DNA from: a virus
Length of the DNA stretch: 39,053 nucleotides
Virus record (IMG/VR): IMGVR_UViG_3300041955_000266
Span: 1 to 39,053 of that record
Strand: one strand, 5' to 3'
Made by a program: the position numbers and the translations under genes. Under the pieces are notes generated by a model. The model did no database searches, was not told the DNA's origin, and saw only the letters and a program-made list of their open reading frames with translations. Below, piece by piece: positions 1 to 39,053 of the stretch. Each line of letters starts with the position of its first letter. Position 1 is the first letter of the stretch.

Positions 1-1
1 T

Positions 2-202
2 GTCGCGCTCGGCAAGGTGATTACTGTCAAGGTGACCTCGGCAGATACTGGCGCCTCGGCTCTGAATGTGAACACTTCCAACGCCGCGGAGTATGTTGGC
101 AATCCCCAGCTTTTCACGATCCCTGGCGGCGCGGCCGTCGGCGGCATTGCGAGTCTCGTCTGGGACGGCTCCGCCTGGTGGCTCCTGGAGTACAACCAAT
201 GA
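2..202 (+). CDS. C-terminal part of a phage structural-type protein (5' partial)
   Basis: The reading frame is open from the window edge to TGA at 200-202, so the N-terminus lies outside. The visible 66 residues are rich in Thr, Ser, Ala and Gly and end in an aromatic stretch (WDGSAWWLLEYN). That kind of ending is seen in beta-rich head-fibre or decoration proteins. The stop overlaps the ATG of the protease gene at 199 by four bases, so the two are probably translationally coupled. Its place between the portal-side small genes and the protease suggests a head-decoration or head-fibre role. This is inference; no family is recognised with certainty. Confidence 0.6.
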   Translation, partial: VALGKVITVKVTSADTGASALNVNTSNAAEYVGNPQLFTIPGGAAVGGIASLVWDGSAWWLLEYNQ

Positions 203-1800
203 AATTTCAGAAGTTCGCCCCGCTGACCAAGATCGAGGAGCAGACCGACGGCACGCTGCTCGTTCACGCCCTGATCACCGCCCAGGAGCCGGACCTCGAA
301 AAAGAGGTCTGTGATTATGCCACCACGAAGGAGTTCTACGCGAAGCGCGCAGCCGAGAACCTGCAGAAGACCTCGATCCCCGGCATGACACCCTCGGTGA
401 TGCCTGTCCGGGAGATGCACCAGCTCAAGGCGATCGGCGCCGGCCGCTCGGTCGAATACAACGAGGCCACAAAGAGCATTCACGCGCTGACCCACATCGT
501 CGAGCCCACCGCGGTCCTGAAGTTCCGGTCCGGGGTCCTGATCGGCTTCTCTCAGGGCGGCGACTACGTGAAAAAGTGGGCCGACCCCGACTTCCCCGGC
601 TGCGTGCGCTATACCGCGGACCCGTTCGAATGGTCGGCTGTTGATGCGCCCTGCTTGCCGTCCGCCCTGGTCGATTCAATGAAAGGGCGGACCGTCACGC
701 TGTGCAAGGCAGGACAGGCCGCCGCGGTCGAAATCCCGTTGGTGATTCCAGCGCCGAGCGACCTGCGCATGGAGAAGATGGAGCGCCAGCTCGGATCCCT
801 GTTCGAACTCCTCAAGGAGAAGAAGACCAAGCGCGTGGACGGTGCGGATCTGACGGCCGACTGCTTTGCCCATGTTGGCGATCCCGACGACACCAGCACC
901 TGGAAGCTTCCGATCAAATTCCCCGGTGACGACGAAAAGACCAAGTCGCACATCCGGAACGCGCTGGCCCGCTTCGAACAGACCGAGGGCATGAGCGCCG
1001 AAGAGAAGAAGAAGGCGCGCGCCAAGATCGTGGCTGCGGCCAAAGAGCACGGGATCGAGGTATCGGATGAGGCCGATAAGGCGGCCATCGCGCGGGCCTG
1101 TGCTAAGATTTCCTTGAAAAAGGGGATGTACGAGGTCTCCTGGCTGGCAGACATCGTCGAAGGGCTGAATTGGCTTTGCCTGCAGACCGAGTTTGAGCGT
1201 GATCTCGAGGACGACGGCAGTAAGGTTCCAGACGGATTGCGCGAGGCGTGGCTGGCGCTGCTGGCCGAGTTCAAGGCCATGGCGATCGAGGAAGCAGACG
1301 AATTGGCGGCAGGCGCCGCAAAAGGAGCGACGAGCATGAAAATCACCGATCAGGCTGGTCTTACCAAGGCGGCAAAGACCCTGCAGGAGCACGTGGCCAA
1401 GGTGGCCGAGCACCACGAAAAGATCGTCGCCCACCAGGCGAAGCAGATGGAGCACCACGAGAAAGGCCTCGAACTGCATAAGGCCCACGTCGAGCTCCAC
1501 AAAGCTCATAAAGAGCTGATCGAAAAGTGCATGAAGGCCGCCAAGGACGCCATGGATGGCCAGGAGCCCGAGGGCGAGAGCGAAGAGGAAAAGGCCCGCA
1601 AGGCTGCCGCGGCCGCTGCCGCCAGTGATCCTGTCGCCAAGGCCGTCGCTGCGCTGACCGCGGAGATCGAGGCCCTGAAGGCCAAGCTGGCGACCACGCC
1701 GGCGCCCCAGAACATTCCTGGCACAGGTATCGCCCTGGCGCCCGCGGTGAAGAGCATGAGCGCCGACGCCGCCTTTGGCGAGCTGATCGCGGTTAAGTAG
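199..1800 (+). CDS. Prohead serine protease fused to a scaffold-like C-terminus
   Basis: This 533-residue protein probably matures the procapsid and provides scaffolding. The first about 165 residues have the layout of HK97/Mu-type prohead proteases. His74 sits in REMHQ, Ser118 in GFSQGG, and a WSAVDAP segment near 145-151 matches the usual SLVD(R/A)P strand, so His74 and Ser118 are the likely catalytic pair. A second module (about 210-300), starting near a HVGDP motif and carrying a Lys/Glu-rich helix, resembles domains often appended to phage proteases. The rest is long, charged and coiled-coil-like with repeated HHEK/HKAH units, followed by an Ala-rich linker, as expected for a delta-domain or scaffold. 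I chose ATG 199 over GTG 178 because it forms an ATGA overlap with the upstream stop. The capsid gene follows. Confidence 0.82.
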   Translation: MKFQKFAPLTKIEEQTDGTLLVHALITAQEPDLEKEVCDYATTKEFYAKRAAENLQKTSIPGMTPSVMPVREMHQLKAIGAGRSVEYNEATKSIHALTHIVEPTAVLKFRSGVLIGFSQGGDYVKKWADPDFPGCVRYTADPFEWSAVDAPCLPSALVDSMKGRTVTLCKAGQAAAVEIPLVIPAPSDLRMEKMERQLGSLFELLKEKKTKRVDGADLTADCFAHVGDPDDTSTWKLPIKFPGDDEKTKSHIRNALARFEQTEGMSAEEKKKARAKIVAAAKEHGIEVSDEADKAAIARACAKISLKKGMYEVSWLADIVEGLNWLCLQTEFERDLEDDGSKVPDGLREAWLALLAEFKAMAIEEADELAAGAAKGATSMKITDQAGLTKAAKTLQEHVAKVAEHHEKIVAHQAKQMEHHEKGLELHKAHVELHKAHKELIEKCMKAAKDAMDGQEPEGESEEEKARKAAAAAAASDPVAKAVAALTAEIEALKAKLATTPAPQNIPGTGIALAPAVKSMSADAAFGELIAVK

Positions 1801-1812
1801 CTCTTAGCAAAA

Positions 1813-1829
1813 CGCGCTCTCCCAGCGCG
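1813..1829 (+). promoter_or_regulatory. Leader hairpin upstream of the major capsid gene
   Basis: CGCGCT and AGCGCG pair around a CTCCC loop, about 42 bases before the capsid start codon. The 15-base core GCGCTCTCCCAGCGC occurs again, identical, at 6120-6134 in the leader of the major tail gene. Both copies are followed by an A-rich stretch and then the ribosome-binding site. A role in mRNA stability, processing or translation of the two most abundant virion proteins is plausible but unproven. Confidence 0.6.
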
Positions 1830-1870
1830 AGCAGGAAAAAACGACTTCGCCGGTAAAGAGGAGAACACCC

Positions 1871-3634
1871 ATGCACCCTTTGTCGGCGGTTGACGGTCAC
1901 AACGGAATCACCCAGGCGCAGTTCGCTCAGCTCATGTCGAAGACCGACATGCGGCGCATCGAAGCCTTGGTCAAGGAGAACGGGCCGTCCGTATGGCGCC
2001 AGTTTGTCCAGAAGCACGGCAAGTCGCTGGCCAAGGAATCGACCTCGACCGGCATCACCACCGGCCTCGGGCTGAACTTCATCGATCTCAGGGCGCCAGC
2101 CTACATGCTGGACCCGATCTTCGCCCACATCCGCAACACGACGCCCCGCTGGGACAAGGTGAACGCCGGCTACGGCGTCCAGCCGCAGTGGAAGGCGGTC
2201 GTTGCGATCGATGGCGGGTATCAATTTCCCGGAGTTTCTGAGGGCAACACGAACTCGAACGGCCAGTTTGGGCTGCTCAACTTCTCGGCGCCCTATGTCA
2301 CCCTGGGCACCGATGACTTCGTGACTTACGAGTCCATTTCGGCCTCGGAAGGCTACGAGGACGCCCTGGGCGACGGCAAGATGTGGCAGCTCCTGCGCTT
2401 CATCCGCCAGCAGGAGCGGACCTACCTGGGCGGCGCGGGCACCACGGCCTCGAACGGCGCGCTGCAGATCACCACGACCAACACGCCGACCGCAGCCCTG
2501 AGCAACGTCAACGCCAGCCAGCTGAACGCGACGAATCTGCCGAACGGATCCTACGCCGCGGCCTATGCGGTGGCGCTGAACTATCGCGCGGTGACGAACC
2601 CGAACAACACGGTGTCGCTGGGCATCACCACCCAATACCTGCGCACCAACGCTGATTCCTCGCAGGACGTGATCAATGGCGGCACAGCGATCGTCTCCGG
2701 GGCTTCCGGCGTCGCTGGCCCGACCACAAGCTCACTGAACACGGTCCTGTTCTCTTGCACGCCGCAGGCCGGCGCCTGGGGCTATGCCTGGTTCGTGGAA
2801 ATCAACAAGACCACGACCTTCTCGCCATCCGCGGCCAGCGCCAAGCTGACGGGGATCACGACTTCTTCTGCCTTCGTTGCGACGGGCCAGACCCAGGGCA
2901 GCCAGACCGCGGCCTATGCCGGCACCGGCGGCTACGCCGGCTTCGCGACCGACCTCAGCACGAACCAGCTGGATATGGACGGCATGCTGACGATTGCCGC
3001 GAACTCGAACTACACCACCGGGCTGCCGACGGCGACCTTCAACTTGAACAGTTTTGGCACATCGCTGCCTGGTGGCTGGGACAATCACGGCGCCGGGCTG
3101 ACCAACGGCGGTCTGGTGGGATCGATCAAGGAAATCGACTCGATCCTCTTCCAGATCCAGCAGGCAGCTTTGACCGGCCCGACGAAGATCTACCTCTCGA
3201 CGGACCAGGTGCCGGCATTCCGCTCGGCATTCATGGTCGGGGCTTCCAGCTCCACCGCCCTGAACTATTTCTTCCCAGGCGGCGGTCCCGAGGCGGACGG
3301 CAGCGGGATCCAGGTCAACGGGCGGATCGCCAAGTATCACAACATCTATGGGCTGCCGGGCGGCGAATTCGTCGACGTGATCCAGCACCCGTATCTGCCG
3401 GCGGGGACGATCCTCTTTGACGTCGACCAGCTGCAGGAAACGTACTCGAACAGCCGGCTGGGCGAGACGCGCGGAGTCTTCACGCGCCGCGACACCTACG
3501 GCATCGAGTTTGCGCAAACCAGCCGCAAGTATCCGTTCGGCGTGTTCTCCGAAGAGGTCCTGGCCGTCAAGACGCCCAATTTGATCGCCTATATCAAGGG
3601 CTTGGGCAGCTTCGGCGCCACGAACCTCTTCTAG
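1871..3634 (+). CDS. Major capsid protein with an inserted Ig/FnIII-like domain
   Basis: This 587-residue protein sits directly after the protease and before the connector genes, where the HK97-fold major capsid protein belongs. It is much longer than a typical HK97-like subunit. Residues about 205-345 form a Thr/Ser/Asn/Ala-rich beta-type segment (NGSYAAAYAVALNYRAV, then GAWGYAWFVE) resembling the FnIII/Ig-like insertions known in other siphophage capsids. Capsid-like sequence flanks it on both sides (about 60-190 and 350-587). The start at 1871 follows an AAGAGGAG ribosome-binding site at good spacing. A conserved leader hairpin lies upstream (1813-1829) and a strong hairpin downstream (3675-3700). 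The assignment rests on position and on this architecture, not on a motif signature. Confidence 0.85.
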   Translation: MHPLSAVDGHNGITQAQFAQLMSKTDMRRIEALVKENGPSVWRQFVQKHGKSLAKESTSTGITTGLGLNFIDLRAPAYMLDPIFAHIRNTTPRWDKVNAGYGVQPQWKAVVAIDGGYQFPGVSEGNTNSNGQFGLLNFSAPYVTLGTDDFVTYESISASEGYEDALGDGKMWQLLRFIRQQERTYLGGAGTTASNGALQITTTNTPTAALSNVNASQLNATNLPNGSYAAAYAVALNYRAVTNPNNTVSLGITTQYLRTNADSSQDVINGGTAIVSGASGVAGPTTSSLNTVLFSCTPQAGAWGYAWFVEINKTTTFSPSAASAKLTGITTSSAFVATGQTQGSQTAAYAGTGGYAGFATDLSTNQLDMDGMLTIAANSNYTTGLPTATFNLNSFGTSLPGGWDNHGAGLTNGGLVGSIKEIDSILFQIQQAALTGPTKIYLSTDQVPAFRSAFMVGASSSTALNYFFPGGGPEADGSGIQVNGRIAKYHNIYGLPGGEFVDVIQHPYLPAGTILFDVDQLQETYSNSRLGETRGVFTRRDTYGIEFAQTSRKYPFGVFSEEVLAVKTPNLIAYIKGLGSFGATNLF

Positions 3635-3674
3635 TGAATGGAGGAGCGTTGCTTCCGGCGCGGCGCAATTCCAG

Positions 3675-3700
3675 GCCGGGGATCTGGGAGGATCCCCGGC
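3675..3700 (+). terminator. Strong hairpin after the capsid gene (attenuator candidate)
   Basis: GCCGGGGATC and GATCCCCGGC form a perfect 10-bp stem around a six-base loop in the 88-base gap between the capsid gene and the connector gene. There is no T-run after it. It may be a partial terminator or an RNA-stability element that sets high capsid expression relative to downstream genes. Confidence 0.55.
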
Positions 3701-3722
3701 AACCCTTAGATCCAGGTGACGG

Positions 3723-4655
3723 ATGCCCAATGCCATCGACCTCACGACCGTCGCTGCTGTAAACGCCATTCTGAATCAGGCCCCGACCGCTGACTCTGCT
3801 CTGCTCCAGGCGGAAATCACTGCCTACAGCCAGAACATCCTTACCAGGACCGGCCGCGGCTTCCTTTCGGGCGTCCGCGCGTACAAGGAGCGGTATAACG
3901 GGAATGGCTCGCTCGAGCTGGCCCTGCGCAATTACCCGATCCTGGCGGTGAGCTCACTTTCGATCAATGGCATCGCGATTCCGGCCTCGCCGGACTATCA
4001 GCAGGCCGGCTACGTGATCGACACCGAGGGATCCGGCGCCTTTATTGGCCTGATCGGCAGCCAGAACGGCCTGGGCCCGGCGCTGCCCGACGATCGCTGG
4101 GCGGTCCGGCCCGGCAGCTGGGGCAGCTATGGCTCGGCGCCACCGCTCGGGGAGGCGCCCTATCGTTTCGCCCAGGGCCTCCAGAACGTGGCGGTGGCCT
4201 ATGTGGCCGGCTATACGGTCAACGCGGCCGCTGAAGCCAACACGGCGCCCGTGTCGCCCGGCCCTTATACAGTCGCGGTCGCCAACAAGGCTACATTTTG
4301 GGCCGACCAGGGCGTCACCCTGGATGACGGCACGTCGCTCGAGGCTGTGGCCAGTGCGCCGGGGGCAATGCAGTACATAGCGCCGCAGTGGAACGTGGCG
4401 CCGCTGGGGGTCTATACCTTCAATTCAGCCCAGGCTGGGGTCGCCCTGAACTTCAGCTACGCCTATGGCGCGCCGCCCTTTGACCTCCAGGAGGCCGCCG
4501 GTCGGCTGGTGGCGGAAATGTACCGGAAGCGCACCTGGATCGGCCAGAGCTCCCAAATGCAGCCCCAGGTGGGCACAACGGCATATTCGCGCCTCGAGGT
4601 CGAAATCGGCTCGGCCATGGTCATCGAACGCTATAAGATGCGGTTCCTGGTATGA
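3723..4655 (+). CDS. Head-tail connector (gp6-like adaptor) with an extra domain
   Basis: This 310-residue protein follows the capsid gene. Its N-terminal about 110 residues match the helical HK97 gp6/head-tail connector pattern: an alpha-helical start (VAAVNAILNQAP...LLQAEITAYSQNILTRTGRGF) and then strands (YKERYNGNGSLELALRNYPI, followed by a SLSINGIAI turn). A final helix (LQEAAGRLVAEMYRKR) completes the connector core. Between them lies an insertion of roughly 90 residues containing Gly, Ala and Pro. The protein probably forms the ring below the portal. Its stop overlaps the ATG of the next gene by four bases. Confidence 0.75.
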   Translation: MPNAIDLTTVAAVNAILNQAPTADSALLQAEITAYSQNILTRTGRGFLSGVRAYKERYNGNGSLELALRNYPILAVSSLSINGIAIPASPDYQQAGYVIDTEGSGAFIGLIGSQNGLGPALPDDRWAVRPGSWGSYGSAPPLGEAPYRFAQGLQNVAVAYVAGYTVNAAAEANTAPVSPGPYTVAVANKATFWADQGVTLDDGTSLEAVASAPGAMQYIAPQWNVAPLGVYTFNSAQAGVALNFSYAYGAPPFDLQEAAGRLVAEMYRKRTWIGQSSQMQPQVGTTAYSRLEVEIGSAMVIERYKMRFLV

Positions 4656-5236
4656 GAATCAATTACACGATCAACAGCCAGGAAGTGGCCGACCTGCTGG
4701 TCGAAAAAGGCGAGCTGCTGATGGACGCCGTCGCGGACGCCGTGGGCTTGGCCGGCGAATCGCTCTATGAGGCGATCATGTACAACATGACCGGCGGAAT
4801 CATCCACGCGCGGACGGGGCTGCTTTCGTCCTCGGTGGTGCTTTCGGCGGTCGTCCGGCTCGGGCCGACAGCCAGCGTCTGGTGCGAGATCCCGGACACC
4901 GGCAGCTTTGAGCACCTGGTGGGCATGGTCCTCGAATTCGGCGGGACCGAGTGGTACGACATTTTTCCCCTGGAAGTGAGGTTCGCCGAGCACCTGGGTC
5001 CCGAGGGCGGCGCCGGCAAGGAGTCGATGTTCTCGGCCGAGGAATCGATCGCGCTGCTCGAGGGACGCCTGCCGCATGCGCTACATTGGGTCGACGGAGG
5101 CGGCGAGCATTTCGCAGCCCACGTCCACCATCCACCGTCGAAGGAGTTTGCTTATTTGCGGACGTCGCTGGGCCAGGTTGAAGAAACGGTGCGCGCCCAG
5201 ATAACTGAGGCGCTGGCGGGGGTGATAGCGGCATGA
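4652..5236 (+). CDS. HK97 gp10-like neck/tail-completion protein
   Basis: This 194-residue protein has the usual arrangement of the HK97-gp10/tail-completion family: an N-terminal amphipathic helix, then an RTGLLSSSV segment, a strand ending in EFGGTEWY (compare the YAxxVEFGT motif of the family), and a long C-terminal helix. It is expected at the head-tail interface. It follows the connector with an ATGA overlap, which also supports the start codon. Confidence 0.75.
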   Translation: MRINYTINSQEVADLLVEKGELLMDAVADAVGLAGESLYEAIMYNMTGGIIHARTGLLSSSVVLSAVVRLGPTASVWCEIPDTGSFEHLVGMVLEFGGTEWYDIFPLEVRFAEHLGPEGGAGKESMFSAEESIALLEGRLPHALHWVDGGGEHFAAHVHHPPSKEFAYLRTSLGQVEETVRAQITEALAGVIAA

Positions 5237-5290
5237 AACGCTGGCCTCGTTTTCAACGAAAATTAAAATCTAGTCCACCTTGGGTGCCAA

Positions 5291-5599
5291 ATGGCTGATA
5301 TAGTTCACATTCCGCAGTGGAAGGAAGGCGATGACTGGAGTGCGCGCAGCCCCGCCTGGTTTCAACCACAGCAGGACGGACGTCCGCTAAAGCCGTTTAT
5401 TCGGTGCAACTGCGGGCAATGGTCCGGCATCCGCTTGCATCACGTCCACGCCGATGGGCGGGTCACCAGGTCTTTCTTCCACGCGACCAAAGCTCAGCAT
5501 CCGGAAGGCGACGATTCGGGATGTGGCTGGCACGTCTTCCTGATCCTGGACGGCTACAATGGAGGCGACTTCCCGCCAGGGATCGTAGGCGGATCATGA
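5291..5599 (+). CDS. Small Cys/His-rich protein of unknown function
   Basis: The 102-residue product carries Cys39, Cys41, His50, His51, His53, His64, His70, Cys78 and His81, a spacing that could bind zinc. I recognise no family. It sits between the gp10-like and tail-terminator genes, where siphophages usually have no extra gene. It is preceded by an AT-rich gap of 54 bases (5237-5290) and lacks a good Shine-Dalgarno site, so it may be a later insertion (moron). Its stop codon overlaps the ATG of the next gene. Confidence 0.65.
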   Translation: MADIVHIPQWKEGDDWSARSPAWFQPQQDGRPLKPFIRCNCGQWSGIRLHHVHADGRVTRSFFHATKAQHPEGDDSGCGWHVFLILDGYNGGDFPPGIVGGS

Positions 5600-6105
5600 C
5601 GGCGACCGAGACCATCTTCCAGAATCTGTATAACCTGCTTTCGCAGACCCAGCTGACGCCGCCCTGGTCGCCGGACGGGACGCCGGTCTTCGTGAATCCG
5701 CCGGCCACGGGGCGTCGGCTGCCGCAGCGCGACGCCATTTCGTCGGCGCTGCTGCCTGGGCTCTGGCAGATCGAGGGCGAGCAGGACGTGCTTGAGAACG
5801 CGATCGCGCTGCCCAAATATGAGCTTCACTGCGCTGCCGTGGTGCTCGCCGAAATCACCGGCGGCCAGAACGCGATCGCCTCGACGCTGCTGAACAACCT
5901 CCGGGACGCCGTCCTCTACCAGCTGCAGCAGCAGACGCTCAAGGCTGACGGCACCACGGTGGTTCCGCTCCTGGGCGGCCAGCGTCAGACGCTCGGAGGC
6001 GTTGTGTATCATGCAAGAGTGAAGGGGCGCATCCTGTTGAACGAGGGCCTGCAGAATAACCGGAGCGCCCTGGTGTTCCCGATCTCGATTTTGAGTGGGC
6101 AGTAG
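5596..6105 (+). CDS. Tail terminator / tail-completion protein
   Basis: The 169-residue protein lies between the neck genes and the major tail protein, the usual place of the tail terminator (lambda gpU / HK97 gp10-plus-one type). The start helix TIFQNLYNLLSQ, the middle strands, and an acidic helix (NAIASTLLNNLRDAVLYQLQQ) fit that alpha/beta fold. I chose ATG 5596, which overlaps the previous stop, over the in-frame GTG at 5404, which would bury most of the upstream gene. Function is by position and size; the sequence match is modest. Confidence 0.65.
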   Translation: MTATETIFQNLYNLLSQTQLTPPWSPDGTPVFVNPPATGRRLPQRDAISSALLPGLWQIEGEQDVLENAIALPKYELHCAAVVLAEITGGQNAIASTLLNNLRDAVLYQLQQQTLKADGTTVVPLLGGQRQTLGGVVYHARVKGRILLNEGLQNNRSALVFPISILSGQ

Positions 6106-6118
6106 AATGGTTCTGACG

Positions 6119-6135
6119 GGCGCTCTCCCAGCGCC
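6119..6135 (+). promoter_or_regulatory. Leader hairpin upstream of the major tail gene
   Basis: GGCGCT and AGCGCC pair around the same CTCCC loop as the hairpin at 1813-1829. The 15-base core at 6120-6134 is identical to 1814-1828. It ends about 37 bases before the tail-tube start codon, and an A-rich stretch follows it as in the capsid leader. Confidence 0.6.
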
Positions 6136-6171
6136 TGAAAATTCAAAAGGACGCCGGCGAAGGAGTTGATC

Positions 6172-7110
6172 ATGCAGGTTCCAGGCTTGCAATTCGGATC
6201 TGGCGTCGCGCTGGCGACACCGCAGCCCACTTCGGGCAACCCAGCCCCAAACCCGACGCCGACCGGCATGGGCGTGCTCCAGAACGTGAAGCTGACGCTG
6301 GGCGCTGACATCAAGTCGCTCTATGGAATCAGCCAGTGGGCGGTTGATACCGCGATCGGGAAGCGCACCATCAAGGGCAGCTTCGAGTTCGCGCAGATCT
6401 CAAACCTGCTGATCTCGCAGCTTTTCACGGGTGATGCAACGGCCGCGGGCTCGACCTTGACCACTGAGTTTCCCGGTGAGCAGCAGGACGTTCCTGCTTC
6501 GACTCCATTCCTGATCACGGCCACCAATCACACGACATTTTCCACGGACTATGGCGTCGCGTACCTGAACACGGGCGTGGCGTTGACGCGCGTCGCCGTG
6601 GGCGTGGCCTGGGTGACGCTGACGGCCTATGCCCTGGGCGCAATCACGATCGATGCTGCCGGCCACATTCAGAAGGTGACGACAGCCGGCACCAGCGGCG
6701 CCACGCTGCCGACGTTCAGTGACATCGGCGGAACGGTCACCGACGGAACGGTCGTATGGACCGATGAGGGCTTGCCGGCCCAAGGGACCTATGCCCTGGG
6801 CGCAGGCGGGAAATACAGCTTCGCCGCGGCTGACGCCAGCGCGCCGATGCTGATCAATTACAGCTGGACCAGCGCCACCCAGGGATCCACGCTGACGGCC
6901 GAATCTCACCCGATGGGCTACGGGCCCATCGTCGGCCTCAACCTGGTGTTTCCGTATGAGGGCGGTGGCATCGGCTTTTACCTTCCGAACGTGCGCCTCG
7001 GCAAGATCGACGTGGCTTCGAAGCTTGAGGACTATGCCATGTATTCGGTCGATTACGAGGGCTTCGCCGGCCCGAACGGGGTGCCGTTCTACAGCTACCA
7101 GGCGTTCTAA
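6172..7110 (+). CDS. Major tail (tube) protein with inserted domain
   Basis: This 312-residue protein probably polymerises into the tail tube. It precedes the chaperone and tape-measure genes, the standard location. The N-terminal and C-terminal parts read as a beta-rich tube domain (LQNVKLTLGADIKSLYG; C-terminal VGLNLVFPYEGGGIGFYLPNV, ending in EDYAMYSVDYEGFAG). A Gly/Thr-rich module around residues 145-205 contains GHIQKVTTAGTSG and closes with TDGTVVWTDEG. It is shared with the distal tail protein at 10255, including 38 identical bases. ATG 6172 has AAGGAG seven bases upstream and is preferred over the TTG six bases earlier. Confidence 0.78.
   Translation: MQVPGLQFGSGVALATPQPTSGNPAPNPTPTGMGVLQNVKLTLGADIKSLYGISQWAVDTAIGKRTIKGSFEFAQISNLLISQLFTGDATAAGSTLTTEFPGEQQDVPASTPFLITATNHTTFSTDYGVAYLNTGVALTRVAVGVAWVTLTAYALGAITIDAAGHIQKVTTAGTSGATLPTFSDIGGTVTDGTVVWTDEGLPAQGTYALGAGGKYSFAAADASAPMLINYSWTSATQGSTLTAESHPMGYGPIVGLNLVFPYEGGGIGFYLPNVRLGKIDVASKLEDYAMYSVDYEGFAGPNGVPFYSYQAF
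6661..6698 (+). repeat. 38-bp direct repeat, copy 1 (in tail tube gene)
   Basis: These 38 bases are identical to 10873-10910. Both encode the same core (HIQKVTTAGTSG) of a module found inside the major tail protein and inside the distal tail protein. The flanking bases differ at both ends. Confidence 0.9.
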
Positions 7111-7167
7111 AAATCCCGACTTAATGTAATGCTTTAAGTTCGGTGCATACAATTGAAAGGAAAGACG

Positions 7168-7479
7168 ATGGAGAAGCCGGTTCTCATCGAGGGCCAGGAA
7201 ATCAGGCTGGCCACCATCACCGTGGGCGACCTCGAGGAGGTCGATCTCAGCGGCAAAACGGGACGAAAATTTAACATCGCCATGATCGCGGCATCGATTC
7301 GCGCTGCCGGTGACCTTGAGCATGGCACCGAGGCCTGGGTGCGCACCGTCCACGCGTTCGATCCCGAGGGCGGGGATCCGCCCTTTCAGCTCCTCCTGGA
7401 GGCCGGAAACGAAGTGAACGGTTTCAATCGGAGGAAGGAAAAAAACGCCCCGGAGCCGGGCGTCCCGGCCGCCGGGTAG
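7168..7479 (+). CDS. Tail assembly chaperone (G product)
   Basis: The 103-residue protein occupies the lambda gpG position between the tail tube and tape-measure genes. The N-terminus (VLIEGQEIRLATITVGDLEEV) resembles other tail chaperones. ATG 7168 is preceded by GAAAGGAAAG. The reading frame ends at 7479, but a fraction of ribosomes should slip back one base at 7440-7446 and continue to 7832, giving a GT fusion of 221 residues. G and GT are expected to coat the tape-measure protein during tail assembly and are not part of the finished virion. Confidence 0.8.
   Translation: MEKPVLIEGQEIRLATITVGDLEEVDLSGKTGRKFNIAMIAASIRAAGDLEHGTEAWVRTVHAFDPEGGDPPFQLLLEAGNEVNGFNRRKEKNAPEPGVPAAG
7440..7476 (+). 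promoter_or_regulatory. -1 programmed ribosomal frameshift signal
   Basis: The heptamer AAAAAAC at 7440-7446 lies in the correct phase (A AAA AAC in the G frame: GAA AAA AAC) for a -1 slip. Eight bases later GCCGGG-CGT-CCCGGC (7455-7469) forms a 6-bp stem. Around it, CCCGG (7449-7453) can pair with CCGGG (7472-7476). The -1 frame is open across the site and runs to 7832. Slippery site, spacer, stem and open downstream frame together match the lambda G/GT signal layout. Confidence 0.85.
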
Positions 7480-7832
7480 ACCTTTCCTACATCATCGGGT
7501 CGCTGGTGCACTGGCATCACATTCCCCTGGACCGGGTGCGCGCCGTGCTGCTTACCGACTTCTGGCTGCTCGATCGCTTCATCCTGAACCATCCCCCAAT
7601 CGACGTGCTCCTGGCCGCTCACCTGGGATATAAATCGCCGGCGAGCGAGGACGAGCCACGTCCGCGGCCGTCAGTTCGTGAGGCTGCTAGGATGAATTCG
7701 GAAGCGCTGGCGCAGCTGCCCGCGCGCAAGAAGATCAAAAAGCTGGCAGAAATGCCGGCGTTCCTGCGCACTCCGGACCAGCTCAAGATGATCGAGGAAA
7801 TGAAAAAGCAATGGCAGACGAGCTCAGGGTAG
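7446..7832 (+). CDS. T domain of the GT tail chaperone (reached by -1 frameshift)
   Basis: This frame has no stop between the slippery site and 7832 and adds 128 residues to the G product. A GTG at 7506 exists but lacks a ribosome-binding site. The segment includes a hydrophobic helix (LDRVRAVLLTDFWLLDRFIL) and a Lys-rich C-terminal helix, similar in character to other T domains, which contact the tape-measure protein. It overlaps the tape-measure start (7811) by 22 bases, the usual arrangement in siphophages. Confidence 0.8.
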   Translation, partial: RPGAGRPGRRVDLSYIIGSLVHWHHIPLDRVRAVLLTDFWLLDRFILNHPPIDVLLAAHLGYKSPASEDEPRPRPSVREAARMNSEALAQLPARKKIKKLAEMPAFLRTPDQLKMIEEMKKQWQTSSG

Positions 7833-10258
7833 TAATCACGGCTGATGCTTCCGGCGTGGGGCCTGGCGTAGCCGAGGCGACCGCAGCCGTCAAGTCCTCC
7901 GCTGACCAGATCGCCACCGCCCAAGCGAAGGCCACTGCAGCTACAAGGCTGCTCACCCAGGCCCAGATCGAGCTCGGGGCTGCCGCTGAAGCCGGGAACA
8001 CTCAGGCTGCGGCGATCATCGCCGAATACGCCGCTGCCAACTCTGCAGCTCAGGCGTCGGTCGAGGCGCTCACCGCGGCCCAGGTCGAGGGCACAGCCGC
8101 CACGGTCGCGGACACAGCCGCTCAGGCCGCCGACACTGCGGCCACGTACAGCCACGCCGAGGCTATGGGCGCCGCCAAAATCAGCATGGGCGCCATGACT
8201 GGATCCACCCACATGATGGAGATGGGACTGGTAAAGCTGGCGTCCGGATCCTCTGTGCTCGGACCCCTGCTCGCGAGCATGGTTCCCGTGGCGATCTTCG
8301 CCGCCGGCACCTTCCTGCTCTATGAGCTCGGCGCCGCGATCTACAAGGCCTTTGACCTGGGCGGCGAAGCTGCGCGCGAGTTCGAGTTGAAGCTCTCAGG
8401 ACTGGACGCCTCTTATCGCAGTTTGATCGACGAGACCAGCCTCGAGGCTGACAAGATCGAGGCCGCCAACGCGAAGCTCGAGCACATGCCGAACCCCAAC
8501 GCCATGAAGGAGGCGATCGACCAGGCTATGGTCGAGGCCGACAAAATGAACAGCAAGGTGCAGGGGCTGATCGACAAAGAGGAGTCGCTTCTCAAGATGC
8601 AGACCCTCGCCGGCTCGACGCTGCAGCGGCTGACTGAAACGACCGGCACGCGCCAAGAGCAGATCGACCTCGAACAGCATGCCCTGTGGATGGAAAAGGC
8701 CATCTCGCTCGAGGCGCAGCTCGCCGAAACAAAGAGCTTCACGGCCGTCGAGGAGAAGAAGCTGCACGATCTCCGGGTCGAGCGCATGCTCAGCACGGAG
8801 CCGGATGAGCTCAACAATGAAATCACCGCAACGGAGCTCCTGGTCGCGAACACCAAGAAAGAGACTGCGGCCATCGAGGAGCAGATGCGGCTCCGTGACG
8901 CGCAGACCAAACATGAGGAGCTGACCGGCGAAGGAAAGGGTGCCAGGGCGAAATCCGACAATCTTCCCGAGCAGATCGCCAGGGCCCAGATTGAGGCCGC
9001 CCACGCCGCCGATGCCCAGCTGGCCCCGGAGCAGGAAATCATCGCGGCCATGGATAAGCAGATCGCGCTGAACAACCTCAAGGCCGAAACCACCAAGGAG
9101 GGCACCGAGGCCGAGCGCGAGCAGCTTCGTCTGATCGAGAACGGACTGGCGCTGGCGCAGGCCAGGGAGAAGATCGCGGCGCTTGGCACCGAGCGGCTGA
9201 CCGAAACCTTCAATGCCGAACAAAAGGAGCAGGCCGAAGCGCAGAAGCGCCAGGAGGATCAGGCCAAAAAGGCGCTCGAGGACTATAACCGGGTCCGGGA
9301 GATGCGGATCTCTGCCGCCCATGAAACGGCTCAAGCGACGATCGAGAGCGCGAACCTCGAATTTGAGCGCACCCAGCAGCAGATCCACAGCGAGGAGGAG
9401 CTCGGGATCGTCAGCCACAAAGTGGCCATGGAGAGGCTGCTCGACGCGCTGAAGCTGCGCGAAGCCACAACCCAGGGCGCCCTCAAGAAGGAGCAGTCCC
9501 TTTTCGATCCAGCTCTCGGCGAAAAGCAAGCGCTCGAATATCAGAAATTAGAGCAGCAGATGACCAGGGAGGCCGAGCGGGCCGCGGCCGAGCGGGAACG
9601 GATCGTCCAGCAGGAAGCCACGAAGATCGAGCAGATTTACAAACGGGTCGCGAATACCTTCAACACTGATTTCACGCGTGCCTTTAACGAGTGGGCGACC
9701 AAAAGCCAGACCGCCAGCCAGGCGTTTTCGCGGATGCTCGGTGACATGGAACTGCAGGTTGTCGACTTCGTGGCCAAATGGCTCCTGCAGAAGGCCGAAA
9801 TGTGGGCCATGAACGAGATCCTGGACGCTGGCGGCCTGGCGTCGTCGGTGGCGAAGAACATGATCGCAAATACGCAGAAGATCATTTCGGACGCCGCGGT
9901 GGGCGCTGCGGGCGCCGAGGCCGCGGCTGCACCGGCAGGCCCGGAAGCCATGGCAGCAGCTGGCGCTGTCGCGACGGTGATGATTATGTCGAACCTCTCG
10001 ACCGTCACGATGGACACCGGCGGCATGCTGCCTCACATGGCCATGGCTTTCAACACTTCCGGATCCGCCGAGCGCATTCTTTCGCCCTCGCAGACTTCGA
10101 ACTTTGAGAGCCTGGTGAACAACGGCGGCAGCCGGCGCGCGACGCTGAACCAGACAAATCATTTTGGGGAAGGAGTGACGCCTCGGATGCTCGAGGAGCA
10201 CACCAACAAGACGATGCGCGCCCTGCGCGGCATGCTCAAACCGGAGGCCTTTGCATGA
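7811..10258 (+). CDS. Tail tape-measure protein
   Basis: This 815-residue, mostly helical protein sets tail length and probably takes part in DNA entry. It begins with an Ala-rich coiled coil (about 15-110). Hydrophobic helices follow near 145-185 (LGPLLASMVPVAIFAAGTFLLYELG), then long charged coiled coils rich in Glu, Gln and Lys (about 190-640). A conserved-looking C-terminal part carries an Ala/Gly/Met-rich segment near 690-740. It is the longest helical protein of the tail module, lies right after G/GT, and ends in an ATGA overlap with the distal tail gene. All of this is typical of tape measures. Confidence 0.92.
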   Translation: MADELRVVITADASGVGPGVAEATAAVKSSADQIATAQAKATAATRLLTQAQIELGAAAEAGNTQAAAIIAEYAAANSAAQASVEALTAAQVEGTAATVADTAAQAADTAATYSHAEAMGAAKISMGAMTGSTHMMEMGLVKLASGSSVLGPLLASMVPVAIFAAGTFLLYELGAAIYKAFDLGGEAAREFELKLSGLDASYRSLIDETSLEADKIEAANAKLEHMPNPNAMKEAIDQAMVEADKMNSKVQGLIDKEESLLKMQTLAGSTLQRLTETTGTRQEQIDLEQHALWMEKAISLEAQLAETKSFTAVEEKKLHDLRVERMLSTEPDELNNEITATELLVANTKKETAAIEEQMRLRDAQTKHEELTGEGKGARAKSDNLPEQIARAQIEAAHAADAQLAPEQEIIAAMDKQIALNNLKAETTKEGTEAEREQLRLIENGLALAQAREKIAALGTERLTETFNAEQKEQAEAQKRQEDQAKKALEDYNRVREMRISAAHETAQATIESANLEFERTQQQIHSEEELGIVSHKVAMERLLDALKLREATTQGALKKEQSLFDPALGEKQALEYQKLEQQMTREAERAAAERERIVQQEATKIEQIYKRVANTFNTDFTRAFNEWATKSQTASQAFSRMLGDMELQVVDFVAKWLLQKAEMWAMNEILDAGGLASSVAKNMIANTQKIISDAAVGAAGAEAAAAPAGPEAMAAAGAVATVMIMSNLSTVTMDTGGMLPHMAMAFNTSGSAERILSPSQTSNFESLVNNGGSRRATLNQTNHFGEGVTPRMLEEHTNKTMRALRGMLKPEAFA

Positions 10259-11214
10259 GCCTTTCAGTCTTTCCAAGCCTGCCGGGGCTGACTTACACCA
10301 GCATGAAGACCCCAAAATTCAACACCCTGGTGCAGAGCGGCGCCAACGAATACGAGGTCCGGCTGCCGCAATACACGAATCCGGTCTGGACCTGGACGCT
10401 GATCTTCGACTTCCTGCATGACTTCTTTTGGGGTTCTTTTGAGACCGTGAGCGAGCTTCGGACGCTGATGGGCTTTGTCAATGACAACTATGGCAAGGCG
10501 TCCAGCTTCCTCTACACGGATCCCGACGACAATTCGGTTGGGCCCGCCCTTGTGGGCGGCCTGCCAAACGTGCCCCTGGCGCAGCTGGCGCTCGTTTCTG
10601 ACGGCGTGGGAAACTACTATTCCCCGGTCCAGCGGACGCTCGATGGCACCAGCTTCGAGGACATTACGGATCTGAACGGCGCGATCGCGGTCTACCTCGA
10701 CGGGACGCTGGCCGCGGCTGGATCCGGAGTAAACCAATACACGCTCGAGGGGCCCGGCCTGGCCATCCCCGGCCATTCCTGGATGGGGATGGTCCTCAAA
10801 TGGGGTCCAGGCGCGCCTGCCTGGGCAGCTGGCCATGCTTATCTAATGAACGACGTGATCCTTGACCCGGCGGGCCACATTCAGAAGGTGACGACAGCCG
10901 GCACCAGCGGATCCACAGCGCCGGTTTTCAATGACGCCGGCGGCAGCACGCCGGATGGCACTGGCACGCTCGTCTGGATCGATGAAAATTACTATTCAGG
11001 CCCGCCGGCGCCGGTCACAGCGCAGTTCAGGTTCTACTTTCGGGTTCGCTTCGAATCGGATTCTCAGGACTTCGAGAAGTTCCTGGGCGCCGGATCCTCG
11101 GCTGGCGCGCCGCCGGCTGGCCAAGGCGGCGGCTATTGGACGATCGGCGGCGAGAACTCCCAAAACGGCAGCGGGACCCTGGTCCTGCGCACAGCGAGGC
11201 CGGTCCCTCTGTGA
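10255..11214 (+). CDS. DUF2460-like distal tail protein with inserted domain
   Basis: The 319-residue protein starts with the pattern of the DUF2460/TIGR02217 family (VFPSLPGLTYTSMKTPKF, then ELRTLMGFVNDNYGKASSFLYTDPDD). Members are found in siphophages and gene transfer agents at the tip end of the tail tube. A C-terminal strand (YFRVRFESDSQDFEKF) also fits. Between about 195 and 245 it carries the same GHIQKVTTAGTSG module as the tail tube protein. The start overlaps the tape-measure stop, and the stop overlaps the next GTG. The DUF2163-like, NlpC/P60 and tail-tip genes follow in the order known for this tail type. Confidence 0.85.
   Translation: MSLSVFPSLPGLTYTSMKTPKFNTLVQSGANEYEVRLPQYTNPVWTWTLIFDFLHDFFWGSFETVSELRTLMGFVNDNYGKASSFLYTDPDDNSVGPALVGGLPNVPLAQLALVSDGVGNYYSPVQRTLDGTSFEDITDLNGAIAVYLDGTLAAAGSGVNQYTLEGPGLAIPGHSWMGMVLKWGPGAPAWAAGHAYLMNDVILDPAGHIQKVTTAGTSGSTAPVFNDAGGSTPDGTGTLVWIDENYYSGPPAPVTAQFRFYFRVRFESDSQDFEKFLGAGSSAGAPPAGQGGGYWTIGGENSQNGSGTLVLRTARPVPL
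10873..10910 (+). repeat. 38-bp direct repeat, copy 2 (in distal tail gene)
   Basis: Identical to 6661-6698. It lies in the inserted module of the distal tail protein and encodes the same residues as the copy in the tail tube gene. Confidence 0.9.
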
Positions 11215-11480
11215 TCGATGGCACGGTGTTAGAACGCCTCGAGCTCGCCGGCAAAGAGCTGGAGGGCAAGGGCTGCCTGCTGTGCGGCCAGCAGCCTGAG
11301 ATCCTGGCGCGCTGCTTTCCGGATACAACCCTCCTGCGCCAGGCCGGCGTGGCAGCTTCCATAGAGGTCTGGTATCCGATTTGTGGAGTCTGCGCGCGGT
11401 TTCCCAATCACGTCCAAAGGTGCGAAACTCGGGTCGCCGAAATGATTTTGATCGGGGGAAGGCTAACATGCGGAAGGTGA
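11211..11480 (+). CDS. Small CxxC zinc-binding-like protein
   Basis: The 89-residue product contains two CxxC pairs (Cys22/Cys25 and Cys58/Cys61), so it is probably a zinc ribbon. GTG 11211 overlaps the previous stop (GTGA), and the frame ends inside the start region of the DUF2163-like gene. I do not recognise the family. Its position between two tail-tip genes hints at a role in tip assembly, or at a host-takeover protein co-expressed with them. Confidence 0.65.
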   Translation: MIDGTVLERLELAGKELEGKGCLLCGQQPEILARCFPDTTLLRQAGVAASIEVWYPICGVCARFPNHVQRCETRVAEMILIGGRLTCGR

Positions 11481-12403
11481 TCGGCGGCGATGGGTCGGAC
11501 ACGACACTGGCGACCCAGGCTTATTTGAACTCGACCGATGACCCAATTATCCGGGATCTTTACATCATCGGGCCGCCAGAAAGCCCGAACGCCTTCTATC
11601 TGACCAACCACGAAGCGCCCGTTTTCTACCGGCCTTATGGAACGTTCTACCCGGCCGTGGTGACGCGCGAAGGCGTGGAGGCAAAGGTGGGGCTCGACGC
11701 TCAGTCGCTCACCATCACCTGGACGCCCGGCCGCAGCGCCCAGGCATCGCAGACCGCCAACACGGGCACGGCTTCTCCGTATCAGCTGGCCGCCCAGCAC
11801 TTCTATGACAACTGGCCGGTCCTGATCCTGCGCTGCTTCATGCCCACGCCAGGGGACGCCGATACGCTCGGCTGCGCGGCCTGGTTCGGCGGGCGGGTCC
11901 AGACCTGCCACGTGTGCCGCAACAAGCTCGAATTTGCCACGAAGAGCTTCCTCGACATTTTGAAGCAGAAGGTTCCGTCCACCGTGGTAGAAACGACCAA
12001 CACGCTGGCCTCGAGCGGCGCCGTGACGCTGCCGGCCGGCGATGCGTCAGTCCCGGTGTTCAGCTGCATCCGGCCCTCGACGACGACCCAGATCGTGGCG
12101 GACTGTATCTCGCCGGCGTCGGGCAAGATCTATTCCGGGGACCTCTTCACCGGCGGCTATATGGTCTTCTTGTCCGGGCCAGGCGCCACGCTCGCCGGTG
12201 CCTGGTCGGCGATCGGCCAGAACGGCGCCTTCACCGACGGCAACGGTAACAAGCACTCGATCTTCGTGATCTACAGCCCGCTGCCCTGGCCGCCGACGCC
12301 CGGCGTCGACAGCTTCTACGTTTCGACCACGCCGCCGGTCAACTTGGGCGACGAGAGCTATTTTGGCTTCCCATTCGTACCGGACCCACAGGCGGCCGTA
12401 TGA
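11468..12403 (+). CDS. DUF2163-like tail hub protein
   Basis: The 311-residue protein fits the DUF2163/TIGR02218 family, which usually lies between the DUF2460 protein and the NlpC/P60 peptidase. A beta-rich first half (NAFYLTNHEAPVFYRPYGTFYPA) is followed by the Cys-containing helix TCHVCRNKLEFATKSFLDILKQKVP, and the C-terminal domain has more strands. It probably forms part of the baseplate hub. ATG 11468 has a purine-rich GGGGGAAGG site upstream, whereas the earlier in-frame GTG at 11381 would run deep into the preceding gene. Its stop overlaps the next ATG by four bases. Confidence 0.8.
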   Translation: MRKVIGGDGSDTTLATQAYLNSTDDPIIRDLYIIGPPESPNAFYLTNHEAPVFYRPYGTFYPAVVTREGVEAKVGLDAQSLTITWTPGRSAQASQTANTGTASPYQLAAQHFYDNWPVLILRCFMPTPGDADTLGCAAWFGGRVQTCHVCRNKLEFATKSFLDILKQKVPSTVVETTNTLASSGAVTLPAGDASVPVFSCIRPSTTTQIVADCISPASGKIYSGDLFTGGYMVFLSGPGATLAGAWSAIGQNGAFTDGNGNKHSIFVIYSPLPWPPTPGVDSFYVSTTPPVNLGDESYFGFPFVPDPQAAV

Positions 12404-12570
12404 GGGAAAAGCAAAAAGAATCTGCAGAGATCAGGGAACGCCGCATGACGCCAGTGCGACGGCTGATCTATGGGGAAGAGGTCTGGATTGCGCCGTTTTG
12501 CGTGATGGGATCGGAAGTGCTCGTCGAACCAGTCGAAGCGCGCGAGGTTCCGAATGAAAGACAGAATTGA
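12400..12570 (+). CDS. 56-residue protein between DUF2163-like and NlpC/P60 genes
   Basis: ATG 12400 overlaps the stop of the hub gene (ATGA), and the frame runs 56 residues to 12570, overlapping the NlpC/P60 start by 17 bases. The product is charged (15 of the first 27 residues are Arg, Lys, Glu or Asp) with a short strand-like second half (EEVWIAPFCVMGSEVLVEPV). No family is recognised. The overlaps on both sides make translation likely. Confidence 0.6.
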   Translation: MREKQKESAEIRERRMTPVRRLIYGEEVWIAPFCVMGSEVLVEPVEAREVPNERQN

Positions 12571-13027
12571 GGCCGTCGCCGTCGCGCGCTCTTTCGTTGG
12601 CACGCCTTATGTTCTGGGTGGCCGACTGAAGGGTGCCGGCGTCGATTGCGCGACCCTGCTGGGCCTCTACCTGGTAGAGATCGGCGCCGCACCAGCGGAC
12701 CTGTTCTCGAGTGTCGGCGGCTACCGGCACGATTGGTTCCTCCATGACCCGACCGAGCGGTATCTGCGCGGCCTGGTGCGTTTCGGCTTCCTGGCAGCCC
12801 AGACCCTTTGCCGCTCCGACGCCGCAGCTCAGCCAGGCGACCTTGCCCTTTTCCGGGTCGTCAACAGCAAGGTCTTTAACCACGGCGCGATTGTGACGGA
12901 CTGGCCTCACGGGATCCACGCGGGCGCCGACGGCGTCCGGGAGATCTCGCTGACGACGCACCGGCTGACGGCATTCAAGCCCATGGAGGTTTTCGATCCG
13001 TTCATTAAGATGGAGCCTGGACCATGA
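12554..13027 (+). CDS. NlpC/P60 family tail-tip peptidase
   Basis: The 157-residue protein has the papain-like NlpC/P60 layout. Cys32 lies in GAGVDCATL, His110 in KVFNHGAIV, and His122 in IHA supplies the likely third residue. These enzymes cut peptidoglycan peptide bonds and in siphophages and gene transfer agents sit at the tail tip to help penetrate the cell wall. The gene lies between the hub protein and the large tail-tip protein, which fits. Its stop overlaps the next ATG by four bases. Confidence 0.9.
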   Translation: MKDRIEAVAVARSFVGTPYVLGGRLKGAGVDCATLLGLYLVEIGAAPADLFSSVGGYRHDWFLHDPTERYLRGLVRFGFLAAQTLCRSDAAAQPGDLALFRVVNSKVFNHGAIVTDWPHGIHAGADGVREISLTTHRLTAFKPMEVFDPFIKMEPGP

Positions 13028-16000
13028 CCACCAGCTTCAAAACCCAGGCGCAGCAGCGGCCCACAGCTATGGGATCGCTCCTGCAGGCGTCGGCCTATGG
13101 CGCCACGATCCCTGTCATCTATGGGCAGACGCAATCGAACCTTCTGGCCATCTGGGCGGCGAACCTGCGCCAGGGCGGCCTGGGCATCAAGAAGTTTAAG
13201 CAGTCGAAAAAAGGCATCACAAATTACTGCGAAAATATCGACTTTCTCCTGGGGCACAACCCGATCATGGGCGTGCTTCAGATCATGAACAACGGGTCGA
13301 ACACGCCTCTGGCCTTCACGAAGCAGACCTTCAGCGGCGCCGGCGGCCGGCAGTCCTTCAGCGTCACCGACCCGAATTTCTACTTTGTGATCGCTGTCAC
13401 GCTGACCGCCAGCTACAGCTTCAGCGTGAATGATTACGGCGGCCAGGGCCCGCAGACCCTCTCGGGGAGTTGGGAGATTCCGCTCTGGAATGAGCTCGAG
13501 CTCGGTCCCGATCCGACCAATCCGATGTCTTACCGCTGCTGGCCTTTCTGCTACCGCTGGCAGCCGGGCATGGGCGCCGCGGTTGCGATCGATGCCGAAA
13601 GCTTTCCCGCGGGCGAGGTCAATGTCTACTATGCCCAGCTCACCGCGGCAACCTCGCACCAGCCGCCGGCGACGAAGCTCTACATGGCCTTTGAGCCTCA
13701 ACTCGGGTCGGGTGACGAGTACGCGAACGCCGGCAATGATCCCACGGGTCACCCGTACACCGAACAGCAGATCGTCTACCCCCACTTTGCCGGCCTGCAG
13801 AGCTCTGAGCTCAACCTGGGCGCCTCGGGCGCGATCCCGCAGCTGAACCCTGAGATCCGGGGCAAGTGGGGAGTCTATTCGTCCGGCGATGCCGACTTTG
13901 TGGACATGATCGAGGATATCTACAAGAGCGGCGTCGCCCAGGCCGCGATCGCCGCTGAAACCTCGACCCAGCCTACGCCGGCCGGGACACAGATGGAGCG
14001 TGGCCTGTCGAGCTACGACCTGCCCGGAACGATCCAGAAGAAGGTCGACGCCAGCACGACGGCTGCCCTGCCACCGATGCAATACGACATGCCGAACACC
14101 GCCGAGAACGTGCTGGTGGCGGTGGCCGTGGGCAGCGGCATCCTGGGAATCGCGTCGACGAATGGCGAGGCCTGGACTAAGGTCTACGTCGACGCGCTCG
14201 GCTACCAGGTCTGGTACGCGAAAGCCGTGGGCGGCCCAAATACGGTGACCGTCTCAGGCGCCAGCGCACCCTGGCAGATGTCGGTGCTCGAGATCGGCGG
14301 TGTCGGCGGCCCGGTGCCGAACTCGGTAATGGTTTCGGCAACTGTCAATTCGCATGCGGCATCGGGCGGTGGCTCTGCGAGCTCGACGAACACAAGCGGC
14401 GCAATCAGCGGCGTCGGCGGCGGCCTGGAAGCTAATATGTCGTGGAGCGGCTTTGAGTGGCCCACCTTGCCTGCCGGCGCTGTGGTTACGGGAATTCAAC
14501 CTGTCATCACATATGAAGGCGATCAGAGCATTCCCACGCCGTCTAGCGCCCTCGCCTTTCAGCCTGGCGCTTATCCTGGCGCCACTGAATATCCGATCGG
14601 GCTCTTTCCCATCCCACCAGCAGGCGCCGGCTCAGTTTCGGGCACATGGATAGGCAGCAGCTTTGGCACCGACGAAGCCGCACTGACATCCTGCGTTATG
14701 GGTTTCTGGATGCAATGCACGGAATCTTTCGCCACTGGCGTTTCGGCGAGCCTTACCGTCACTTCCATAGGCTTATTGGTGAGCTACACCATTCCTGCAG
14801 GAGCCCTAGGCGGCGACACGGTTGACGCTGTGGCCACTTCCAGCCGCGGGCCTGTTAATGCTACCAGCACTGTGCCCCAGGGCCTCCCAGGCTATTTACT
14901 GGCGATTTCGCTCTATCCGAGCGGCGGGGCAGCGCCGGTGGGCGATCAGCCGCTCTGGCGGGCTGTTACGCCGGTAAACTTCGCCGGCGAGTCACCGACT
15001 GCCTTCCAGATGCAGGAGCGGATCATCCACTCGCCCGGCTCGTTCTCGGCGGCAGGCGCTGGGGGCACACCGGCCTCTATCTGCCTAGTGGCCCTGAAGG
15101 CGGCTGGCCCTGTGCCCTATCCGAAACCGCTTGGCGATTTTATCGACATTCCGTCTTTTGACCTCGTGCGCGCGCAATGCCGCGCAGCTGGCCTCTACGG
15201 CTCCCTGAGCATGAATTCGCAGTCGACGGCCTCAGATTGGATCAAGAAGCTCTGCCAGGCAGCCAACGCCGCCCCGGTGTTTCTGGGCTCGAAGTTCTAC
15301 CTGTACCCGTATTCCGAGGTCAGTAATGCCGGCAACGGGGCGTTCTACCAGGCCCCGACGGCGGCCGGGCCCGTGGCCGAGCTCGATGCCGCAAACGGCG
15401 ACTTTGTAGGGGCTGACGGCTGCCCGGATCTAATGACCGCGGACCGCGTCGACCTGCCGAACGTCCTGCAGATGCAGTGCTTCGATCGGAGCGCCAATTA
15501 CGTCCAGGTCACCGTCCAGACGCCCGATCCGGCCACGCTCGGCCTCTATGGCCAGCGCAAGGAGGATCCACAGAGCAATAACGCCATTCAGGACCCCACG
15601 ATCGCCCGAACCATCCTCGGGATCCAGGTGCGGCGGAATCAGTATGGCGGTGATCAGTGGAGCTTCAAGCTCACGGCGCGCTGGTCGCTGCTTTCGCCCA
15701 TGGACCTCGTCACACTGACCGACGAGCTGCAGGGGATCGTCGGCTTGCCGGTCCGGATCACCAGTTTCACCGAAAACGTCGAGGACGGCACGTTCTCAGG
15801 CACAGCCGAGCCTTTCGTTTACGGTATGTGCGCACCCAACCTGCTCGCCGCCACGAACCCCAGCCCGACGCCGGCCAATCCGCAGCAGAGTGCCGGAAAC
15901 GCGAATCCACCCGTCATTTTCGAGCCGACGCCGGGGCTCTACCCTGGCGCCTCGGGCGACCAGATCTGGATCGCGGTGTCGAGCAATAACCCGAACTTCG

Positions 16001-16728
16001 GCGGCGCCCAGGTGTTTGTCTCGACGGACGGCGGCGCGAGCTACAACCCAGCGCCAGGCGGCGCCGATGGGAATTCAAACATCGTCACCGGCTCGGCCGT
16101 CACGGGTGAGCTTATTGCCGACTGGCCGGCTGCCAACGATCCGGATTCGACCAACGACCTCGAGGTGGATCTCACCGAATCGAATGGCGTCCTCGAAAGC
16201 CAAAGCACGGTCGTCGAGAACAACTTCGAGACGCCCTGTTACGTCGAGGGCGCGGCCATTGTCATTCAGCAGGGCGGCGTCGCCGTCGCGGCCGGGGATC
16301 CAGCGGCCGTTGAAACTGGCGGCGGCCTGGTGGCCCTGCTCGGCACGCTCGAGGCTGGCGGGACGGCGGTCGCCGCGGCCGGCGGTGGTGGGTTCGGATA
16401 TGAGCTCATGACCTATGCCGTGGCCACGCTGACCGGGACGAACAAGTACACGCTCAAGGCCACCGGCGCCGGCAACTTCCTGCGCCGATCGATCTTTGAC
16501 GCGCCGAGTTCTAGCGGCGTCGGCATCGATCATCCGCTCGGCATGCGCTTCGCCGTGGTTGGTCCCAGCCAGGCCGGGATCCTCAAAATGACCATGCCGC
16601 CGGCGTATATCGGCCAGGCGCTCTACTTCAAGATCTGCACCTTCAACACCTTCGGAGCCGCTCTCCAGTCACTCGGCGATGTGTCACCATACATCTACGT
16701 GCCGACAGGCGTGCCGGGCGCCGCATAA
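13024..16728 (+). CDS. Tail-tip / J-like host-specificity protein with nested domains
   Basis: The 1234-residue protein occupies the position of the lambda gpJ-type central tip protein, right after the NlpC/P60 peptidase. The N-terminal about 340 residues include YGATIPVIYGQTQ, a common opening of phage tip proteins, and residues about 700-960 (DLVRAQCRAAGLYGSLSM and onward) continue the tip scaffold. Residues about 345-695 form an insertion: a Gly-rich beta domain that starts at NVLVAVAVGSG and ends at CLVALKAAG. It is itself interrupted at about 430-595 by another Ser/Gly-rich segment. A C-terminal region (about 970-1234) has FnIII/Ig-like strands and a Gly-rich run. It probably contacts the receptor and starts DNA ejection. 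Confidence 0.85.
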   Translation: MTTSFKTQAQQRPTAMGSLLQASAYGATIPVIYGQTQSNLLAIWAANLRQGGLGIKKFKQSKKGITNYCENIDFLLGHNPIMGVLQIMNNGSNTPLAFTKQTFSGAGGRQSFSVTDPNFYFVIAVTLTASYSFSVNDYGGQGPQTLSGSWEIPLWNELELGPDPTNPMSYRCWPFCYRWQPGMGAAVAIDAESFPAGEVNVYYAQLTAATSHQPPATKLYMAFEPQLGSGDEYANAGNDPTGHPYTEQQIVYPHFAGLQSSELNLGASGAIPQLNPEIRGKWGVYSSGDADFVDMIEDIYKSGVAQAAIAAETSTQPTPAGTQMERGLSSYDLPGTIQKKVDASTTAALPPMQYDMPNTAENVLVAVAVGSGILGIASTNGEAWTKVYVDALGYQVWYAKAVGGPNTVTVSGASAPWQMSVLEIGGVGGPVPNSVMVSATVNSHAASGGGSASSTNTSGAISGVGGGLEANMSWSGFEWPTLPAGAVVTGIQPVITYEGDQSIPTPSSALAFQPGAYPGATEYPIGLFPIPPAGAGSVSGTWIGSSFGTDEAALTSCVMGFWMQCTESFATGVSASLTVTSIGLLVSYTIPAGALGGDTVDAVATSSRGPVNATSTVPQGLPGYLLAISLYPSGGAAPVGDQPLWRAVTPVNFAGESPTAFQMQERIIHSPGSFSAAGAGGTPASICLVALKAAGPVPYPKPLGDFIDIPSFDLVRAQCRAAGLYGSLSMNSQSTASDWIKKLCQAANAAPVFLGSKFYLYPYSEVSNAGNGAFYQAPTAAGPVAELDAANGDFVGADGCPDLMTADRVDLPNVLQMQCFDRSANYVQVTVQTPDPATLGLYGQRKEDPQSNNAIQDPTIARTILGIQVRRNQYGGDQWSFKLTARWSLLSPMDLVTLTDELQGIVGLPVRITSFTENVEDGTFSGTAEPFVYGMCAPNLLAATNPSPTPANPQQSAGNANPPVIFEPTPGLYPGASGDQIWIAVSSNNPNFGGAQVFVSTDGGASYNPAPGGADGNSNIVTGSAVTGELIADWPAANDPDSTNDLEVDLTESNGVLESQSTVVENNFETPCYVEGAAIVIQQGGVAVAAGDPAAVETGGGLVALLGTLEAGGTAVAAAGGGGFGYELMTYAVATLTGTNKYTLKATGAGNFLRRSIFDAPSSSGVGIDHPLGMRFAVVGPSQAGILKMTMPPAYIGQALYFKICTFNTFGAALQSLGDVSPYIYVPTGVPGAA

Positions 16729-16737
16729 GGAGCAACC

Positions 16738-17214
16738 ATGGCTCTCGCAACGACGGTCAATCTCACGCCCACAGCTGCCGCACCGAGCGCTGTGCCGGCG
16801 CCCCCTACCGGCCAGCAGGCCGTCGTATTCGCCAACGACGGCGGGGCGCCAACGGTCAATTTCAGCGCCACCGATCCGGTGATGGAGGGCGATTCAGGGG
16901 CAGGCGGCCTGGCTGGCAACGTTCCTGCGCCTGCCGCGGGCACTGCAGCTGCTGGTAAATTTCTCAAAGCAGACGGCACCTGGGCGGTGCCCGCGGCCGG
17001 GACGTTCGTCGAAGAGCTGATCACCTTCACCGGGACAGCTGGGGCCTTTAGCCACGCGCCAGCGCGCCTCTTTGGTCTGTACCGTAACGGGATCAGGATG
17101 ACGTCGCTCGCCGGCTCGCCTGCCGTTCAGACCTTCAGCGCCATCGGCACGGCCATCACACTTTCAACTGCAGCAGGAGGAAGCGATGTTTTCATTGCGG
17201 TCTATCAGTATTAG
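16738..17214 (+). CDS. Short tail-fibre-like protein
   Basis: The 158-residue product is rich in Ala, Gly, Pro and Thr. It carries a GGLAGNVPAP...LKADGTWAVP region of a type common in phage fibre and side-tail proteins, followed by a C-terminal strand-rich domain (VEELITFTGTAGAFSHAP, with LYRNGIRM and FIAVYQY). ATG 16738 follows AAGGAG at good spacing. The last 29 bases overlap the start of the large exported fibre-like gene. Likely a trimeric fibre or a chaperone for the next protein; function is inferred from composition and position. Confidence 0.65.
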   Translation: MALATTVNLTPTAAAPSAVPAPPTGQQAVVFANDGGAPTVNFSATDPVMEGDSGAGGLAGNVPAPAAGTAAAGKFLKADGTWAVPAAGTFVEELITFTGTAGAFSHAPARLFGLYRNGIRMTSLAGSPAVQTFSAIGTAITLSTAAGGSDVFIAVYQY

Positions 17215-20200
17215 GGTTTTCGTTATGTTGGCCGCCCTTGCGGCGTGCCGGCCCGCGGTGGCGCAGATTAACCCCAATCAGATCAACTGGCCCACCGGAT
17301 CGACCGGCTGCGTCTACGCGCCGGCGACCAACACCTGTGTGATTCCGTCTGGGACGGGGACGGCCGTGAACCAGAACGGCGGTTCGACGATCGCGACGCT
17401 CCCATTCTCAGGCTTCATGCCCCAAGTCTGCGCTGATTCGAGCGGCAGCGGGGCCGCTCAGAGTTGCACGACAGCGAACAGCTTCACGCCCCAGGCGGCG
17501 AATTGCGTGGTGTATCAGACGACGACGGCGAATTCCGGCACCGGGCTGACTGTTAACGTGAATTCGCTCGGCGCAAAGAGCGTGGCTGTGGCCAGCGCGA
17601 CGGGCTGGACGACGACTCTGATCGCCGGACAAATCCCAGCGAATGAGCCCATTCATCTCTGCTACGACGGCGCGAATTGGGATGCTTCTGCCACCGGATT
17701 CGCCGCGAGCAGTTCTTCCACCGGCGCGGCTGGCGGCGATCTTTCTGGCAACTATCCCAATCCGCAGGTCGCAGGCTTTGGCGGGATCCCGTTCACGAAT
17801 ACGCCGGCTCCAGCTACTGACGATGTGATCTGCTACGACGGCGTCGAATACACGCCATGCCCGCCTGGGAGCGGCGCAGCCCAGATTCTGTACCTCACCA
17901 ACACAGCGTCAGATATCAGCGGCTACAACCTCTGGGACACCGGGCCTTTCGGCTCTCAATTCACCGTCACCAACACGATCCCCACCACCACCACCAAGAC
18001 CCTGATCAAGGCCTTCGCGACAGCGTCTGGTGAGCCGAACTCGACGGTGATTCCCGCGGGTGAGTGGCAGGCGGACACCTATGTCCAGGTCTCGAACGCG
18101 AACGGCACGACGACGCTGAATCTCGACGTTTACGACCGAACTTCTGGTGGCGTGGAGACCCTTCTTTTCTCCTTTGGGGCGCAGACGATTAGCGGCAACG
18201 GAACCGGCATTCAGGCGGTCTCGCTTGAGATCATCGAGCCGGCCTTCACCGTTGGCGCCACCGATCGCCTGGTGATCAAGTACTCCATGACCAAAACCGG
18301 CGGCTCCTCGATCACCGGGACAGTCTACGGGGGAGGATCGACTAACTATTCCCACGTCCACACGCCGCTCGGGTCCCCGGCCAGCGGCATCAATCAACTC
18401 ACAGGCGACGTAACGGCTGGGCCCGGATCCGGTTCGCAGGCGGCAACGCTGGCGACCGTCAATAGCTCCCCAGGAACCTGCGGTGACGCGACCCATGTCT
18501 GCCAGGTCACCGTGAATGCTAAGGGCTTGACCACAGCGCAGGGCCAGGTGACGATCACCGGCGGCAGCGGCCTGGCCGGCGTAAATGCGAAAACCACCAG
18601 CTATACAGCAGTTTCCGGCGATAACAACAAGGCGATTCCTTTTAACTGCGCGTCGGCCTGCACGCTGACCTTGCCCGCCAGCGTGCCGGCGGCGCCATGG
18701 ACCGTTTTCGTCTCGTGCGAAGGCCTCGCCGGCTGCTCGATCGTGCCCACTAGTGGGGCGAATCTCTACGCGGCGAACGGAGCCAATCTTGGAACCGGCT
18801 CGCTCAATACCGGCATGGGCGTCTCGATCTGGTCAGATGGTGTGAATTATCACGCCAATCAGGGCGGCATTCTGACGCCGGCCGCTGTGACGCCGCTGCT
18901 GGGTCAGAGCTTCGCTGAAAACGACTGCGGCAGCTCGCAAGGCGGAAGCGACTGCAACTGGATTACCCTGCCGAGCAACGTGACGCCGGGTGACGCCATC
19001 ATCGTGGAGACTTTTCATTCAAACGGAGGCACGATCGCCATCGCTGACAGCCAGGGCGACACCTTCACGCTAGAGAACTATCAAACGATCACGGGCAACT
19101 TCGATTTTTCGCAATATGTCGCCTGCAATGCTGTGGGCGGCGCGACGACCATCACCTTGGGATCGTCTGGGAGCTATCCAAACTTTAATTACGTTTCGGT
19201 TTACGAGGTCACAAACGTCGCGGTTTCGTCCTGCGTTGATGGCCATAGCTCGGCCCAGGCCAGTAATCCGTCGAGCCCTCTTTCCACGGGCTCGATCATG
19301 ACGACCCAGCCGAACGATTTCATTTTTGTCTCTGGCGCAGGGCGCACCGGCACCGGCGGGACGACGATCACAGAGGGCAATAGCTATTCGGTCCTTGAGA
19401 GCAGCGGGCTGGTCGATTCCGCCTTGACTTACAAAAGCTGGCAGGGAACGAGGGCCACGGCTGGAAGCCTCTCGGACAGCCTGAGCTTTACGAACAGCCC
19501 TGGTGGTGCGTATGCCGGGATCCTGGCGCTGAAGCCCACTACCAGCTCGGCGGCTTTGACCAGTGGCGATCTTATCGTCGTGGGTGCGCTGGGCGCGTTG
19601 CAGGCACTCCACCCTGGCACAGCTGGCTATGTGTTGACCTCGAACGGGCCGGGAGTGCCGCTGACCTACCATGCCCCTTACAACCCGAATTCGGGAATGA
19701 CAGCGGGCCAGGCTGCGATCGCCGGTGGAGCGAACACCATTACGAGCAGTAAGCCGCTGGCAGGATCGGGGGCTGGCCTTACGACTGGTCCGACGACGAC
19801 GACCAACAATGATTGTGCGAAATTCAGCGGAACTCTCGGTCAACTTGCCGATGCTGGTGCGCCCTGCGGAACGACGGTGGCAGCCGCACCGCCGTACCTT
19901 GAGATCGGCACACAATTCTACATTCCAAACGACGGGATGTATCTGGCTACACTGCCGATTGCCTTTTCGAGCGGTTGCACCTTCGGCAGCGCCTATAGCT
20001 GGCTCAATAGCGTAACTCCCTCCAGCTGCGCCAACGGGGCCAACGGCAACCAAATGCTGCAGACAACTTCGCAGTTCACAGCCTGGGCTTCAGCTTCCGC
20101 TTCGACTAGCGTTGAAGCGGTGCTGGCGGTGACCTCCACCGCTCTTTACAATGCGAACACTTCAACCGGAGGCATCTGGGTCTACGACGTAACGAACGGA

Positions 20201-20542
20201 AAGATCTACGCCCTGAACGCGACCGAGTATGGGAGCATCGCGACCAGTCAGATCATGATGCTGCAGGGCCAGATCTACACCTACAGCGGCAGCGGAAGCC
20301 CGTCTTTCAGCTCCACCATCAACACGTACGGATCGGCGTTCGGAGCGTGGGGCTTCGGGGCGGCAGTTCATTTTAAGCTGGTTGCGTCGGGAGGCACCTT
20401 AAACTTCGAATATTCGATCGATGGCGGGCAGACCTTCATTACGGCAATGAGCCACTCGGTGGGGACGGTTTCGAACGCGGGCTACTATATTGCCGGCCCG
20501 GGAACGACGACAGTGGACGTCCTGAGCGTGGTTGTGAATTGA
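17186..20542 (+). CDS. Large fibre-like protein with N-terminal export signal
   Basis: The 1118-residue protein begins with Arg5 and Arg10, then a hydrophobic stretch ending in LAAC (residues 18-21, a lipobox) and AVA before Gln27. It reads as either a lipoprotein signal or a type I signal peptide. AGCAGGAGGAAGCG precedes ATG 17186, a strong ribosome-binding site. The body is secreted-fibre-like: GDLSGNYPNPQVAG (about 184-197), several beta-rich segments, a Gly-rich domain with GGAYAGILALKP, and a C-terminal about 200-residue jelly-roll-like part (YLEIGTQFYIPNDGMYLA, with LNFEYSIDGGQTF) that could bind sugar. An export signal on a tail-module protein is odd because tails assemble in the cytoplasm. 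It may be a fibre built from a captured host secreted gene, or a protein displayed on the infected cell. Confidence 0.75.
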   Translation: MFSLRSISIRVFVMLAALAACRPAVAQINPNQINWPTGSTGCVYAPATNTCVIPSGTGTAVNQNGGSTIATLPFSGFMPQVCADSSGSGAAQSCTTANSFTPQAANCVVYQTTTANSGTGLTVNVNSLGAKSVAVASATGWTTTLIAGQIPANEPIHLCYDGANWDASATGFAASSSSTGAAGGDLSGNYPNPQVAGFGGIPFTNTPAPATDDVICYDGVEYTPCPPGSGAAQILYLTNTASDISGYNLWDTGPFGSQFTVTNTIPTTTTKTLIKAFATASGEPNSTVIPAGEWQADTYVQVSNANGTTTLNLDVYDRTSGGVETLLFSFGAQTISGNGTGIQAVSLEIIEPAFTVGATDRLVIKYSMTKTGGSSITGTVYGGGSTNYSHVHTPLGSPASGINQLTGDVTAGPGSGSQAATLATVNSSPGTCGDATHVCQVTVNAKGLTTAQGQVTITGGSGLAGVNAKTTSYTAVSGDNNKAIPFNCASACTLTLPASVPAAPWTVFVSCEGLAGCSIVPTSGANLYAANGANLGTGSLNTGMGVSIWSDGVNYHANQGGILTPAAVTPLLGQSFAENDCGSSQGGSDCNWITLPSNVTPGDAIIVETFHSNGGTIAIADSQGDTFTLENYQTITGNFDFSQYVACNAVGGATTITLGSSGSYPNFNYVSVYEVTNVAVSSCVDGHSSAQASNPSSPLSTGSIMTTQPNDFIFVSGAGRTGTGGTTITEGNSYSVLESSGLVDSALTYKSWQGTRATAGSLSDSLSFTNSPGGAYAGILALKPTTSSAALTSGDLIVVGALGALQALHPGTAGYVLTSNGPGVPLTYHAPYNPNSGMTAGQAAIAGGANTITSSKPLAGSGAGLTTGPTTTTNNDCAKFSGTLGQLADAGAPCGTTVAAAPPYLEIGTQFYIPNDGMYLATLPIAFSSGCTFGSAYSWLNSVTPSSCANGANGNQMLQTTSQFTAWASASASTSVEAVLAVTSTALYNANTSTGGIWVYDVTNGKIYALNATEYGSIATSQIMMLQGQIYTYSGSGSPSFSSTINTYGSAFGAWGFGAAVHFKLVASGGTLNFEYSIDGGQTFITAMSHSVGTVSNAGYYIAGPGTTTVDVLSVVVN

Positions 20543-20616
20543 TGAACTATCGGCTGATCTGGTTTGCGGGTGGCGTCCTGGTCGGCCTGAACGTGGCCAG
20601 CCTGGTGATGAACTGA
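20542..20616 (+). CDS. 24-residue membrane peptide
   Basis: ATG 20542 overlaps the previous stop (TGATG) and the frame ends at 20616, overlapping the next ATG in the same way. The peptide is nearly all hydrophobic after MNYR. The next protein also begins MNYR, from almost the same bases, so this may be a truncated copy of that signal peptide rather than an independent gene. Confidence 0.4.
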   Translation: MNYRLIWFAGGVLVGLNVASLVMN

Positions 20617-20984
20617 TGAACTACCGCTTTTCTATCATGCTTCTTGGCCTGGCCTGCCCTTTCGGCTTCGCGCAAAGCGCGTTGCCGAAGGCGACGGCTT
20701 GGGATGTGAACCTGACCTGCACGGCGCCGGCGAGCTCGCCTGATCCGGTGGCCGGGTATCTGTTCTTCCGCGCGCCCAGTGGATCGACGAGCTACGCGCA
20801 GCTGAACGCAACGGCTACAACTGGCTGCGGCTATACTGACACTGGCGCGACTCCCGGAGGGACCTGGAACTATATCGCCGAAAGCGTCGACGCCCAGGGC
20901 GTCGCCAGCGCGCCCAGCAATATGGCGGCGGCAACCATCCCGGCAGTTCTCACGGCCGGCACTTTAGCCGGAAAGACAACCTGA
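20616..20984 (+). CDS. Exported FnIII-like small protein
   Basis: The 122-residue protein starts with a signal peptide (MNYRFSIMLLGLACPFGFA, probable cleavage before Gln20). The mature part has the spacing of a fibronectin type III-like domain: VNLTCTAPASSPDPVAGYLFFRA, then YTDTGATPGGTWNYIAESVDAQGVASAPS. Two Cys residues in the mature part suggest a disulfide outside the cytoplasm. It ends in TAGTLAGKTT, resembling the end of the following protein (LAAGTLSGATS). It shares the operon with the large exported fibre-like gene and probably has a related job at the cell surface. Confidence 0.7.
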   Translation: MNYRFSIMLLGLACPFGFAQSALPKATAWDVNLTCTAPASSPDPVAGYLFFRAPSGSTSYAQLNATATTGCGYTDTGATPGGTWNYIAESVDAQGVASAPSNMAAATIPAVLTAGTLAGKTT

Positions 20985-20997
20985 TGAGGAGAATTTT

Positions 20998-21381
20998 ATG
21001 CGTAACCTGGTTCTAGTTTTGGCAATGTTCTTTCTGAGCATCTCGGCGGTTCCAGCGCAGGCTCTGAGTGGTTTGCCGGCGGCGACCGGGGCGGCCACCG
21101 TGCTGACCGTGAGCTGTCCCTCGCCGGCAACGGGAAGCCAGATATGGCGCGCTACCGGCACGAGCTCAACCGTGACGCTGACCAGCACCAACTGGGCACA
21201 GTTGGGGACCATCTCGACCGCCAGCGGCAGCTACACCGACTCGACGGGCGCGATCGGGACCAGCTACGGCTACACGGCCATCTGCACCCAAGGAACGAAT
21301 CTGGCGCCTCCAACAGCCATCTACTTTGGGACGCCCACAAGCCCTTTAGCTGCAGGAACACTTTCTGGTGCAACCTCGTAA
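20998..21381 (+). CDS. Exported FnIII-like small protein, related to the previous gene
   Basis: The 127-residue protein has a clear signal peptide (MRNLVLVLAMFFLSISAVPA, cleavage near Gln21) and GAGGAG at good spacing before ATG 20998. The mature domain (VLTVSCPSPATGSQIWRAT, then YTDSTGAIGTSYGYTAICT) follows the same FnIII-like pattern as the product of 20616-20984, with two Cys residues at similar places. The pair looks like a duplication that has diverged. Its stop codon lies within the hairpin at 21355-21404. Confidence 0.7.
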   Translation: MRNLVLVLAMFFLSISAVPAQALSGLPAATGAATVLTVSCPSPATGSQIWRATGTSSTVTLTSTNWAQLGTISTASGSYTDSTGAIGTSYGYTAICTQGTNLAPPTAIYFGTPTSPLAAGTLSGATS

Positions 21382-21404
21382 CCTTTCTGACCAGGAAGTG
21401 TTCC
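21355..21404 (+). terminator. Long stem-loop at the end of the exported-protein operon
   Basis: Bases 21355-21369 pair with 21390-21404 in a 15-bp stem with a single G-U wobble (GGAACACTTTCTGG with CCAGGAAGTGTTCC plus one T-A pair) and a 20-base loop. It covers the stop codon of the upstream gene. No T-run follows, so it may be a Rho-independent-like terminator, a processing site or an RNA-stability stem. Confidence 0.5.
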
Positions 21405-21444
21405 GCGGCATGTAGGGAGTGACTTTCGCGCTGGAGCAAAATGG

Positions 21445-21588
21445 ATGGGTGCAAACGGCGGCTGGACCTTTGGGACATTACTGACACACGTCATGGCGCT
21501 TTTCGAGATGGAGCGCCACCACGCGCGCGATCTGAGAGAAGCAGACGACGTTCGCTACGACTGCACTGGCATCAAAGACGGAGGCTAA
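21445..21588 (+). CDS. 47-residue phage protein
   Basis: ATG 21445 opens a 47-residue frame ending at TAA 21588, directly abutting the ATG of the next gene at 21589. GGAG lies nine bases upstream. The product (MGANGGWTFGTLLTHVMA, then an acidic/basic helix) is Gly-rich at the start and helical afterwards. I prefer it to the longer Arg-rich frame starting at 21441 because of the tight fit to the next gene and its normal composition. Function unknown. Confidence 0.55.
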   Translation: MGANGGWTFGTLLTHVMALFEMERHHARDLREADDVRYDCTGIKDGG

Positions 21589-21855
21589 ATGGAAGTCTGG
21601 TGGGTCAGTCCGGTGCTCGTGCTCGTCGGAGTGGGAATCAGCATTATCCTTGGAGCCAGGCGCGACGCAAAGCACTCTGGCGTGGTGGACACTTTACTAG
21701 CTGAGCACGGGCGGCGAATCACCGCGCACGGTGCCGAAATCGACGAGCTGCAGGACAAGATGGAAGATCACGTCGAGAGGATCACTCGCGTCGAAGTGCG
21801 CTGCAATACGCTGCGCTGCGATACCTTGCATGCCAGAGTAATCGAACGAGACTGA
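21589..21855 (+). CDS. Membrane-anchored coiled-coil protein (possible inner spanin or holin-like)
   Basis: The 88-residue product has one N-terminal transmembrane helix (about residues 3-21, VWWVSPVLVLVGVGISIIL), then an Arg-rich turn and a coiled coil (about 35-70, with ELQDKMEDHVERITRVEVR). One TM helix followed by a coiled coil is the architecture of i-spanins. XhlA-type proteins have the reverse order. It is the last rightward gene before the leftward block, with a likely terminator just beyond. The distance from the endolysin cassette makes a lysis role uncertain. Confidence 0.6.
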   Translation: MEVWWVSPVLVLVGVGISIILGARRDAKHSGVVDTLLAEHGRRITAHGAEIDELQDKMEDHVERITRVEVRCNTLRCDTLHARVIERD

Positions 21856-21858
21856 CCC

Positions 21859-21891
21859 GAGCGCGCCGGCCTGGAATTAGGCCGCGCGCTC
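21859..21891. terminator. Convergent terminator hairpin
   Basis: GAGCGCGC(C)GGCC pairs with GGCCGCGCGCTC in a 12-bp GC stem with one bulged C and an eight-base loop. It lies between the end of the rightward operon (21855) and the end of the leftward operon (stop at 21877-21879), so it could stop transcription from both sides. There is no clear T-run. Confidence 0.6.
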
Positions 21892-22128
21892 GATCTTGCG
21901 GCGGCGCCAATCCCGCTCGAGGTCCGTATCGGGACCGACCTGGTCATTCCGGTCAATTTCAGCCAGGATGCGATCCATGAAGCGGTCCGGCCTGGGCAGG
22001 CCGTAGCGGATATTCCAGAGGCACTTCGGGCAGTAGACTGCTTCAAACAGCACCATCGATCCGCAAGCCACGCAGGGATAGGAGATCGGGCCCTTACGCG
22101 TTGGTTGGGCTTTGCACGGCATAAGCAT
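21877..22128 (-). CDS. Zinc-ribbon protein
   Basis: The 83-residue protein has CVACG (Cys19/Cys22) and CPKC (Cys33/Cys36), a four-Cys zinc ribbon, followed by a basic, charged C-terminus (ERDWRRRKIERAA). AAAGGAGGT lies six bases upstream of ATG 22128, one of the best ribosome-binding sites in the window. It is the last gene of the leftward block. It may bind nucleic acid or serve as a structural zinc adaptor; no specific family is recognised. Confidence 0.75.
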   Translation of the reverse strand: MLMPCKAQPTRKGPISYPCVACGSMVLFEAVYCPKCLWNIRYGLPRPDRFMDRILAEIDRNDQVGPDTDLERDWRRRKIERAA

Positions 22129-22150
22129 CCAGGACCTCCTTTCGTCCCAG

Positions 22151-22176
22151 ATCGTAACACAGGAATGTGGAAAAAT
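22151..22176 (-). promoter_or_regulatory. Candidate promoter for the zinc-ribbon gene
   Basis: On the minus strand the 52-base gap reads TTGCAT, 18 bases, then TACGAT preceded by TGT (extended -10-like), about 23 bases before the start codon. A TTTTTCCACA element followed by TGTGTTACGATC lies inside it. A similar TTTTTCCACA ... TGTGTTAGGATC pair precedes the gene at 27777. The match to a sigma-70 promoter is weak. Confidence 0.3.
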
Positions 22177-22180
22177 GCAA

Positions 22181-22381
22181 TTAGGAAAGGCGCCGGTATC
22201 TCTTTCCGTGGCGCCGCCGGCTGCTGATGCCAGCGGCGCGCAGGACGCGCGAGACCGTGTTGCGGTGCAGCCCGAGCCGCGCGGCCGCGGCCTGCTGATT
22301 CCAGTGGGCCGCCTTGACTGCGGCGAGTATCCAGTCCAGCCGAGCGCGCCGCATGACGGCCCAGGAAGCGCTCGCGCTCAC
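22181..22381 (-). CDS. Small Fis-like helix-turn-helix protein
   Basis: The 66-residue protein holds one clear helix-turn-helix at residues 27-51 (WNQQAAAARLGLHRNTVSRVLRAAGI). This closely follows the Fis-type C-terminal pattern (GN..AAA..LG..R.TL...L...G). A basic tail (SSRRRHGKRYRRLS) follows. GTG 22381 overlaps the methyltransferase stop (GTGA) and has GGAGG seven bases upstream. It is probably a DNA-binding regulator or architectural protein acting on phage promoters. Confidence 0.75.
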   Translation of the reverse strand: MSASASWAVMRRARLDWILAAVKAAHWNQQAAAARLGLHRNTVSRVLRAAGISSRRRHGKRYRRLS

Positions 22382-23460
22382 GCTATAACCTCCATCACGG
22401 TCTCGATAAACGCCTGGGCCGCTGGCGCACAGAGAGCATCGCCGTAGCCGCGCAGTCGTCCCACGCGCGCGGCAACCCCTGAAGCCAGCGGGAATGTGCC
22501 GGGTTCAACTGGCCGCCAGCGTCCATCGCGGCATCCGATCCAGTCAGCATCTCGCCAGAAGCCGTTAAGCGGGCTGGGCCGCAGAGTCTTTCCTGGCTCT
22601 TGAGCGTGTCCGGCACTCCCCGGTGCGCCCCGGTACACTCCGAGTCCTCCTTGCGCGGCGTCGCCCAACTCGCCAACTGTGCCACTCCCGCCATCAACGG
22701 CTCCCCGATTCGGTCCCTGCTCCGGCTGGTCTGGCCGGCCTGCATCGCGTTCGGGGTGGGCCACGAACTCAAGGTCACTTCGACGCTCAAATCCTTTCCT
22801 CGTGGATGTGCAAATTGCTTCTCCAAAACTTCCGGCGTGCAACTCGCGCTCTTGAAATCCCGCGTCTTTGGAGATGCCCAGGCCGCTTGCAACACATCGC
22901 GCGTCAAGCTCTGAAACTGGCCACTCGCCCGTGTCGCATTGTTCGGGTCGTCTGACGTTGGCGTGGGCCACGAAGTAAAGCCTCTGCCGGATGTGCGGCG
23001 CGCCGACACTGCACGCTCCAAGTACCGCCGCCCCAACGGCGTAGTCCGCTCCTTCCAGGTCAGATTGAACAAGGTCGAGCCAGCCGTGTCCAATCGCCGC
23101 ACTAACCTGCTCGCCAAAGAGCACTGCAGGGCGAAGCTCGCGGATGAGTTGAAACCAATGAGGCCAGAGGTGACGAGGGTCTCTAAACCCCTGGCCTTTT
23201 CCCGCTGTTGAGAAGCTGGGGCAGGGGCAGCTTCCGGTCCAGACGGGCCTGTCGTCAGGCCAGCCAGCGCACCGGAGTGCGTAGGACCAGGCTCCGATCC
23301 CGGCGAAGAAGTGGCATTGGGCGTATTCCAAAAGCTCTGCTGGCTTGACATCGGCAATGCTCCTCTCGTCCACGTCTCCCGGCGCGATCAGGCCTGCGCG
23401 TATAAGTTCGCGCAGCCACTCGGCCTTGACCGGGTCGATCTCGTTGTACCAAGCGCTCAT
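22378..23460 (-). CDS. C5 cytosine DNA methyltransferase (Dcm-like)
   Basis: The 360-residue protein carries the ordered motifs of C5-methyltransferases. Motif I is FFAGIG (51-56). Motif IV is CPCPSFS with catalytic Cys80. Motif VI is GEQV (116-119, in place of ENV), and motif VIII is RQRLYF (158-163). A C-terminal block ([37 protein letters not shown]) holds motifs IX and X. It should methylate cytosine in phage or host DNA, most likely to evade restriction. The middle (about 165-290) is low in conserved motifs and lies in the target-recognition position. It starts by an ATGA overlap with the upstream Cys-rich gene. A second long frame overlaps it on the same strand. Confidence 0.9.
22395..23357 (-). 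other. Long open frame overlapping the methyltransferase (+1 frame)
   Basis: A 320-codon open frame runs inside the methyltransferase gene on the same strand. It contains repeated SWPTP/SWATP segments and ends with [15 protein letters not shown], then [13 protein letters not shown] recall similar WPTP...LNPAHSRWL proteins annotated from many phages beside C5-methyltransferases. They may be shadows of the MTase frame (VAHAN is read as WPTPT one base over) or a true dual-coded product. The MTase motifs show the other frame is functional, so I keep this as a doubtful feature. Confidence 0.3.
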
Positions 23461-23738
23461 CTGCGCAGATCCCGGATCAGCGTTTCGCGGCGAACGTAGC
23501 GGCCGATCGGCTCAGCAAAGTCGACGGGATCATAGAGCGGGATCAGAGGCTTGTGGACCTTGCAGCCGACGTTCCAACAGGTCACTAGGACGCCGTCGAG
23601 CAAGAACGGCCTGCCACCGTTTTCGCAGCAACAGACCGGCTGCTCAGGCGAGCTCACTGCCGGCGGTATCAGGCGCTTTCCTTCAAGAGCCAGCGCAGCC
23701 TCGAGGCGCTCTACGCTCCAATTCTCGATATTTTCCAT
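23457..23738 (-). CDS. Cys-rich small protein
   Basis: The 93-residue product contains Cys36-Cys37-Cys38, Cys54, Cys59 and His62, which could bind zinc, and an Arg-rich C-terminus. AGGAAG precedes the ATG at good spacing, and the stop overlaps the methyltransferase start by four bases, so it is co-translated with it. Family not recognised. Confidence 0.7.
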   Translation of the reverse strand: MENIENWSVERLEAALALEGKRLIPPAVSSPEQPVCCCENGGRPFLLDGVLVTCWNVGCKVHKPLIPLYDPVDFAEPIGRYVRRETLIRDLRR

Positions 23739-23744
23739 GGCTTC

Positions 23745-23852
23745 CTACCTGCAGGCGAGCAGGATCCAGAACAGCTCGGTGGTGAGCACAATGCCAGCGA
23801 AAATGACGGCTGGCATCCAATCACAGACGAGATTCTGGAGACGTTCGATCAT
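23745..23852 (-). CDS. 35-residue single-TM peptide
   Basis: The frame begins with ATG 23852, overlapping the upstream stop (ATGA), and ends at 23745, just before the ribosome-binding site of the next gene. Residues about 13-33 (MPAVIFAGIVLTTELFWILLA) form one membrane helix. The tight overlaps and clean hydrophobic profile support a real small gene; function unknown. Confidence 0.55.
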   Translation of the reverse strand: MIERLQNLVCDWMPAVIFAGIVLTTELFWILLACR

Positions 23853-24520
23853 TGGATTCGGCCGGCGTCAAGCTGCCTTTCACGTTCGCGGGCAAGGTCT
23901 ACGGGTCGGCTCTTCTTGCCCGGTTTCTTCCCTGGCGCCTTGCGGCCTGAATTGATCGGCGTCGGCGGCTCGGCTTCGCCGGTGGCCTCTTCCATGCTGG
24001 GCTCAGTCGCCGGCAGTTCGGCAGCGACTTCCTCGAGCGGTAGATCGGCCGTTTCAGCCGCAGGTTTCTGGGCTGGCTGGCCCGCGGGGAAGGTCATATA
24101 GACTTCCTCGGACGCCATCTCCCCGGCCCAGGCCCAGAAGTCGCGGGCAAAGGCGCAATAGAGCTTGAAGTGCAGCTCGACCTCGGGATCGTCCGGTTTG
24201 CCGGCGCGAACGATCTTGAAGCTGCGGAGGCTGGCCGAGGCGATCTTGGCGGCGCGCCGGGCGAAGAGCTCCCCGCTCTTCCTTTCGTTCGTGAAGGCGA
24301 TCGCCAGATCCTCCATCGCCTGAACGTCCGGATCAACCTCGGTGAACTGCTTCGTCACGGCCTCGTAGCCGCGCACGAGCCAATCAGGAAGCTTGGCAAG
24401 GGACTCGCCGGTGAGGGGCATGCGCATCGAAACCACAATGCGGCCATTCGAGGACTGTTTGGTTACGCTGCCCAGAATCACCCGGTGCAGCGAAGAGGCT
24501 AGAAATTCATCTTGTCGCAT
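23849..24520 (-). CDS. Phage protein of unknown function, helical core and disordered tail
   Basis: The 223-residue protein has an alpha/beta first part (about 1-145: VILGSVTKQSSNGRIVVSMRMPL, then Arg-rich helices and a WAWAGEMASEEVYM segment). It ends in a long Pro/Glu/Ala-rich, probably disordered tail with a Lys/Arg-rich end (KAPGKKPGKKSRP). I chose ATG 24520, which has AAAGG six bases upstream. An ATG two codons earlier overlaps the upstream stop (ATGA) and is the alternative. It lies between DNA-metabolism genes, so a DNA-binding or recombination role is possible, but I see no diagnostic motif. Confidence 0.75.
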   Translation of the reverse strand: MRQDEFLASSLHRVILGSVTKQSSNGRIVVSMRMPLTGESLAKLPDWLVRGYEAVTKQFTEVDPDVQAMEDLAIAFTNERKSGELFARRAAKIASASLRSFKIVRAGKPDDPEVELHFKLYCAFARDFWAWAGEMASEEVYMTFPAGQPAQKPAAETADLPLEEVAAELPATEPSMEEATGEAEPPTPINSGRKAPGKKPGKKSRPVDLARERERQLDAGRIQ

Positions 24521-24522
24521 GG

Positions 24523-24804
24523 TCATCCTTTCTGGTTATGGAGCTGGTTTAGGTCGAACGGCAGAATAGCGTGTGCGCCGGGGGCAACGCAAGCAGATTC
24601 TACAGCGGCCTGGCTTGGCCGGCGCTGGGTCCTGCCGCATAGCCGGCAGCGCCCCTGGGCCAGGAGAGCCCGCATCTCGCGCCGGGCCTCCCGGCGACAG
24701 TCATCTGAGCAATAGGGGGACTTGCGCCGGATCCGTTTCTGATCATCGATCGGGCGGCCGCACTTTGTGCACCAGCGCAGCAGCTCCCCGGTTTCTAGGC
24801 TCAT
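24523..24804 (-). CDS. Double zinc-binding motif protein
   Basis: The 93-residue product has WCTKCG (Cys12/Cys15) and YCSDDC (Cys32/Cys36), then CRLC (Cys53/Cys56) in an Arg-rich setting, which suggests a zinc ribbon plus a second half-site. ATG 24804 is chosen because AGGAAG lies eight bases upstream; a GTG three codons earlier overlaps the previous stop. Nucleic-acid binding is likely from the charge. It belongs to the family-like group of CxxC mini-proteins in this phage. Confidence 0.7.
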   Translation of the reverse strand: MSLETGELLRWCTKCGRPIDDQKRIRRKSPYCSDDCRREARREMRALLAQGRCRLCGRTQRRPSQAAVESACVAPGAHAILPFDLNQLHNQKG

Positions 24805-24809
24805 GTGCT

Positions 24810-25331
24810 TCACTTCCTAGCTGCGGCTTTTTGGGTTCCTGCGGGCAGCAGTTCCACTTTCCCGTAGCAAACCGTGCCTTCAACACGCTGAGCTCTAATA
24901 GTGGTCTCCTCTAGTTTTGGGACCCGCCGGAGGCAAAGACCAGCGAAAATCCGCAGCTTTGTGCTGATGATTGTCTTCGCGAGTATTTGGAGGCCAGCTT
25001 TGATCCCCCAGCCAGCTTTGATCCCGTCGCCAGCTTCGATCCCGTCGCCAGCTTCGATCCCCCAGCCAGCTTCGATCCCGTCGCCAGCTTCGATCCCCCC
25101 GCCAGCTTCGATCCCGTCGCCAGCTTCGATCCGCCAGCCAGCTTTGATCCCCGAGCCAGCGCCAGCAAAAATTGACATGGAGCCAATTAGGGACCCGCGA
25201 AACTTCACGCAACCGAGCGCAGGCGCAATCTCAACCTGGCCCGCAAATTCAATCGAATGCGACGCTGCATAATATCCTTGAGCGTCCAATTGCTCTTTTG
25301 TGATCAGTAGCTTTTCCATAGCGATCTCCAT
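24810..25331 (-). CDS. Hexapeptide-repeat protein (probable beta-helix)
   Basis: The 173-residue protein contains about ten tandem copies of a six-residue unit G-I-(E/K)-A-G-(D/W/G) near residues 60-118. The units are encoded by nine near-identical 18-bp DNA repeats and flanked by related degenerate units. Regular Ile every six residues is typical of left-handed beta-helices (compare bactofilins and hexapeptide-repeat proteins). An N-terminal part (LLITKEQLDAQGYYAA) and a C-terminal part (KLRIFAGLCLRRVP, then a GTVCYGKVEL strand) cap the array. Similar GIxAG-repeat proteins occur in other phages, function unknown to me. GGAGG precedes ATG 25331; ATG 25319 is possible. Confidence 0.7.
   Translation of the reverse strand: MEIAMEKLLITKEQLDAQGYYAASHSIEFAGQVEIAPALGCVKFRGSLIGSMSIFAGAGSGIKAGWRIEAGDGIEAGGGIEAGDGIEAGWGIEAGDGIEAGDGIKAGWGIKAGLQILAKTIISTKLRIFAGLCLRRVPKLEETTIRAQRVEGTVCYGKVELLPAGTQKAAARK
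24993..25154 (-). repeat. Nine 18-bp tandem repeats
   Basis: Nine contiguous 18-base units (plus-strand form GCCAGCTTCGATCCCGTC) differ mainly in the last three bases, which alternate GTC and CCA (Asp and Trp codons on the coding strand), and in C/T at one site. They code for the GIEAG array. The number of units may vary between relatives by slippage or recombination. Confidence 0.9.
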
Positions 25332-25351
25332 TCCCACGCCTCCGTGAGCGG

Positions 25352-25795
25352 TTATAGAAGTTCTTTTTGAGCGGTCCGGATCACGGCGACGGTCCGCGGG
25401 TTCGTCCGGTCGATGCGCCGGTATCCGTGGACCTCGACCACCTTTTTGTCGTTATCGATCAGGCCGCAACCATGCTCTTCGGCCATGGCGTCGAGGATGC
25501 ACTTAAAGAAATTGTCAACGTCCCTGGTGCGCGCGTCGGGCACGAAAACGACGAAGCTCAGGGTATAGGACTCGCCGCGAATCTTCCGGCCGCCGGCGAA
25601 CACGGCCACGTCTCGGAACCAGGCCTTCGCCTTCGCGGTGTGATACCACTGCGCGATGGGCCGCGCGCCTCTGCCGGGCGTGAGAATCCGGTAACGTTTG
25701 TACTCGTTTGCGCTCGGCGGAATGCCAGGGACCTCGATACGAAGCTCGTCTATCAGCGTGCCTCCGCGGCGAGCGATTGTCCTTTTGCTGCCCAT
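25352..25795 (-). CDS. rusA: RusA-like Holliday junction resolvase
   Basis: The 147-residue protein has the RusA signature: PSANEYKRYR near 27-36, RDVDNFFKCILDAM (Asp92, Asp94, Asn95) and GLIDNDKKV (Asp114, Asp116), whose acidic residues bind the catalytic metal. RusA-type enzymes cut four-way DNA junctions during phage recombination and packaging. AAGGAG precedes ATG 25795. The putative origin lies immediately upstream, and the gene is transcribed away from it. Confidence 0.92.
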   Translation of the reverse strand: MGSKRTIARRGGTLIDELRIEVPGIPPSANEYKRYRILTPGRGARPIAQWYHTAKAKAWFRDVAVFAGGRKIRGESYTLSFVVFVPDARTRDVDNFFKCILDAMAEEHGCGLIDNDKKVVEVHGYRRIDRTNPRTVAVIRTAQKELL

Positions 25796-25838
25796 AAGCT
25801 CCTTTTTGCACCGGCCCTCTGGCCTGGTGGGACGGGAT

Positions 25839-25879
25839 TACGGTTAGAAAAGAGAGATACTTAAAAGCTAGTAACCGTA
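25839..25879. promoter_or_regulatory. 8-bp inverted repeat between RusA gene and origin
   Basis: TACGGTTA (25839-25846) and TAACCGTA (25872-25879) are perfect inverted copies separated by 25 AT-rich bases. The spacing suits a dimeric regulator or replication protein binding on one face of the helix. No promoter consensus is obvious inside. Confidence 0.4.
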
Positions 25880-25885
25880 GTAGGC

Positions 25886-26073
25886 CCTGTGGATAATGTG
25901 GAAATCTCTCCATCTCTCAAGGAATCATGTTCTTAGCGCGTTCGATCCTGTGGATCGTTCTGTGGATCGAAATGTGCGAAAGTGGAAAACTTTCGGCCGC
26001 AAGCAAGTTCATGCCCCTTTGTCCACTGTTTTCTGTAGGCTGTGGATAACTCCTGTGGATAATGTGGAAATCT
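25886..26073. other. Putative replication origin with DnaA boxes
   Basis: TGTGGATAA (reverse of the DnaA box TTATCCACA) occurs at 25888, 26041 and 26054, and TGTGGATCG (one or two mismatches) at 25949 and 25961. Two identical 22-base direct repeats (25886-25907 and 26052-26073) each contain a perfect box followed by TGTGGAAAT. The gap 25796-26008 holds no other gene, and the right-hand boxes lie in the end of the receiver-like gene. All boxes point the same way. The RusA and SSB-tail genes nearby support a replication origin using host DnaA. Confidence 0.7.
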
Positions 26074-26437
26074 TGTGCTGTTGGCCCTTTCGCGGGCCTC
26101 GCTTGCGAGCTGTCAGTACGGCCAAAACCCCAAGTAAATCAGCCATTTGGACGCTCGCTGAACAGAAGGTGTCAGTGGACAGCGGGGATGCGTGCCCGTC
26201 GCGCGTCAGAGCCAGGACGCGTCCTGGTGCGATCAGCTGCAAATTGCGGGCGCGGTCGGCGTCGACCTTCCCGTCGCCTGAACAGAAGAGGATCGCACCC
26301 TCGAAGGGCGTGAGCGGCCAGTGATGGCCAGGAAGCCACTTTTGCACGTGGTAGCGATTGGCAGTTAATACAAAGCTGAACCTGCCCAGGTCGTCGGCCG
26401 AGTCACCGGCCAGGATGATCTTCTTTCGGGGGCGCAT
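26009..26437 (-). CDS. Receiver-like (CheY-fold) protein lacking the phospho-acceptor
   Basis: The 142-residue protein opens like a response-regulator receiver: KKIILAGDSADD (acidic pocket near Asp12, Asp15 and Asp16), then a helix and a RYHVQ strand. The middle reads FEGAILFCSGDG, where a receiver would have the phosphorylated Asp (DLVLxD), and a LALTRDG strand follows. The key Asp is not in its usual context, so phosphorylation is doubtful. The C-terminus (QQHKISTLSTGVI) is encoded across two DnaA boxes. GAAAGGACGAA precedes ATG 26437. It may be a protein-interaction domain acting at the origin or on host signalling. Confidence 0.55.
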   Translation of the reverse strand: MRPRKKIILAGDSADDLGRFSFVLTANRYHVQKWLPGHHWPLTPFEGAILFCSGDGKVDADRARNLQLIAPGRVLALTRDGHASPLSTDTFCSASVQMADLLGVLAVLTARKRGPRKGQQHKISTLSTGVIHSLQKTVDKGA

Positions 26438-26446
26438 TTCGTCCTT

Positions 26447-26689
26447 TCAATTCCAGAGCCGGGCCTGGCGCTCGATGCCGATGATCACGGCGCCGACCAT
26501 CGTAGCCGCGGTCGATTGCTGAAGCAGCTGCTCAGCCGTGGTGGCGGCGAGCTCGAATTCCTCGCCTGAGCGATAGAGGAACCAGTCCTTGCGGTCGCCG
26601 ATGCGGAGGTTTGCCTTCCAGAGGACGCGGGGCTCAGTACCAGCTTTTACCGGAAAAACCCGCCTTTTCCCAGCGCCTTGATTTTTCAT
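26447..26689 (-). CDS. Small protein of unknown function
   Basis: The 80-residue product has a basic N-terminus (MKNQGAGKRRVFPVK), strands around RVLWKANLRIGDRKDWFLYRSG, and a C-terminal helix ending in VGAVIIGIERQARLW. ATG 26689 is preceded by AAGAG. It lies between the receiver-like and SSB-tail genes, suggesting a role in replication; I cannot name it. Confidence 0.6.
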   Translation of the reverse strand: MKNQGAGKRRVFPVKAGTEPRVLWKANLRIGDRKDWFLYRSGEEFELAATTAEQLLQQSTAATMVGAVIIGIERQARLWN

Positions 26690-26721
26690 TTGCAAGCTCT
26701 TTTCTACCGGCTTTTACCGAG

Positions 26722-27357
26722 TCAGAACGGGATGTCGTCGTCGCCGATCTCGGTGTCACTGTAGGCGTTGACGGGCGGCTGGTCGGGCTCCTGAGCTGGC
26801 TCCTCGATGATCTGGGCATCGATCATTTTGCGCAGCCATTCGGGCAGCTGAGCATAGACCTGCTGCGGGCTTTCCGGCGTATAGATCAGGGGCGTCATTT
26901 CAGGAATGATCGTCTGCGGCGCGATGCCGCGCGGCAAGGGCCCGACGCCGGCGATGTCGGCATAGGTTTTCTGCTGTTTGACCGTCTGCATGACGGTGAG
27001 CATGCAGGGCTTGCCCAGGATGGCGGCGATATCGAAAGTGCCCGCCTCGTCGTCAGTAAACTGCCGCCCACGCCAGGATTCGAGATGATGGCGCAGCGTC
27101 GACTTTGCGTTCATCGAGGCTGTGTAATGTTTTCCGACGACCGTCGGGCCGTCCTGCCTCCGGCCGTCCTTTTCGAAGTGAACGCGTTCGTTCGGCAGCT
27201 CCCAGCGAATGTAGACCTTGCGCCGGGCTTTCGGGTAGAGCTCGCTGCCTTCCTGAATGCCCAGGTCGACGACCATGTCACAGACGGCGATGTGGGATCC
27301 GGAAGGTACCGCCTGTCGCTCGAAGCCGCTCGAGTTGGTGGGATAGGTTAGCGCCAT
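26722..27357 (-). CDS. Putative single-strand DNA-binding protein with SSB-type tail
   Basis: The 211-residue protein ends in IGDDDIPF, the acidic-aromatic C-terminal tail by which bacterial SSBs recruit partner proteins. The body has strands with KVYIRWELPNERVHF and the segment TLRHHLESWRGRQFTDDEAGTFDI, which I recall from phage single-strand-binding/replication proteins. It is not a standard OB-fold sequence by eye. ATG 27357 has GGAGG eight bases upstream; two earlier ATGs lack spacing. It probably coats phage single-stranded DNA and recruits host replication enzymes. Confidence 0.65.
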   Translation of the reverse strand: MALTYPTNSSGFERQAVPSGSHIAVCDMVVDLGIQEGSELYPKARRKVYIRWELPNERVHFEKDGRRQDGPTVVGKHYTASMNAKSTLRHHLESWRGRQFTDDEAGTFDIAAILGKPCMLTVMQTVKQQKTYADIAGVGPLPRGIAPQTIIPEMTPLIYTPESPQQVYAQLPEWLRKMIDAQIIEEPAQEPDQPPVNAYSDTEIGDDDIPF

Positions 27358-27473
27358 GTGCATCGCCTCCATAGGCGTGTGGCGTCAGCGCGGCGGCATT
27401 CGCGGCGGATCTGGCGCACGCCGATGAGCAGCGCTGCGTAGCCCAGGACAAGAAGAATGATTACTAGAGTCAT
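27348..27473 (-). CDS. 41-residue membrane peptide with basic tail
   Basis: ATG 27473 (GAGG eight bases upstream) opens a 41-codon frame overlapping the start of the SSB-tail gene by ten bases. Residues 2-18 (TLVIILLVLGYAALLIG) form a membrane helix, and the rest is Arg-rich. Small TM-plus-basic peptides are common in early phage regions. Function unknown. Confidence 0.5.
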   Translation of the reverse strand: MTLVIILLVLGYAALLIGVRQIRRECRRADATRLWRRCTWR

Positions 27474-27477
27474 AAGG

Positions 27478-27693
27478 TTACCCTCTGATTTTTGGCTCTT
27501 GCTCGGGAAACACGTCGAGCGAGAGGTTGAGCAGGACGATGCCGGCCTGAATGTCGGCGGTGTCCACTTGATTGATGTCGACGCTGGCTGCGGCGTCGAG
27601 AAGACGAGCTCGGGCGTGCTTGAGGATCAGCGCGCCGGCTTCGGCCTCGTTCCTGGTGCTGCGGTTTGCTTCGTAGATCTGGATGCTACTCAT
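27478..27693 (-). CDS. First gene of the leftward block, unknown function
   Basis: The 71-residue product starts at ATG 27693 (weak GGAA site). It is helical and acidic (ANRSTRNEAEAGALILKHARARLLDAAASVDI), ending in LNLSLDVFPEQEP. It is divergent from the rightward zinc-ribbon gene at 27777. Being first in the leftward block, it may be the earliest-expressed product. Confidence 0.55.
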   Translation of the reverse strand: MSSIQIYEANRSTRNEAEAGALILKHARARLLDAAASVDINQVDTADIQAGIVLLNLSLDVFPEQEPKIRG

Positions 27694-27776
27694 AGTTTCC
27701 ACACTGCTCTTTTTTCCACACAAATGCAACCATTATTTTTCCACAGGCTTGGTACTTTTGTGTTAGGATCGCTGGC
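27694..27776. promoter_or_regulatory. Divergent control region
   Basis: This 83-base AT-rich gap separates the leftward and rightward operons and should contain promoters for both. It carries three TTCCACA elements (near 27700, 27713 and 27739), related to half a DnaA box, and TGTTAGGAT (extended -10-like) at 27761-27769. I cannot place reliable -35 boxes. An operator or DnaA-linked control is possible. Confidence 0.4.
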
Positions 27777-27995
27777 ATGCGCACGGTCGAGGAAAAACGG
27801 GAGACGGTCCAGGCCAGTCTACTGAAGCGGCGCGCCTCCCTGGTGAAGCAGGGCCTTTGCCGGGATTGCGGCCTGAATCCGATCGCAGCGCAGGTGGGCA
27901 AGAGAACGCCCACGCTATGCGCCACCTGCCGGACTGACCGGCGGGACCGCGAAAGAGAACGCCGGCAGGCCGCGCAGGAGGCTGAACGTGGCTGA
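27777..27995 (+). CDS. Four-Cys zinc-finger-like protein
   Basis: The 72-residue protein has CRDC (Cys28/Cys31) and CATC (Cys48/Cys51) in a highly basic, helical setting (RRDRERERRQAAQEAERG at the end). It is the first rightward gene after the divergent region, and AGGA lies eight bases upstream of ATG 27777. Its stop overlaps the endolysin GTG start. DNA or RNA binding and a regulatory role for the rightward operon are plausible. Confidence 0.7.
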   Translation: MRTVEEKRETVQASLLKRRASLVKQGLCRDCGLNPIAAQVGKRTPTLCATCRTDRRDRERERRQAAQEAERG

Positions 27996-28494
27996 TTTTG
28001 CAAGCTGTTATGCCTTTGTGCTCGCGAACGAAGATTACACGCCTCCCCGCTATGCCACGGTCCCTGATCCCACCAAGGCCGACCCGCTTGCCCTGGCCAT
28101 CTCTGGGATCAACAGCGCCGAATTTCCCGAGGACTTCGAACTAATCTTCGCGGAGAAAACGCCGGCACAGCGGGCTCCGTTGGTTGCGGCCTTCTACCGC
28201 AAGGCGTATTTCACGCTCTATCTAGCTGATCTCAGCAACCCGGTGGCCATGAGGCTAATGGACGCCGAGGTCAACGAGGGCGCCGGCGCCGGCGTGAAGC
28301 TCCTGCAAAAGGCCTGCCGCTGCCTGGGCAAAAACCTCGAGGTCGACGGCGCTCTGGGCCCGCTCACAATTGCCGCGGCGAACGCCTGTGATCAGGATGC
28401 CCTGGTCGCGGCCTTCAAGGCGGCGCGCGTCGCAGCCTATGAGGCCATCGGCGGTCCGGACCTGCCGCAATGGATAGCAAGGGCCAACAAATGA
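27988..28494 (+). CDS. Endolysin, GH108-type muramidase with peptidoglycan-binding C-terminus
   Basis: The 168-residue protein fits GH108 (formerly DUF847) lysozymes. FASCYAFVLANED places Glu15 where the family's EGG catalytic glutamate lies. It continues with ADPLALAISGINSAEF and a helix with RKAYFTLYLADLSNP. Residues about 85-160 (MDAEVNEGAGAGVKLLQKACRCLG, then LEVDGALGPLTIAAAN) match the peptidoglycan-binding part found in these enzymes. It hydrolyses cell-wall glycan to release phage. GTG 27988 has AGGAGG six bases upstream. TM peptides and a lipoprotein follow. Confidence 0.85.
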   Translation: MADFASCYAFVLANEDYTPPRYATVPDPTKADPLALAISGINSAEFPEDFELIFAEKTPAQRAPLVAAFYRKAYFTLYLADLSNPVAMRLMDAEVNEGAGAGVKLLQKACRCLGKNLEVDGALGPLTIAAANACDQDALVAAFKAARVAAYEAIGGPDLPQWIARANK

Positions 28495-28571
28495 AAGACT
28501 TAGCAATCTGCCTTTCGATCTTCCTGGTGGTTGGGCTGCTCTACGCCTGGGACCGGCGGACGATGCTCTAA
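28491..28571 (+). CDS. 26-residue TM peptide of the lysis cassette
   Basis: ATG 28491 overlaps the endolysin stop (ATGA). The peptide MKDLAICLSIFLVVGLLYAWD, then RRTML, is one membrane helix with a basic end. Its position between endolysin and a second membrane protein suggests a lysis accessory such as a pinholin-like or holin regulator. Confidence 0.5.
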   Translation: MKDLAICLSIFLVVGLLYAWDRRTML

Positions 28572-28580
28572 GGGGAGCTT

Positions 28581-28811
28581 ATGAAGTTGATCGCTGCTCT
28601 AAATTCGCTAAACACGCCCTGGATTGCGATCGTGGTGATCGTGATCGGAATGGGCTTTGACATAGCCTGCAAGCACAACGGGATCGCCCCGGACGCCGCG
28701 ACCGGCGTTATCGGCGCCGGCATCGGCTTGCTGACCGGCCAGGCCCTGAGCAACAAGCGGCAGGAACAGGAGCAGGTGCCGTCCGTGGCGCCCAAGGCGC
28801 CGGCAGCATGA
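28581..28811 (+). CDS. Holin-like small membrane protein
   Basis: The 76-residue protein has a strong hydrophobic helix at about 13-30 (PWIAIVVIVIGMGFDIA), a second, Gly-rich hydrophobic stretch at about 40-54 (ATGVIGAGIGLLTG), and a charged C-terminal tail. AAGGGGAGC precedes the ATG. Two membrane spans, small size and closeness to the endolysin fit a class II holin, but no family motif is visible. Confidence 0.6.
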   Translation: MKLIAALNSLNTPWIAIVVIVIGMGFDIACKHNGIAPDAATGVIGAGIGLLTGQALSNKRQEQEQVPSVAPKAPAA

Positions 28812-29032
28812 GCGCGCCTGTCGACCTGAACGCGACGGCCCAGCAGGCCGCCGATGATGAGCATGCTGTTGCGCTGCAGGTGCTCCTCGTTCTATCCTTG
28901 GCGCGAGAATTCCTGGCCGGTGTAAATGCCATGCTGCCCCAGGTCACCGCTGTTTTAAACGAGGCCGTTCAGATCGGCAAGGATGCGGACGGCGTCATAA
29001 CCTCGGTCCACGTAAAGTGGCCGCTCAAATAG
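28808..29032 (+). CDS. Small helical protein of the lysis cassette
   Basis: The 74-residue product overlaps the holin-like stop (ATGA). It has an acidic start, an amphipathic/hydrophobic helix (AVALQVLLVLSLAREFLAGVNAML), and a tail with strands. No export signal. Probably associated with lysis; function unknown. Confidence 0.6.
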   Translation: MSAPVDLNATAQQAADDEHAVALQVLLVLSLAREFLAGVNAMLPQVTAVLNEAVQIGKDADGVITSVHVKWPLK

Positions 29033-29042
29033 GAGAACGGAA

Positions 29043-29672
29043 ATGCTGAAACGGCTTTTGAACGCGCTGACGATCGGGGTGCTTTCGGGCGCCATGATCG
29101 CCCTCCCCGTCGGTTGTACTCAGCAGCAGAAGATCACGATCGCCCAGGAGATCGTTACCTGGACGCCGGTTTTCATCTCGACAGCCGACACCGTGAACGC
29201 CGCAGTGGAATCCCTGGCGCCAGAAACAACGATTGTGCTGCTGCCGCTCACCGCGGCAATCGACGCCTTTGGCCCACAGCTGCAGCTGGCGGCGCAGAAT
29301 TACCTGAAGAATCCGAACCAGACGACGCTGCAGCTCCTGCAGGCGCTGGTCACCCAGATCCAGCAGAATGTGAGCTCAGCGCTGTTGGCCGCGGCGAAGA
29401 TCACGAACCCGACCAGCCAGGCCACCGCCACAAAGCAGATCAACCTGGTGGCGACGGTGATCAACACGATCCTGGCCCTGGTGCAGTCGATCTCCTCGCC
29501 GGCGCAGCTCGCGGCTATGGCGCAGCAGGTACACGTCACCCTGGCCCAGGTGCGGCCATACATGGATCCCGACGCGCTCGGGGCGGCTTCGGCGCGCGTG
29601 GCTAGGGATACGGGCGTCGCCCAGGTGCCAGTGGACAAGTGGTTTCAAGCTGAAGCCCAGGCGGGCTTCTAA
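29043..29672 (+). CDS. Phage lipoprotein
   Basis: The 209-residue protein has a basic start (MLKRLL), a hydrophobic stretch and a lipobox LPVGC with Cys25, so it should be lipidated and anchored outside the inner membrane. The mature part is long and helical (NTILALVQSISSPAQLAAMAQQ). It follows the holin-like genes. It is larger than most o-spanins, so roles in outer-membrane disruption, superinfection exclusion or sealing of the envelope remain open. Confidence 0.75.
   Translation: MLKRLLNALTIGVLSGAMIALPVGCTQQQKITIAQEIVTWTPVFISTADTVNAAVESLAPETTIVLLPLTAAIDAFGPQLQLAAQNYLKNPNQTTLQLLQALVTQIQQNVSSALLAAAKITNPTSQATATKQINLVATVINTILALVQSISSPAQLAAMAQQVHVTLAQVRPYMDPDALGAASARVARDTGVAQVPVDKWFQAEAQAGF
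29652..29669 (+). terminator. Hairpin at the end of the lipoprotein gene
   Basis: GAAGCCC and GGGCTTC form a perfect 7-bp stem with an AGGC loop, directly before the TAA of the lipoprotein gene. No T-run follows. Likely end of the lysis transcript or a processing site. Confidence 0.45.
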
Positions 29673-29909
29673 CCTCAAGATTCCCAGCGCCGGCGTGACT
29701 CATGTGCGCGCCGGCTTTGGCCCTTCGGCGATTGTCGGCAGCAAACGGCCTCGACGCCTCTTGCTTCAATGGAGAGGCGCGACCGGGAGACGATGGGCAA
29801 CCGGGACGCGCCGGCCGCGCACGGGTCCGATGCGGGGGGAAATCGGGAGGAGCTGGGGACAGATCGGCACAGGCGGGTGGAAGGCCCGCCACTATTTTGC
29901 CGGATAACT
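29673..29909 (+). other. Hairpin-rich non-coding stretch before the methyltransferase
   Basis: The 237 bases between the lipoprotein stop and the chosen ATG of the ParB-methyltransferase contain several GC stems: GCCGGCG/CGCCGGC (29689-29715), GCCTCT/AGAGGC (29756-29778) and GGCGGG/CCCGCC near 29873-29891. The frames through it are Arg/Gly-rich and look non-coding. It may hold a structured RNA or leader, or it may be a 47-residue N-terminal extension from ATG 29769. Confidence 0.45.
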
Positions 29910-31148
29910 ATGAAGAAACCAGCCAGCCCTTTGATCTCTACGAAGAAACTTTCTGATCTGACACCAGACGCGCGCAATGCCAACAAGGGTACTGAGCGTG
30001 GCTCGGCCATGATCAGGGACAGCCTGCGGAACTACGGCGCCGGGCGGTCCATCCTGCTCGACAAGCACGGCGCGATTATCGCCGGCAACAAGACCGCAGA
30101 GAACGCCGGCGCGCTCGGCCAGCAGGACGTGATCATCGTCGAGACGGACGGATCTCAGCTTGTCGCTGTTCAGCGCACAGACCTCGATCTCAAGGATCCG
30201 CGGGCCCGGCAGCTGGCGATCGCCGATAACCGATCGGGCCAGCTTTCGCTTCTTTGGGATCCCGATACCCTGAAGTCGCTGGCTGCCGACGGGATCGATA
30301 TGTCCCCATTCTGGTCTGCCGGTGAGCTCGAGAAACTCTGGCCGCAGAATCCGCTCGCCGGCGAAGAGGATGCAGTTCCTGAGCTGCTGGCCGTCCCCAA
30401 GAGCAAAATCGGGGATCTATACACCATGGGTGCCCACCGGCTGCTTTGTGGTGACGCCACGAAGGCGCTGGATCTTGGGCGACTGCTTGGTGCTCAAAAG
30501 GCGCAGGCTATGTGGACCGATCCGCCTTACGGCGTGAACTACGTCGGCAAAACCAAGGCGGCGAAGATCTTTCAGAACGACGGCGCAGACGGTCTTAAGG
30601 CGCTGCTCGATGCGGCGTTCTCAAATGTGACTTTGGCCCTTGAACCCGGCTCGCCGGTCTATGTAGCGCACCCGCCGGGTGCGCTCAATGTGACTTTCGG
30701 AAATGCCTTCCTTGCCGCTGGTTGGCGGCTGCACCAGACGCTGATCTGGGACAAAGGCACGATTGTTCTGGGCCATTCGGACTATCACTTCTCGCACGAG
30801 CCAATCTTTTACGGCTATACACCCGGGCAGGGGCGCTTTGGGCGCGGAGGCAAGGGATGGTATGGGACGGACAGCGAGCGCAGCGTGCTGCCTTTTCCAA
30901 AGCCGCGAGCGAGCGAGAACCATCCGACCATGAAGCCGGTCGGCCTTGTTGAGCGGTGCTTAATCAACAGCACGCCACGAGGCGGCGTTGTTCTCGATCC
31001 CTTTGGCGGGTCTGGCACGACGCTGATCGCCTGCGAGAAAATAGCGCGCTGCTGCTTCATGCTCGAACTCGACCCGGCGTATGTCGACGTGATCGTCGAG
31101 CGCTGGCAAAATGCGACGGGCAAGAAGGCGGTCCTCGAGCGTGGCTGA
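29910..31148 (+). CDS. ParB-like domain fused to an N6/N4 DNA methyltransferase
   Basis: The 412-residue protein starts with a ParB/Srx-type domain (about 10-115: STKKLSDLTPDARNANKGTERG, then AGNKTAENAG and RARQLAIADNRSGQL). A beta-class methyltransferase follows: DPPY (204-207, motif IV) comes first and FGGSGTT (365-371, motif I) near the end, with HPTMKPVGLVERC between (motif X-like). It should methylate adenine N6 or cytosine N4. This fusion is frequent next to phage terminase genes. Besides anti-restriction, the ParB part may guide the enzyme to packaged DNA. ATG 29910 has a weak ribosome site but starts at the usual domain boundary. Confidence 0.85.
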   Translation: MKKPASPLISTKKLSDLTPDARNANKGTERGSAMIRDSLRNYGAGRSILLDKHGAIIAGNKTAENAGALGQQDVIIVETDGSQLVAVQRTDLDLKDPRARQLAIADNRSGQLSLLWDPDTLKSLAADGIDMSPFWSAGELEKLWPQNPLAGEEDAVPELLAVPKSKIGDLYTMGAHRLLCGDATKALDLGRLLGAQKAQAMWTDPPYGVNYVGKTKAAKIFQNDGADGLKALLDAAFSNVTLALEPGSPVYVAHPPGALNVTFGNAFLAAGWRLHQTLIWDKGTIVLGHSDYHFSHEPIFYGYTPGQGRFGRGGKGWYGTDSERSVLPFPKPRASENHPTMKPVGLVERCLINSTPRGGVVLDPFGGSGTTLIACEKIARCCFMLELDPAYVDVIVERWQNATGKKAVLERG

Positions 31149-31542
31149 CACTCAAAACACAGCGAAAAACACAGGCCGGTATAGCGGTCTGAAGCCCTGG
31201 AAGCCAGGCCAGAGCGGAAATCCGGGCGGCCGGCCCAAAAAAAAGCCTCTCACCGAGGCATACAACCTGATCCTGAAGCGGCGCGTGCCGAAGGATGTGC
31301 TTGCGAAATTGGCTCTTAAAGGCCATCCTACGTATGCCCAGGTGATCGCCATGGCGCTGGCCAGAGAGGCGATCAAAGGCAAGGTTCACGCCGCCGCCGA
31401 GATGGCCGATCGCGTAGAAGGCCGGGTGAGCACGCCTGGAGATTCGGCCGAGAATCCGCTCCACCTGGCCGTCGAGGACGTGAGGAATGAGCTTATCGCC
31501 GCCCTCGATCGTCGAGCGGATCAGCGAACTCCCCAAAGCTGA
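31141..31542 (+). CDS. DUF5681 protein, probable small terminase subunit
   Basis: The 133-residue protein has the DUF5681 signature KPGQSGNPGGRPKKK (21-35), then a helical region with an AREAIKGKVHAAAEMADRVEGRV segment. Such proteins usually precede the large terminase and are taken as its small, DNA-recognising subunit. GTG 31141 overlaps the methyltransferase stop. The gene overlaps the large terminase start by 56 bases, so the pair is co-translated. Confidence 0.75.
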   Translation: MADTQNTAKNTGRYSGLKPWKPGQSGNPGGRPKKKPLTEAYNLILKRRVPKDVLAKLALKGHPTYAQVIAMALAREAIKGKVHAAAEMADRVEGRVSTPGDSAENPLHLAVEDVRNELIAALDRRADQRTPQS

Positions 31543-32938
31543 ACGGGATGCCCTGATTCTCAGCCTATCGGCCGAGAAGGCGCTCGCGTTGCGGTATGAT
31601 TGGCCGTCCTGGGCCCGCCCGAACCAGCTGCCGCCTCCCGGCTCATGGTCTTACTGGATGGTGAAGGCCGGCCGCGGCTTCGGCAAGACGCGCACCGGAT
31701 CTGAGACGCTCAGGCAGCGAATCAAGGATGGGGTGAAGCAGGCCAACATCATCGTCCGCACGGTCGGTGACATCGAGAAGGTCCTGGTGCGCAGCTCAGG
31801 CGGGATCCTCAAGGTCTGCCCACCCGACGAGCGCCCTACCTGGGTGGCCAATAAGCGCCTCTTCCAGTGGCCCGGCGGCGCGACCAGCTTCGTATTCACG
31901 GCCGAGGAACCCGATTCCCTGCGCGGGCCTGAGTGTGAATTTCTTTGGTGCGATGAGTTAGCCGCGTGGAGGTATAGCCAAGACACTTGGGACAACGCAA
32001 TGATGGGCCTACGCCTCGGCGCGAACCCCCAGGCGATCATCACCACCACGCCGCGGCCGACGAAGCTGGTGCGTGAGCTCATAGCCAATCCCTTTACGGT
32101 GCTGACCGCCGGCACGACCTACGAGAATCGCGCGAACCTGGCGGCGACCTTCTACAGCCAGATCATTCGCAAATATGAGGGCACGCGGCTCGGCCGGCAG
32201 GAGCTGCTCGCTGAGGTCCTCGATGACAATCCAGGCGCCCTGTTCAAGCAAACCGACATTGACGGGGCCAGGGTGCAGAAGCTGCCACTCTTGGTTCGGA
32301 TCGTCGTGGCCATGGACCCGGCGGTGACATCGAGCGAGGAATCGGACGAGTGGGGCATCATTGCCGCGGGGCAGGACGGCCGGGATCCAGCCCATTTCTA
32401 CATTCTGGCCGACGAGAGCGCGATCTATACGCCCGACGAGGCTGCGAAGCAGGCTGTGCGGCTTTATCACCGCCTGGCGGCCGATCGGCTGGTGGGTGAG
32501 GCTAACAACGGCGGCGATATGATCGAGGCCCTGGTCCGCCACCAGGACGCGAACGTGTCCTACAAGAAGGTGACGGCCAGCCGGGGCAAGCAAGTGCGGG
32601 CTGAACCCGTCTCGGCGCTCTATGAGCAAGGCCGGGTCCACCACCACGGCATCTTTGCTCAGCTCGAGGACCAGGCGACCAGCTGGAACCCGAAAACCGA
32701 CAAAGACTCGCCGGATAGGATGGATGCCATGGTCTGGGCAATCACCGAGCTCGCCGAGGGATCGAGCGGCTGGGCTGGGTTCGTGAAGGAAGAGGGCGAG
32801 AAAGCCGCCGCTGGCCAGGGGCAGCCGGCGCCGCGCGTCAACCTCGAGGGCGGCAATCGTGACAAGTGCGAGTGCGGATCCGTCATTTGGAAGGACGAGA
32901 AGTGCTGGAAATGCGGCCGGCCGCGACCACAGATTTAG
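31487..32938 (+). CDS. terL: Large terminase subunit with C-terminal zinc ribbon
   Basis: The 483-residue motor protein shows Walker A AGRGFGKT (61-68), Walker B FLWCDE (153-158), a TTTPRP coupling motif (187-192), and an RNase H-like nuclease with VAMDP (Asp277), EANNGG (Glu338) and SPDRMDAMVWA (Asp410, Asp413). It packages DNA into the prohead and cuts it. After the nuclease, residues 461-476 contain C-x-C and C-x2-C (Cys461, Cys463, Cys473, Cys476), a small zinc ribbon not part of a standard large terminase. The start ATG 31487 lies inside the DUF5681 gene. Confidence 0.95.
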   Translation: MSLSPPSIVERISELPKAERDALILSLSAEKALALRYDWPSWARPNQLPPPGSWSYWMVKAGRGFGKTRTGSETLRQRIKDGVKQANIIVRTVGDIEKVLVRSSGGILKVCPPDERPTWVANKRLFQWPGGATSFVFTAEEPDSLRGPECEFLWCDELAAWRYSQDTWDNAMMGLRLGANPQAIITTTPRPTKLVRELIANPFTVLTAGTTYENRANLAATFYSQIIRKYEGTRLGRQELLAEVLDDNPGALFKQTDIDGARVQKLPLLVRIVVAMDPAVTSSEESDEWGIIAAGQDGRDPAHFYILADESAIYTPDEAAKQAVRLYHRLAADRLVGEANNGGDMIEALVRHQDANVSYKKVTASRGKQVRAEPVSALYEQGRVHHHGIFAQLEDQATSWNPKTDKDSPDRMDAMVWAITELAEGSSGWAGFVKEEGEKAAAGQGQPAPRVNLEGGNRDKCECGSVIWKDEKCWKCGRPRPQI

Positions 32939-32990
32939 CTTGCGCACCGGCCCGAGGCGGTGTATTGTGTGGAAAAGCAAGGAGAGCGCC

Positions 32991-33146
32991 ATGAAGCACT
33001 GGATTGTGGTTTTCACCGGGAGAAGCTACGAATTGAAGCAGTCCCTGATCAGGGAGCCGGGGACGATCTGGAGCGGCCTGGCGTCAGATCCGCAAGCGGC
33101 CCTCGAAGCTGCAGCTGAGAAGTTGGGCGAACCCTGCCGGTTGTAA
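32991..33146 (+). CDS. 51-residue protein downstream of terminase
   Basis: ATG 32991 has AAGGAGAG at good spacing. The product begins with a strand (KHWIVVFTGRSYELKQSL) and ends in an Ala-rich helix (DPQAALEAAAEKLGEP). It may be a small beta-alpha adaptor. A TTGCGC-17-TATTGT arrangement in the 52-base gap before it is a weak promoter candidate. Function unknown. Confidence 0.65.
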   Translation: MKHWIVVFTGRSYELKQSLIREPGTIWSGLASDPQAALEAAAEKLGEPCRL

Positions 33147-33167
33147 CGACCATAAAAGGCGCGAGTC

Positions 33168-33398
33168 ATGACCGCGATCACGGTAAGCGAGGATCTTCCG
33201 AACTGTCCGCAGTGCGGCGCGCCGGCGGTCAAAGACGACGAGCGCGGCCGTCATTGCAACAGCTGCGGCCTGAGCTGGCAGCTCAGGACGGAGGCTGACG
33301 AGTTGGACCTTGAGGCCGACAAGCTGGTGCGCAGCCGCGGATGGAACGAGGAACAAGGCCGCGCCCGTGATCTGGGGAGGGTTCCACACCGATGGTAA
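33168..33398 (+). CDS. Zinc-ribbon protein
   Basis: The 76-residue protein has CPQCG (Cys13/Cys16) and CNSCG (Cys30/Cys33), a four-Cys zinc ribbon of the kind found in RNA polymerase- or transcript-associated proteins, then a charged C-terminal helix. The start has an AAAGG site. It belongs to the group of small CxxC genes between terminase and portal. Confidence 0.7.
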   Translation: MTAITVSEDLPNCPQCGAPAVKDDERGRHCNSCGLSWQLRTEADELDLEADKLVRSRGWNEEQGRARDLGRVPHRW

Positions 33399-33544
33399 TT
33401 TTCGCTGTGATTTTCGCCTTTCTCGCTGGCCTCGTGGCCGGCCACCGTCTCGGCGCCTGGGCCACAGCGTCGCGCATTGAGGAGGTCCTATCTCCAAATG
33501 ATCGCAGGGTTTTGAATTCACGTATCAAGGCGCGTTTCGGGTGA
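33391..33544 (+). pseudogene. Probable small TM gene broken by a one-base frameshift
   Basis: ATG 33391 (overlapping the previous stop, GGGAGGG upstream) starts a hydrophobic peptide MVIFAVIFAF. After a run of four T (33418-33421) the frame diverts to an Arg-rich tail and stops at 33480. Reading one base over at that run gives FLAGLVAGHRLGAWATA and a charged helix ending in TGA 33542-33544, which overlaps the next GTG in the usual GTGA way. Either a sequencing error, a real mutation, or programmed slippage. Confidence 0.4.
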
Positions 33545-33738
33545 AGCACTATTGCTCGGGCTGCGGGCGGCCGGCAACCTTCATCACCAGCAAAAACCGA
33601 AGCCGGCGCGCCAGGCGCGACCATGATCTTTGCTTTCGATGTTTCAGAAAACTAGCCGCTCAGGTGCGGCAGGAGGAACAAAATGTACAGGCGGAAAGCA
33701 CGTCCGGGCCACTTCGAGCCCATGAATCGCCAGCGTGA
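33541..33738 (+). CDS. Four-Cys zinc-finger-like protein
   Basis: The 65-residue product has CSGCG (Cys5/Cys8) and CFRC (Cys31/Cys34) separated by an Arg-rich loop, a likely zinc finger. GTG 33541 overlaps the end of the frame described just before. The last 56 bases overlap the next gene, which has its own strong ribosome-binding site, so the tail may be less constrained. Confidence 0.55.
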   Translation: MKHYCSGCGRPATFITSKNRSRRARRDHDLCFRCFRKLAAQVRQEEQNVQAESTSGPLRAHESPA

Positions 33739-33892
33739 GCGCGCTGGCCTTGCCCTGCGCCGGCGAATGATCGAGGCGGCAATGGATGGGCGCCGGTCCG
33801 GATTCGTGGTCCAGATCCGCGACTCCGCGGTCCTCTCAGATCTGGCGATCTGCACCGTCGGGCTGCGCCAGGCGCATCCCAGGGCGCGCTGA
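33683..33892 (+). CDS. Small basic protein
   Basis: The 69-residue product is Arg-rich (MNRQRERAGLALRRRM) with a strand-helix second half (SGFVVQIRDSAVLSDLAICTVG). AGGAGGAACAAA precedes ATG 33683, a strong signal that decides this frame over others. It overlaps the previous gene by 56 bases and the next by one (TGATG). Nucleic-acid binding is possible from charge. Confidence 0.6.
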   Translation: MYRRKARPGHFEPMNRQRERAGLALRRRMIEAAMDGRRSGFVVQIRDSAVLSDLAICTVGLRQAHPRAR

Positions 33893-34092
33893 TGCAGAAG
33901 CCGGGTGAACTGAAGAAGCCGGTCCGGGCCGGCGAGCTCAAGAAGGATCTCAAGGAGCTCTGCAGCTGTCCCGGCCTTTGCCTGGTCCATGGCGTGCCGA
34001 AGTTCAGGAGGCCGGCGAAGCCCGAGGCGCCGGGCGATGTCAAACCTGGGCAGGCCGAGGACTATTGGCGCAGCCAGGGGCGTGGGCTATGA
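33892..34092 (+). CDS. Small Lys/Pro-rich protein with Cys cluster
   Basis: The 66-residue product has repeated GELKK units at the start (residues about 5-20) and a CSCPGLC segment with a following His. The start overlaps the previous stop (TGATG) and the stop overlaps the next ATG (ATGA). Unknown function; it fits the local group of small Cys-containing genes. Confidence 0.55.
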   Translation: MQKPGELKKPVRAGELKKDLKELCSCPGLCLVHGVPKFRRPAKPEAPGDVKPGQAEDYWRSQGRGL

Positions 34093-34292
34093 CGGATCTC
34101 TATTCGCCCAACTCGCAGACGCTATGCACAGCCTGCCGGCGCCGGGTGCAGTGGAACGGCAAGCGCTGGATCCATCTGACGATCTACGCCAAGGGAATGC
34201 ACGACGCGCGGCCGGACCTGGACCTGGTCGAGGACTCGAGCGATCCCTGGGCCGCCGAGAAACTAGCTCTGATGGAAACGGAGGCCGGCTGA
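34089..34292 (+). CDS. Small CxxC protein
   Basis: The 67-residue product has CTAC (Cys13/Cys16) followed by RRRVQWNGKRWIHL and an acidic C-terminal half. Start and stop both overlap their neighbours (ATGA; TGATG), showing translational coupling. Perhaps half of a zinc site completed by dimerisation. Unknown function. Confidence 0.6.
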   Translation: MTDLYSPNSQTLCTACRRRVQWNGKRWIHLTIYAKGMHDARPDLDLVEDSSDPWAAEKLALMETEAG

Positions 34293-34537
34293 TGCTCGCT
34301 CGGCTCGTTCTCTGGCTGATTCGGCTCTTCCCGATCCTGAGCTATGACTATCGGCACCGCCGCATCCGCCGGCGCCAGATTTGCCCGGCGTGTGGAAACA
34401 AGGTTAAGGTGGAGATCCGGGTCGACCAGGCCACCGGCCAGGTGATTTGCCAGTGCCCGATCGATCTGGCCTGCTGGGCTTATAATCCAGTTTTGAAGCC
34501 TGAGATCTGGGCTACACTACCCAAAGTGGAGGAGTGA
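34292..34537 (+). CDS. Membrane-linked zinc-ribbon protein
   Basis: The 81-residue product begins with a hydrophobic helix (LARLVLWLIRLFPIL) followed by an Arg-rich segment, then CPAC (Cys31/Cys34) and CQC (Cys53/Cys55) plus Cys61. It may anchor a zinc-ribbon domain to the membrane. Its frame ends two bases before the next GTG. Confidence 0.6.
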   Translation: MLARLVLWLIRLFPILSYDYRHRRIRRRQICPACGNKVKVEIRVDQATGQVICQCPIDLACWAYNPVLKPEIWATLPKVEE

Positions 34538-34538
34538 C

Positions 34539-35099
34539 GTGCCGGAAGATCATGTCCTCATAAGGATCGAGCGCCTGCTCGAGAAGATCCTTATCGAAAC
34601 CCGGGCCATCCAGCGCGAAGTCGTTCCTCGGCACTATTCCCTGCAGCTCACCTTGTATTCAGGAGACGTTATGTCCTCACCGATCACCAGCATCGCCCTC
34701 GGCGGCAGCGCGCAGCTCGTTGCCCAGCTTCTGGAAAATGGCGCGGTCTATGTGCCGCCAGCAGGAGCCCCACCCTACACCTTCGCGCCACAGGTCAGTT
34801 CGACCGACCCGAACGTCACCAGCGCGCCGGCCACGGCCGACGTTACCGGCGGCGCCGTCCCCTTGTCCCAGCAGTTCCTTCTCACCGACTCTGCCAGCGA
34901 CACCGTTGGCGCCGTCGATGCGGTCACCGTCACGGCCGTCGCTCCGGACGGGAGCACGATCGAGGAGACGATCAACATCGGGATCGGGCCGGCGGTGCCC
35001 GTGAACACGTTCAGCCTTTCGCTGGCGCTCTACCCAGCGCCGGCGGCCGCGGCTGCAGCTGCAGCGGCAAAGGCAAAGCCAGGCGTGGCAGGAAGCTAA
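34539..35099 (+). CDS. Ig-like phage protein (possible head decoration)
   Basis: The 186-residue product has a helical N-terminus (about 1-30, IRIERLLEKILIETRAIQREV) and then a beta-rich Ig-like domain (SIALGGSAQLVAQL, AVTVTAVAPDGSTIEETINIGIG), ending in an Ala-rich tail. GTG 34539 has GGAGGAGTGAC upstream. ATG 34671 with CAGGAGACGTT would give a shorter product of the Ig-like part only, so two forms are possible. Lying between terminase and portal, it may decorate the head. Confidence 0.6.
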   Translation: MPEDHVLIRIERLLEKILIETRAIQREVVPRHYSLQLTLYSGDVMSSPITSIALGGSAQLVAQLLENGAVYVPPAGAPPYTFAPQVSSTDPNVTSAPATADVTGGAVPLSQQFLLTDSASDTVGAVDAVTVTAVAPDGSTIEETINIGIGPAVPVNTFSLSLALYPAPAAAAAAAAAKAKPGVAGS

Positions 35100-35173
35100 A
35101 CGGCTGGCTGCCTGGTAATAGCTCGCGTGGGCAAGATGGGCGTTAGCGATCCCAACGTCGATGCCCATTGTCG

Positions 35174-35204
35174 GCCGGCCGGATCGGGACCCCAGCCGGC
35201 CGGC
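35174..35204 (+). terminator. 9-bp GC hairpin before the portal operon
   Basis: GCCGGCCGG and CCGGCCGGC pair perfectly around a 13-base loop in the 133-base gap 35100-35232. No T-run follows. It could end the small-gene transcript or separate it from the portal operon. Confidence 0.5.
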
Positions 35205-35232
35205 TGCCCGCGCGATTGGTCAAGGAGGATCC

Positions 35233-35418
35233 ATGAATATCAGCTACGAAGACGGCTCGCATAAGATCGGGCCGTACACTCCAGAAGAGCTGGCCCAAGA
35301 AGCAGCACGGCCAGACTTCGTGTCGGCCAAGATCTACCAGCCAGGCAAGGAGGTGACCATCGCCGGCACAAAGTACCGGGTCGGCAAGGGCGGAAACCTC
35401 ATCCGGATCGATGAATAG
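35233..35418 (+). CDS. 61-residue protein before the portal gene
   Basis: AAGGAGGATCC precedes ATG 35233, a strong ribosome-binding site. The product (SYEDGSHKIGPYTPEELAQEA, then KYRVGKGGNLIRIDE) reads as a small alpha/beta domain. The frame extends upstream to GTG/ATG codons without such a site. Unknown function, probably head-related by position. Confidence 0.6.
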   Translation: MNISYEDGSHKIGPYTPEELAQEAARPDFVSAKIYQPGKEVTIAGTKYRVGKGGNLIRIDE

Positions 35419-35453
35419 GTCATTGCGTTAGGATCGGAGGGAAGCGAGGAATC

Positions 35454-37748
35454 ATGGGCACGAGCCTTGTAAAAGCTGTTTCTGATGCTTTTTCTCCGAT
35501 CTTCCGTCCGGCGGGCAACCTGATCGAGGGCGTTCAGCCGGGATCCTGGGCCAGCCCGCAGAATCCGATCCGGCCGACGCTGCAGCTGGGCGTCGGGATC
35601 CGGCAGTGGGACTTCACGCCTGGGATCAACCTGCAGTTCACGCCGCGCGGCGATGTGCCGATTAAATTCGCGCAGCTGTGGAACGTTTCGAATAGCTTTG
35701 ACCTTTGCCGGCTGGCGATCGAGACGCGCAAGGACCAGCTGGTCGGGCGTTCCTGGGTGGTACGGATCAAACCCCTGCCTGGCGAGACCAAGGCGGCCCA
35801 GGCCAAGCGCCAGTCGACGAGCAAGAATGTGGCGCTGGTAACGAACTTTCTCAAGCGCCCGGACGGCGTGCACACCTTCGATATCTGGTTCCGAATGTGG
35901 CTCGAGCAGCTCCTGGTGTTCGATGCGCCCTGCTTCTACCCTGTAATGTCCATGACGGGCGAGTGCCTGAGCTGGCGGCTGATCTCTGGCGCCACGATCA
36001 CGCCGCTGGTGGACAATTACGGCTTCGTGCCACAGCCGCCCGAGCCGGCCTATCAGCAGATTATTCTCGGGATCCCGACCTCGAACCTGGCCGCCCAGGG
36101 CGCTCAGCAGCCCAAAAAGTACACCGTCGATCAGCTGATCTATTCGCCGCGGAATCCGCGGGTCGACTCGCGCTGGGGCTTTTCTCCGGTGGAGCAGGTG
36201 ATTACGACCCTGTCGATCGGCGCCAACTTCCAGCAGTCGACCCGGCTGGCCTATACGTCGGGCAACGTGCCCGAGGGCCTGCTGCCCATGCCGGAATCCT
36301 GGACCGCTCAGCAGATCAAAGACTTCCAGAAGTGGTTTGATTCGATGCTCGCCGGGAACCTGGCCATGAAGCGGCGCATGATCATGGTGCCCGATGCGAA
36401 GCACCCACCGCAGTTCTCGAAGGAATCCCTGATCGTGAACCCGGTGGTTTATGAGTTTCTGGTCCGGACGGTCTGCTACGCCTTCTCGCTGTCGCCCCAG
36501 AACCTGCTGAAGCAGGTAAACCGTGGGACGGCCAAGGAATCGAGCGATATCGCGCAGATCGAGGGCGAGGAGCCCTGGGCCAGGCATGCCGAGATCGTGA
36601 TCAACAGCGCCATCGAGACCACGCTCAAGATCACCGATGTCGAGTTCGCGTTCCAGGACGAGCGGGAAATGGACCCGGTGAAGCAGTCCCAGGTCGACAA
36701 GGCATACGTCGACAACGGCACCTATACCCGAAACGAGATCCGGGAGGCCCGCGGCGACGATCCCCGGCCCGAGAAGGCGGCGAATGAGCTCTCAGTGACC
36801 ACGCCCAGCGGTGTGGTGCCGATCGATGCCGAGCCCGCAGAGCCGGCCGCCGGCGACAATGATCAGGATCCGAACCCTGGCCGCTCGACGCCCGTCAAAA
36901 TTCGCAAGGCCGCCAGCCTCAAAGTGCGCGCCGGCGATCTGACGCCCCGCAGCCGGCAGGCCCGCAATGATCTGGCCAGGCATCTCAAGAAGTTCCTGGC
37001 TGACCAGCGGGATCGGGTTTCGAAGAAGGCCACCCAGGAATTCTCAGCCCTGAAGGCGTTTGTTTCACGTGGAACGTTGTTTAAGGACCAGGAGGACACC
37101 GACCGGCGGGTCGCGGAGATGATCCTGCTGCTGGGCTGGGACTATCCGAGCCTCTACCAGGTCGCGCAGCCCTATCTTGAGATCGCGGCCGAGGAGGGCG
37201 TTCAGGCTGGCGCCTACCAGGCCGCGGCGAACCTGGCCGCCCCGCTGGGCAGCACACTGACGGACGCCATGCCGAAGGCGAAGGCCGCGGCCAGCGATCG
37301 GGCAGCCGAAATGGTCGGCCTGCAGCTCGAGGAGGACGGCACGCTGACCGAGGCGACGGCGCCGGCCTGGGCGATTTCGACCACCGCCAAGGATGCTGTG
37401 CTCGAGACCATTAAGCAGGCGATCGCCGAGAATTGGACGCCAGCGCAGCTCGAATCCGTCCTTCGGGCCAACGTGGTCTGGACGCCTGAGCATGGCGAAC
37501 TCATCGCCGACAATGAAATCGACCGGCAACAGGCCTCGGGCCACCTTACAGCCTGGATGAGCTCAGGCAAGGTGCTCGAGTATCAGTGGACCGTCATGGA
37601 CCTCGGGTGCTGCGCCCTGTGCCGCAGCTTTAACATGCTGGGCCCGGTGCCGGCCGGCTATATGTTCGCGCCGATGATCTACGCGCCTGGCGCCCACCCG
37701 TTCTGCCGGTGCTGGCTGACGGTCACCAAGGTTGAGGGACAGAAATGA
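35454..37748 (+). CDS. Portal protein fused to a MuF-type minor head protein
   Basis: The 764-residue protein combines two usually separate proteins. Residues about 45-440 are a portal (LQFTPRGDVPIKFAQLWNVSNSFDLCRLAI, a PRNPRVDSRWGFSP segment, and helices with YEFLVRTVCYAFSLSPQNLL). After a Pro/Ala/Asp-rich linker (about 450-490) comes a helical region. It ends in a Mu-F-like domain: W712 to V757 with MDLGCCALCRSFN (Cys719, Cys720, Cys723) and HPFCRC (His748, Cys751, Cys753). The portal forms the DNA gateway, and MuF domains act in the head and are ejected in some phages. The neighbouring terminase and small genes support this. Its stop overlaps the next ATG. Confidence 0.9.
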   Translation: MGTSLVKAVSDAFSPIFRPAGNLIEGVQPGSWASPQNPIRPTLQLGVGIRQWDFTPGINLQFTPRGDVPIKFAQLWNVSNSFDLCRLAIETRKDQLVGRSWVVRIKPLPGETKAAQAKRQSTSKNVALVTNFLKRPDGVHTFDIWFRMWLEQLLVFDAPCFYPVMSMTGECLSWRLISGATITPLVDNYGFVPQPPEPAYQQIILGIPTSNLAAQGAQQPKKYTVDQLIYSPRNPRVDSRWGFSPVEQVITTLSIGANFQQSTRLAYTSGNVPEGLLPMPESWTAQQIKDFQKWFDSMLAGNLAMKRRMIMVPDAKHPPQFSKESLIVNPVVYEFLVRTVCYAFSLSPQNLLKQVNRGTAKESSDIAQIEGEEPWARHAEIVINSAIETTLKITDVEFAFQDEREMDPVKQSQVDKAYVDNGTYTRNEIREARGDDPRPEKAANELSVTTPSGVVPIDAEPAEPAAGDNDQDPNPGRSTPVKIRKAASLKVRAGDLTPRSRQARNDLARHLKKFLADQRDRVSKKATQEFSALKAFVSRGTLFKDQEDTDRRVAEMILLLGWDYPSLYQVAQPYLEIAAEEGVQAGAYQAAANLAAPLGSTLTDAMPKAKAAASDRAAEMVGLQLEEDGTLTEATAPAWAISTTAKDAVLETIKQAIAENWTPAQLESVLRANVVWTPEHGELIADNEIDRQQASGHLTAWMSSGKVLEYQWTVMDLGCCALCRSFNMLGPVPAGYMFAPMIYAPGAHPFCRCWLTVTKVEGQK

Positions 37749-37957
37749 TTCTTAACACGCTCGAAGAAACCAATCTTTGGAAGACAGCTTATCGAGAAAG
37801 CATGCGGCTCATACCTAGCGCCGCAGATCGTGCCTACAGCAAAGAAGAGGTTAATGCCTGGCAGGCCTTTTTTGAAGGCTGCGCAGACGGGGCCGTCTTG
37901 GCGCTTCGAGAACGAGTAAAACCAGCCGTGCCCGCAGATCCAGGGAGAAGCAGATGA
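37745..37957 (+). CDS. Small helical protein after the portal
   Basis: The 70-residue product starts in an ATGA overlap with the portal stop and ends the same way. It is mainly helical (NTLEETNLWKTAYRESMRLI and EVNAWQAFFEGCADGAVLAL). Likely head-related by position; no family recognised. Confidence 0.65.
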   Translation: MILNTLEETNLWKTAYRESMRLIPSAADRAYSKEEVNAWQAFFEGCADGAVLALRERVKPAVPADPGRSR

Positions 37958-38193
37958 CACTCTGGGTCGTCGGGCAGTATATTTCCGGTGAGTACCCGGA
38001 CATCGTTTGGCACTTTGCTGGGATCTTTGATTCGCGCGAGCAGGCGCTCGCCTGGTGCAGGGACAGAACCTATTTCATCTCCCAGGTTCCATTGAACGTA
38101 GGTGCGCCTCACGAGATCGAGGCCTTTCCTGGCTTCTGGTATCCGCTCGCTGGGGAAGCGCCGCCCGAACTCACAGCCGGAGTAAATCGATGA
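37954..38193 (+). CDS. Small alpha/beta protein, unknown function
   Basis: The 79-residue product opens with a strand (TLWVVGQYISGEYPDIVWHF), then a helix (SREQALAWCRDRTY). The pattern is typical of small phage proteins with no assigned role. ATGA overlaps on both sides show coupling. Confidence 0.65.
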   Translation: MTLWVVGQYISGEYPDIVWHFAGIFDSREQALAWCRDRTYFISQVPLNVGAPHEIEAFPGFWYPLAGEAPPELTAGVNR

Positions 38194-38381
38194 ATCCAAC
38201 GTTAAGGTTAGACGTGAGCATCTACCAGCGTCCGGTCGCTGTCCCGGATCCAGCCGGGCAGTTTGTTTCGCGGGCCGATTACGAGGCCCTTGCGGTAGAA
38301 CTCGCCACCGCCCAGGGTGACCGGGCGCGTTTCGCGGCAAAGGACGAGAAGATCCGGGAGGCGGCGGATGCAGACGCCTGA
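38190..38381 (+). CDS. Small protein with helical C-terminus
   Basis: The 63-residue product has a short start (LRLDVSIYQRPVAVPDPAG) and a helical end (DYEALAVELATAQGDRARFAAKDEKI). Start overlaps the previous stop (ATGA). Unknown function. Confidence 0.6.
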   Translation: MNPTLRLDVSIYQRPVAVPDPAGQFVSRADYEALAVELATAQGDRARFAAKDEKIREAADADA

Positions 38382-38643
38382 GCACATGGTGGTCAGTCTC
38401 GCGACCAAAGAGATCGAGGACTTCTTGAACAAAAAGGCCACTGAATGGGATCCCTTGATAGCTTCGCCCTATCAGATCGGCTCAGGCTACGGATCCCGCA
38501 TCGAGGTTCTGCTCATTCTGCGCAAGCGTCCGGCCGCCGAAGGCAACGGCAACGGCGCCCAGCACCGCCGCCCGATGATGCCCGTGATCCCGGCCAAAAA
38601 TAAAGCTCTTGACAAGCGGCGCGATTCCGCGAGCGAACGCTAA
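38368..38643 (+). CDS. Small protein, unknown function
   Basis: The 91-residue product has a helix (SLATKEIEDFLNKKATEW) followed by a strand (RIEVLLILRKRP) and a basic tail. GGGAGGCGG lies just before ATG 38368, inside the end of the previous gene; ATG 38386 is a possible alternative start. It abuts the next gene with no gap. Confidence 0.6.
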   Translation: MQTPEHMVVSLATKEIEDFLNKKATEWDPLIASPYQIGSGYGSRIEVLLILRKRPAAEGNGNGAQHRRPMMPVIPAKNKALDKRRDSASER

Positions 38644-38976
38644 ATGGAAGAAAACACAAAAGAACAACGTGGGCTCGTTTTCAACGAGGACGGGACGATC
38701 GATCCCGCTCAGCTCGCCGGGATGCCCCAGGAGTTCATCGATCGCGTCCAGTCGCCAGAGTTCATCGCCAACGCGAAGCGCCAGATCCAGGAGCGGCGAG
38801 TTGCCGACTATTCTCTCGGCCTCTACCGGAAAAAAGTGGCCAAGATCGAGGCCGCGGCGCGCGTCGAGCATGCCCAGCGCCGCCCGAACGGCGTCTCAGG
38901 GCGCCAGCGCAAACGCCTGCGGCGAATGGCGCGCAAACTGGCGCGTGCTACGCTATTGAGCGAGGGCCAAGGCTGA
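38644..38976 (+). CDS. Helical charged protein, unknown function
   Basis: The 110-residue product begins with acidic residues and continues with long charged helices, ending Arg-rich (GRQRKRLRRMARKLARA). It directly follows the previous stop and its own stop overlaps the next ATG (TGATG). A nucleic-acid or head-assembly role is possible. Confidence 0.6.
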   Translation: MEENTKEQRGLVFNEDGTIDPAQLAGMPQEFIDRVQSPEFIANAKRQIQERRVADYSLGLYRKKVAKIEAAARVEHAQRRPNGVSGRQRKRLRRMARKLARATLLSEGQG

Positions 38977-39053
38977 TGACAAATCTCCAGCGCTTGCTTC
39001 AAAACCCCAGCACTCCGGATCAAACCCTCAAGGCCCTGGTGACGGCGCTCCTC
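38976..39053 (+). CDS. Start of a gene cut by the window edge
   Basis: ATG 38976 overlaps the previous stop. The 26 visible codons give MTNLQRLLQNPSTPDQTLKA and five hydrophobic residues, then the window ends. Product unknown; the frame is not continuous with the partial gene at the start of the window. Confidence 0.6.
   Translation, partial: MTNLQRLLQNPSTPDQTLKALVTALL

Follow-up and report, generated by a model that had tools for sequence, protein, structure and literature searches.

In textbook tailed phages, the fibres fold and assemble in the cytoplasm. The tailspike of Serratia phage MTx (MK618717) shares with the proteins analyzed here fibre modules, gene position and an N-terminal domain of the form TVTVY..GT...NPF, but, as an ordinary fibre, it begins at its methionine without a signal peptide, whereas in signal-peptide-bearing fibres a signal peptide and a cysteine-containing segment are placed before the N-terminal domain, and cysteines are more numerous. 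The Tunturiibacter phages Tunturi 1-5 are isolates infecting Acidobacteriota, and runs of signal-peptide-bearing fibre genes occur in Tunturi 2, 4 and 5; however, their description (PMC11924767) reports neither signal peptides nor proteomics, and the fibres of Tunturi 3 are without signal peptides. In lambda, a gene with a signal peptide, lom, immediately follows the tail-tip gene J, but the annotation of Lom is that of an outer host membrane protein, in contrast to the products described here (A, B and C), which are a fibre and FN3 proteins. The lipoproteins Llp of T5 and Cor of T1 are likewise small, exported and phage-encoded, and some relatives of C are also lipoproteins; B and C differ in being FN3 proteins encoded in the late tail region. 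Exported multi-domain proteins of Acidobacteriaceae (L082-L115) carry C-terminal FN3 domains with up to 63% identity to B, but there the domain ends a large protein, whereas the phage B stands alone with its own signal peptide. No report of signal-peptide-bearing tail fibres was found in open-licence PMC papers.

The window, by which we mean the whole 39,053-bp IMG/VR contig, is from a tailed soil phage, with terminase, portal and tail tip genes found. Behind the tail-tip gene lie, in this order, a fibre-like gene without a signal peptide, gene A, a 24-codon mini-ORF, gene B and gene C (Table 1). The original prediction that three consecutive genes with export signals stand at the end of the tail module was borne out, in that all three open reading frames were found in place and each has a Sec signal peptide. 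It had also proposed that each of them starts at a ribosome-binding site or a tight overlap, which is correct for A and C, both with good ribosome-binding sites (the AGGAGG of A lies five bases 5' of the ATG), but B is without a Shine-Dalgarno sequence and is coupled through the mini-ORF. The first residues of the mini-ORF, MNYR, are those of B, as if the start had been duplicated.

Table 1. Features of the tail end of the window; a slash marks a predicted cut.
Feature	Coordinates	Strand	Remarks
Tail tip/hub protein (Phage-tail_3)	13024..16728	+	Pfam 4e-11, PHROG 1101 tail 3e-17; last of the tail module proper
Short fibre-like protein of 158 aa, lacking signal peptide and Cys	16738..17214	+	overlaps the start of A
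Shine-Dalgarno AGGAGG of A	17175..17180	+	read in the sequence; within the 3' end of the upstream fibre gene without signal peptide
Gene A, fibre-type protein of 1118 aa, starting with a Sec signal peptide	17186..20542	+	22 Cys in the mature part
Signal peptide of A (MFSLRSISIRVFVMLAALAACRPAVA)	17186..17263	+	score 8.0; predicted cut AVA/QIN
Fibre repeat module of A (QLTGDVTAGPGSGSQAATLATVNSSPGTCGDATHVCQVTVNAKG) with Cys pair	18380..18559	+	module also in 80 viral loci, in fibres with and without signal peptide
C-terminal all-beta domain of A	19856..20539	+	common to signal-peptide-bearing fibres of L002; more distant copy in L117
24-codon hydrophobic mini-ORF (MNYRLIWFAGGVLVGLNVASLVMN)	20542..20616	+	TGATG-coupled to A and to B
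Gene B, 122 aa, one FN3 domain behind a Sec signal peptide	20616..20984	+	relatives in viral and Acidobacteriaceae genomes
Signal peptide of B	20616..20672	+	predicted cut GFA/QSA; score 5.9
Shine-Dalgarno AGGAG of C	20987..20991	+	read in the sequence
Gene C, FN3-fold protein of 127 aa, starting with a Sec signal peptide	20998..21381	+	predicted fold; signal peptide score 7.9
Signal peptide of C	20998..21057	+	cut VPA/QAL, or AQA/LSG per scorer

Signal peptides were predicted with a home-made scorer, which was checked on OmpA, MalE, Lpp, PhoA and LamB, which detects Lom in lambda, and for which the line for a positive call is 5.5. In agreement with the original prediction, A, B and C all scored above this line (Table 1), and each has a positive n-region, a hydrophobic h-region and an AxA-type site. 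Of 8589 internal start codons, only 9 (0.1%) scored 6 or more, and the ordinary fibre and tail genes of lambda, T7, Mu, Mx8, MTx and Tunturi 3 were all negative, the highest score being 5.44 for one lambda ORF. Four of the 41 called genes in the window were positive, and the run of three gave a permutation p of 0.013. When the window was compared with the related locus L003, C was found to be identical at 7 of 20 residues of the signal peptide versus 86 of 107 of the mature part, and B at 4 of 19 versus 65 of 103; for C, non-synonymous changes affected 13 of the 20 signal-peptide codons and 21 of the 107 mature codons. The predicted feature is thus kept while its sequence drifts, which is the pattern of signal peptides and not of docking peptides. 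True starts downstream of the hydrophobic stretches are disfavoured, because the ribosome-binding sites of A and C sit at the called starts and because relatives keep the signal-peptide features despite their divergence.

The N-terminus of A reads MFSLRSISIRVFVMLAALAACRPAVA/QINPNQ, in which both a LAAC lipobox and an AVA site had been noted. L019, the closest N-terminal relative of A, is identical at 15 of 25 residues of the signal peptide and at 22 of the 33 behind it, the conservation reaching about 35 residues past the signal peptide, and the start of A and its upstream context are also preserved there. The lipobox cysteine is not conserved (LAAC is LAAT in L019), while the AVA site, a signal-peptidase-I site followed by glutamine, is kept as AxA/Q. 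Therefore, the reading of A as a true lipoprotein was rejected, and A is probably a signal-peptidase-I substrate. The fibre modules of A are common to known fibres or fibres without signal peptides, and A occupies the fibre slot; it matched no Pfam family, nor any PHROGs entry at the thresholds used. In tblastn its C-terminal domain was 45% identical to L002 and 34% to L117. The AF2 model of this domain had a pLDDT of 43, and the resulting Foldseek list (coronavirus spike NTDs, lectins) was discarded as meaningless, so that the fold could not be named; a lectin profile match (E 6e-4 over 37 residues) was likewise too weak for such an identity to be accepted.

Runs of signal-peptide-bearing fibre genes were found in isolates infecting Acidobacteriota and in many soil viral contigs, with up to seven signal-peptide genes within the fibre region of a single genome. 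Tunturi 5 has six consecutive ones, Tunturi 2 has four clear ones and a weaker fifth at 13356 (5.6 in one scoring, with the best form just below 5.5 in another), and Tunturi 4 has three, one of which is masked by a late annotated start. This last gene is ORF111 of Tunturi_4, annotated as 'tail fiber protein' (PP885687, 80076-83171; L064:8076-11171), whose annotated start is at 80433; with a TTG start further upstream, the protein gains 119 residues, among them a signal peptide closely like that of ORF113. The annotated fibre genes of Tunturi_3 (PP885686), a phage of the same host genus, are without signal peptides, and thus export of fibres is not universal or obligatory in this host group. 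Among genes encoding at least 300 aa in twelve genomes, signal peptides were predicted for 25 of 30 in fibre clusters versus 10 of 308 elsewhere, a descriptive comparison in which the cluster borders were set after the data had been seen and 'elsewhere' includes two genomes with no defined cluster. The idea of an undescribed three-gene system was too narrow: the A-B-C order recurs, for instance in G008, but what is general is a class of soil-phage fibre genes with signal peptides.

The fibre-module scan, which is less biased than the cluster comparison, returned 78 viral ORFs, 23 with and 55 without a signal peptide, and a clear gap separated the two groups. On the module tree, the signal-peptide label switches about eight times, at least three of them on well-supported forks, so modules move between fibres with and without signal peptides. 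In addition, Tunturi 2 gp12 and its relatives have an N-terminal domain with the pattern G.C..G...P.CTVTVY.TGT...NPF, and in a scan for this domain the signal peptide directly preceded it in 39 of 41 viral contigs, although the profile was built from members with signal peptides and cousins without them may be missed; this set and that of the 80 module loci include near-duplicate contigs. A cousin without a signal peptide is the N-terminus of the MTx tailspike, from residue 15 onward, in which the second cysteine is an alanine; the signal peptide is thus added before what elsewhere begins a tailspike. Among 396 Acidobacteriota genomes, the N-terminal domain gave one weak match, so prophages provide no clue to the host. 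In Pfam and PHROGs, the signal-peptide-bearing fibres of the Tunturi phages showed GDSL, pectin-lyase, chitobiase-C and Ig-like domains and no fibre family.

The fibres with signal peptides are also rich in cysteine. The median content over the whole ORF was 1.32% in those sharing the module of A, versus 0.19% in fibres that share the module and have no signal peptide, and within each of the 10 genomes tested the signal-peptide-bearing fibres exceeded the other large genes (p=0.002). Paired cysteines inside the module were found in 11 of 20 sequences with and in 0 of 49 without a signal peptide, a contrast whose Fisher value overstates independence, as the pair has just one or two origins on the tree. 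This richness fits export and disulphide folding in an oxidising compartment. Furthermore, glutamine is at position +1 in 37% of the signal-peptide genes in fibre clusters, in 16% of other phage signal-peptide hits, and in 21% of the hits in a Granulicella secretome (400 kb of genome) versus 3.9% glutamine overall. On the contig of Granulicella sp. L60 (L124-L143), predicted signal-peptidase-I substrates are enriched for glutamine at +1 (20% versus 3.9% overall), a tendency like the Q-rule. The Q-rule, in which signal peptidase I also exposes glutamine, was described for Bacteroidetes in a text without mention of Acidobacteria (PMC5837995), and the enrichment is weaker here.

The N-terminus of B reads MNYRFSIMLLGLACPFGFA/QSALPK, and in the eight phage B proteins that were read, glutamine is at or beside the predicted mature start in all. 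The suggestion that B and C are FnIII-like was confirmed for B by profile matches to FN3 (3mpc, E=3.6e-7; titin, E=1.1e-8) and is supported for C by its predicted fold (AF2, pLDDT 71), whose 50 highest-ranking PDB matches were mostly FN3 domains (best E=4e-3, TM about 0.5). Pfam gave a sub-threshold family only for B, and PHROGs a weak match to a central-tail-fibre-J profile; C matched no family in either. The viral scan with B alone as the query gave no match, and a two-row alignment as the query succeeded. Almost all cellular relatives of B are from Acidobacteriota; they are domains at the C-terminus of large proteins, and several of these proteins have signal-peptide or lipoprotein N-termini. 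The FN3 domains that end the large exported proteins of Acidobacteriaceae mentioned above are among the nearest. In the tree of the B domain, phage and host copies are intermixed, with at least two changes forced. These relatives and this mixing make Acidobacteriaceae the likely host of the phage. The N-terminus of C reads MRNLVLVLAMFFLSISAVPA/QAL. In 8 of the 8 contigs read (the window, G002, G005, G006, G007, G008, G009 and G010), a B gene and a C-type partner fill the slot, and in G008 the whole order of fibre, B and C recurs. A lipobox is found in some C-type relatives (LTAGC in G001, ITSGC in G005 and LVGC in G010); B and C of the window are without one.

We consider it likely, from these sequence comparisons, that A, B and C come from an Acidobacteriota phage and are exported, and that A represents a recurring class of proteins of the fibre or tailspike type with host-type Sec signal peptides. 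Export is well supported as a prediction by several independent lines of evidence: the conservation of the signal peptides despite divergence, the glutamine at +1, which resembles that of the host secretome, and the cysteine enrichment; all three proteins thus probably leave the cytoplasm. From the signal peptides and their conservation, the glutamine, the cysteines, the fibre modules and the synteny, we infer translocation, cleavage and disulphide formation: the proteins would be made late, with the tail genes, would cross the membrane through SecYEG, would be cut by signal peptidase I to expose an N-terminal glutamine, and would form disulphide bonds as they fold in the periplasm. B and C, as single FN3 domains, would be exported by the same route as A, with the envelope or the released fibre as the pair's probable site of action. 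We tentatively suggest that the mature fibre joins released virions at lysis or acts beside them, as a glycan-binding or glycan-cutting appendage, and would then be a part of the adsorption apparatus assembled outside the cytoplasm. Periplasmic maturation and action with virions are favoured because the signal peptide precedes N-terminal domains of the tailspike type and because the exchange of modules with ordinary fibres continues. A still more tentative generalization is that the adsorption apparatus of some tailed phages is partly assembled outside the cytoplasm: the fibres would be exported by the host Sec system, cut by its signal peptidase, undergo oxidation in the periplasm and attach to virions in the course of lysis or afterwards. 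The fibre-like protein without a signal peptide just upstream of A could be the real virion fibre, which is a point against the reading favoured here.

The main rival, which suits B and C best, is that these proteins, and perhaps A, remain in or on the envelope of the infected cell and keep progeny from re-adsorbing to infected cells or debris by masking or jamming the receptor, much as Llp of T5 or Cor of T1 act (superinfection exclusion). Several C-type relatives look like lipoproteins (G001, G005 and G010), B resembles domains of host surface proteins, and Llp of T5, a small periplasmic lipoprotein with a disulphide, blocks FhuA (PMC9586334). However, such a role is a poor fit for large fibres that contain GDSL or pectin-lyase enzymatic domains, and the genes are positioned in the late tail operon, whereas expression of Llp is early. 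We regard receptor masking as rather unlikely to explain the locus; B and C may have such a role, given that lipoproteins are found among their relatives. Next to be considered is that the proteins are free adhesins or exopolysaccharide-degrading enzymes, shared goods released before or at lysis and never bound to the virion. Such a role would account for the pectin-lyase, GDSL-esterase and chitobiase-like domains among the signal-peptide-bearing fibres and for the presence of up to seven of these genes in one fibre region, but it is unlikely, given that the N-terminal domain, virion-proximal in an ordinary tailspike, is retained behind the signal peptide and that a large protein must still cross the outer membrane before lysis.

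The mixing of phage and host copies in the B-domain tree could also indicate that a host secreted-protein cassette was captured as a moron with no tie to phage structure, in the manner of lambda lom, which directly follows J and also scores positive for a signal peptide. That A is made up of phage fibre modules, and that no homologue of C was found in 300 genomes of the host family (in a search run without a positive control), make this improbable for the whole set. The original prediction of host secreted material captured by the phage is partly supported for B, with its identity to host FN3 domains and its mixed tree, and is unsupported for A. Finally, the hydrophobic N-termini might be virion-docking or trimerisation helices and not working signal peptides, with assembly in the cytoplasm as usual. 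The conserved N-terminal segment followed by swapped bodies, as seen between A and L019, is also typical of virion-docking regions; nevertheless, the charge of the n-region, the AxA site, the glutamine at +1, the faster divergence of the signal peptide than of the mature part and the enrichment of cysteine all favour export, and we consider docking helices very improbable.

If the fibres are indeed exported and act with virions, some phages would use the export and disulphide machinery of the host for the proteins that decide host range. Alternatively, proteins annotated as fibres would actually be secreted surface proteins. Both outcomes alter the annotation of fibre genes in soil phages and the picking of receptor-binding proteins from metagenomes, and the pattern can be hidden by the choice of start codon, as in Tunturi 4.

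Several other observations were made in and around the locus. The B and C families (window 20951-21381) have a common C-terminal motif, ..L.AGTLSGaTS-COOH, for which a diversity-generating retroelement was considered and dropped; no reverse transcriptase was met with in untargeted searches. In L007 (287-775), an unrelated phage protein carries the final 25 residues of C as an in-frame fusion, which points to recombination at the 3' end of B and C; similar loci, L008 and L009, were found in the same scan. Elsewhere in the window, a tail-region protein at 10255-11214 (+) matches a glycoside-hydrolase PHROG (7e-21), a DNA methyltransferase gene (PHROG 363, 5e-78) at 22378-23460 (-) adjoins the tail and export genes on the opposite strand, and an ORF at 24810-25337 (-) contains short repeats (AGDGIEAGGGIEAG...).
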